NCBI GenBank assembly: GCA_000806155.1
Contig: JWKX01000002.1
Span: forward strand, 1 to 43,385
Length of the DNA: 43,385 nt
Reading direction: 5' to 3'
Source: an archaeon GW2011_AR18
Lineage (GTDB): Archaea; Nanobdellota; Nanobdellia; SCGC-AAA011-G17; GW2011-AR18
Shown here one piece after another: positions 1-43,385 of this stretch (the first letter of the stretch is position 1; every line of letters begins with the position of its first letter). A model generated the notes under the pieces. It was given only the letters and a program-made list of their open reading frames with translations, did no database searches and was not told the origin of the DNA. A program made the position numbers and the translations under genes.

Positions 1-573
1 CATCTTTCCAAAATCATCACAGTATCTTCTCACGTATGTTCCTGCCTGGCAGCCAATAATAAATAAAACATCTTGTTTTCTAATCTCTAAAATTTCCATA
101 TAATAAACTTCACGTTCTCTAAATTCACGCTTAACAGCGGATTTCAAAGGAGGTAATTGAGTAATTTTTCCAATTAATTTATTAGCAGATTCTCGAATTT
201 CAGATTCAGAAACAGGAGAGTGAATATGCATCAAACAAATATATTCTTTACCAGCCTTCAATAAAGCATCCATAATTTTCGTGGCTTTGCCTATTGATAT
301 TGGAAGAACTCCAGTAACTCCGGGATTTCACTAACCTAATTAGATTTCAAGTGTCCCGCCATGACCTACTTTATCTGATTCCAATATTTTTTTAGCGTAA
401 TCTGCTACTTGATGTGAAGTTGGACCATCTGATTTATTCAAAGATATTACTCCACTATTAAGTAATTCTTGTGCTGTTCTGTCTTCTGGCTTTTTTCCAT
501 ACTTTTCATCTGTAACAGATTGTTTTTTCACTAAAATTTCTCTGTTCTTAGTTTCCCAAGGAAGTTTATTCAT
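1..573 (-). CDS. cbf5: Archaeal tRNA/rRNA pseudouridine synthase Cbf5 (TruB family, H/ACA RNP), 3' end outside window; interrupted by a 21-nt putative BHB intron
   Basis: Exon 1 (573..348) MNKLPWETKNREILVKK...GPTSHQVADYAKKILESDKVGHGGTL; exon 2 (326..1) continues as DPGVTGVLPISIGKATKIMDALLKAG...IIGCQAGTYVRRYCDDFGKM. Motifs match Cbf5 (GPTSH, GHGGTLDPxV, AGTYVR). Confidence 0.95.
327..347 (-). other. Putative 21-nt archaeal protein-gene intron (BHB-type) in cbf5, phase 1 within the catalytic Asp codon (G^AT)
   Basis: Minus-strand CGGGA-CACT-TGA-AATC-TAATTA-GGTT-AGTG-AAA-TCCCG: outer helix CGGGA:TCCCG, 4-bp central helix CACT:AGTG, 3-nt bulges TGA and AAA, inner helix AATC:GGTT (one G.U). Cutting after nt 2 of each bulge removes 21 nt and restores CTT GAT CCC (LDP). 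Confidence 0.88.
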
Positions 574-585
574 AAAATTAAGAGA

Positions 586-608
586 ATTAAAAGAACTTAT
601 AAATGTTA
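586..608 (-). promoter_or_regulatory. TATA promoter of cbf5 (copy 1 of an exact 23-nt repeat)
   Basis: TAACATTTATAAGTTCTTTTAAT on minus strand, identical to 1270-1292. Confidence 0.6.
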
Positions 609-618
609 TACTTGTAGT

Positions 619-1257
619 TTATAGTTCAATTTCTTTAGGTTCTATTTTAACATTATTTGCTCCAGCCTCAGCTTCTACACCAATTCTAATAAAGGTTTCA
701 TAATCTAAAGCTTTTTTTATTGATATTGCTAAAACATCTGCAAACATTGGATCATATTTTAAAACACCATCTTTTTCTCTCTCAAATCTTTTAATACCCC
801 TATTTAGTTCTTTATACAATCTTAAACGAGGTTCAAAATTTGTTCCTGAAAGTACAGGTCCTGAATATCTTTTTTCTAATAATCTGCCAGAAGATTCAGC
901 AACTATTATTGATTGTCTAAAATTTTTATTATTTCTAACTCTCCTAATTAATTCTCCTTGTTGAACATCATCAAAATCACGAGTAGAAAATTCTTCTTCC
1001 ATATCTAAAACCATAATATCATTATATTTATTATCAATGTTATTACCTTTTAATATAGCCCAATATTTTGCAAAATTAAAAATATGTACTCTATGATATT
1101 GCATGTAGGCTTCTTTTAATCTTTTATCACTTTCATCAATAATTAACGTCTTTATAGGATTATCGAAAGTAATTATCCTATGATCATTTTCATTACAAAG
1201 TATTACTAAAGTTTCATCAATAATCTTTTCTATAGAAAAAGGTTTTTTATTAAACAT
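619..1257 (-). CDS. Hypothetical protein, 212 aa
   Basis: Long ORF with archaeal TATA-like promoter (TTTATAAG) upstream; no family recognised. Confidence 0.7.
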   Translation of the reverse strand: MFNKKPFSIEKIIDETLVILCNENDHRIITFDNPIKTLIIDESDKRLKEAYMQYHRVHIFNFAKYWAILKGNNIDNKYNDIMVLDMEEEFSTRDFDDVQQGELIRRVRNNKNFRQSIIVAESSGRLLEKRYSGPVLSGTNFEPRLRLYKELNRGIKRFEREKDGVLKYDPMFADVLAISIKKALDYETFIRIGVEAEAGANNVKIEPKEIEL

Positions 1258-1269
1258 AAAAACTAAGAC

Positions 1270-1292
1270 ATTAAAAGAACTTATAAATGTTA
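1270..1292 (-). promoter_or_regulatory. TATA promoter of the 619-1257 ORF (copy 2 of the exact 23-nt repeat)
   Basis: TAACATTTATAAGTTCTTTTAAT on minus strand, identical to 586-608. Confidence 0.6.
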
Positions 1293-1314
1293 ATATTAGA
1301 ATATTAAAGAAAAA

Positions 1315-1821
1315 TTAATTATCTTTCTTACCAGATTCAGGAATAACCATAGAGATTTTTTCAGTATGCTGGAAAACCTGCTCATTCTGTTTAAGTTTCT
1401 TATCAGGCTGATTAACAGTCTTAGGACCATGCTCTTTCTTAGCTTCTTTAGCTTCTTCATGACCTTGTTCTTTACGCATTTCCTTATTATCTGTTTTAGA
1501 CTCTGCTTTCTTAACAGAAGGTTTCTTAGAATCTTTCTTATCTTCTTTAGTAATCTCAGCTGCGAAAGGAACGTCAACTAGTTCAACAAAACCGATACCA
1601 TCACGAACCATAGCATGAACTTTAACTCTAGTAGGAGGATTTGATTTACCTCTAGACCATATCTGTAAGTTTAATTGAGGACCAACATTAACTTTTTCAG
1701 TCTTCAAATGACGAACTATAAACTGTTTAACAGCTCTAACTGCTTTTGAAGATCTCTTATATATAGGAGCTTTCAAAAATTCTTTCCTTAAAGGAATTGT
1801 AAATAGTTTTTCATCTGCCAT
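1315..1821 (-). CDS. rpl31e: 50S ribosomal protein L31e with lysine-rich C-terminal extension
   Basis: FTIPLRKEFLKAPIYKRSSKAVRAVKQFIVRHLK...LNLQIWSRGKSNPPTRVKVHAMVRDG; low-complexity charged tail. Confidence 0.92.
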   Translation of the reverse strand: MADEKLFTIPLRKEFLKAPIYKRSSKAVRAVKQFIVRHLKTEKVNVGPQLNLQIWSRGKSNPPTRVKVHAMVRDGIGFVELVDVPFAAEITKEDKKDSKKPSVKKAESKTDNKEMRKEQGHEEAKEAKKEHGPKTVNQPDKKLKQNEQVFQHTEKISMVIPESGKKDN

Positions 1822-1823
1822 GT

Positions 1824-1997
1824 TTATGCTCTTGTCTTAGTCCTTCTCCAACTCCTCTTCTTAGATGTATAACGAGCTGGATGAATCTTTTTCATAGTTT
1901 TATTAATCTTAGGAATAACCCAGATAGGAGCCCAACGTGTTTGTTTTCCTTTCTTAGCTAAACGTAATTTCTTTGCCTTAGGTTTAAATCTTGCCAT
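1824..1997 (-). CDS. rpl39e: 50S ribosomal protein L39e (57 aa, not in the ORF track)
   Basis: Manual translation [57 protein letters not shown]; start overlaps the PDCD5 stop (TAATG). Confidence 0.93.
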
Positions 1998-2263
1998 TAT
2001 TTCCTCATAATCCTGAAAGAACTCTGTCTATTCTCAGGTTCTATCCTCAATAATAAATCTTTGAATTGCTGATCATTAATAACACTTTTCAAATGACCTT
2101 CATTAGCTAACTGACAGATAACTGCAGATACTTGAAAAGCTTTATCAGGATGAGCGGATTTCAAATTACCGAAACGAACCAATGCTTCTTGAGATAGATA
2201 TTGTTTTGCCATGTTTTCCATTTCTAAAATTTGTTTTTGAATTTTTTCTTTATCCTCTTTCAT
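1997..2263 (-). CDS. PDCD5-family DNA-binding protein
   Basis: [39 protein letters not shown]...[19 protein letters not shown]; position between S19e and L39e. Confidence 0.88.
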
Positions 2264-2670
2264 CTTACAGTACTTTTATCAACCAAAGACTTACCTTTAG
2301 GTAAGACTATTCTTCCCTTGTGAATACCATCTTTTTTATTGATAACTAACTCAGCTTTTTCTAATTGCTGCATAACATTCCTGATAATCTTACCTGAAGC
2401 TAAACAAAACTTGGCAGGTTTATGACCTCTACGTTTTCTTGAACCATACTTAACTCTAAGTTTAGCTACACCAATAGGTCCTCTTCTATAAATTGTGATT
2501 AAAACAGAAGCTGATCTTTTGTAAAACCAGTCTAAATCAACTGGAGGACGTTCCTTACCAGCACCAGTCTTAACAAAAAGAGCCCAGTCAGGAGATTTAA
2601 CAAGAGACTTTAAACTCTCTGATAATTTCTCAATTGATTTTTGGATGTCTCCATCGTTTATGCTTGCCAT
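2260..2670 (-). CDS. rps19e: 30S ribosomal protein S19e
   Basis: PDWALFVKTGAGKERPPVDLDWFYKRSASVLITIYRRGPIGVAKLRVKYGSRKRRGHKPAKF. Confidence 0.95.
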   Translation of the reverse strand: MASINDGDIQKSIEKLSESLKSLVKSPDWALFVKTGAGKERPPVDLDWFYKRSASVLITIYRRGPIGVAKLRVKYGSRKRRGHKPAKFCLASGKIIRNVMQQLEKAELVINKKDGIHKGRIVLPKGKSLVDKSTVR

Positions 2671-2680
2671 ATTTCATTAC

Positions 2681-2733
2681 GCTCCTTGCGGAACAAGTGA
2701 GATTATTAAATCTCTATTAGATATTACATCTAA
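2681..2733 (-). promoter_or_regulatory. Structured 5' leader of the S19e-PDCD5-L39e-L31e operon: three consecutive hairpins
   Basis: TTAGAT-GTAAT-ATCTAA (2717-2733), GAGATT-TAAT-AATCTC (2699-2714), GTTCC-GCAA-GGAGC (2681-2694), read on the minus strand; the last contains the SD-like GGAG upstream of the S19e ATG. Confidence 0.6.
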
Positions 2734-2757
2734 AGTAAGAAATGAGAAACTTGAGGG

Positions 2758-2771
2758 TTTTAAAAAGGTTT
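2758..2771 (-). promoter_or_regulatory. BRE/TATA promoter for the S19e operon
   Basis: Minus strand GAAACCTTTTTAAAA about 25 nt upstream of the first leader hairpin. Confidence 0.55.
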
Positions 2772-2836
2772 CGGGAATGATTATGATATAATCTTTTACA
2801 GAAATTCTTATAAATCAAGAATTAATACATTAAATT

Positions 2837-3358
2837 ATGGGATTTTTAGATATGTTCAAAAGGAGAGAGGAAGAGCCTGATAATAGTGCTTTACATAGTA
2901 TGAAGTCAAGTATAAAAAATGCACATACATACATAAGCAAATTTTTAGATGGAACAAAAGAATTCCAGGCAGCAAGAAGACATGAGGAACAATATAATAA
3001 TATAAAACAGAGATTAGTTGAGATGAAAATATTTTTAGTAGAGGCAAATACATTAGTAGATAAAAAAATAAAGAACGATATAACATACCAGAGCGACAGA
3101 TTAAAAAATACAGAACAATTAAAGAAAGCAATTGAAATGATAATAAAAGAATTAAGAGATGACAATTCAGAGAAAGACAGTGGTGTGATAAAGTTTTTAG
3201 AGACAGAGATGTGGAATGATGACAGGAAAAAAAGAGGATTCCCAACACCACAAAACCATGAGTTATTAATACATTCATTAGATGATGCAAGGGTAGCATT
3301 AAAAGATTTAAGCTTTAACCTAGATGGCTATAATCTTCAGACTACTAATCCAGCATAA
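2837..3358 (+). CDS. Hypothetical helical protein, 173 aa
   Basis: Complete ORF; TATA-like cttataaat about 28 nt upstream. Confidence 0.75.
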   Translation: MGFLDMFKRREEEPDNSALHSMKSSIKNAHTYISKFLDGTKEFQAARRHEEQYNNIKQRLVEMKIFLVEANTLVDKKIKNDITYQSDRLKNTEQLKKAIEMIIKELRDDNSEKDSGVIKFLETEMWNDDRKKRGFPTPQNHELLIHSLDDARVALKDLSFNLDGYNLQTTNPA

Positions 3359-3378
3359 AAACATGGAGGAAAAATAAG

Positions 3379-4281
3379 ATGAAAAAAATAATGTCAATAT
3401 TTGTATTATGTATATTCTTAGTAAGCGTGTTTTCTGTATATGCAGAAGAGAATACTACAACAAATAGCGAAAAAAGAATAGACAAAGAGCAGAACAAAGA
3501 GGTGCGTAAAGAGGCAAAAGAGAATGTAAAAGATGCTAGAAAAGATTTGAAAGAGTCTAGAAAAGGCTATAAAGAATTAAAAGAGGAAGCAAAAAAATGC
3601 AGCAAGACTACATTAAAAACAAAAGAGACACCTGAATGTTCAGAGAAAGTAAGAGAATTCAAGGCTGAAGCAAAACCATTCCTAAAAATATCATCTGAAG
3701 AAATACTAAAAGTCTTAGAAAATGAGAAGAAAAGAGTAGAAGCTTCAGACTTAGAAAATAAAGAAGAACATATAGCTGCTTTAGATGAATTAATTACAAA
3801 ACTAAAGACTATACAAGATAAAATAAGTAGAATGCCTGAAGATTCAGCAAGAACTGAATTAAAAGATATAGCATTATTATTAAGAAAGAACTTACAAGAG
3901 ACAAGAAATTCAGTAAAAGAAGTTAATGGAGCATTCTTAGGAAAAAGAGTTGGAGAGATAATAAAAAAAGCTGAAAGTATGGAAAAAAAGATGCAGAAGA
4001 TACTTGATAGATTAAAAACAGATGGAAAAGATATAAGTTCAGTACAGCCAGATGTTGATAAATTCAAGGCAAATGTCGCATCAGCAAAAGAAAACCATGC
4101 AAAAGCATCAGTTAAGATAGAAGAGGCAAGGACAACAAAGAATAAAGAGCTAAAAACTGAAGCACTTAAACTATTATCTGATGCGCATAAAAACTTGAAA
4201 GATGCAAATGAAAACTTAAAGGATGTTGTAGCAAAGATAAGAGAGCTAAATAAATCTGCAAAGACTAAAAAGGAGGCATGA
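3379..4281 (+). CDS. Secreted coiled-coil protein, Lys/Glu-rich, with N-terminal signal peptide
   Basis: MKKIMSIFVLCIFLVSVFSVYAEE signal peptide followed by long heptad-like charged helices. Confidence 0.75.
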   Translation: MKKIMSIFVLCIFLVSVFSVYAEENTTTNSEKRIDKEQNKEVRKEAKENVKDARKDLKESRKGYKELKEEAKKCSKTTLKTKETPECSEKVREFKAEAKPFLKISSEEILKVLENEKKRVEASDLENKEEHIAALDELITKLKTIQDKISRMPEDSARTELKDIALLLRKNLQETRNSVKEVNGAFLGKRVGEIIKKAESMEKKMQKILDRLKTDGKDISSVQPDVDKFKANVASAKENHAKASVKIEEARTTKNKELKTEALKLLSDAHKNLKDANENLKDVVAKIRELNKSAKTKKEA

Positions 4282-4286
4282 GATAA

Positions 4287-4487
4287 ATGAGAAAAATAAC
4301 ATCATTATTGATAATATTGCTTTTATTATCAGCAATAAGCTGTAGTAAAACTGTTAATCAAGAAAGCACAGATACAACAGAGACTTCAGAAAATCTAGAT
4401 GAAGATCTTGGAACTGATGCTTCTGATGATAGTTCTGATAATGAATTAGATAATCTAGACAATGATTTAGATTTAAATGAAATCTAA
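4287..4487 (+). CDS. Small acidic putative lipoprotein
   Basis: MRKITSLLIILLLLSAISCSK lipobox-like sequence then Asp/Glu/Ser-rich tail; 5 nt after previous gene. Confidence 0.65.
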   Translation: MRKITSLLIILLLLSAISCSKTVNQESTDTTETSENLDEDLGTDASDDSSDNELDNLDNDLDLNEI

Positions 4488-4512
4488 TATTTTTTATTAT
4501 TTTTTTTAAATA

Positions 4513-4526
4513 AAAACCTTTATAAG
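4513..4526 (+). promoter_or_regulatory. BRE/TATA promoter, leaderless-type spacing to the 4548 ATG
   Basis: aaaacctttataag about 25-30 nt before ATG. Confidence 0.5.
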
Positions 4527-4547
4527 AAAGAAAATTTCTGATATTAT

Positions 4548-5066
4548 ATGCGAAACAAAAAGGGTGCGATAGAACTTTCTATGACTACTATAATAGTCAT
4601 TGTAATTGGAGTTGCATTATTATCATTTGGGCTATTCTTTGTAAATAAAATAAGAATAGGCGTTTTAGATCTTTCTGATGCGACATTTGAGGATGCACAA
4701 AAACAGTTATCAGAAGGATTAAGTGATGTGACCAAATTCTTAACAATATCGCCAGATAGTGTGTCGATCCAACCTGACGGTGATAGGTCTGTTAAAGTTG
4801 TTGTTTTAAATTTAGAAGAAAGAGATGTAAAAGTTAAACTTGTTACAACTCCAATAAAAGATGATAAATTAAGATGTTTATTTTATGATACTAAAGAATC
4901 AGAATCATTAGAATATCCTTTGACTTCAGGTGCCAAAACACCAGTAATTCCATTATTAGTCCAGGACTTAAATGGTGGAATAAGAGCAACAGGATGCAGA
5001 GTTGTAGTTAGTGGTGGACAAACAAGTGAGAGCCAAGGAACATTATTAGTTAGAGTAGATAAATAA
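4548..5066 (+). CDS. Type IV pilin/archaellin-like N-terminal signal protein
   Basis: MRNKKGAIELSMTTIIVIVIGVALLSFGLFFV: basic N-terminus, KGAIEL before hydrophobic helix (class III signal-like). Confidence 0.65.
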   Translation: MRNKKGAIELSMTTIIVIVIGVALLSFGLFFVNKIRIGVLDLSDATFEDAQKQLSEGLSDVTKFLTISPDSVSIQPDGDRSVKVVVLNLEERDVKVKLVTTPIKDDKLRCLFYDTKESESLEYPLTSGAKTPVIPLLVQDLNGGIRATGCRVVVSGGQTSESQGTLLVRVDK

Positions 5067-5070
5067 AAAT

Positions 5071-5430
5071 TTATTCCTGATAATAATTATTAGAACCTAA
5101 AGCCAAACATAATTCTGCTTTTTTCAATTCTTTACCTAAATAAGCAGCATGCTGAAGATTATTAAACCATTTAAGATTATTCTTCTCAGAGTATTCAAAT
5201 AAGGAATTGTAAATATCCTGAGGTCTCTTACCTCTAAATTCTTTCAATATCATATGTTTATAGTCACATACAGCAACGCCAATCTCATATGAATCAAAAT
5301 ATAATTTAATAAGAACATAACAACCATCATCATTCTTGTGATCTTTATAATCATCATAAGGTTTGCATCTGATTACTTCAAAATCATCAGCTACACTCTT
5401 ATCCTTAACCCATGCTGGTCTTTCTGCCAT
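5071..5430 (-). CDS. Hypothetical protein, 119 aa
   Basis: Complete ORF, convergent with 4548-5066. Confidence 0.65.
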   Translation of the reverse strand: MAERPAWVKDKSVADDFEVIRCKPYDDYKDHKNDDGCYVLIKLYFDSYEIGVAVCDYKHMILKEFRGKRPQDIYNSLFEYSEKNNLKWFNNLQHAAYLGKELKKAELCLALGSNNYYQE

Positions 5431-5518
5431 AAAAAAACTAGATTAGTGGTGTTTATTAATTTTTCTTAAAAGATAATATAACAAAGTTTTATTAATAATT
5501 CTTTATAACTTAGTAATT

Positions 5519-6523
5519 ATGAGAATAGGATTTGCAATAATAGGAACAGGAGTAATAGCACATGTACATGCTAGAGCATTATTAAAAAATAAAAATTGTA
5601 AATTAATTGCTGTAAGAAGCGAAAATAAAGAGAGAGCTGAAGAATTTGCAAAAAAATATGAAATAAAAGCATATATAGATTATGAAGAATTACTAAAAGA
5701 TAAAGATATACAGGCTGTGGATATAGTTACTAAGAATAATAAGCATGCAGAACTAGGAATAAAGGCAGCAAATGCAAAAAAACATGTATTAGTCGAGAAA
5801 CCTATTGATACAAACTTAGATAGAGCAGAACAATTAATAGATGCATGCAAAAAAAATAATGTAAAACTTGGAGTAATATCACAAAAAAGATTTGATAAAG
5901 CAATATTATTAGCTAAAAGAATAATTGATAAAAAAGAATTAGGGAAAATAGAATCTGTAAAAGCCAATATGAAATGGCATAGAACAAAAGAATATTATGA
6001 AAGTTCAGGAGGATGGAGATCAAAACAGGATACATCAGGAGGGGGAGTTCTAATAATACAGGCAATACATTATATTGATCTATTAAGTTATCTATTAGGA
6101 GATGCTCAAAGTGTTAAGGGAGAATTATCTTATGATTATAAAATGGAAGTTGAGGATGGAGTGCATGCTTATATTAAATTTAAAAATACTATCAAAGCAG
6201 AGATAGAAGCAACAGTAACAGCACCAAAAACAATGCCTGATACTATAGAAATAAAATGTGAGAAAGGAAATATATTATTGTATAGTCATAATGGAATACA
6301 TATATTGAAAATACATTCAAGAAATCTTTTAAAACAAATAAAGAATATCAGATATTTATTATATATAAAAAAGGGAAGCATTAGAGAACAGATAAAAGAT
6401 TTTACTGATAGCATAAACAATAATAGAGAACCATTTGTAACAGGAGAGGATGGATTCAAAACATTAAAAATAATATTATCAATCTACAAATCCGCAAAAC
6501 TTAAAAAGGAAGTAAAAGTCTGA
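5519..6523 (+). CDS. Gfo/Idh/MocA-family oxidoreductase
   Basis: FAIIGTGVIAHVHARAL Rossmann motif; AVDIVTKNNKHAELGIKAANAKKHVLVEKPIDTN; GGGVLIIQAIHYIDLLSYLLG. Confidence 0.92.
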   Translation: MRIGFAIIGTGVIAHVHARALLKNKNCKLIAVRSENKERAEEFAKKYEIKAYIDYEELLKDKDIQAVDIVTKNNKHAELGIKAANAKKHVLVEKPIDTNLDRAEQLIDACKKNNVKLGVISQKRFDKAILLAKRIIDKKELGKIESVKANMKWHRTKEYYESSGGWRSKQDTSGGGVLIIQAIHYIDLLSYLLGDAQSVKGELSYDYKMEVEDGVHAYIKFKNTIKAEIEATVTAPKTMPDTIEIKCEKGNILLYSHNGIHILKIHSRNLLKQIKNIRYLLYIKKGSIREQIKDFTDSINNNREPFVTGEDGFKTLKIILSIYKSAKLKKEVKV

Positions 6524-6540
6524 AACCTAGAGAGAAAAAA

Positions 6541-7785
6541 ATGTCTTTTGTACCAAATAAACTAAAAAATCTAGCTTCTAATCTGGGAGTCATGAATGTT
6601 GCTAGAAAATACTACTTAAAAAAATATTATGAAAACCTAGAAGATAAATTCCATGAATACAGAGAATCAGGAAAAGTACCAATGCCTGATACATTAATAT
6701 GGGAGCCAACAGGAAAATGCAATTTAAGATGCAGAATGTGTTACATAAATTTTGCTGTAACAACAAAAGTAAGAGAGATGACATTAGATGAATTCAAAAT
6801 AATGATCAACAAAATTCCATCATTAAAAAAGATAATGATGATAGGTGGGGAATTATTTTTAAGAAAAGATATCTTTGACATGCTTGAATTTTTAAGAACA
6901 AAAGGAATACTAGCAACAGTAGCAACAAATGCAACACTACTAAAACCTGATATGATAGAGAAATTAGCAGAATACAAAGACATGACAAATGTTACAGTAT
7001 CAGTAGATGGTCCTGAAAAAATACACAACCAGATCAGAGGAAAAGAATTCGCATTTCAGAGATCAATGGAAAATATAAAAGAGATGAGAAAAAAAGGATT
7101 ATTCGTAAATGTAGTGTCAGTAATAACAAAAGAAAACATAGATTACTTTCCAGATCTAATAAAAGTAATAAAAGAATCTGGAGCAAATTATATGGAATTA
7201 GAGTATGAAAGAATATACAATGCAGAGATAGTAAAGAAGACTTCAGAAATATTAGGAATACCACATACAATAGACAATTTCCCAATAGTAGGAACAGACA
7301 ACAGTTTAATGCCTGAGTATACAATAGAAAGATTAAGAATAAGCATGGATGCAGCAGAGAACATGGCAAAAAAAGTAGGAATGACAGTAGGATACATGCC
7401 ATTTGATTTCAAAGAAAACCTTGAAGACTATTATCACAGAAGCACAGAGACAGACAGAGAACATTTCTGCAAACATCTTTTTATACCTAGAATAGACTGC
7501 TCTGGAAATTTTATATTCTGCTTTGCAATAAAAAAACCAATGGGAAATATACTAACACAAAATTTTGAAGAGGTATGGTATGGAGAGGAATTCACAAAAT
7601 TCAGAGATACATTCCTAAACAATAAAGTATTACCAATATGCGAGACATGCGAGAAAATGATAATATGCAAGAAATCAGATAAGAAAGTCACAGTAGCTCA
7701 AAAACTGGATATACCAATAGAAGTTAAAAATACAGATCCAAAAACAGAGAATGCATATGAAACAGTATATGCAGGAAATAATTAA
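6541..7785 (+). CDS. Radical SAM / SPASM-domain protein
   Basis: CNLRCRMC (CxxxCxxC), GGELFLRKD, C-terminal SPASM-like Cys cluster CSGNFIFCF...CETCEKMIICKK. Confidence 0.93.
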   Translation: MSFVPNKLKNLASNLGVMNVARKYYLKKYYENLEDKFHEYRESGKVPMPDTLIWEPTGKCNLRCRMCYINFAVTTKVREMTLDEFKIMINKIPSLKKIMMIGGELFLRKDIFDMLEFLRTKGILATVATNATLLKPDMIEKLAEYKDMTNVTVSVDGPEKIHNQIRGKEFAFQRSMENIKEMRKKGLFVNVVSVITKENIDYFPDLIKVIKESGANYMELEYERIYNAEIVKKTSEILGIPHTIDNFPIVGTDNSLMPEYTIERLRISMDAAENMAKKVGMTVGYMPFDFKENLEDYYHRSTETDREHFCKHLFIPRIDCSGNFIFCFAIKKPMGNILTQNFEEVWYGEEFTKFRDTFLNNKVLPICETCEKMIICKKSDKKVTVAQKLDIPIEVKNTDPKTENAYETVYAGNN

Positions 7786-7797
7786 TTCTGGAACAAA

Positions 7798-8580
7798 ATG
7801 ACATTAAAAAAATTCATGGAACCAAAAGTACTTGTAGGATGCACAGTTGCAGACATCAAAAGATATTGCTTAGGGAATTATATACAAGGATTAAAAAGAT
7901 TAACATACAAAAATTTTGATGTATTATTAATAGATAATTCTAAAACAGACAAGTATGCAAAAGAGATAGCAAAATTTGGATATAATGTAATAAAAACAAA
8001 ACATCATGAGAATATAGCTGATAGTATAATTGAAGGGATGAACATGCTGAGAGATATTGCATTAAAAGATTATGATTATTTCCTATGCCTAGAGCAGGAT
8101 GTAGTACCACCACCAAATGTAATTGAATTAATGCTAGAGACAAAAAAAGACATAGTAACTGGAGTAGTACCACACTTACTAATAAAAACTGACGGAAGCT
8201 CAAGAAACATTGCATTATTGGGAATAGAAGATAAACAAAACCCTGACAAATACAAATATTTTGATTTAGAAAGTGTAATGCAAAACAAAGAGGGATTAGT
8301 GAAAGTTGATTATTCTGCAATGACATGCTTAATGATGAATAAAAATGCTTTAAAGAAAATAAAATTCAGATATGAAAATCTAAAAAACAAAGATAAGACA
8401 GGAACACAAAATTTTGTATGGCATGATATATGTTTTTCAAAAGATGCAAAGAAAAATAAATTAGAGATATATGCAAACCTAGCAATAAAGTGCCAGCATT
8501 ATTTCTTCAACGGATGGTGCTTGGCATTAGGAGACACAAAAGGCGGAGAATTTATCAAGAAAGAAAAATTAGATAATTAA
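7798..8580 (+). CDS. GT2-like glycosyltransferase (GT-A fold)
   Basis: KNFDVLLIDNSKTDKYAKEIAK...DYFLCLEQDVVPPPNVIELML (acidic motif), downstream of rSAM gene. Confidence 0.65.
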   Translation: MTLKKFMEPKVLVGCTVADIKRYCLGNYIQGLKRLTYKNFDVLLIDNSKTDKYAKEIAKFGYNVIKTKHHENIADSIIEGMNMLRDIALKDYDYFLCLEQDVVPPPNVIELMLETKKDIVTGVVPHLLIKTDGSSRNIALLGIEDKQNPDKYKYFDLESVMQNKEGLVKVDYSAMTCLMMNKNALKKIKFRYENLKNKDKTGTQNFVWHDICFSKDAKKNKLEIYANLAIKCQHYFFNGWCLALGDTKGGEFIKKEKLDN

Positions 8581-8600
8581 TTTTTATAAAATAAATAAAA

Positions 8601-8674
8601 TGAGGATGGAGAGATTTGGACTCCCAACATCCACGGCTTCAGCGTGGTGCTCTCCCAGGTTGAGCTACATCCTC
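8601..8674 (-). tRNA. tRNA-Phe (GAA)
   Basis: Cloverleaf GAGGATG-TA-GCTC-AACCTGGGA-GAGC-A-CCACG-CTGAAGC-CGTGG-ATGTT-GGGAG-TCCAAAT-CTCTC-CATCCTC-A; anticodon GAA; no encoded CCA; no intron. Confidence 0.93.
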
Positions 8675-8776
8675 ACTAAAATTTAGGTTTAAGTAATTAT
8701 TCTTAAAGCTTTTGAATTACTGTTTATATCATCTCTTAGAGGTTAAATTTATAATAACACAGTTTCTTTTAAACAC

Positions 8777-9787
8777 ATGAATAGAAAGGATATATTATTA
8801 GAGAGAATAAATGAAGCAATACCTGAATTAATAAGATTACAGGATACAACAGGATGCTTCTTTTATCCATATTATAAAGGAAATGTTGATTATTGCAATG
8901 CCAGATGGCAGGAAGCTGTCTTAGCTTTAGCATGGATTTCAAAAAAAAATAAAAATAAAGAATTAGACCAAAGAATAGAGAAAGGAATAAATTTTCTAAT
9001 AACAATACAAAACAAAAACGGAAGCTTTCCAGAATATTCAAAAAAAGACACATCATTTTCTGCAACTGCATTTGTAAGCTTTTCATTAATAATGACATTC
9101 AAAATAATGAAAATAGAAATAAAAAAAGAGTGGATAGAAATGTTAGATAAATCTTTAAGATGGTTATCAAAAGAGGATGAAACTGTATATACAAACCAGG
9201 AAAGTGCGGCTGGAACATCTTTGATATTAGGAGGATTATTCTTTCAGAATCAAATATATATAGACTCTGGATTAAAAAAAATACATAGAGTCTTAGATTC
9301 AAAGAAAGCATATTACTCGGAAAATGGAGGATTTGATCTCGGATATTCCTCATTAACATTAGAGTATCTAGGATTTGTCTATAATGCTGGATATCTAAAA
9401 GAAAAAATAAAAAACTCTGTAGAAGAATACTACGAATATCTTTTAGACATTAACTTAGAAGATATAAAAAATTCGAGAAATACAAAATGGATAATACTTG
9501 AAGGTTTTGAGATATTTGCTGATAAAACAAAAAGCGGAGAAAAAATATTGAATAAAATATTAAAGCTTGATATATCATTGGATCATCTTGAGAGAGAGGA
9601 TAATCTTTGCACTGATTTGTATAGATTATGTTTTGCGTATGAACATATGAGTTCGTTGCTTGATAATAAAATTAATCTTGGAAATTTCAATCCAGAAAAA
9701 TATAATGGTGGATCGCATAAAAAAATATTTAATCCATTAAGAAGATTCGGACTGCATAGAATAAGGTCAAAGATAAGATTGTTTTAA
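8777..9787 (+). CDS. Alpha/alpha-toroid (prenyltransferase/squalene-cyclase-repeat-like) protein
   Basis: Repeats such as FLITIQNKNGSFPEYSKKDTSFSATAFVSFSL and WLSKEDETVYTNQESAAGTSLILGGL. Confidence 0.55.
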   Translation: MNRKDILLERINEAIPELIRLQDTTGCFFYPYYKGNVDYCNARWQEAVLALAWISKKNKNKELDQRIEKGINFLITIQNKNGSFPEYSKKDTSFSATAFVSFSLIMTFKIMKIEIKKEWIEMLDKSLRWLSKEDETVYTNQESAAGTSLILGGLFFQNQIYIDSGLKKIHRVLDSKKAYYSENGGFDLGYSSLTLEYLGFVYNAGYLKEKIKNSVEEYYEYLLDINLEDIKNSRNTKWIILEGFEIFADKTKSGEKILNKILKLDISLDHLEREDNLCTDLYRLCFAYEHMSSLLDNKINLGNFNPEKYNGGSHKKIFNPLRRFGLHRIRSKIRLF

Positions 9788-9830
9788 TGTTTAGAAAGTT
9801 TTAAATAAGTTCTAAAGAGCGAAAGAAATA

Positions 9831-12200
9831 ATGGATAAGTATGATTTTAAACAAGCAGAAAAAAAATGGAGAGATTACTGGGATAAGGAAAAAATCTATG
9901 TATTTGATCAGAAATCCAAAGCAAAAATATACTCAATAGATACACCGCCTCCTACTGTTTCAGGAAAGATGCACATAGGGCATGCTTTCTCTTACAGCCA
10001 GCAGGATTTCATAGCAAGATATCACAGGATGAAAGGGGAAAATGTATTCTATCCATTTGGAACAGATGACAATGGATTACCAACTGAGAGATTAATTGAA
10101 AAATTAAAAAATGTAAAATCAACAAAAATGCAGAGACAGGAATTTGTAACATTATGCCAAAAGACATTACAAGAGATAAAACCTGATTTTGTGAATGACT
10201 GGAAAATAATAGGAATGAGCTGTGATTTTTCACAAGTATATTCAACAATAGATGCACATTGCATAAGAACATCACAAAAATCATTCTTAGATCTGCATAA
10301 AAAAGGATTAGTGTATCAACAAACAGCTCCATCTATGTGGTGTGTACAATGCCAGACAGCAATAGCACAAGCAGATTTAGAAGATAAAGAATTAGATTCA
10401 ACTTTTAATGATATAGAATTTGAACTAGAAGGTGGAAGTAAAATAATAATCGCTACAACAAGACCTGAATTATTAGCGGCTTGTGTTTGTGTATATGTAC
10501 ATCCTGAGGATAAAAGGTATAAAAAAATAATAGGAAAGAAAGTCATAGTACCATTATTCAAACAAAAAGTAATTATCTATGCTGATGAATCTGCAAATCC
10601 TGAAAAAGGAACAGGAATACTTATGGTGTGTTCATATGGAGATAAATATGATGTAGAAGCAATAAACAAAAGAAAAATAGAACCAAGAATGATATTTACA
10701 AAAGATGGAAAATTAAATGAACTCGCTGGAAAATATCAAGGATTAAATATAAAAGATGCAAGAAAAGAGATATTGAATGATTTAGAAAATAATAAATTAT
10801 TATTAAATAAAAAACCAATAAAACATAATGTAAATGTACATGAGAGATGCGGGACAGAGATTGAATTCTTAACAACAAAACAGTGGTTTGTAAAAATATT
10901 AGAAAACAAACAAAAATTCATAGATGCAGGAAAGAAAATAAAATGGTATCCTGAACACATGAGGTTAAGATATGAACATTGGATAGAGGGATTACAATGG
11001 GACTGGTGCATATCAAGACAGAGACATTTTGGAGTTCCTTTCCCAGTATGGAGTTGTAAAAAATGTTCTAGTATTATAGTTGCTGATGAGAAAGATCTAC
11101 CAATAGAACCATTATCTATAAAACCTAAAGGAAAATGTAAATGTGGATCAACAGAATTTGAGGGTGAGATGGATGTAATGGATACTTGGGCAACTTCAAG
11201 TGTAACACCACAAATAATACTTAATTGGGCAAAAGATAATACTTCTAAATTAGAGTTTGAGAAAATGTATCCATGCAGTCTAAGACCACAAGCACATGAT
11301 ATCATAAGAACATGGGCATTCTATACAATAGTAAAAGGAGTATATCATAATAATCAAGCTCCATGGAAAGATATTGTAATCTCTGGACATGTATTAGATC
11401 CTAAAGGAGAGGCAATGCATAAATCAAAAGGAAATACAGTAGAACCTGGAGTTGTATTAGAAAAATATCCAGCAGATGCATTAAGATTCTGGGCAGCAGG
11501 ATCAAGATTAGGAGATGATCTAAGATACCTGGATAAAGATTTAGCTACAGGACAGAAAACAATAACAAAATTATGGAATGCATTTAATTTCACACAAATA
11601 ACATTAGAGAATTATAAATTTAAAGAGACAAAATTAGAGATAGTAGACCAATGGATATTATCAAAACTAAATGAGACAATAAAAACCTGTACTGAGAGTT
11701 TTGAAATTTATGAATATAGTAAATCAAAAGCAGCAATAGAATTATTCTTCTGGAAAGATTTCTGTGATAATTATCTAGAATTAATAAAATACAGATTATA
11801 TTCAGAACAAGAATCAAAAGAGAAAGAGAGTGCTAAATATACATTATATACATGTTTATTTAATATATTAAAATTGTTTGCACCAATAATGCCATATATC
11901 ACAGAAGAATTGTATCATAATATGTTCATGAAGAATGAAAAAATAAATAGTATACATTTGAATAAATGGCCTGAAACTATTAAAATAGATAATAAAAAAG
12001 CTTTAGAAATAGGAGAGGAATTAGTAAAAGTTGCAAGCTATGCAAGACAGGAAAAGACAAAGATAGGAAAATCATTAAAAGAACCAATAAAAGTATTAAA
12101 AGTAGATAATCTAATATTAAAAGAAGTAGAGAGAGATATCAAAGCAGTCACACAGGCAGAAAAGATAAAATATGGAAAAGAATTAAAAGCAGAATTTTAG
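9831..12200 (+). CDS. valS: Valyl-tRNA synthetase
   Basis: TPPPTVSGKMHIGHAFSYSQQDFIARYHRMKG; AMHKSKGNTVEPGVVLEKYPADALRFWAA. Confidence 0.95.
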   Translation: MDKYDFKQAEKKWRDYWDKEKIYVFDQKSKAKIYSIDTPPPTVSGKMHIGHAFSYSQQDFIARYHRMKGENVFYPFGTDDNGLPTERLIEKLKNVKSTKMQRQEFVTLCQKTLQEIKPDFVNDWKIIGMSCDFSQVYSTIDAHCIRTSQKSFLDLHKKGLVYQQTAPSMWCVQCQTAIAQADLEDKELDSTFNDIEFELEGGSKIIIATTRPELLAACVCVYVHPEDKRYKKIIGKKVIVPLFKQKVIIYADESANPEKGTGILMVCSYGDKYDVEAINKRKIEPRMIFTKDGKLNELAGKYQGLNIKDARKEILNDLENNKLLLNKKPIKHNVNVHERCGTEIEFLTTKQWFVKILENKQKFIDAGKKIKWYPEHMRLRYEHWIEGLQWDWCISRQRHFGVPFPVWSCKKCSSIIVADEKDLPIEPLSIKPKGKCKCGSTEFEGEMDVMDTWATSSVTPQIILNWAKDNTSKLEFEKMYPCSLRPQAHDIIRTWAFYTIVKGVYHNNQAPWKDIVISGHVLDPKGEAMHKSKGNTVEPGVVLEKYPADALRFWAAGSRLGDDLRYLDKDLATGQKTITKLWNAFNFTQITLENYKFKETKLEIVDQWILSKLNETIKTCTESFEIYEYSKSKAAIELFFWKDFCDNYLELIKYRLYSEQESKEKESAKYTLYTCLFNILKLFAPIMPYITEELYHNMFMKNEKINSIHLNKWPETIKIDNKKALEIGEELVKVASYARQEKTKIGKSLKEPIKVLKVDNLILKEVERDIKAVTQAEKIKYGKELKAEF

Positions 12201-12237
12201 CCTATAACTTTATAAAAATATAGATATACATAATACT

Positions 12238-13332
12238 ATGCTAGACACAAAAACACATTTCAAATTGAGAAGGTTCGTTACTGAACTAAAGAGTGTAAGA
12301 GGGAGACATACAGAACTAGTAACAGTATATGTTCCAGCAGGATATGATATCATAAAGATAATACAACACTTAATGCAGGAACAGGGAACAGCTTCTAATA
12401 TTAAAGATAAGACAACAAGACAGCATGTAATAGATAGTCTAGAGAGAATGGTAAGACATTTACGATTGTATAAAAGCACGCCACCAAATGGATTAGCTGC
12501 TTTTGCTGGAAATGTTGCAAGTCAGGAAGGAAAAACAGATTTGAGAGTATGGAGTATAGAACCACCATTACCAATAAATATCAGAATGTATAGGTGTGAT
12601 CAGACATTTGTGACAGATGAACTAGAACAGATGCTAGCTGTAAAAGATACATTTGGCTTGATAGTAATGGATAATAGAGAGGCAACAATTGGATTAATAA
12701 GAGGAAAAAGCATACAGGTAATAAAACAGTTAGGATCAAATGTACCAGGAAAACTACAGGTAGGAGGGTTTTCACAAGCAAGATATGCAAGATTAAAAGA
12801 GGAAGCAGAACATGAATTCTATAAAAGAATAGCTGATATAGCAAATACAGAATTCTTAGCATTAGGAAAAGATCTAAGAGGAATATTGATAGGAGGACCT
12901 GGACCAACAAAAGAATCATTCCATAATAGAGATTACATAAACAACCAGTTAAAAAAAATAGTAATAGGAATAAAAGATATAGCATACACAGATGAATCAG
13001 GATTACATGAACTAGTAAATAAAAGCCAGGATATACTCGCACAGGAAGAGATAATAAAAGAAAAAAAATTAGTGCAGGAAATATTAGAATTACTAGCAAA
13101 AAATTCAGATAAGGTAGCTTATGGATTCAGTGATGTAAAAAAAGCATTAGAGATGGGAGCTGTTGAAAAAGTATTAATTTCTGAAGATTTCAAACAAGTA
13201 GATGAATTAGAACAGATAGCAAGCACCACAGGAGCACAATTATTCATAATAAGTACAGAGACAAAAGAGGGAGTGCAATTAAGAGATTTAGGTGGAGTTG
13301 CTGCGGTATTAAGATATAAGATAGATTATTGA
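12238..13332 (+). CDS. prf1: Peptide chain release factor aRF1 with non-canonical GGFSQ and NIKD motifs
   Basis: LVTVYVPAGYDI...GTASNIKDKTTRQHV, MYRCDQTFV (YxCxxxF), GKLQVGGFSQARYARLKEEAEHEFYKRIA; full N-M-C architecture. Confidence 0.92.
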   Translation: MLDTKTHFKLRRFVTELKSVRGRHTELVTVYVPAGYDIIKIIQHLMQEQGTASNIKDKTTRQHVIDSLERMVRHLRLYKSTPPNGLAAFAGNVASQEGKTDLRVWSIEPPLPINIRMYRCDQTFVTDELEQMLAVKDTFGLIVMDNREATIGLIRGKSIQVIKQLGSNVPGKLQVGGFSQARYARLKEEAEHEFYKRIADIANTEFLALGKDLRGILIGGPGPTKESFHNRDYINNQLKKIVIGIKDIAYTDESGLHELVNKSQDILAQEEIIKEKKLVQEILELLAKNSDKVAYGFSDVKKALEMGAVEKVLISEDFKQVDELEQIASTTGAQLFIISTETKEGVQLRDLGGVAAVLRYKIDY

Positions 13333-13414
13333 ATATCCTTTTAATTGAAACTTATTTATCTCACCGACGAGTTCGCTACATAAAGTTTTTAAACAACATA
13401 ACCATTAAAAAAAT

Positions 13415-13960
13415 ATGCAAGAAGACAAGAACAAAGTAGAGACAGTACTCTTTACAACTGGAAGGTTCATCAATTTAGAAGAATTAGGAAGACTGTCAGG
13501 AATAGGCAGTATAGGTTATCTGAAGAATGTATTAGAAGAATTAAAAAAAGATTATCAAAATAAGACAGGATCTTTACAAATAATAGAACAGGGAAATGCA
13601 TACAAACTAGGAATAAAAAAAGAATACTTATATTTAACTGAGACATTATTAACAGATGCTGAATTAGACAAGCCGACACAGGAGACATTAGCAGTAATAG
13701 CATACAAAAACCCTGCATTACAACATGAGATAATAAAGATAAGAGGAAATAAGGCATATGATCATATAGGAATATTAAAAGAGTTAGGATTCATAACAAG
13801 CGAGCCAACAGGAAGATCAAAGACAATAAAATTGACAACAAAATTCTATGACTATTTTGATATTGTAGAAGACCAACTAAAAAATAAATTGCAGATCAAT
13901 GATAACAAGAGCGAGGAAATAAAAGAAGAGGCAGTTCCAGCAAATGAAACTAAAAATTGA
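13415..13960 (+). CDS. scpB: Segregation and condensation protein ScpB
   Basis: VETVLFTTGRFINLEELGRL...PTQETLAVIAYKNPALQHEIIKIRGNKAYDHIGILKELGFI. Confidence 0.9.
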   Translation: MQEDKNKVETVLFTTGRFINLEELGRLSGIGSIGYLKNVLEELKKDYQNKTGSLQIIEQGNAYKLGIKKEYLYLTETLLTDAELDKPTQETLAVIAYKNPALQHEIIKIRGNKAYDHIGILKELGFITSEPTGRSKTIKLTTKFYDYFDIVEDQLKNKLQINDNKSEEIKEEAVPANETKN

Positions 13961-15404
13961 ATATTTACTATTAATTATAATATTACTAAGCACAATAACT
14001 TTCAGATTATATTTCAGCCTTAATACAGAATCTTTTAAAAGTGATGATTCATACTTCCACCTAAGACAGGTACAGAATATATTACAGGAACACCATCTAT
14101 TAAAATATGACCCATTAAGCTATGGCGGAAGGATAATAGTATATCCACCATTATACCATCTACTGCTCGCATTACTAAGTTTTGGAAATGTTATATTGAT
14201 AAAAATAATATCTGAGATACTGATATCAACATTAGTGGTAATAGTCTATTTAATAACAAAAGAATTAACTGGAGATGGGAAAAGCGCTCTATTCAGTGCA
14301 TTATTATCAGCTTTCATACCGGGATTAATAAGTCACACACTAAATGAATTAACAGTATATACACTTGCATTGCCATTATTATTTTTAGCACTTTATCTAT
14401 TCCTTAAATTAGAGAACAGAAGATTATTGATAATGTTCTTAGTATCACTTGCATTATTATCATTGACACACCCTTTAGTCTTCATATTCATATTAGTCAT
14501 GCTATTCTATTTTTTCTTAATCGGAGGAGGGGCACTGAATGCTTCAAAAATAGAGAAAGAGGCAGCAATATTATCAATATTATTTGTCATGCTAGTAAGT
14601 TTCATAATATACAAAAAGGCATTTTTCACTTATGGGATAAATATCATATGGCAGAATGCACCATTGAACATATTGGTTGATAAGTTTAAGGATCTAACTC
14701 CAATAGATCTAGTATTAAATGTAGGGATATTCAGTTTATTATTAGGATCTATCGGACTATATCTAGGAATGACAAATGAGAAGAAAAAATCAGTATACTT
14801 ATTCAGTTCATTCATGCTTGGAGTATTATTTTTATTATCTTTCAGGCTAATAACGTTAAGTTTCGGATTAGTTATATTATCAATAGGATTTGCAATATTC
14901 ACATCTATAACTTTAAGAGCAATATACAAGTTCTTAGATGTCTCAAAAATAGGAATTGCCAAAAATATATTTACAATCATATTACTAGTATTGTTCATAT
15001 TCTTCTCATTTATACCATCATATACAATCGCAAAGAATTCACAGAGCATAAGTACAGAAAAACTGAATGATATGCTGTGGATAAAATATAATACAGAAAA
15101 AGATGCTGTAATACTTGGAAACTTACAAGAGGGAAATCTGATAAAAACATTAGGCGAGAGGAAAAATGTCATAGATTCAAATTTTTTACTAGCTCCATCG
15201 CCTGTAGAAAGAATCAATGATGTCAGGGTAATATATACAGGATTAAGTGAGGCAAAGGCATTATCACTAACAAGAAAATATGATATAACTACGATATACT
15301 TATCTGAAGATACAAAGAAAGCCTATAATATAAAAGAATTAAACTATGCAATAGGAAGCAGATGCTTTGTGAAGGAGGGAAACTTCTATGTTATTAAATG
15401 CTAA
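13944..15404 (+). CDS. Multi-TM GT-C-like membrane protein (oligosaccharyltransferase/GT39-like), copy 1
   Basis: SDDSYFHLRQVQNILQEHHLLKYDPLSYGGR, many TM segments, soluble C-terminal domain. Confidence 0.7.
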   Translation: MKLKIEYLLLIIILLSTITFRLYFSLNTESFKSDDSYFHLRQVQNILQEHHLLKYDPLSYGGRIIVYPPLYHLLLALLSFGNVILIKIISEILISTLVVIVYLITKELTGDGKSALFSALLSAFIPGLISHTLNELTVYTLALPLLFLALYLFLKLENRRLLIMFLVSLALLSLTHPLVFIFILVMLFYFFLIGGGALNASKIEKEAAILSILFVMLVSFIIYKKAFFTYGINIIWQNAPLNILVDKFKDLTPIDLVLNVGIFSLLLGSIGLYLGMTNEKKKSVYLFSSFMLGVLFLLSFRLITLSFGLVILSIGFAIFTSITLRAIYKFLDVSKIGIAKNIFTIILLVLFIFFSFIPSYTIAKNSQSISTEKLNDMLWIKYNTEKDAVILGNLQEGNLIKTLGERKNVIDSNFLLAPSPVERINDVRVIYTGLSEAKALSLTRKYDITTIYLSEDTKKAYNIKELNYAIGSRCFVKEGNFYVIKC

Positions 15405-16821
15405 AAAACATTTTTACCTCTTATTAATCATAAGCATAATTGTATTATTAAGTGCAATATTAATCAGGGAAAAATATAACAGCGGATTGTTCATGGGAAA
15501 TGAGGCTTATTATTCATTAAGAACTGCACAATACATCCATGATACTGGAGATATACCAAAAGAGGACAGCCTGAGTTATGGCGGAAGATTATTTGTGAAT
15601 GAATACGGATGGCCAGTAATATTATCAATAAATCCGCAATTACTTGGAAGGTGGCTGCCATTCATTCTTGGAATATTAAGTTTCATATTATTTTATTTTA
15701 TAGTAAAAGAATACAAACCAGAGATAAAAGGATTAGCATCATTGTTCTTAATATTATCTCCAGCATATATCTATCTTTACAGCACTCCATTGAAATATGG
15801 AATTGTAACATTCATGCTGCTCTTAGGTATATATCTCTCTATAAAGAAAAAAGTTATAGCTTCAATAATAGTGTTCGGACTTATTGGATTTTTCAGCATA
15901 TTGACATTATTGATAGTATTATTTTACAGCCTTGCAGAATCATTAAAAACAAAAAAATGGGAGAGGACTTTATACATAAGCCTCTTCTTATTATCAGCTT
16001 TTATAGTCCAGTTCTATAAATTAGTATCTTTAGGATTGCCGGAAGTAATCTTAGGATTCTACACTTTTACACTGCCAAATATGCTGAATATATTATTCTC
16101 TGATTTTGGATCAATATTCGGGATAAGTGTATTCACATTCTTCCTTTCATTAATAGGAATCTATACTTACTGGAAGAAAAAATATAAATTCCTTTTATAT
16201 TATATTATATTATCCATACTAATCTTTACAGCATTTTATTTCAATTTTGTAATATTCTACCTATCATTCATATTAGCATTCTTTGCAGCCTTAGGATTCA
16301 ATAACTTCCTAAACCATGAATGGAGATCAAACACTTTAAGATATTTTACAATACTTGTAGTGATATGCGGAATAGTATTCTCCGGACTGGCTTTCCTGAA
16401 TGAAACACCAAATATAAGTCCATCCAACGGATTCAGCGAGGCTTTTGATTTCCTTAAAGAACAGAACAGTACAAGCATGGTGTTCTCAGATTATACAAGA
16501 GGGAGCTATATCTCATATGCTGGAAGAATAAATTTCATAGATGAAAATACATTCTATGCCAGAAACGTGCAGTCAAAACTATTAGACAGCAAAAGATTAC
16601 TGCATGCTAAAAATATCAATACAGCAACATCAATAATAAATAGGTACAACATACAATATATCTGGCTAGACCGTGATCTCATAAACCATCTATGGGGGAA
16701 AAGCGAGATAGAACTCATATTCTTATTAAGATACAGCCCAAATAATTTCAAGAAAATATTTGATAATGAAGATGTTGAAATCTACCAATACATAAAACAG
16801 CCTGGAAATTATACTAATTAG
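15388..16821 (+). CDS. Multi-TM GT-C-like membrane protein, copy 2
   Basis: GNEAYYSLRTAQYIHDTGDIPKEDSLSYGGRLF parallels the upstream gene; overlaps its 3' end by 17 nt. Confidence 0.7.
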   Translation: MLLNAKKHFYLLLIISIIVLLSAILIREKYNSGLFMGNEAYYSLRTAQYIHDTGDIPKEDSLSYGGRLFVNEYGWPVILSINPQLLGRWLPFILGILSFILFYFIVKEYKPEIKGLASLFLILSPAYIYLYSTPLKYGIVTFMLLLGIYLSIKKKVIASIIVFGLIGFFSILTLLIVLFYSLAESLKTKKWERTLYISLFLLSAFIVQFYKLVSLGLPEVILGFYTFTLPNMLNILFSDFGSIFGISVFTFFLSLIGIYTYWKKKYKFLLYYIILSILIFTAFYFNFVIFYLSFILAFFAALGFNNFLNHEWRSNTLRYFTILVVICGIVFSGLAFLNETPNISPSNGFSEAFDFLKEQNSTSMVFSDYTRGSYISYAGRINFIDENTFYARNVQSKLLDSKRLLHAKNINTATSIINRYNIQYIWLDRDLINHLWGKSEIELIFLLRYSPNNFKKIFDNEDVEIYQYIKQPGNYTN

Positions 16822-17458
16822 AAATCTTTTCCTCTACAAACTTCTTATCATTATAACCTGCGTAAAGATCATCATTAATAACCAAACTTGGAGCTGCAGT
16901 AACATTATTAATCTTCATCAAAGTCCTAATAGCAGGATTATCAATATCTATATCATAAGAATAAATCCTTACATTACTATATTTGTTCCTAATATAAGAG
17001 AGAATGTAACCCTGGGATGCACAATCAACACATTTTTCATCATCATTAGAATAGAAATATAAAATAATATCTAATTTTTTACCACATTGTTCATTAAATT
17101 TCTGCATATAAACCATGTGTCTTATCTCAAGGAGAGAATAATATTCTTTCAGAGCAACAAGCTCATCACGATTTGTTCCAGGATCATCCTCTATAGATGT
17201 CAGTGTCTCACCAATCTTATTAAGTTCATCTACAAGATCATCAACATCACTAAACTGACAGATTTTTCCTTCAGTAAGCAAGTCTTCCATTTCAAGATTA
17301 ATCAACCTATTCCTGAATTCAATCTGCAATTTTTCAACTTCAGAAAGCTTAGCACTAGTAAGAGTAATACCCAATAGTAAACCAATACTAAAAATTCCGG
17401 TAGCTAAAAGAAAAGCTATAATATACCTTTTTCTGCTAACATCAGCTCTTTTCACCAT
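16814..17458 (-). CDS. Membrane-anchored thioredoxin-like protein
   Basis: N-terminal TM, coiled region, ILYFYSNDDEKCVDCASQG (CxxC) and NNVTAAPSLVINDDLYAGY. Confidence 0.7.
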   Translation of the reverse strand: MVKRADVSRKRYIIAFLLATGIFSIGLLLGITLTSAKLSEVEKLQIEFRNRLINLEMEDLLTEGKICQFSDVDDLVDELNKIGETLTSIEDDPGTNRDELVALKEYYSLLEIRHMVYMQKFNEQCGKKLDIILYFYSNDDEKCVDCASQGYILSYIRNKYSNVRIYSYDIDIDNPAIRTLMKINNVTAAPSLVINDDLYAGYNDKKFVEEKISN

Positions 17459-18702
17459 TTTTGTTTTTTACCCACAGCCAAGTCTACGAAAACAGTCAGC
17501 CAGACAAATGCAGCCAACATTCCATAAACAATAATATATAATGGAACTGAGATGAAACCATATTTAAAAACTTTTTCTCTTGTGAAACTATAAGCATAAT
17601 TGATAACTATTAAAGCCAGTGTTATGCTAACAAGAGCGAAGAAAAGATTTGTGTAATTAATATCAAACCATGTAAAAGGAAATCTTAAATTATTCATTAA
17701 TACAGCAAAATCAAAATTAATAGAGTTCCAATTGATAATATGCCTGTATAAAGGTTTGAAAACATACCTATAAGATGTCAATGAGATAAAAGTAACAGCT
17801 AAGAAACCTGAGAACATCACTCTAGGTAATTGAAGCATGCCAAAATCACCGTATTTCTTGTTGAAAATCATATTCCTATAATCAAACAGATTAATCAAAG
17901 TTCCTTTATACCATCTATTTCTTTGTTTACAGAAAGCTTTGAATGTTACAGGGGCTTTAGTATAGACTTCAGCATCTAATAACTGCAGTAACTTATAATG
18001 TTTTTTCTGAATCTTAAGAGATACTTCAAGATCTTCAGTGAGATTGTTCTCTGCAAAACCGCCAACCTCATTTAAAATTGATTTACGATAAGCACTGAAA
18101 GGTCCTGGAGCAACATGAACACAATCCAATACTGACATCAAACTCTTATAGAAAAAATTCAATAAATATTCACACCACTGAAGTTTTTGAAGAGCACTCT
18201 TAGGGGATTTTATTTTCATCAGAGGTAAGACAACAGCAACATTCTTATTAGCAAAATGAGGAACCATCTTCCTTAAAGCATCTGGAGCAACAGTTGAATC
18301 AGCATCTAAACATACAAAGAATTCTCCTCTAGAATTTTTAATAGCATTATTAAGAGCAGCACCTTTACCTGCATTATCCTGATGAATTACCTTTACGTTA
18401 CTATTTTTATGTTTTTTAAGATAGTTTTTTATCACATTAAGTGTATTATCCTTACTACCATCATCAACAACTATAATATCTAATTTATTTTTAGGATAAT
18501 CCAAAGCAAGAACTGATTCTACAGTCTCTATAATATTTTTTTCCTCATTATAAGCAGGGATAGCAATAGTAACTAAAGGGAAATACTTTATTTTTTTAGT
18601 TTCTGTCAGTAAACCTTTCTCGAAGAAAGTCAATAACCAGAATATAAGTATATATAATGAAGAGTAAAAAGCCAACCAAACCAAAATCTGCATGTAATCC
18701 AT
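17452..18702 (-). CDS. GT2 glycosyltransferase with TM segments; start likely MDYMQILVW rather than the longer ORF start
   Basis: PLVTIAIPAYNEEKNIIETVESVLALDYPKNKLDIIVVDDGSKDNT; QRNRWYKGTL; trimmed because the longer ORF overlaps the divergent gene. Confidence 0.9.
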   Translation of the reverse strand: MDYMQILVWLAFYSSLYILIFWLLTFFEKGLLTETKKIKYFPLVTIAIPAYNEEKNIIETVESVLALDYPKNKLDIIVVDDGSKDNTLNVIKNYLKKHKNSNVKVIHQDNAGKGAALNNAIKNSRGEFFVCLDADSTVAPDALRKMVPHFANKNVAVVLPLMKIKSPKSALQKLQWCEYLLNFFYKSLMSVLDCVHVAPGPFSAYRKSILNEVGGFAENNLTEDLEVSLKIQKKHYKLLQLLDAEVYTKAPVTFKAFCKQRNRWYKGTLINLFDYRNMIFNKKYGDFGMLQLPRVMFSGFLAVTFISLTSYRYVFKPLYRHIINWNSINFDFAVLMNNLRFPFTWFDINYTNLFFALVSITLALIVINYAYSFTREKVFKYGFISVPLYIIVYGMLAAFVWLTVFVDLAVGKKQKW

Positions 18703-18794
18703 TATACTATACCAATATACATAATATAAAAGATTATTGATTGCTTTTTGTAAAGATTTAAATATATATTTACATCTAGAATTTATAGATAATC

Positions 18795-20927
18795 TTGGAA
18801 AAAGAGACAAAATTTGCAATTGCTGGAGCAATAATACTATTTATCCTGTCTTCTCTATTATTATTGAAATTAGAATTTGATGATAATCTTACTACAGGAT
18901 TGCCAGTCCTAAATAATAAAGAAATCAAACAGGCAGAACCAAACACCGGAATGAACAAAATCCTGCCACAAAAAAAGGATTTTAAATTTGATTCATATAA
19001 AAAACAGGATATTTGCAACAAAGAATTTTCTCCAACACAGACATTAATTAATTACCGAAATTCATTATTAACAAACAATATAGAAATGTCGTTATCATAC
19101 TTAAATGACTGGAATAAAGGATTAATATGTATGACAAATTATCAATTAACAACTTTAGACAGGCAACATTCAATATATCTAAAATCTTTGTCAAATAAAG
19201 ATGTAGCATTACTATTAAATCCAACAATTAACCTAATTGAGTTAGCACCGTGGGACAATGAAATGCCTGAATCTTTTAAAGAATTTGAGAAAAGATTCCA
19301 AAAACCAAAAGATTTCTCTGAAATGAAAAACAGTTATCCACATGAAATAGGGTTCTTCTTCACTCACTATGATACACTTGAAATGGAGAGATTCATATCT
19401 ATATGCGCCAATAAAAATACAAGGACAATTGAGTGTTCACCAACATTCGACAAATTAAAAGAATACTTTAACAAGAAAAATTTAGGCAGAGGTGAGTGTG
19501 ATATTGTGGATACAATAGAGAAAGAATTCCTTTGTGATCAAGGAGTAATTTGTGGCAATGAACCTTTTATCAATAAACAGAATAAACTAAAAGGGCAGGC
19601 ATGGCCTGCAATGACTGAAACAACATTCAATATAAACAGTCTTGGAGATTATGGTCTTGGTCTTTCTACTATAGATTCAAATCAACTATTACGAACAGGA
19701 GAGAAGGCTGGAGCGACAGCAAACCATATATGCAACGAGCTAAATGAAATAAACAAAAAGAAAAACGAGGGAAAAGATGTTATCGGGGATATCAGTGATG
19801 TCTTAAACCTAGAAGATGATGATTGTGAAATGTTTGATGCTAGAGACATCAATACATACAATATTGGCTCACAGGCTAAAACTGGAAATCTTGGATATAA
19901 TCCTGAATGCTATGAATCTTCTCCTGAAACACAAGGTTCTGACAAGTTTGCATCTATAAGAAAAAAACATTCCAAAGATATCTGCCTGAATTCAGATACT
20001 GACATAGTAGTTATAGGTCCTTCAGGTTCTTTCACAAAAGATTTCACTAAAAAAGAAAAAGAGGCTCTGAAAATAGGCGAAGAAGTATGTAAAGGAAGAT
20101 ATTGTATCTCCCAAAAAGACGGAGTTACAAATGTAAGAAGGAATCCTGATTATGGTTCTCAAGATCCTAATGACAATGAACCATCCATTTCTAGAGAATA
20201 CAGAGAAGACCAAGATGATTCAACAAATAATTTAGCTGGAAGAGGTGCAGAACGTTGTCAAGGACGTAGTTGCATTTATGATGATAAAGGAAATAAAATA
20301 TTTGATTCAAAAAATGATGGAAATAAATATGAATGGGAAGAGGATGGTGAAAGATTTTGTATTGGTGATTGCGAGGAAGGTCCTGAAGATGATGATGCAG
20401 GTTTTGTAGTTAAACTTGATAAAGATGGAAAAGTTACTGCAATTGAATGCATTGCTGGAACTCACTGTATAGGTGGGGATAAGCCAGTACAGGATACACC
20501 TACATCACCTGAAAATCCCGAAGAACCACCATCTGAAAGCCCAGAGGAAAGAAATCCTGAAGGAGGGGAGGAAACTGTCTGTTCTCCTAGTACGCAGAGA
20601 GGCTTAGATAGGTTAATGTGCATCACATCAGGATTAGGTTTAAATTCAGACAAGGAATTCATATTTAATAATAATAAAGAGACTAGGATATCTGGGCAAC
20701 TGATACAGCCACCGAATACTCCGGATTCAATTACAAGCAACAAATGTTCAGATCTTATAATCAATAAAAAAGTAAGGAATATTAACAAAGCATTATGCGA
20801 CAAGGTCAAAAAATATGGAAGACCTGATGACACATCTTCCTGCAGGGCAATATTAAGAGAGAATATCGATATGTTAAAGAGTAGTATAAATAATGCTCCT
20901 AAACCAATAGACCCTCCAAAAATGTAG
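18795..20927 (+). CDS. Large Cys-containing anchored surface protein (TTG start)
   Basis: N-terminal TM FAIAGAIILFILSSLLLL then NLTTGLPV; Pro/Glu-rich linker; no family recognised. Confidence 0.75.
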   Translation: MEKETKFAIAGAIILFILSSLLLLKLEFDDNLTTGLPVLNNKEIKQAEPNTGMNKILPQKKDFKFDSYKKQDICNKEFSPTQTLINYRNSLLTNNIEMSLSYLNDWNKGLICMTNYQLTTLDRQHSIYLKSLSNKDVALLLNPTINLIELAPWDNEMPESFKEFEKRFQKPKDFSEMKNSYPHEIGFFFTHYDTLEMERFISICANKNTRTIECSPTFDKLKEYFNKKNLGRGECDIVDTIEKEFLCDQGVICGNEPFINKQNKLKGQAWPAMTETTFNINSLGDYGLGLSTIDSNQLLRTGEKAGATANHICNELNEINKKKNEGKDVIGDISDVLNLEDDDCEMFDARDINTYNIGSQAKTGNLGYNPECYESSPETQGSDKFASIRKKHSKDICLNSDTDIVVIGPSGSFTKDFTKKEKEALKIGEEVCKGRYCISQKDGVTNVRRNPDYGSQDPNDNEPSISREYREDQDDSTNNLAGRGAERCQGRSCIYDDKGNKIFDSKNDGNKYEWEEDGERFCIGDCEEGPEDDDAGFVVKLDKDGKVTAIECIAGTHCIGGDKPVQDTPTSPENPEEPPSESPEERNPEGGEETVCSPSTQRGLDRLMCITSGLGLNSDKEFIFNNNKETRISGQLIQPPNTPDSITSNKCSDLIINKKVRNINKALCDKVKKYGRPDDTSSCRAILRENIDMLKSSINNAPKPIDPPKM

Positions 20928-20984
20928 TCACTAATAGGTAGTATAAATAGGAAAGTATATAAAGGAATATCACCATTAAATTAT

Positions 20985-21353
20985 ATGATAAAAGGCTATA
21001 AGAGTTTACTAGCAGGAATTGGATTATACCTAGCAGGATGTGCAAATAATTATCACCCAGAAAAAACTTGTTTAAGCGCCCAAGAAATATATACAAAATA
21101 CAATTCAGGAGAACACAATGAGACAGTTTGTCTAGATGGAATATTGAGAGGTATTAGCAAGACTGATGACAGACAAGTACTAATGGTAAATAGTGGCGAG
21201 AGAACAATCAGAGTGATAACAGACCAAGAGGAAAACTTTAAAATTAACAAAGGATTAAAGGCAATAGGAAAGCTGGAAAAAAACTTAAGTTTAAACCTAC
21301 CAGAAATAAATGCTACAGAATCAGCAAGTGGATATATTCTGCAGAGTCAATGA
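20985..21353 (+). CDS. Small lipoprotein, possibly OB-fold (tRNA_anti-like)
   Basis: LLAGIGLYLAGCANN lipobox; ETVCLDGILRGISKTDDRQVLMVNSGERTIRVIT resembles OB-fold strands. Confidence 0.6.
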   Translation: MIKGYKSLLAGIGLYLAGCANNYHPEKTCLSAQEIYTKYNSGEHNETVCLDGILRGISKTDDRQVLMVNSGERTIRVITDQEENFKINKGLKAIGKLEKNLSLNLPEINATESASGYILQSQ

Positions 21354-21495
21354 TTAAAATTTATTATTTTCACATTCAGTGTATTTAATTTCCATAAAAA
21401 TATCATCTCTTCATAAATTTAAAAGAATTATTTATAAAGACTTTCAACAGAGCGTAATTGTTTGCAAATATTTAAATACCTAAACATAACTAAAA

Positions 21496-22842
21496 ATGCA
21501 AGGTGATTTAATGAGTACACAAAAAAAAGAGACATTTACTAAATATGGAATATTTCTAGGCGTATTATTGGTTGCATTTTCATTGATGATTTTTGCAGGA
21601 ACAACAGAAGATCAGAATAATGATGATCTAACAGTTAATTTAGAAGCTAAATCAACACAACCTACTACAACTAGTACAAAGTGTATTGCAAACCAGGTAA
21701 ATTGTTATCTTTATAGTAAATTAAGAACAACATATAAAGAGGCTTCCTGTTCTGTAAAAGAGGAGAGTTGTGACAATGGTTGTATTTCAACAACATCATT
21801 GATAGGATCAAGATGCATAGGAACATGCTCAAATGGGAGTTTAATTTATACAGTAGCAAAGGAGATTCCAGGATTTAATTCACATTCTAAAGTAAGAGCA
21901 TTCGGAGATAAATATATTGTTTCTACAATGAATTATACAGCTAGGAAAACGGAATTATCAGTCTATAAAACTTCTGATAATACACGTACTGCAAATATTC
22001 AAATCTCTGAATTATGGAATCATGATTTATATGCTGAGAATGGACAGTCAAATATCTATGTACTTAAGGAGACATATGACACAACACTCAGAAAATACAT
22101 ACTTAACTTACTGACTTACAAATATACAGGAGCATTATTGGATACAAAAAGAGTTGATAGTAATGAACTTCCATATTCTTCACAATATGAACTAATGAAA
22201 ATTGGGAGCGGTATTCATATTGCCTACTTGAGTAATCCCCAAGGAAGTTATAAACTTGCTTTAATGAAATATGATCCCACTACAAAGACAGTTACAAATG
22301 TAGCATCCTTAAACAGTGGAAGAGAATACAAAGATATACTATATAGACCATCTTCAAAAAATCTTGTCGTAAGTGAAGGAGACTCTATAAAAATATATAA
22401 TCTGCAAGGACAACAAACCTCAATGATTAACTTAAGCAACCATGAAACTATAAATAGTTATTCAAGTTATTATATTGCGGGTAATATGACACTTGATATC
22501 ACTAATGAGAGACTTTATATTCAGATGTTAAGATCATGGCCGAGTCCGGAGAGACGTCTATTAAAGATAAATCTTGATAGTGGAAGAGTAGAGTATAACA
22601 AACCTTATCATTTTAGTTCATTCAAGGCTATATCTGGAACATTATATGCCATGCCTAGGGGGGATTTTGTAATAAATAGATATAACAATGATGGAAATCC
22701 AGTATCAAATTCAGGATTTGAGACTTCACAGTTTAATACGTATGTAGGAACATCCTTTGATGTAGATGCAAACTCAAATATCTACTTCATAAAGGCACTT
22801 ACATATAACTCTGCTAAATTGCAAAGATACAAGGCGTGTTAA
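21496..22842 (+). CDS. Anchored secreted protein, probable beta-propeller
   Basis: N-terminal TM, repeating beta-strand-like blocks, Cys-rich N-terminal region. Confidence 0.6.
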   Translation: MQGDLMSTQKKETFTKYGIFLGVLLVAFSLMIFAGTTEDQNNDDLTVNLEAKSTQPTTTSTKCIANQVNCYLYSKLRTTYKEASCSVKEESCDNGCISTTSLIGSRCIGTCSNGSLIYTVAKEIPGFNSHSKVRAFGDKYIVSTMNYTARKTELSVYKTSDNTRTANIQISELWNHDLYAENGQSNIYVLKETYDTTLRKYILNLLTYKYTGALLDTKRVDSNELPYSSQYELMKIGSGIHIAYLSNPQGSYKLALMKYDPTTKTVTNVASLNSGREYKDILYRPSSKNLVVSEGDSIKIYNLQGQQTSMINLSNHETINSYSSYYIAGNMTLDITNERLYIQMLRSWPSPERRLLKINLDSGRVEYNKPYHFSSFKAISGTLYAMPRGDFVINRYNNDGNPVSNSGFETSQFNTYVGTSFDVDANSNIYFIKALTYNSAKLQRYKAC

Positions 22843-22881
22843 TCAGTTAAGTTATTAAATCCATTTTTTTATTTTCTTATA

Positions 22882-23322
22882 ATGCCAAACTGTGAATTAT
22901 GCGGTAGAGAAGATAATTTAAACAATGCAATAGTCGAGAACGCAAGAGTAAAAATATGCACTCAATGCACTAAATTCGGAAAGATAATACAGGAAACAAT
23001 CAATACTAAGAATGTCTCCAGTTTCAGAAGCACTTTTGAGGATAGTGAAGAGTATGTGACTGATAATTATAATTCATTAATAAAAAACAAGAGAGAAAAA
23101 TTAAATCTGACACAGGATGAACTTGCTATAAAACTAAAAGAAAAAGTCTCTTTAATATCCAGCATAGAGAGGGGGGATATAAAACCTACACTAGAATTAG
23201 CTAAAAAATTCGAGAATTCATTAGGAATAAGAATGATAACAAAGATAAGCCAGGAAAAACAGATACCTAATGAAAAATCAAACAGCAGTCTAACAATAGG
23301 TGATCTACTCAAGAAAAAATGA
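22882..23322 (+). CDS. mbf1: Archaeal multiprotein bridging factor 1 (aMBF1)
   Basis: CELCGRED...ICTQCTKF zinc ribbon followed by HTH KREKLNLTQDELAIKLKEKVSLISSIERGDIKPTLELAKKFE. Confidence 0.92.
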   Translation: MPNCELCGREDNLNNAIVENARVKICTQCTKFGKIIQETINTKNVSSFRSTFEDSEEYVTDNYNSLIKNKREKLNLTQDELAIKLKEKVSLISSIERGDIKPTLELAKKFENSLGIRMITKISQEKQIPNEKSNSSLTIGDLLKKK

Positions 23323-23918
23323 ACAAGAAACAATTATCAATATCATTGAGCAAATTAAAACCCTTAAAAAATTTTAAAGTACAATTAGAACAGTACCAGA
23401 CAGAGGGAGAACTGGCATCTGAAATAATATGGAAAGCTTACCAAGATGGAAACATAGAGAAGAAAAGTGTAACTGATCTAGGATGCGGAAGCGGCATATT
23501 AGGAGTTGGCGCATTACTGTTAAATGCAAAAAAAGCATATTTTGTTGATATAGATGAAGAGGCAATAAAAATCTGCAAAGAGAATGTCAAAGAATATAAA
23601 AATTCAGAATGCTTGAATATTCTAATAAGTTCTTTCAATAAAGAAGTTGATACAGTATTAATGAATCCTCCATTCGGAGTACAGAACAGGAAAGCTGATA
23701 AAGAATTTTTATTAAAAGCTTTTGAAATAGGGAAACATATATACTCAATACATAAAATAGAGAGCAAAAGTTTCATAGAAAAGATTTCACAAGAAAATGG
23801 ATTTGTTGTAAAAGAGATAATAGAGAGAGATTTCAGAATTAACAAAATATATAAATTCCATAAAAAACAAAAATATGAAGTAAAAATAGGTGTCTGGCAC
23901 ATAGAAAAAAACAGGTGA
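23319..23918 (+). CDS. METTL5-like SAM-dependent RNA methyltransferase
   Basis: LEQYQTEGELASEIIW, DLGCGSGILGVGALLL, DTVLMNPPFGVQNRKADKEFLLKAFEI, YSIHK. Confidence 0.88.
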   Translation: MNKKQLSISLSKLKPLKNFKVQLEQYQTEGELASEIIWKAYQDGNIEKKSVTDLGCGSGILGVGALLLNAKKAYFVDIDEEAIKICKENVKEYKNSECLNILISSFNKEVDTVLMNPPFGVQNRKADKEFLLKAFEIGKHIYSIHKIESKSFIEKISQENGFVVKEIIERDFRINKIYKFHKKQKYEVKIGVWHIEKNR

Positions 23919-23922
23919 TGAA

Positions 23923-26220
23923 ATGAAAAAAAAGAGTGAAAGAAAAAGTTCTAAAATATTAATTACAATATTCTCTTTGATTATAATCTTATTATCAATG
24001 ATGCATTATATAAACGCAATTGATTTAACAGAGGCAACATCACCTTTAGTTGCTTACATGAATTTTGAGAATAAAGGATTAGGAGATTCAAGCATCACAG
24101 GAATAAATGATGGGCACATAGTCTGTTCAATGAATACCTGCAATGAAAACGATATCTTAACTACAAAGGCAACTTTTCCATTAGCAAAATATGGAGATGG
24201 ATTCTATATAAGCTCAAAATATGCCATAGCACTACCTGATAGTGCAAGAGTCGGCTCTGGAAGCTTCACAATAATGGCATGGATAAATCCTGATATAAAC
24301 AAGAGATCATCTGCAATAGGAACACAATCAAATATAATGCCAATAATCTCAGAATATAATGATCAGATCAATGGGAAATATGTCCTTGGAGTGAATAATC
24401 AGAATGTAATCTTCTCTTATAATATGCCTGGGACAAAAACAATAAAATCCCCAAATGATGCATATAATAAACAATGGTTACATGCAGCAATAACATTTGA
24501 CAATGATAAAAAAATCCTGAGAATGTACATAGATGGTGTTCTTGTAGTCCAGAAGAAAGATGAGATATTATCACAAGATGAAAATAATTACAGGCTTTTA
24601 ATAGGAGCCAATGATTTCAACAGCAGAACATTAGGGACAATAAACGAACTCAATATCTATGGCGGAATAATAGATGAAGTAAAAATATTCAATTATGCAC
24701 TAACACAGGATAGTCTAAGATCGCAGGCAGGATATTCTCCAACATGTAAAAAAGGAGATTATAATGATGCTGATTGCGATGGAAGAGCTGATAATTCTGA
24801 TAATTGCAAGAGCGTGCCAAATCCAGGGCAGGCAGATATTGATGTTGATGGAACAGGGGATGCATGCGAGCAACCTCTTTATATAGAAGATATAGGAACA
24901 CCATCTATAGGAAGCTCAACCTCAGGGCGTGTATACAGGTTTGAAGATAATCTAAAAGAGGGAATAAACGGTCCTGGAGAATTATCAGTTTATACATATG
25001 ATCCTAAAACAAGATCTGGAATAAAATATTCAGATGGGAAAATGGGAAAAGCATTATTGATTGATGGATCTTCAGCAGCAGTACAATTAACTGATTCTAC
25101 ACAGAGAGTTAGTGGGTTATCAAAATATACCTTAGGCGTATCAGCATATCTAGATGCACCAGATGATAATTTCTATCCTCTAATAACAGAGAGAAGTGAG
25201 AGAGGGACAAAATACTTATTATATATGACAAAAGACAGAGTAATGTTTGAGATCAATGGAGTCATATTGACTGCAAATGGAAATTATGACAAGAAATGGA
25301 CAAGCATAATCGCAGTTGTAGATAATACAATCAATGAAAAAGTAAAATTATATGTAAATGGAGAATTAAAGGATACTAAAAATGAGATACCTGCAAGCAC
25401 TACAACTGATGAGCTAACATATAAATTCCTTATTGGAACAATGCCTACAAGCAAAGGACAATTATACTTCCCAGGAAAAATAGATCAATTACAACTTTAT
25501 GGGACATCATTAACAAATGAACAGGCAATAGAAAATACAAGATCAAAAGAAACAATATGCAATGATAATATAGACAATAATGAAAATAATTTAATAGATT
25601 GTCTGGATAGTGATTGTGCAAATGATGCAAGCTGTACAACAACAACTAATGATGATAATACTGATTGTGATAATACAAATGGAGAAACTTGCATTGAGGG
25701 ACCAGCAGATGGAACCTGCGAGGCTCTTGGAGGAATTGCATGCAGTGGAGAGTGTGGAGGACAGACAATACCATCAATTGATAGTGTGACAGGAATAAAC
25801 TGCTGTGCACCAAATGATGTGGATCCATTAAGTGTTGAATGTGTATCTACAGAATACATAAGTGCATTAGGAGCATCAATACAGGTCAGCAGAACACCAT
25901 GCATAGATGAAGATGGAGATGGAGAGGGATATTCATTAGTAAGTGTACCTCAAGCTTCTGGAATAGTATACTTTGAATCATTAGGAGTTGCAGAAGATCA
26001 ATTATCTTCCAATAACGGAGAGTCATCTTACAAAGAACCATGCACAACATTACCGAAAGGAGCTAATCCTGGAACTGTAGTAAATTTTTATGGATATGGC
26101 GGGATAATAATCACATTAGTCATAATATTAGTTTATTATTTATTAACTAGAAAAACAAAAAAGAAAACTACAAAGAATAAAGTGAAAACAAAGAAAAAAA
26201 TCAACAAAAGATTTAAATAG
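23923..26220 (+). CDS. Anchored protein with two LamG-like domains, thrombospondin type-3-like repeat and C-terminal TM
   Basis: Two FTIMAWINPD.../YTLGVSAYLDA... LamG-like units; DADCDGRADNSDNCKSVPNPGQADIDVDGTGDACE; C-terminal TM plus Lys tail. Confidence 0.85.
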   Translation: MKKKSERKSSKILITIFSLIIILLSMMHYINAIDLTEATSPLVAYMNFENKGLGDSSITGINDGHIVCSMNTCNENDILTTKATFPLAKYGDGFYISSKYAIALPDSARVGSGSFTIMAWINPDINKRSSAIGTQSNIMPIISEYNDQINGKYVLGVNNQNVIFSYNMPGTKTIKSPNDAYNKQWLHAAITFDNDKKILRMYIDGVLVVQKKDEILSQDENNYRLLIGANDFNSRTLGTINELNIYGGIIDEVKIFNYALTQDSLRSQAGYSPTCKKGDYNDADCDGRADNSDNCKSVPNPGQADIDVDGTGDACEQPLYIEDIGTPSIGSSTSGRVYRFEDNLKEGINGPGELSVYTYDPKTRSGIKYSDGKMGKALLIDGSSAAVQLTDSTQRVSGLSKYTLGVSAYLDAPDDNFYPLITERSERGTKYLLYMTKDRVMFEINGVILTANGNYDKKWTSIIAVVDNTINEKVKLYVNGELKDTKNEIPASTTTDELTYKFLIGTMPTSKGQLYFPGKIDQLQLYGTSLTNEQAIENTRSKETICNDNIDNNENNLIDCLDSDCANDASCTTTTNDDNTDCDNTNGETCIEGPADGTCEALGGIACSGECGGQTIPSIDSVTGINCCAPNDVDPLSVECVSTEYISALGASIQVSRTPCIDEDGDGEGYSLVSVPQASGIVYFESLGVAEDQLSSNNGESSYKEPCTTLPKGANPGTVVNFYGYGGIIITLVIILVYYLLTRKTKKKTTKNKVKTKKKINKRFK

Positions 26221-26230
26221 AAGTTTAGAG

Positions 26231-26944
26231 GTGAATGATAATATGAAAAAAGGGATGAAAGGAAATAAGTTTATCATCTTCAGTTCTATAATCATATTAT
26301 TAGTATTTGCTGCAGGATTTGCAATCGGTGTTACTAACACGAATACTCCATTAGTCTCACATGATGCATCAACTATAATATTTGGTAATACAAATCTAGG
26401 TGCTTTTATGGTTACTTCAATACTTGATTCTCTTTCTTTAAGAGCTCAAATCAATTCCCAAAATGATAACATGAAAAAACTGGCAGAGATTGTTGGTAGA
26501 GAGACAGGCAAAAATCAGATAAATACACAATTTTTAGATCACTTAGGGGCATTGAGATTTGTCGGATATGGGAAAAGAAGTTACTTGCAAGCAAGAGACG
26601 GTGATGATTTTTATGTTGTACTAAGTGTAGAATCTAATGCAAATAATGTTGATTGTGCAGTTAAAACAAAGAGAAATCCTGGATTATCTATTGCAGGTGA
26701 GGGTTATCAGATGATAAATGCAGATGGTTATACAAATAAAGTTATTACTGATAATCCTGGATGGTATTTACACTCTGATGACTGGGACATAGATGAATTT
26801 AGAAGAGAAATAGAATTTATTGGTGTTGAACCTCAATCTGATAATGCTGATGATAAAACATATTATGTAAAAATAAGATGCAGGGCTCGTGGTGGAGAAT
26901 GGAAATCTGTGCAAGAAGTTCCAGTACGTTGGATAGGTGCTTAG
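26231..26944 (+). CDS. Anchored hypothetical protein
   Basis: N-terminal TM IIFSSIIILLVFAAGFAIG; no family recognised. Confidence 0.65.
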   Translation: MNDNMKKGMKGNKFIIFSSIIILLVFAAGFAIGVTNTNTPLVSHDASTIIFGNTNLGAFMVTSILDSLSLRAQINSQNDNMKKLAEIVGRETGKNQINTQFLDHLGALRFVGYGKRSYLQARDGDDFYVVLSVESNANNVDCAVKTKRNPGLSIAGEGYQMINADGYTNKVITDNPGWYLHSDDWDIDEFRREIEFIGVEPQSDNADDKTYYVKIRCRARGGEWKSVQEVPVRWIGA

Positions 26945-27000
26945 GTGCTGGTTAATTTTTTTTAGTAATCTTTAAATATCAAAACAAATGAGAAACTAAT

Positions 27001-28584
27001 ATGAATTTAAGTAAAAATATATTGGTGATGTTATTAATTCTAATATTATATTCAAGCATAATCTATGCAGAAACATATCAAATAAAACCTTCAACAGAAT
27101 GCACTCCTGAAAGAACGTTATTAAAAATCTCTAATTCTAAAGGGGAAAGCACAAATGCACATGGTGAAGTCTATAATGGTGCAGGAAATTATCCAAATGC
27201 AGTATGTTACATGCCACAAGCTTTCCCGCAATCAGAAACAATACATACATGCACTGCAAACAATGCAAACCTATTATTAAAATTATCATCAACAACAAAT
27301 GCACATGCAGAAGTGAAAACAGGAACTTTGTATACTACAAATGTGTGTTATAGAAATCTGCAATGCACATCAGTAAAAGGAAACTGTGATGCAACAACCA
27401 ATGGAGAGTGTGCTGTAAGATTAAGTTCAGAAACAAATGCGCATATATCAAGTTGCAGTGATACTAATTATCCTATATCTGTATGCTGTAAATCCTCAAC
27501 AACAACACCAGCAGAGACATCGTGCAATGTAGACAGTGACTGTCAGGCAGGATATGCATGCTCACAAGAAAAATGCAAAAGAACATGTTCAACTCGAATG
27601 GATTGCGGACCACTAGGACAATATCTTTGCAGAGATGGATTCTGTGATACATTAAGAGCAAGCGACAAGCCTGCATGTTTAACAAATGATCAATGTGAGG
27701 ACTGGCAGATATGTTCATCAAGAACCTGTGCTGCAAAAACATGCAATTCTAATGATGAATGTACTGGAGGGGAGTGTGATTCAGGAACAAATACATGCAA
27801 GCCAAAAGATTCTGGAACTCCAGGTGATGATGTTTATGGTGGATATCCCACTGATTCAACAGGAAAAAATTGTGTATTCCAAAAAGATTGCGATAATGGA
27901 AATATATGCAGTCCTGAAACAGGAAAATGTGCACCATCAGAATGTTCAGAAGATACAGACTGCACTACAACAGGGGAGACATGTGCTAAATACGGAAAGG
28001 AGAATGGTTTATGTTTAAATTGTAATGAAGATACAGATGGTGATAGAGTAAATGACTGCGATGATATATGTCCAAAAGTTCCAGCAAGAGGGAATACAGA
28101 ATCAGAATGTGAAAGCAATATTCCATCATGTGAGAGTTTAGGTGGAGTAGATTGTACAGGAGAAACTTCATCATGTCTTACTGGAGAAGAATATACAACA
28201 ACAAGAAGTATAAAATGTTGCAAGCCAAATGCTAATGATCCTACAGAACCAGTATGCAATCCTGGAGGACAGTATGTAAGTTCATTAGGAACAGTAGTAA
28301 GTTTCCAAAAAAGTCCATGCATAGATGAAGATGGAGATGGATTAGGAACAATAACAGTAAAACCAATAAAACAGGATGGAAGTACTCTATCAATACCTGA
28401 TTTAGGAACATTAGGAATAACAGCTATCAACTCAAATATTGATGGAACATATACAGAAGAATGCACAACATTACCAAGCAATTATAACGGACCTGAAACA
28501 CCATTCTATACATACATAAGTATATTCTTAACATTAGTAATATTAGGAATGTTTTATATGACAAGATTGAATAGAAAGCTTTAA
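27001..28584 (+). CDS. Cys-rich anchored protein with three NAH repeats, EGF/Dickkopf-like Cys repeats, C-terminal TM
   Basis: LLKISNSKGESTNAHGEV / LLLKLSSTTNAHAEV / CAVRLSSETNAHISS; many CxxxxDCxxGxxC units; C-terminal TM. Confidence 0.8.
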   Translation: MNLSKNILVMLLILILYSSIIYAETYQIKPSTECTPERTLLKISNSKGESTNAHGEVYNGAGNYPNAVCYMPQAFPQSETIHTCTANNANLLLKLSSTTNAHAEVKTGTLYTTNVCYRNLQCTSVKGNCDATTNGECAVRLSSETNAHISSCSDTNYPISVCCKSSTTTPAETSCNVDSDCQAGYACSQEKCKRTCSTRMDCGPLGQYLCRDGFCDTLRASDKPACLTNDQCEDWQICSSRTCAAKTCNSNDECTGGECDSGTNTCKPKDSGTPGDDVYGGYPTDSTGKNCVFQKDCDNGNICSPETGKCAPSECSEDTDCTTTGETCAKYGKENGLCLNCNEDTDGDRVNDCDDICPKVPARGNTESECESNIPSCESLGGVDCTGETSSCLTGEEYTTTRSIKCCKPNANDPTEPVCNPGGQYVSSLGTVVSFQKSPCIDEDGDGLGTITVKPIKQDGSTLSIPDLGTLGITAINSNIDGTYTEECTTLPSNYNGPETPFYTYISIFLTLVILGMFYMTRLNRKL

Positions 28585-28608
28585 AAAACATATCAAATAA
28601 CCACCACT

Positions 28609-28881
28609 ATGGAATTAAAAGTCTTAAAAGAAGAAAAAAATATATTAGAGCTAGAAATCAAAGGTGAAGACCACACTTTAGCTAACCTATTAAGAGGTGA
28701 ATTATGGAACACAGATGGTGTTGAATTAGCAAGCTATAATCTCAAACATCCAATAGTAAGCAGCCCTATATTATCATTGAACGTAAATAAAGGAAAGCCG
28801 AAAAAAGCGCTTGAAGAAGCACTACATTCAATAAAATCAAAAACAAAAGAGTTCAGAAGCTTATTAAAAAAATTAAACTAA
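28609..28881 (+). CDS. rpoL: DNA-directed RNA polymerase subunit Rpo11 (L)
   Basis: LEIKGEDHTLANLLRGELWNTDGVELASYNLKHPIVSSPILSLNV. Confidence 0.95.
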   Translation: MELKVLKEEKNILELEIKGEDHTLANLLRGELWNTDGVELASYNLKHPIVSSPILSLNVNKGKPKKALEEALHSIKSKTKEFRSLLKKLN

Positions 28882-28924
28882 TTTTTTCAAAATATTTATA
28901 AGTAATACTATTATTTATACAGCT

Positions 28925-30091
28925 ATGAAAAGAGGTTCTGGAAATTCTGTATTAGCATTAGGAATATTTTTTATATTCTTCATGCTGTTCTTATTATTAA
29001 ATAATAGGGGTGTAGATGATATCACTGGAATGGCTGTTGATGATATTGAAAATTCTTTCATACAAAGTGTAAAAATATTAAGAGTGACATTGGATGATAA
29101 TTTAGAGATATTAGATACTTCAGAAGAGAATTTTGAATCTGGAGATACATTAGGGTGCAGAGTAGAATATACTGGAACAGGGACATTAGATATATCATTC
29201 TTGGCTCAAGGAGATTCAATAGACAATCCAGAAGAAAAATATACAGATATAATAAATATTAAAAATACAAAAGTCATCAATGAAAGCACAGTTGATAAAA
29301 ATATACTTACAGGAATCTATAAACCATTAAATGATGCACCTGGAAAATGGAGCTGCATGGCTGCTTTTAATAATATAAATAATGCATCAGAGAATACAAT
29401 AGAGATGTTTCCTGAGACTACTATTCCAATATCAGATAATACAAATGCTACACAACAGATAATAACATGCACTCCATTATGGGACTGCAATTGGGGGGAG
29501 TGTTCAGATGGAAAACAGATATGTGCATATTATGACAGGAATAGCTGCAATGATCAGACAAGCAAACCACAAGATCTAGAAAACCAGTGCAGTGTACAGG
29601 TAACACAGGATGTAACACAAGAGAGAAAGGATATAACAGCAAGCGTAGATGTTGAGAGCAAAAATAACACATTGCTTATACCGATAATATTGTTTGCTCT
29701 TGGACTTGTAAGTTTAGGGGCATATCTTATGATAAAAAAATTTAAAAATAAAGATAATACTGAACAACTACAACAATCAAATAATAATCAGACACAACCA
29801 GAATTACCAAATGCTCCTCAAGTAGTACAACCATCAGCAAACCCAATACAGCAATATGTAGAAAACGCTATGCAACAAAAACAGAGCGTTCAGCAGATAA
29901 AAACAGACCTAGAAAAAGCAGGATGGAAGAAATATGATATAGATAATACTGTTAATTATTGTACATTAAAGAAATTCGTGAATGAAAAAAAACAACAGGG
30001 ATTCACAAAAGAAAAGATAACTGAATCATTAAAATCAAAAGGGTGGAAAGATGAGATTATAAATAAGATATTTATTGAATTGAAAATCTGA
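28925..30091 (+). CDS. Anchored protein with thrombospondin type-1-like Cys motif, internal TM and duplicated cytosolic helical motif
   Basis: CTPLWDCNWGECSDGKQICAYYDRNSCN; internal TM LLIPIILFALGLVSLGAYLMI; C-terminal IKTDLEKAGWKKYDID / ITESLKSKGWKDEIIN duplication. Confidence 0.75.
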   Translation: MKRGSGNSVLALGIFFIFFMLFLLLNNRGVDDITGMAVDDIENSFIQSVKILRVTLDDNLEILDTSEENFESGDTLGCRVEYTGTGTLDISFLAQGDSIDNPEEKYTDIINIKNTKVINESTVDKNILTGIYKPLNDAPGKWSCMAAFNNINNASENTIEMFPETTIPISDNTNATQQIITCTPLWDCNWGECSDGKQICAYYDRNSCNDQTSKPQDLENQCSVQVTQDVTQERKDITASVDVESKNNTLLIPIILFALGLVSLGAYLMIKKFKNKDNTEQLQQSNNNQTQPELPNAPQVVQPSANPIQQYVENAMQQKQSVQQIKTDLEKAGWKKYDIDNTVNYCTLKKFVNEKKQQGFTKEKITESLKSKGWKDEIINKIFIELKI

Positions 30092-30122
30092 TTTTCAAGA
30101 ACTAAAAATAATTTTTTCAATT

Positions 30123-30392
30123 TTAAAAATCTAATTTTTTCTTATATATCTTGATTAAATTCTCAACAATGTCAATACCAACATAACCTGAAATCAAACT
30201 CAAGCTATAACTTGATGTAACAACCAGAGAGACAAACATCCCGATAAATCCTGCTATTAAAATGCTGAATAAAAAATAATTAATACTAAACTTCTTTTTC
30301 TTAGAAACTCTATAATGCTTCATGAAACCAATCAATGCACGAGCAGTGCCACCAATCAAACCAAAAAGAGCTGAGTAAAGTAATGGATCCAT
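30123..30392 (-). CDS. Small membrane protein (holin-like?)
   Basis: Two hydrophobic segments, 89 aa; family assignment tentative. Confidence 0.55.
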   Translation of the reverse strand: MDPLLYSALFGLIGGTARALIGFMKHYRVSKKKKFSINYFLFSILIAGFIGMFVSLVVTSSYSLSLISGYVGIDIVENLIKIYKKKLDF

Positions 30393-30484
30393 ATAATATT
30401 AAAATTATATTTATTAATAATACTTTTGGTTATTTGTAAATTATTAAGGGAAGATTTAAATAGTAATTAACTGCTAAAATTATT

Positions 30485-31951
30485 ATGTTAAAGAAGAGGA
30501 GAGATATACTATTCAGAATATCAATATTTGTTGTCATTTCTTTATTATTAATCGGAGTTGCAGATATCATAAGTGCAAGAATCACAGGATATTCTGTATT
30601 CGGGAATGATGCATCGTTAGAAAGACTGACTGGAAATGCAGCATCTGTAGCATCACCAAAATATACTTTCTCATTTGAAAACACTTTAGAAAATAACGGA
30701 ATATCTACAAGTGCAATACAGCCTGAATATGTTCAAGGATATATAAACAAAGCAATAAAGCTGCCTGGAACTTATGGAATATCTGCAGATACAAAGGTAG
30801 GACATCTTGATAAGTTTACAATTGAGGCATGGGTAAAACTAGATTCAAACGTTCCTGAGGGGAAATACCTTCCAATAATCACAGAACATAAAATCGGAGG
30901 AAGAGGAAGATATGCATTGTATATGATGAATGGCAAAGAGATAATATTCCATCCAAATAAAGCACAATATAATATAATATCTTATGGCAATTATCTAGAT
31001 CAATGGACATACATAGTTGTAGTAGTAAATAGAAATGATCCACAACAAAAAGAGATATTATATGTAAATGGTGAGAAAAAAGCTGTAGCAAATTATTACT
31101 CTCCTGAAAAAACAATTGATAGTTCATATGATTTCCTTATAGGCAAATGGGATTCAAAAGATCCTAAATATGATGCAACATACTTCAATGGATTAATAGA
31201 TGAAGTAAAAATTTATGAAGATATATTAACGCCACAACAGATAGCATCAAATTATATATCTGCAAGAGAAAAAAATAAAATAGAAAATGCTTTATCAGCA
31301 TGTATCACAGATACTGATTGTATAACTGGAAAAAATTGCAATGCTGGAGTCTGTACATCAACTACTAATGATGAAACCAGAAAAAATGAAGTCAGAAAAA
31401 AGACACATGATATAGATGATGTAAAAGGACTTGATATTATATTAAATAGTGCATTATTAGCACCGACAATCTATACCACAGATGGCAATTCATGTAATGA
31501 TGTATGCAGAAAAGCATCATTAGAGAGACAGGAACAAATAGGAGAAGAAAAAACATTAAGAGTTGGGGAGAGTTTTAATTTTAAAATAGGAAATTTAATG
31601 CATACAATAAAGTTTATCACACTCCAGGATGCAAATACTGCAAAGATAACATTTGATAATAGAGTGAATTTAATAACTAAAGAATCAAAAATAATTAATA
31701 ATGTTAAAATAAAAATCTTGAGTGTAAAAGATGTGCAGACTAGTGCAACTGCTGACACAATAACTTTTGTTGTAATGGATTCAACACCATTAGCCCTGGT
31801 TGATACAGGAAAATATGACTGCCAGGCATCATATAGTACAGTTGGAGCAGTAGTTGGTTGTGATGAAAAAATCGGAGCAAGGACGTGCCAATGTCTTAAA
31901 TCAGATGCTGATACAAAAGTAATAATCGCAAAATCAAGATCTGGGAGATAA
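30485..31951 (+). CDS. Anchored LamG-domain protein with Cys motif
   Basis: DKFTIEAWVKLDSN...YVNGEKKA...YFNGLIDEVKIYEDILTPQQIASNY; ARITGYSV after N-terminal TM. Confidence 0.85.
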   Translation: MLKKRRDILFRISIFVVISLLLIGVADIISARITGYSVFGNDASLERLTGNAASVASPKYTFSFENTLENNGISTSAIQPEYVQGYINKAIKLPGTYGISADTKVGHLDKFTIEAWVKLDSNVPEGKYLPIITEHKIGGRGRYALYMMNGKEIIFHPNKAQYNIISYGNYLDQWTYIVVVVNRNDPQQKEILYVNGEKKAVANYYSPEKTIDSSYDFLIGKWDSKDPKYDATYFNGLIDEVKIYEDILTPQQIASNYISAREKNKIENALSACITDTDCITGKNCNAGVCTSTTNDETRKNEVRKKTHDIDDVKGLDIILNSALLAPTIYTTDGNSCNDVCRKASLERQEQIGEEKTLRVGESFNFKIGNLMHTIKFITLQDANTAKITFDNRVNLITKESKIINNVKIKILSVKDVQTSATADTITFVVMDSTPLALVDTGKYDCQASYSTVGAVVGCDEKIGARTCQCLKSDADTKVIIAKSRSGR

Positions 31952-31958
31952 ATAGATA

Positions 31959-32693
31959 ATGCGCTTTGTGAAAATTTTTATACTCTTTTTATTATTGATA
32001 TTCTCTTCTTCAGTTGTGAATTCAATAGTAAGTGTAACAACAGAGTGCAATGAGAATAATATAATAATGAGGCTTTCAGATCCTGACGATGCACATGGAA
32101 GCAAATGGGATTATACTTCTTATAATAATTATGTCTGTGATAGTGATGCAGGAACTCATGAGTGCAATGGAGATAATCTTGTATTAAAACTTGATGAAGA
32201 GATAAATGCTCATGGGTATCCACCTACCTCAAATATTGAAGGATATAATGTATGTTATAGTAATCTTGTTAATTGCAATGTTAATAATGGAGCATGCAGT
32301 GAAAATTCTTTCTGTGTTGTAAAATTAGATGATACTGATGATTCACATATATATCCTTGCACAAACGATGAGGCAAGCATCTCAGTCTGCTGTTCAAAAA
32401 TGCAAGTTACTCAAGAAGCTCCAGCTGTGAATAATAGAAGACGTTCTAACAGAGATTCATCTATAATAAATAATACACCAATAGTCTTGAATCCAGAACA
32501 ACCTGATATAGAACCATTGAATACTAGAAATCAATATGAATCAAATAATGATATTACAAGTTCAGAGGATAATGAAGAACCTCAAATAGAAAATAAATCA
32601 AATTTGTATATCTATATATTATCAGGTATAGGATTATTATTGATTTTAGCAGGATTAATATATTACTTTAAGTTCAGAAAAAAAGGTGTATAA
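31959..32693 (+). CDS. Anchored protein with three NAH-type Cys repeats and C-terminal TM
   Basis: IIMRLSDPDDAHGS / LVLKLDEEINAHGY / CVVKLDDTDDSHIYP, each followed by VC-Y/D or VCC. Confidence 0.75.
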   Translation: MRFVKIFILFLLLIFSSSVVNSIVSVTTECNENNIIMRLSDPDDAHGSKWDYTSYNNYVCDSDAGTHECNGDNLVLKLDEEINAHGYPPTSNIEGYNVCYSNLVNCNVNNGACSENSFCVVKLDDTDDSHIYPCTNDEASISVCCSKMQVTQEAPAVNNRRRSNRDSSIINNTPIVLNPEQPDIEPLNTRNQYESNNDITSSEDNEEPQIENKSNLYIYILSGIGLLLILAGLIYYFKFRKKGV

Positions 32694-32705
32694 ACTGATG
32701 TTAAT

Positions 32706-35603
32706 ATGGTAAAAGAGATATTATTAACTGTGCTTGTATTACTGGGATTACTATCATCTTTTTTACTAATAAATGAATTCACACACAAGGAAATATTCCA
32801 GGTGCCTACAGGGAATTTAGTAAAACAATCTTTAACAAACATATTACAACAACCTTCAACAAATACAAAATCTTTAACAAACATATTACAACAACCTTCA
32901 ACAAATAAATTACAATCATTGAGAGAGGTCAAGAGAGACCAGACATTTACTATAGACATAGAGACTTTCAGACCTATATCATATTTTACAGTACAATATC
33001 CATTAAAAGTCAAAGATATACAAAATAATAAAATATTATTACAACAAGAAGATAATAATTATGAAGTCACTCTTAACAAGGATACTATTATCTATTTCAA
33101 AAACCCTGAAGGTCTGATAATTGGTGGCATCACAACCAGATTATTGAAGGTAGACCAGACAGGAATTGCTACATTGAGCATAAATAAAATTGATCTGAAT
33201 ACCAGACAAAAAAATACTACAACAATGCAGAATACTACAACTAATACTAATTGTGGAAATGATTATATAACCTCTAAATATGGTTTTTCTAAGTGCGAGA
33301 ATGGAAATATTATTGTCTTAAATAAGTATATCACATTAAACTGGAAAAATCCAATACCAAGCAATAACAAACATTATGTTTTAGTCTTTAGGGATATAAC
33401 ACCGCATCCAAAACCATTAACAGGAGATCCAGCATATGTAGGAATAAGACTATATTCTACAAAAGAAGGAAAAAGTGTTTCAACATTCCAGAGACCAGAA
33501 TGGGAAATGCCATTAACTCCAGGACAGACATACTATAAAATACCTGAATCTAAATTCAAACCTGCAAAAAATGAACTAGAATGGAAATCTTCACTTTGCT
33601 TCTCATCAAACTGGCTATCTGACGATCATAAATATGAATGGTGGATTGAGGAAAGGAGTGCTCCTGTAGCTATAGTACAAAATGGATGCTATAAAACTGA
33701 CCATCAATTAGGACAAGGTACAATATTCCTGCAAAGAGAAGAGTTTACAGTTGATCTATATGGACATGGACTTTACACTTATTTTGAATCAAGTTGTGCG
33801 CGTCCTGACCTAGCATCCAAAACCCATTTCAGCTCTCAACCTAAATACATTTTAGAAAGGAATATTCCATTTAGATTCCAAAGGTCAGATCTAATTTATA
33901 GAATGAACCCTAAATATTATTCTGGGTTTTATACGCGTCCATCTATACATACCTCTCTTAGATACTATGATAATACACAATTTTATCCATCTGAATTAAT
34001 TATGCCTACCATCCCAATGATTGGTGCTGCTGTGCCTGGAGTTGCTACTCAGATGTTAGGCTGGGACTTTTTTTCCCAAGAATCAACTGTAGATTACTTA
34101 AGAGCTCCTATTGCCTTAACGCCTAAACCGAATGTCAAGATAGAGAATTTTATAGATAAAGTCTGCGAAGATCAAACCCATACAGGCGTTAAAAAAAGTA
34201 GTAAATATTCTATAGCCCAAAACAAAGTATTCCCATATCTAACTTTTGGCTCTGCCATGAAAACTTTTTCCTTTGAAAATGGAAATAAGTTATTTGCCGA
34301 TACTATATTCAAAGGTATGTCTGCTGAACAAGTCCAACAAAGTGTTCAAGTTCTAAATTCCAATGATTATTGTACATTTGGAAGGCGTGAAGTAGATCTG
34401 GATAATCCTAAAGCACGTAAATATTTCTTAAGCCTAATAACAAAATACTATGGTTTTTCACAAACATTTAAAGACCAAATCCCTGCAGAAGCAAAAAAGA
34501 TAATTGATGATTCTTTTAATTATAAAAGTCCAAATGTTCCTGATATGGATAAAAAATATTATATGGGCTTGTTTTTTGATAATATTAATGCACGTTTTTA
34601 TCACCGTATATTCTTGAAAACACCAACTAATCCCACACAATTATTTACTAATGTCGAAAGATGCAAAAAAGTCCGTCCTCTTGCAATAAACAAACTACTT
34701 GGAGAACAAAGCCCTCAACCTAATAAACTTCTTCCTGGTGAATATTGGATGTGTTATCTTAATGGATCGGGACCTGATGGTTATGTTGAATTACTTCATG
34801 ATGCAAAGACATTATTAGGGGATAGGCAGATTATTATTAATCTTCAATATGGTGATGATTATCCTATAGAAACAAATGCTCCAATACTAGATAAGTACCT
34901 TAATTATGCTGATGGACTTATGATTGAAACTTTTATAGGCAATCCATCTCGTGACTTTGCTTCAGACAACTTACATGAAAAAAATAAAATTGATATTCTA
35001 GATTATACAGCAAATGTAAAAAAGAAAAAGATTGTGGTTGGTATGCAAGTTGCCCAAAAAAGTGGCAAACCTGATATTTTATTAACTACTTATTCAGCAT
35101 TTTTACTTGCAGCAAATGAGGGATCTCTTCTGCAACCAATACCTGATGCAACTGAATCTTCAAGAAGATATATTTATCCTGCATGGTCATATATTCAAGA
35201 AACAGCTACTGGGAAACCAATAGAAAGATATAAACATAATAATTATGGAAATAACTGCATGTATGCTACACGTGAGTATGAACACGCATTTGTAATAGTA
35301 AACTTTGGAACAAATACCCGTCCTAGACCTGCAATTGATAATGATTGTATTCTTGAAATTGACAATCCGCATATTAGCTATATTGATGCTAGAACAGGTC
35401 AGCCTACAAATTCAAAAATAAGACTTAACCCAACAGAAGGAACAATTTTGTTTAAACCTGAAGTAATCAGACCAGTATTAGAAACTTTAGGTCCTGGAAA
35501 AAATCTATCTACAAGGAATTATGACTGCACTGGAACAATATATGAAGAAATACTGGTTCCAGAGGTTCCACTAAATGCAAGAGGCGAGATAATATCACCT
35601 TAA
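32706..35603 (+). CDS. Large anchored protein with C-terminal TIM-barrel putative glycoside hydrolase (GHL15-like?)
   Basis: YYMGLFFDNINARFYHRIF, ADGLMIETFIGNPSRD, KKKIVVGMQVAQKSG resemble a glycoside-hydrolase-like barrel; family tentative. Confidence 0.6.
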   Translation: MVKEILLTVLVLLGLLSSFLLINEFTHKEIFQVPTGNLVKQSLTNILQQPSTNTKSLTNILQQPSTNKLQSLREVKRDQTFTIDIETFRPISYFTVQYPLKVKDIQNNKILLQQEDNNYEVTLNKDTIIYFKNPEGLIIGGITTRLLKVDQTGIATLSINKIDLNTRQKNTTTMQNTTTNTNCGNDYITSKYGFSKCENGNIIVLNKYITLNWKNPIPSNNKHYVLVFRDITPHPKPLTGDPAYVGIRLYSTKEGKSVSTFQRPEWEMPLTPGQTYYKIPESKFKPAKNELEWKSSLCFSSNWLSDDHKYEWWIEERSAPVAIVQNGCYKTDHQLGQGTIFLQREEFTVDLYGHGLYTYFESSCARPDLASKTHFSSQPKYILERNIPFRFQRSDLIYRMNPKYYSGFYTRPSIHTSLRYYDNTQFYPSELIMPTIPMIGAAVPGVATQMLGWDFFSQESTVDYLRAPIALTPKPNVKIENFIDKVCEDQTHTGVKKSSKYSIAQNKVFPYLTFGSAMKTFSFENGNKLFADTIFKGMSAEQVQQSVQVLNSNDYCTFGRREVDLDNPKARKYFLSLITKYYGFSQTFKDQIPAEAKKIIDDSFNYKSPNVPDMDKKYYMGLFFDNINARFYHRIFLKTPTNPTQLFTNVERCKKVRPLAINKLLGEQSPQPNKLLPGEYWMCYLNGSGPDGYVELLHDAKTLLGDRQIIINLQYGDDYPIETNAPILDKYLNYADGLMIETFIGNPSRDFASDNLHEKNKIDILDYTANVKKKKIVVGMQVAQKSGKPDILLTTYSAFLLAANEGSLLQPIPDATESSRRYIYPAWSYIQETATGKPIERYKHNNYGNNCMYATREYEHAFVIVNFGTNTRPRPAIDNDCILEIDNPHISYIDARTGQPTNSKIRLNPTEGTILFKPEVIRPVLETLGPGKNLSTRNYDCTGTIYEEILVPEVPLNARGEIISP
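32829..32912 (+). repeat. Tandem duplication, 2 x 42 nt (14 aa SLTNILQQPSTNxx)
   Basis: tctttaacaaacatattacaacaaccttcaacaaata repeated with 42-nt period. Confidence 0.9.
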
Positions 35604-35605
35604 AA

Positions 35606-36892
35606 ATGGAAACAACAAAAAATAAAAAAAATAAAAACATTATCCTTAAGATAATTATATTCTCAGTTATGATACTCTTATTAATAGGGATTGCTGATCT
35701 GATAAGCTCAAAAATAACTGGAAAAAGTGTATTGAATGATCTTAAACAGGCTTCATCTAATCCATTATCTTCAAATATAAAAAATTTAGATTTAGGCCTG
35801 AAAATAAATAATAATCTTATTACAACAAAAAATGATCCATATAAAAATTTAAAATTTGATGTGAATGCAGCACCTGTTAAACTACCAGAAGAACAAAAAG
35901 TTGGGGACTTAAATTCTTATACAATAGAGGCTACATTTTATCTTGATACAGACATGAGATATGATAAGCATTATCCATGGTATCCTATAGTCGCTGAATA
36001 TATAGGAGGATCAGCAAGAGGGACTGACAGGGGAAGATATATATTATCACTGCCTTCACAAAATCAACTTGTATTTACAATAAATACAAAAGGAATGCCT
36101 AATAATATAGTTTCTGCTCCAGGAGATTATAATAAAAAATGGACTAATGCAATAGTTGTAGTAGATAATACAAAACTAAAAGAAAAAGCAAGATTATATG
36201 TAAATGGGAAATTAATTTCTACATCAGATACTTATCCAATAGATAAAAGTAGCAGCGGATATAATTTATTTATTGGAACATTGCCTAATAATTATGGTAC
36301 AGTAGCTCCAACAGAATATTTTTCTGGAATAATAAGAGAGGTAAAACTTTATAAAAAAGCATTAAGCGAGGAAGAGATAAAAATCCTTTTCAAAGAACAG
36401 ACAGGTAAATGTACAAAAGATATTGAATGCACTGTTCCAGGACAATCTTGTGTAAATAGTATATGTCAATTTAAAGTATCTGATGGACATCCTATAAATA
36501 ATACAGGCAATAGTCCCTTAAACAGAACTGATTATATACCTAGCAATGATTCTACAACTATATCTGAAACTCCATCTGTAGCTCCATCAGGAGAAAGTTC
36601 AGGAGGATCTGGAGGTAGTGGCGGAAGCAGTGGAGGATCTGGAAGTGGATCAAGCATAAACACTAATTCACAAACAAATCCAACACCTGAGGAATCCTTC
36701 GGTGATTCAAACATAAATACATTACAATCAGAAAATAACCAGCAACAGATACAGGAAAATTCAGGCGTGAAAGAGATATTACCACAACTAAATAATGAAC
36801 CTGAACAAAACAGGAATATCTATCTTGCAATAAGCATACTCTTAGTCCTTGGAGGAATATCCGGACTTTATCTAATGCTAAAAAAATTCTGA
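35606..36892 (+). CDS. Anchored LamG-domain protein with Gly/Ser linker and C-terminal TM
   Basis: NSYTIEATFYLDTD...LYVNGKLIS...YFSGIIREVKLYKKALSEEEIK; GGSGGSGGSSGGSGSGSS; ITGKSV after N-terminal TM. Confidence 0.8.
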   Translation: METTKNKKNKNIILKIIIFSVMILLLIGIADLISSKITGKSVLNDLKQASSNPLSSNIKNLDLGLKINNNLITTKNDPYKNLKFDVNAAPVKLPEEQKVGDLNSYTIEATFYLDTDMRYDKHYPWYPIVAEYIGGSARGTDRGRYILSLPSQNQLVFTINTKGMPNNIVSAPGDYNKKWTNAIVVVDNTKLKEKARLYVNGKLISTSDTYPIDKSSSGYNLFIGTLPNNYGTVAPTEYFSGIIREVKLYKKALSEEEIKILFKEQTGKCTKDIECTVPGQSCVNSICQFKVSDGHPINNTGNSPLNRTDYIPSNDSTTISETPSVAPSGESSGGSGGSGGSSGGSGSGSSINTNSQTNPTPEESFGDSNINTLQSENNQQQIQENSGVKEILPQLNNEPEQNRNIYLAISILLVLGGISGLYLMLKKF

Positions 36893-37022
36893 ATAGTATT
36901 TTCAGTAAACAATCTTTCAACATTATTTTTTTAATAAAACCATAATTGATACAGAATATATTAAAATGATATTTTTTATTGAAACAAACATTTATATCCT
37001 ACTTAATTGAATTTAATTTTCA

Positions 37023-37595
37023 ATGAATATGAAAGAAACTTTGAAAAAAACTTGGCGATTCATATGGAATGATGACAGCTGGGCAAGCTGGTTTGTAAAT
37101 ATAATAATAGCATTCATACTTGTAAAATTCTTGATATATCCGGGATTAGGATTTATGCTAGGTACAACACATCCTGTAGTTGCAGTAATCTCAGGAAGCA
37201 TGGAACATGAAGTACAAGGATTTGATTATTGGTGGTCATTAAATAAAGATATATACCTAAAGTTTGATATCAACAAAACATCTTTTAGTGATTATAAATT
37301 CAAGACAGGATTCAATAAAGGAGACTTAATGATATTAACACGACTTAAAGAGATAAAAAAAGGAGATGTCATAGTATTCTGGGGAAGTGTTGATGAACCT
37401 ATAATACACAGGGTTGTAAAAATTGAGAATGGGACTTACCAGACAAAGGGAGATAATGGGATAACAAATAAATTCTCAAGATTTGATGAGATGCATATAA
37501 CTCCTGATAAAGTAATAGGCAAAGCAGCAGTAAGAGTGCCTTATCTTGGGTGGGCTAAACTTGCATTTGTGGAATTGATAAATAAAATCTTTTAA
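37023..37595 (+). CDS. Type I signal peptidase (Sec11/SipW-type)
   Basis: VVAVISGSMEHEV (Ser), KKGDVIVFWGSVDEPIIHRVVKI (His), TKGDNG. Confidence 0.9.
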   Translation: MNMKETLKKTWRFIWNDDSWASWFVNIIIAFILVKFLIYPGLGFMLGTTHPVVAVISGSMEHEVQGFDYWWSLNKDIYLKFDINKTSFSDYKFKTGFNKGDLMILTRLKEIKKGDVIVFWGSVDEPIIHRVVKIENGTYQTKGDNGITNKFSRFDEMHITPDKVIGKAAVRVPYLGWAKLAFVELINKIF

Positions 37596-37632
37596 ACAAA
37601 AGGATTATAAATTGTAAAGATAATTACCTATC

Positions 37633-37791
37633 ATGTTTAAAATTAAAGACAATAAACAAAGATCTGAAGCTTATAATCTTGCCATATCTTTAAAAAATAA
37701 GGGTTTGACTCAAAAAGAAATTGCTCAAAATTTAGATATTGATCCGTCAGTTGTATCTATAAGACTTCAAAAGTTTAAAAGAGGTGATTAA
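37633..37791 (+). CDS. 52-aa helix-turn-helix protein (not in ORF track)
   Basis: MFKIKDNKQRSEAYNLAISLKNKGLTQKEIAQNLDIDPSVVSIRLQKFKRGD*; HTH LTQKEIAQNLDIDPSVVSIRL; 3' end overlaps TFS GTG start. Confidence 0.75.
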   Translation: MFKIKDNKQRSEAYNLAISLKNKGLTQKEIAQNLDIDPSVVSIRLQKFKRGD

Positions 37792-38077
37792 AATCTTCTG
37801 CCCAAAATGCGATAATTTACTTATGCCGAAAGATGGTAAGATGAAATGCAGCTGCGGTTATACTAGTGTCGAGAGCAAGATTACAGAGAAGAAAAAGAAG
37901 AGTGATGATATAGTAGTTGTTGATAAGAATGAGGAAAACCTTCCAAGGATGCCTACTGACTGTACATGTGGCAATACAGAGGCTTATTTTTGGACTAAAC
38001 AGACAAGAGGTGGGGACGAGCCTGAGACAAGATTCTTCAAATGCACCAAATGCTCCAAAGTATGGAGAGAGTATTAA
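37784..38077 (+). CDS. tfs: Transcription factor S (TFIIS/RpoM-like), GTG start
   Basis: FCPKCDNLLMPKDGKMKCSCGY; CTCGNTEAYFWTKQTRGGDEPETRFFKCTKCSKVWREY (catalytic DE loop). Confidence 0.93.
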   Translation: MIKIFCPKCDNLLMPKDGKMKCSCGYTSVESKITEKKKKSDDIVVVDKNEENLPRMPTDCTCGNTEAYFWTKQTRGGDEPETRFFKCTKCSKVWREY

Positions 38078-38104
38078 TTACCGATGATAAATACAAAAGT
38101 TAAG

Positions 38105-38112
38105 TTTATAAA
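38105..38112 (+). promoter_or_regulatory. TATA box, near-leaderless spacing to 38134 ATG
   Basis: tttataaa about 26 nt before ATG. Confidence 0.5.
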
Positions 38113-38133
38113 TATATTTATTATCTTAATATA

Positions 38134-40503
38134 ATGAAAAAATCACATATAAATCTGTACGCAGTTTTAGCCTTATTACTATTAGTTTTACCTGTATATG
38201 CAGATCATGATCCAACACATTTGCCTGAAAGTTCTGGAGCAGGCGGTGGTGCTGTAGGTGGAGATGCAATTGTTATACCTATAATTGATACAGATGATGA
38301 TACTATAGAAGATTCTCAAGATAATTGCCCAATAAACAGCAATACAGAACAAAGTGATTATGATAATGATGGAGAGGGAGACATATGTGATATAGATGAT
38401 TTTCTAGCAGATCTAGAGATTGATGAAGAGGAATATAATACTGAAACAAAACAATTATTCATTAGAGTAGTAAATAACGGACAAGATGATTACATAAACT
38501 ATCAGACAACAGAAAATCTAGCATCAGCACTAGAGAATTCTGCAGGTGAGCTTGAAGCGAAGCCTAAACTAAAAGTGTCATGGTCTGCAATAGCAGATGG
38601 TACAATAACAGATATTGCAGAGATAGAGATGCCACCAGCAGTCACTACAAATTTAGATATACAAGATACATTAATTTCCGGAAATTCAGTAGAGTACACA
38701 TTTGAAAATATTGAGGCTCCAACAACAAATTCAATATTAACTGTAGAATTAGATACAGAAGATGCAGTGGCAGAATCAAATGAGAATAATGTTTATGCTC
38801 TGGCATTTGTCGGAACACTAGTATCAATAAAATCAGTAACAGAAAATCTAGAGGGAAGTTTTAATCCAGAATATAATATATTCAAAGATGAATTTACAAT
38901 AGCAGCTGAAGATGGAGAGGATACAATAACACTAGATCTACAACTAGCAAAGTACTCCCTATTTATTCCAATATTCAATGAACAAATAAATGAGGAACAA
39001 ATAAAAGTAACAGAAATAGAAGAAGTTGACGGAATCATTGAGTACGATTTATTTTATGATGTAAAATTAGGTGAAAATGAAGATAATATAAATTTTAATC
39101 CAGATGGAACAGCAACCATAAAATTATATAATGGAAATAATAGGATACGTGCAAGAATAATAACAGATGACTTTATTGAGGATTCTATAAGTTATGATTT
39201 CATAGTACAAAAAGAAAATGGAGTGGTTCCTATAGAACTTGTAACATTAACATCAATCAGTGATGATTTAGAGGGTAACATAGACCCAGTATTCAATCCA
39301 GAAACGAAGTTGTACAGTTTACGTGCAAGAGGATATGAAGATGTTGCAAGATTTGATTTAGAAACATCAAAAGAGACAGAAATTTATTTTTATTCCTTTA
39401 CCAATGATGAAAAAGATATTAAACCAATAGATACTAATACAGTATATTTCAGACTACATGAAGGGGAGAATACAATATGGTTTGGTGTTGTACAGCCAGA
39501 TTTCTGCACACCAGAAGGTTCTTGTGAGACTGTGGCTTATTCAGTAACAATAACAAAAGATGCTTTACTAGATAATGATGGCGATCTTGTAGATGATAAT
39601 GTAGATAATTGTTTGGGATTAGTAAATGCATTGCAATTAAATGCTGATAATGATATATTTGGAGATGATTGTGATAATAATCCTAATTTAGCATATTGGG
39701 ATAGAGCACAGATAAAGACAACAGGAATAACAAACTTGAGACTATTACTTAATAATGTTGACTTAGCAAAAAATCCAAAATACCTTCCTGCATTCTCAAC
39801 ATACTTAAATGTAAGTGACGGAGATTTAGAATTGTTAGGATTAACACATGATTTCAACACAAACAAAATTGATCTAAGCAGACTAACAATAAACTTAAGC
39901 ACAAATTATATTGGGGTAGACTTTGATGGACAATTGCAAGCAGATGAAACTAAAACACTGTATTTCAAAAATAATAACTTTGCAAAATTATGTGTGAAAG
40001 ATGCAAAAGTAACAAGTCAAGATGATATAAGTGCAGACTGTAACCAAGAAAATGAGTATGACTTTACAGCTTGTTTAAATAATGCTGCAGGAATTACTAT
40101 AAATTCTATCACATGTACACAAATAGAAAATAGTTTATTGCAAGTCTCAGGACTGAAAAATTCAGGAATAGAGGGAACACCAACACCAGCACCAAGTGAT
40201 CCTAGTCCCGGAGGCGGAGGTGGTGGAGGAAGAAGAAGTTCACCTACTCAGATAGTCAATATAACAAACACACAAAACTCAACATTTAGAGCTACAGTAC
40301 CTAGCACACCTGTACAGCCTATAGCAGAACAACCAGTACAGGATATAAAAACAGAACAACCTAATGCAGAAAATCCTATAACAGGACAGGCTGTAACTGA
40401 TACAGGAAGCAACAGAAAATATATCCCAATAGCTGCAGGTTCATTGGCTTTACTTGGAATAGGAACTTATGTTGGATTAAGGTTCTATAAGAAGAAAAAT
40501 TAA
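38134..40503 (+). CDS. Anchored thrombospondin type-3-repeat surface protein, C-terminal TM
   Basis: Signal peptide; DTDDDTIEDSQDNCPINSNTEQSDYDNDGEGDICD; second Ca-binding-like repeat DNDGDLVDDNVDNC; Gly-rich linker; C-terminal TM. Confidence 0.85.
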   Translation: MKKSHINLYAVLALLLLVLPVYADHDPTHLPESSGAGGGAVGGDAIVIPIIDTDDDTIEDSQDNCPINSNTEQSDYDNDGEGDICDIDDFLADLEIDEEEYNTETKQLFIRVVNNGQDDYINYQTTENLASALENSAGELEAKPKLKVSWSAIADGTITDIAEIEMPPAVTTNLDIQDTLISGNSVEYTFENIEAPTTNSILTVELDTEDAVAESNENNVYALAFVGTLVSIKSVTENLEGSFNPEYNIFKDEFTIAAEDGEDTITLDLQLAKYSLFIPIFNEQINEEQIKVTEIEEVDGIIEYDLFYDVKLGENEDNINFNPDGTATIKLYNGNNRIRARIITDDFIEDSISYDFIVQKENGVVPIELVTLTSISDDLEGNIDPVFNPETKLYSLRARGYEDVARFDLETSKETEIYFYSFTNDEKDIKPIDTNTVYFRLHEGENTIWFGVVQPDFCTPEGSCETVAYSVTITKDALLDNDGDLVDDNVDNCLGLVNALQLNADNDIFGDDCDNNPNLAYWDRAQIKTTGITNLRLLLNNVDLAKNPKYLPAFSTYLNVSDGDLELLGLTHDFNTNKIDLSRLTINLSTNYIGVDFDGQLQADETKTLYFKNNNFAKLCVKDAKVTSQDDISADCNQENEYDFTACLNNAAGITINSITCTQIENSLLQVSGLKNSGIEGTPTPAPSDPSPGGGGGGGRRSSPTQIVNITNTQNSTFRATVPSTPVQPIAEQPVQDIKTEQPNAENPITGQAVTDTGSNRKYIPIAAGSLALLGIGTYVGLRFYKKKN

Positions 40504-40557
40504 TCTCTTTTTTTTAATTAAAAATCTTTATATATAAGTTTAGAGGTGAAACAATAT

Positions 40558-41028
40558 ATGGTTGCAGAAGAGGTGTTACAACAAGGATTAATTTTTATTC
40601 CAGCAGTTTCTCTAGGATTAATTTTAGGATTATATGAATTAATATTAATACACAGAGATGAAAATTTCAGAGGAAGCCATTGGCTAGGGCATGGAATACA
40701 TTCTGTAGTATTCATGATAGTAGCATTATTCTTTGTATTCAATACAGACTATTTCCTGCAAGTAACAGGATTAGGAGAAAAAGGGTGGCCAATAATAAGC
40801 AATCCATGGGCTGTAAGAATAATAATAGGATTAATACTAAATATAAAAATGCATGCAGTATCTGCTGTAATAAAAGGCGGACTCAGAGGAAGCATGACAG
40901 GCGGAATGACAGAGCATTGGACACATACAACAATAGTCTCAGTATTAGTGGTAGTTGCCCCATTATATTGGCCATTGATAGTAACTTTCTTACCAGAATG
41001 GGCTGGCGGACCTGCAATAACAGAGTAA
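40558..41028 (+). CDS. Conserved-looking multi-TM protein; start placed at ATG after GAGGTG SD (ORF track starts at 40546)
   Basis: Four hydrophobic segments; SD-like gaggtg 9-14 nt before ATG. Confidence 0.65.
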   Translation: MVAEEVLQQGLIFIPAVSLGLILGLYELILIHRDENFRGSHWLGHGIHSVVFMIVALFFVFNTDYFLQVTGLGEKGWPIISNPWAVRIIIGLILNIKMHAVSAVIKGGLRGSMTGGMTEHWTHTTIVSVLVVVAPLYWPLIVTFLPEWAGGPAITE

Positions 41029-41040
41029 ATTAATCATAAA

Positions 41041-42414
41041 ATGCATAAAACAAAAAACAAAACAGACTTCTTGAAATATTTTTTAATATTAATAGTATTA
41101 TTATCAGCATCATTCTTAATATTAGCAAATGATCAACTCCAAACAGGAAGTGCTATAAAAACTTTAGATAGATCATCTCTACAAAAAAGTACAGAAACAA
41201 CAGATACAGGAACATTAAAAGTAGAAACAAATCCTATAGGTGCTTCTGTGATCATAAATAATATGAGAAAAAACACACCAGCAATATTAAACCTTCCTAC
41301 AGGGAATCATCAGCTTAAGATTACTAAGACAGGATATAAAGAATCAATAATCAATATAGAAATAAAACCTGGAGAAATCTTGAATGTAAATGAAGAATTA
41401 ACTCCATTAAATCTAGTAAAATTCAGTTCAAATCCAACATCATCAAAACTCTATATTAATGGAAATTTTAGAGGCAACACACCTTTCAATAGTTATCTAG
41501 ATCGTGGGACATATGAAGTTCTAATAAAAAAAGATGGATATTCAGATTATAAAAATACAATAATAATTAATGGAGCACAAAATATAAATGCAGAATTATC
41601 ACAACTTGCAACAGTAAAAATAATTTCATCAATACAGGGAGTAAATGTTGCTATAGAAAAAAAGCCTGGAGTATTTGAATCATTAGGAAAAACACCATTG
41701 ACAACACGTTTGAAGACAGGGGATTATAATCTAAGATTAACACTTGGAAATATAAATCCTTCAATTTATTACTATAAATTAAAAGTAAGAGGATTATCAA
41801 CAAATTTCAATGCAGACTTAAGAGAATATCCTGATCTGAAAATAAACAGTGAACCTTCTGGAGCTGATGTATATTCTACAGTTGCTAATTCACGTGAGAG
41901 ACACTTCCTTGGAAAAACACCATTAGAAATCAAGGATATATCGCTAATAGCACCAAATTCCATCAATAATTATGGGATTGAAATAGTAAAAAATAATTAT
42001 CTGCCTTATACAAAACAGATAAGCATCAATGAACAGACACCAATAGATATTAATACAAACTTAGTCCAGATAACAAATATACATGTAGATGTAATAAATA
42101 ATTTCATACCAAGGAATACTACTGTATATCTTTACGCATACGATATCAATACAGGTAATATCCTCTCAAATCCTGTATATTCATTGAGTTCAGGAAGAGC
42201 AAACTGGAATTTTGACTATAATATAAATAGTAATACAGAGAGAAGATATCAGTTAGTAGTACAGTATAAGAAAGCAGATTACTCAGATAGGGCAAGAGAT
42301 GCAAGAAGTGATAATTACAGGACAGTATCTAAAGATATTACATTAAATCCAGGACAACAGATGAAAATACAAGTAATCAATGGTGTGAGAGAACTTGTAA
42401 TAAGGGTAATTTAA
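41041..42414 (+). CDS. Anchored PEGA-domain surface protein
   Basis: GTLKVETNPIGASVIINNMRKNTPAILNLPTGNHQLKITKTGYKE and further PEGA repeats. Confidence 0.88.
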   Translation: MHKTKNKTDFLKYFLILIVLLSASFLILANDQLQTGSAIKTLDRSSLQKSTETTDTGTLKVETNPIGASVIINNMRKNTPAILNLPTGNHQLKITKTGYKESIINIEIKPGEILNVNEELTPLNLVKFSSNPTSSKLYINGNFRGNTPFNSYLDRGTYEVLIKKDGYSDYKNTIIINGAQNINAELSQLATVKIISSIQGVNVAIEKKPGVFESLGKTPLTTRLKTGDYNLRLTLGNINPSIYYYKLKVRGLSTNFNADLREYPDLKINSEPSGADVYSTVANSRERHFLGKTPLEIKDISLIAPNSINNYGIEIVKNNYLPYTKQISINEQTPIDINTNLVQITNIHVDVINNFIPRNTTVYLYAYDINTGNILSNPVYSLSSGRANWNFDYNINSNTERRYQLVVQYKKADYSDRARDARSDNYRTVSKDITLNPGQQMKIQVINGVRELVIRVI

Positions 42415-42477
42415 CTTTTCTTTTATATAAATCATAATAGATAAATGCTTAAATACTCTACATAGACAAATTACAAC

Positions 42478-43224
42478 ATGAGATTAACATTAAATGAACC
42501 AAGATTCCTGAAAGACAGTATATTAATAATTTCTGAATTAGTAAATGAGGCTAATCTAAAGATATTAAAAGATAGGATAGAATTAGTAGCAATGGATCCT
42601 GCAAATGTATCAATGGTAATATTCAACTTATTAAGCAGTGCATTTGCTGAGTATGATGTAAAGGCTGAAAAAACAATAGGAATAAATCTAGTAAATCTAA
42701 CACAGATATTAAAGAGAGTAAAGCCAACAGAGATATTAACATTAGAATTAGATGAAGAGAGAAACAGGATGCATGTAATACTAAAAGGAACAACAACAAA
42801 AAATTTTGAATTAAGCTTATTAGATATAGATGAGAGGGAACAGAAAATACCAACTCTAAAATTCAATGCGAAAATTGAGACAAACACATTAATGTTCAAT
42901 GATGCAATAGAAGACATGGATATAATAGGAGACAGTCTAAGCTTATCAGCAAGCACAAATAATTTTGTGATAGAATCAGAGGGAACAATAAGCAAAGGAA
43001 AAGTAGAGATAACAAGCGATGATGAGACAACAATACAGGTAGGAGACAAAGGGGTAAGCTCAAGATACTCAATAGAATACCTGAAGAAGATAATAAAAGG
43101 AAGCAAATTAACAAATGTTGTCACATTGGAATTCGGGCAGGATTATCCACTAAGAACTGAATACAGAGTCGTAGATAAACTAAGCTTACAATTCATACTA
43201 GCTCCAAGAACACCAACAGACTGA
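42478..43224 (+). CDS. pcn: DNA polymerase sliding clamp (PCNA)
   Basis: ELVNEANLKILKDRIELVAMDPANVSMVIFNLLSSAF; PLRTEYRVVDKLSLQFILAPR. Confidence 0.95.
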   Translation: MRLTLNEPRFLKDSILIISELVNEANLKILKDRIELVAMDPANVSMVIFNLLSSAFAEYDVKAEKTIGINLVNLTQILKRVKPTEILTLELDEERNRMHVILKGTTTKNFELSLLDIDEREQKIPTLKFNAKIETNTLMFNDAIEDMDIIGDSLSLSASTNNFVIESEGTISKGKVEITSDDETTIQVGDKGVSSRYSIEYLKKIIKGSKLTNVVTLEFGQDYPLRTEYRVVDKLSLQFILAPRTPTD

Positions 43225-43385
43225 TGAAAAAAATATATTTTACAATCTTATTAATACCAATATTCATCCTGTTATTAAGTTTCAAAGTTTTTGTATATGA
43301 CGAAAATTCTTATAAGCAACAATTCAGAGAAAATAATATCTATACAAAATATAATGAGAGCTATGTAAACAATATAAGTTCTAAT
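43224..43385 (+). CDS. Membrane protein N-terminus (partial, DUF1461-like?)
   Basis: MKKIYFTILLIPIFILLLSFKVFVYDENSYKQQFRENNIYTKYNES..., runs off window; ATG overlaps PCNA stop. Confidence 0.5.
   Translation, partial: MKKIYFTILLIPIFILLLSFKVFVYDENSYKQQFRENNIYTKYNESYVNNISSN

Follow-up and report, generated by a model that had tools for sequence, protein, structure and literature searches.

The stretch of DNA analyzed here (the window) comprises contig C2 in full (43,385 bp) and comes from an 822-kb, 17-contig, 90% complete assembly (G000). The cbf5 gene lies on the minus strand at the beginning of the window and stops at base 1, which is the contig end; positions 573 to 1 of that strand code for Cbf5 residues 1 to 184, and the 3′ part of the gene is outside the contig. 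By inspection, this strand runs GGCGGGACACTTG/aaatctaattaggttagtgaa/ATCCCGGAG (slashes mark junctions), the middle segment being a 21-nt insert (347 to 327). When the gene is read unspliced, TAA, TAG, and TGA all occur in frame within seven codons, as the preliminary description of this DNA had stated. Excision of exactly 21 nt joins CTTG/ATCCC (L-D-P), corresponding to cuts after nucleotide 2 of both bulges of the structure described below, and the translation without 347 to 327 (...KVGHGGTLDPGVTGVLP...) regains the GHGGTLDP catalytic motif. The spliced protein is Cbf5, with matches in NCBIfam (NF003280, E = 9e-70; TIGR00425, 5e-64), Pfam (TruB_N and DKCLD), and PDB (2ey4 Cbf5, E = 5e-52, with GHGGTLDP aligned), so the restoration of the motif proposed earlier is borne out. 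A second intact cbf5 had been named as something that would speak against that proposal; no other copy was found in this genome.

Table 1. Positions of cbf5 and of the predicted bulge-helix-bulge (BHB) elements in the window
Feature	Positions	Strand	Remarks	Basis
cbf5 exon 1	348..573	-	ATG at 573; 3′ end CTTG supplies letter 1 of the Asp76 codon	sequence and homology
Putative BHB intron AAATCTAATTAGGTTAGTGAA, 21 nt	327..347	-	in-frame TAA, TAG, TGA	fold; homologues in G032 and G035
cbf5 exon 2	1..326	-	starts with AT of the Asp codon; truncated by contig end	
Outer helix, 5′ strand CGGGA (codons G-G-T)	354..358	-	pairs with 321-325	MFE fold
Outer helix, 3′ strand TCCCG (Asp-Pro codons)	321..325	-		fold and comparative pairing
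Central 4-bp helix, exon side CACT	350..353	-		fold, geometry, covariation
Central 4-bp helix, intron side AGTG	329..332	-		fold, geometry, covariation
5′ bulge TGA	347..349	-	predicted cut past second nucleotide, TG/A	fold, geometry
3′ bulge AAA	326..328	-	predicted cut past second nucleotide, AA/A	fold, geometry
Inner stem, 5′ strand AATCT	342..346	-		fold, geometry
Inner stem, 3′ strand AGGTT	333..337	-	loop AATT 338-341	fold, geometry

Elsewhere in the window, a promoter-like stretch (AACATTTATAAGTTCTTTTAAT) is present in nearly the same form at 585-607 and 1262-1284 (minus strand), just upstream of cbf5 and of a 212-amino-acid open reading frame (ORF), respectively, which suggests that each may have its own TATA box. 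This ORF (619-1257, minus strand) lies between an S19e/PDCD5-like/L31e ribosomal cluster and cbf5 and has no Pfam or NCBIfam match. A 965-amino-acid putative surface protein (32706-35603), also without a Pfam match, is among several large secreted or LamG/PEGA-like proteins.

The RNA from 316 to 363 was predicted to fold, in both its minimum-free-energy (MFE) and centroid structures, into the BHB that had been claimed for this site (-11.9 kcal/mol), with a 5-bp outer helix, a 3-nt bulge, a 4-bp helix, a second 3-nt bulge, and a 5-bp inner stem. The coordinates, bulges, and cut sites given in the preliminary description match the MFE structure, and its 21-nt intron at 327-347, splitting the catalytic Asp codon, stands with exact boundaries on which sequence and fold agree. 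The geometry is that of a substrate of the tRNA splicing endonuclease EndA: a 4-bp helix separates two 3-nt bulges that lie on opposite strands, and further helices flank them. The fold energy on its own is weak evidence (z = -1.6; 13 of 200 shuffled sequences folded equally well). It is comparison across genomes, not fold energy, that raises the predicted BHB above chance.

By Cbf5, the closest named relatives of this genome are Candidatus Woesearchaeota of the kingdom Nanobdellati (DPANN), in agreement with the earlier impression of a DPANN-like host; members of the same family-level group are among those relatives, L117 being the contig of G031. We surveyed Cbf5 for inserts in 103 genomes of the order and in 378 genomes sampled across the class. 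At least 35 Cbf5 genes among the 378 genomes, this one included, carry an insert at the catalytic Asp codon (the D site), always at the same nucleotide; this count is a lower bound because the 378 genomes are a sample of the class and the search pattern required GGGAC. The inserts are 12, 13, 15, 16, 20, 21, 22, or 29 nt long and span several orders, and public contigs of independent origin contain them too (L118, L126, L138, L164, and L165, the last being JACPMR010000002.1, with an additional insert of 16 nt). The comparison of related alleles proposed earlier thus revealed both intron-bearing genes, in 34 other genomes, and clean empty sites. Each of the 27 introns with a length divisible by three contains an in-frame stop codon, and the other 8 shift the frame; therefore, none of these 35 cbf5 genes can function unspliced. 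Their frames are otherwise intact and encode 320 to 340 amino acids.

The 12-nt inserts were found in 19 genomes of genus g83. They have an invariant in-frame TGA and mostly the form aaNNNTGAAGaa (L186 to L205; 19 species), and their T may lengthen the central helix to 5 bp; eight g83 species lack the insert. Introns of 12 to 15 nt have a small inner stem or none. Several other candidates were discarded: the split cbf5 genes of G355 and G334 reflect a run of N and a division between two contigs, respectively; the overlapping frames with a small shift in G008 most likely reflect an indel error; the pattern matches in G124 and G211 are not introns; and an apparent 250-nt insert in G075 is an artefact of pattern matching.

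In every insert, the central helix joins the four exon bases just ahead of the 5′ bulge to the four intron bases just ahead of the 3′ bulge. The Thr-Leu codons that provide the exon side differ by lineage (ACACTT, ACTCTA, ACGTTA, ACCTTA, ACATTA, and ACTTTA, giving CACT, CTCT, CGTT, CCTT, CATT, and CTTT), and the intron end varies in step, being complementary each time; within g83, for example, CTTT:GAAG is replaced in G223 by the compensatory CCTT:GAGG. Among 14 lineage representatives, 56 of 56 central-helix pairs are complementary (shuffled mean, 45.4; none of 100,000 shuffles as high), and the covariation score is 0.388 compared to 0.198 (0 of 500), with 99.5% paired by a formal count; since lineage representatives are not fully independent, these values are indications and not exact probabilities. 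Sliding the helix by 1 to 3 columns lowers pairing to 41 to 64%. The outer helix is 98.9% paired across 23 distinct sequences. The central helix was missing from the short-fragment MFE structure in 3 of the 35 cases (G009, G212, and G234). Codon choice also follows the intron: the Gly codon is GGG in 34 of 35 intron-bearing genes and in 5 of 92 intron-less genes (p = 2e-24), and the Asp codon is GAT in 35 of 35 and 60 of 92, respectively.

These observations bear on two explanations that do not involve splicing. Three in-frame stops in a gene at a contig end could, formally, mark a pseudogene or an assembly or sequencing error. We regard this as next to negligible in probability: at least 35 genomes, drawn from several orders, have an insert at the same site, as do public contigs of independent origin, the boundaries are exact and the flanking bases covary, the frames are otherwise intact at 320 to 340 amino acids, and Cbf5 is a single-copy protein; at the level of the family, this explanation is already refuted. 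It is also highly improbable that ribosomes read around the insert by programmed bypassing, frameshifting, or stop codon recoding. An RNA hairpin could in principle affect ribosomes, and crenarchaeal cbf5 introns were once mistaken for translational frameshifting (PMC2738675), but such a mechanism would have to accommodate inserts of 12 to 29 nt in all three phases and rejoin the same nucleotide within a codon each time, at the positions where EndA would cut; moreover, extra residues would replace the catalytic Asp.

We put at about 0.94 the probability that the cbf5 insert is a true BHB intron of the archaeal type, present in the pre-mRNA for this H/ACA-guided rRNA/tRNA pseudouridine synthase. 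In the pathway that the sequences suggest, the exons encoding the G-T-L-D-P motif would form the outer helix GGGA:TCCC, and CACT of exon 1 would pair with AGTG at the 3′ end of the intron to give the 4-bp central helix between two 3-nt bulges. EndA would cut after the second nucleotide of each bulge and RtcB would ligate the exons, creating GAT (Asp) and an intact Cbf5 frame; translation of mRNA left unspliced would end at a stop inside the intron.

RtcB is encoded in the same genome (E = 4e-167). An EndA gene, which the preliminary description had proposed to look for, was not found in this 90% complete assembly, whereas 96 of the 103 order genomes carry one, among them all nine of the other family members. 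Several tRNA genes of this genome contain introns with BHB-compatible structure; such tRNAs require EndA, so that the gene is most plausibly missing only because the assembly is incomplete. The EndA proteins of the relatives retain the Tyr, His, and Lys of the catalytic triad; their best PDB match is Nanoarchaeum equitans EndA alpha (3iey_A), followed by the Methanocaldococcus jannaschii enzyme (M. jannaschii, 1a79), and they lack the crenarchaeal insertion loop, with a 9-residue gap opposite 3p1z. As a rule, the order genomes have one PF01974 gene each, and a divergent beta subunit may exist. The crenarchaeal loop is linked to broad specificity, and we know of no EndA without it that accepts a relaxed BHB with little inner stem. 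Some tRNA genes of this genome (L055 and L050) have introns apparently at noncanonical positions, e.g., in the T arm, which suggests a permissive EndA, although the enzyme of the relatives is without the crenarchaeal loop.

The distribution of the introns suggests that they come and go. On a Cbf5 tree of 127 sequences, at least 13 intron gains or losses are needed, 9 of them forced by supported branches (shuffled labels, 30.8); this is a quick tree, and the counts are approximate. In genus g3, G032 has an intron, and G030 and G031 have a clean empty site at 88% nucleotide identity. The intron described here is identical to that of G032 at 17 of 21 positions and to that of G035 at 16 of 21, and the three introns are recognizably homologous (16 to 19 of 21 identical); given the empty sites in G030 and G031, precise intron loss has therefore probably happened. 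The ends of the intron carry a 7-nt direct repeat (TGAAATC), which was considered as a loss mechanism and rejected because recombination between copies spaced 19 nt apart would not cleanly remove a 21-nt intron. In G053, cbf5 contains, besides the D-site intron, a second predicted BHB intron of 22 nt (L107:1000-1021) at GPT^SH; its minimum-energy fold is an exact BHB, and the sister genome G054 lacks it, which makes it probable that introns are also gained at new sites. At the D site, introns would be acquired and cleanly removed on a short evolutionary timescale.

One could instead suppose a single ancient intron, common by descent to these archaea and Crenarchaeota and lost many times, without repeated gain. 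The site and phase are identical in Desulfurococcales/Sulfolobales, and the homologous introns of G000, G032, and G035 imply loss in G030 and/or G031. We consider this account possible and yet somewhat doubtful, given the number of changes on the Cbf5 tree, including those forced by supported branches, the lack of evident sequence common to introns of different families beyond the helix, and the second-site intron of G053, which argues that gain occurs.

Repeated gain at one nucleotide may have its reason in the exons. At a canonical BHB, the exons on both sides of the junction always fold into a hairpin whose loop has 7 nt, and the intron lies between loop positions 6 and 7, like a tRNA intron at anticodon arm position 37/38. 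The G-T-L-D-P codons can spell GGGAC-NYTNG/ATCCC, a sequence that comes close to the anticodon arm of the tRNA-Gln or tRNA-His of these genomes. We hypothesize that these near-invariant codons fold as an anticodon-arm look-alike, with a GGGA/TCCC stem, a 7-nt loop, and the intron at the equivalent of 37/38. If so, the motif would be a ready splicing substrate, and the sharing of the site between Crenarchaeota and DPANN would be explained.

The likeness extends to sequence: tRNA-Gln(CUG) reads GGGACTCTGG/17 nt/ATCCC in this genome and GGGACTCTGG/14 nt/ATCCC in G032, and cbf5 of G036, G058, G131, and L165 has nearly the same flanks (GGGACTCTAG/../ATCCC). This could mean that the introns were acquired from tRNA genes by reverse splicing or gene conversion. 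Such an origin seems unlikely to us: among the few that were comparable, no cbf5 intron shared more than short AT-rich words with a tRNA intron of the same genome, and the anticodon-arm likeness is partly built in because any canonical BHB yields a 7-nt junction loop. With odds that we judge to be about even, the anticodon-arm-like motif makes one nucleotide in the catalytic codon of a universal, essential gene a recurrent and reversible intron site across deeply separated archaeal lineages, at which the 12-nt DPANN introns, cut by an EndA without the crenarchaeal loop, would be the smallest known in archaeal protein-coding genes.

The occurrence of such introns at an identical nucleotide across dozens of DPANN genomes makes of what had been an oddity of Crenarchaeota a natural experiment, run many times over, on how a coding gene gains and loses introns, for which closely related plus and minus alleles are available. 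It challenges the supposed tie of mRNA introns to crenarchaeal-type EndA and offers a concrete sequence reason for the intron site. In practical terms, gene finders may break or truncate the essential cbf5 gene in these genomes.

Pre-mRNA introns in crenarchaeal cbf5 were reportedly described by Watanabe in 2002 and Yoshinari in 2006, and they are treated by Yokobori in 2009 (PMC2738675). The kind of intron, the gene, the codon, and the phase are thus already known from Crenarchaeota, as is the 21-nt size. Crenarchaeal cbf5 introns, which the preliminary description had rightly mentioned, are 16 to 44 nt long, exactly 21 in Desulfurococcus amylolyticus, and interrupt the catalytic Asp codon after its first letter (PMC2738675). 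Two of its suggestions consequently fall: 21 nt is not minimal, as crenarchaeal introns start at 16 nt and those of DPANN relatives reach down to 12, and a split catalytic codon is not new in itself, the same codon being split in the same phase in Crenarchaeota (PMC2738675). According to a 2020 paper, crenarchaeal cbf5 holds the only other reported archaeal mRNA BHB intron besides that paper's own 5′ untranslated region (UTR) case (PMC7714728). We found no report of cbf5 introns in DPANN in the open-access literature (most subscription journals being outside that scope). What appears to be new is the occurrence in DPANN, the lengths of 12 to 13 nt, the second cbf5 site, a canonical helix together with an EndA lacking the crenarchaeal loop, at least 13 gain or loss changes at one nucleotide, and the apparent ability of the G-T-L-D-P codons themselves to form an anticodon-arm-like hairpin.

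The introns described here resemble those of crenarchaeal cbf5 in gene, Asp codon, phase, BHB or BHB-like structure, similar size, and patchy distribution with losses, a likeness assessed at the level of site, phase, size, and structure; their host belongs to a different kingdom-level lineage (DPANN). Most crenarchaeal cbf5 introns have an unconventional BHB, attributed to a heterotetrameric EndA, whereas the DPANN introns without exception have a complementary 4-bp helix, their bulges are compatible with 3 nt, and the EndA of the relatives is without the crenarchaeal loop; some of the DPANN introns, at 12 to 13 nt, fall below the published 16, and one genome has the second site (GPT^SH). Archaeal tRNA introns at 37/38 share the BHB geometry, and the exon flanks of tRNA-Gln(CUG)/His nearly equal those of cbf5, but the cbf5 intron sits in the coding sequence of an mRNA. 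The HVO_1309 intron of Haloferax volcanii, processed by EndA, is likewise a BHB in an mRNA; it lies in the 5′ UTR, in contrast with the cbf5 intron, which lies inside a codon (PMC7714728). Putative 12-bp introns of an archaeal virus (Peng et al.), as summarized in PMC2738675, match the g83 introns in length. In that summary, splicing of the viral introns was not shown and they keep the frame, whereas every 12-nt g83 intron brings in an in-frame TGA and interrupts the catalytic codon.
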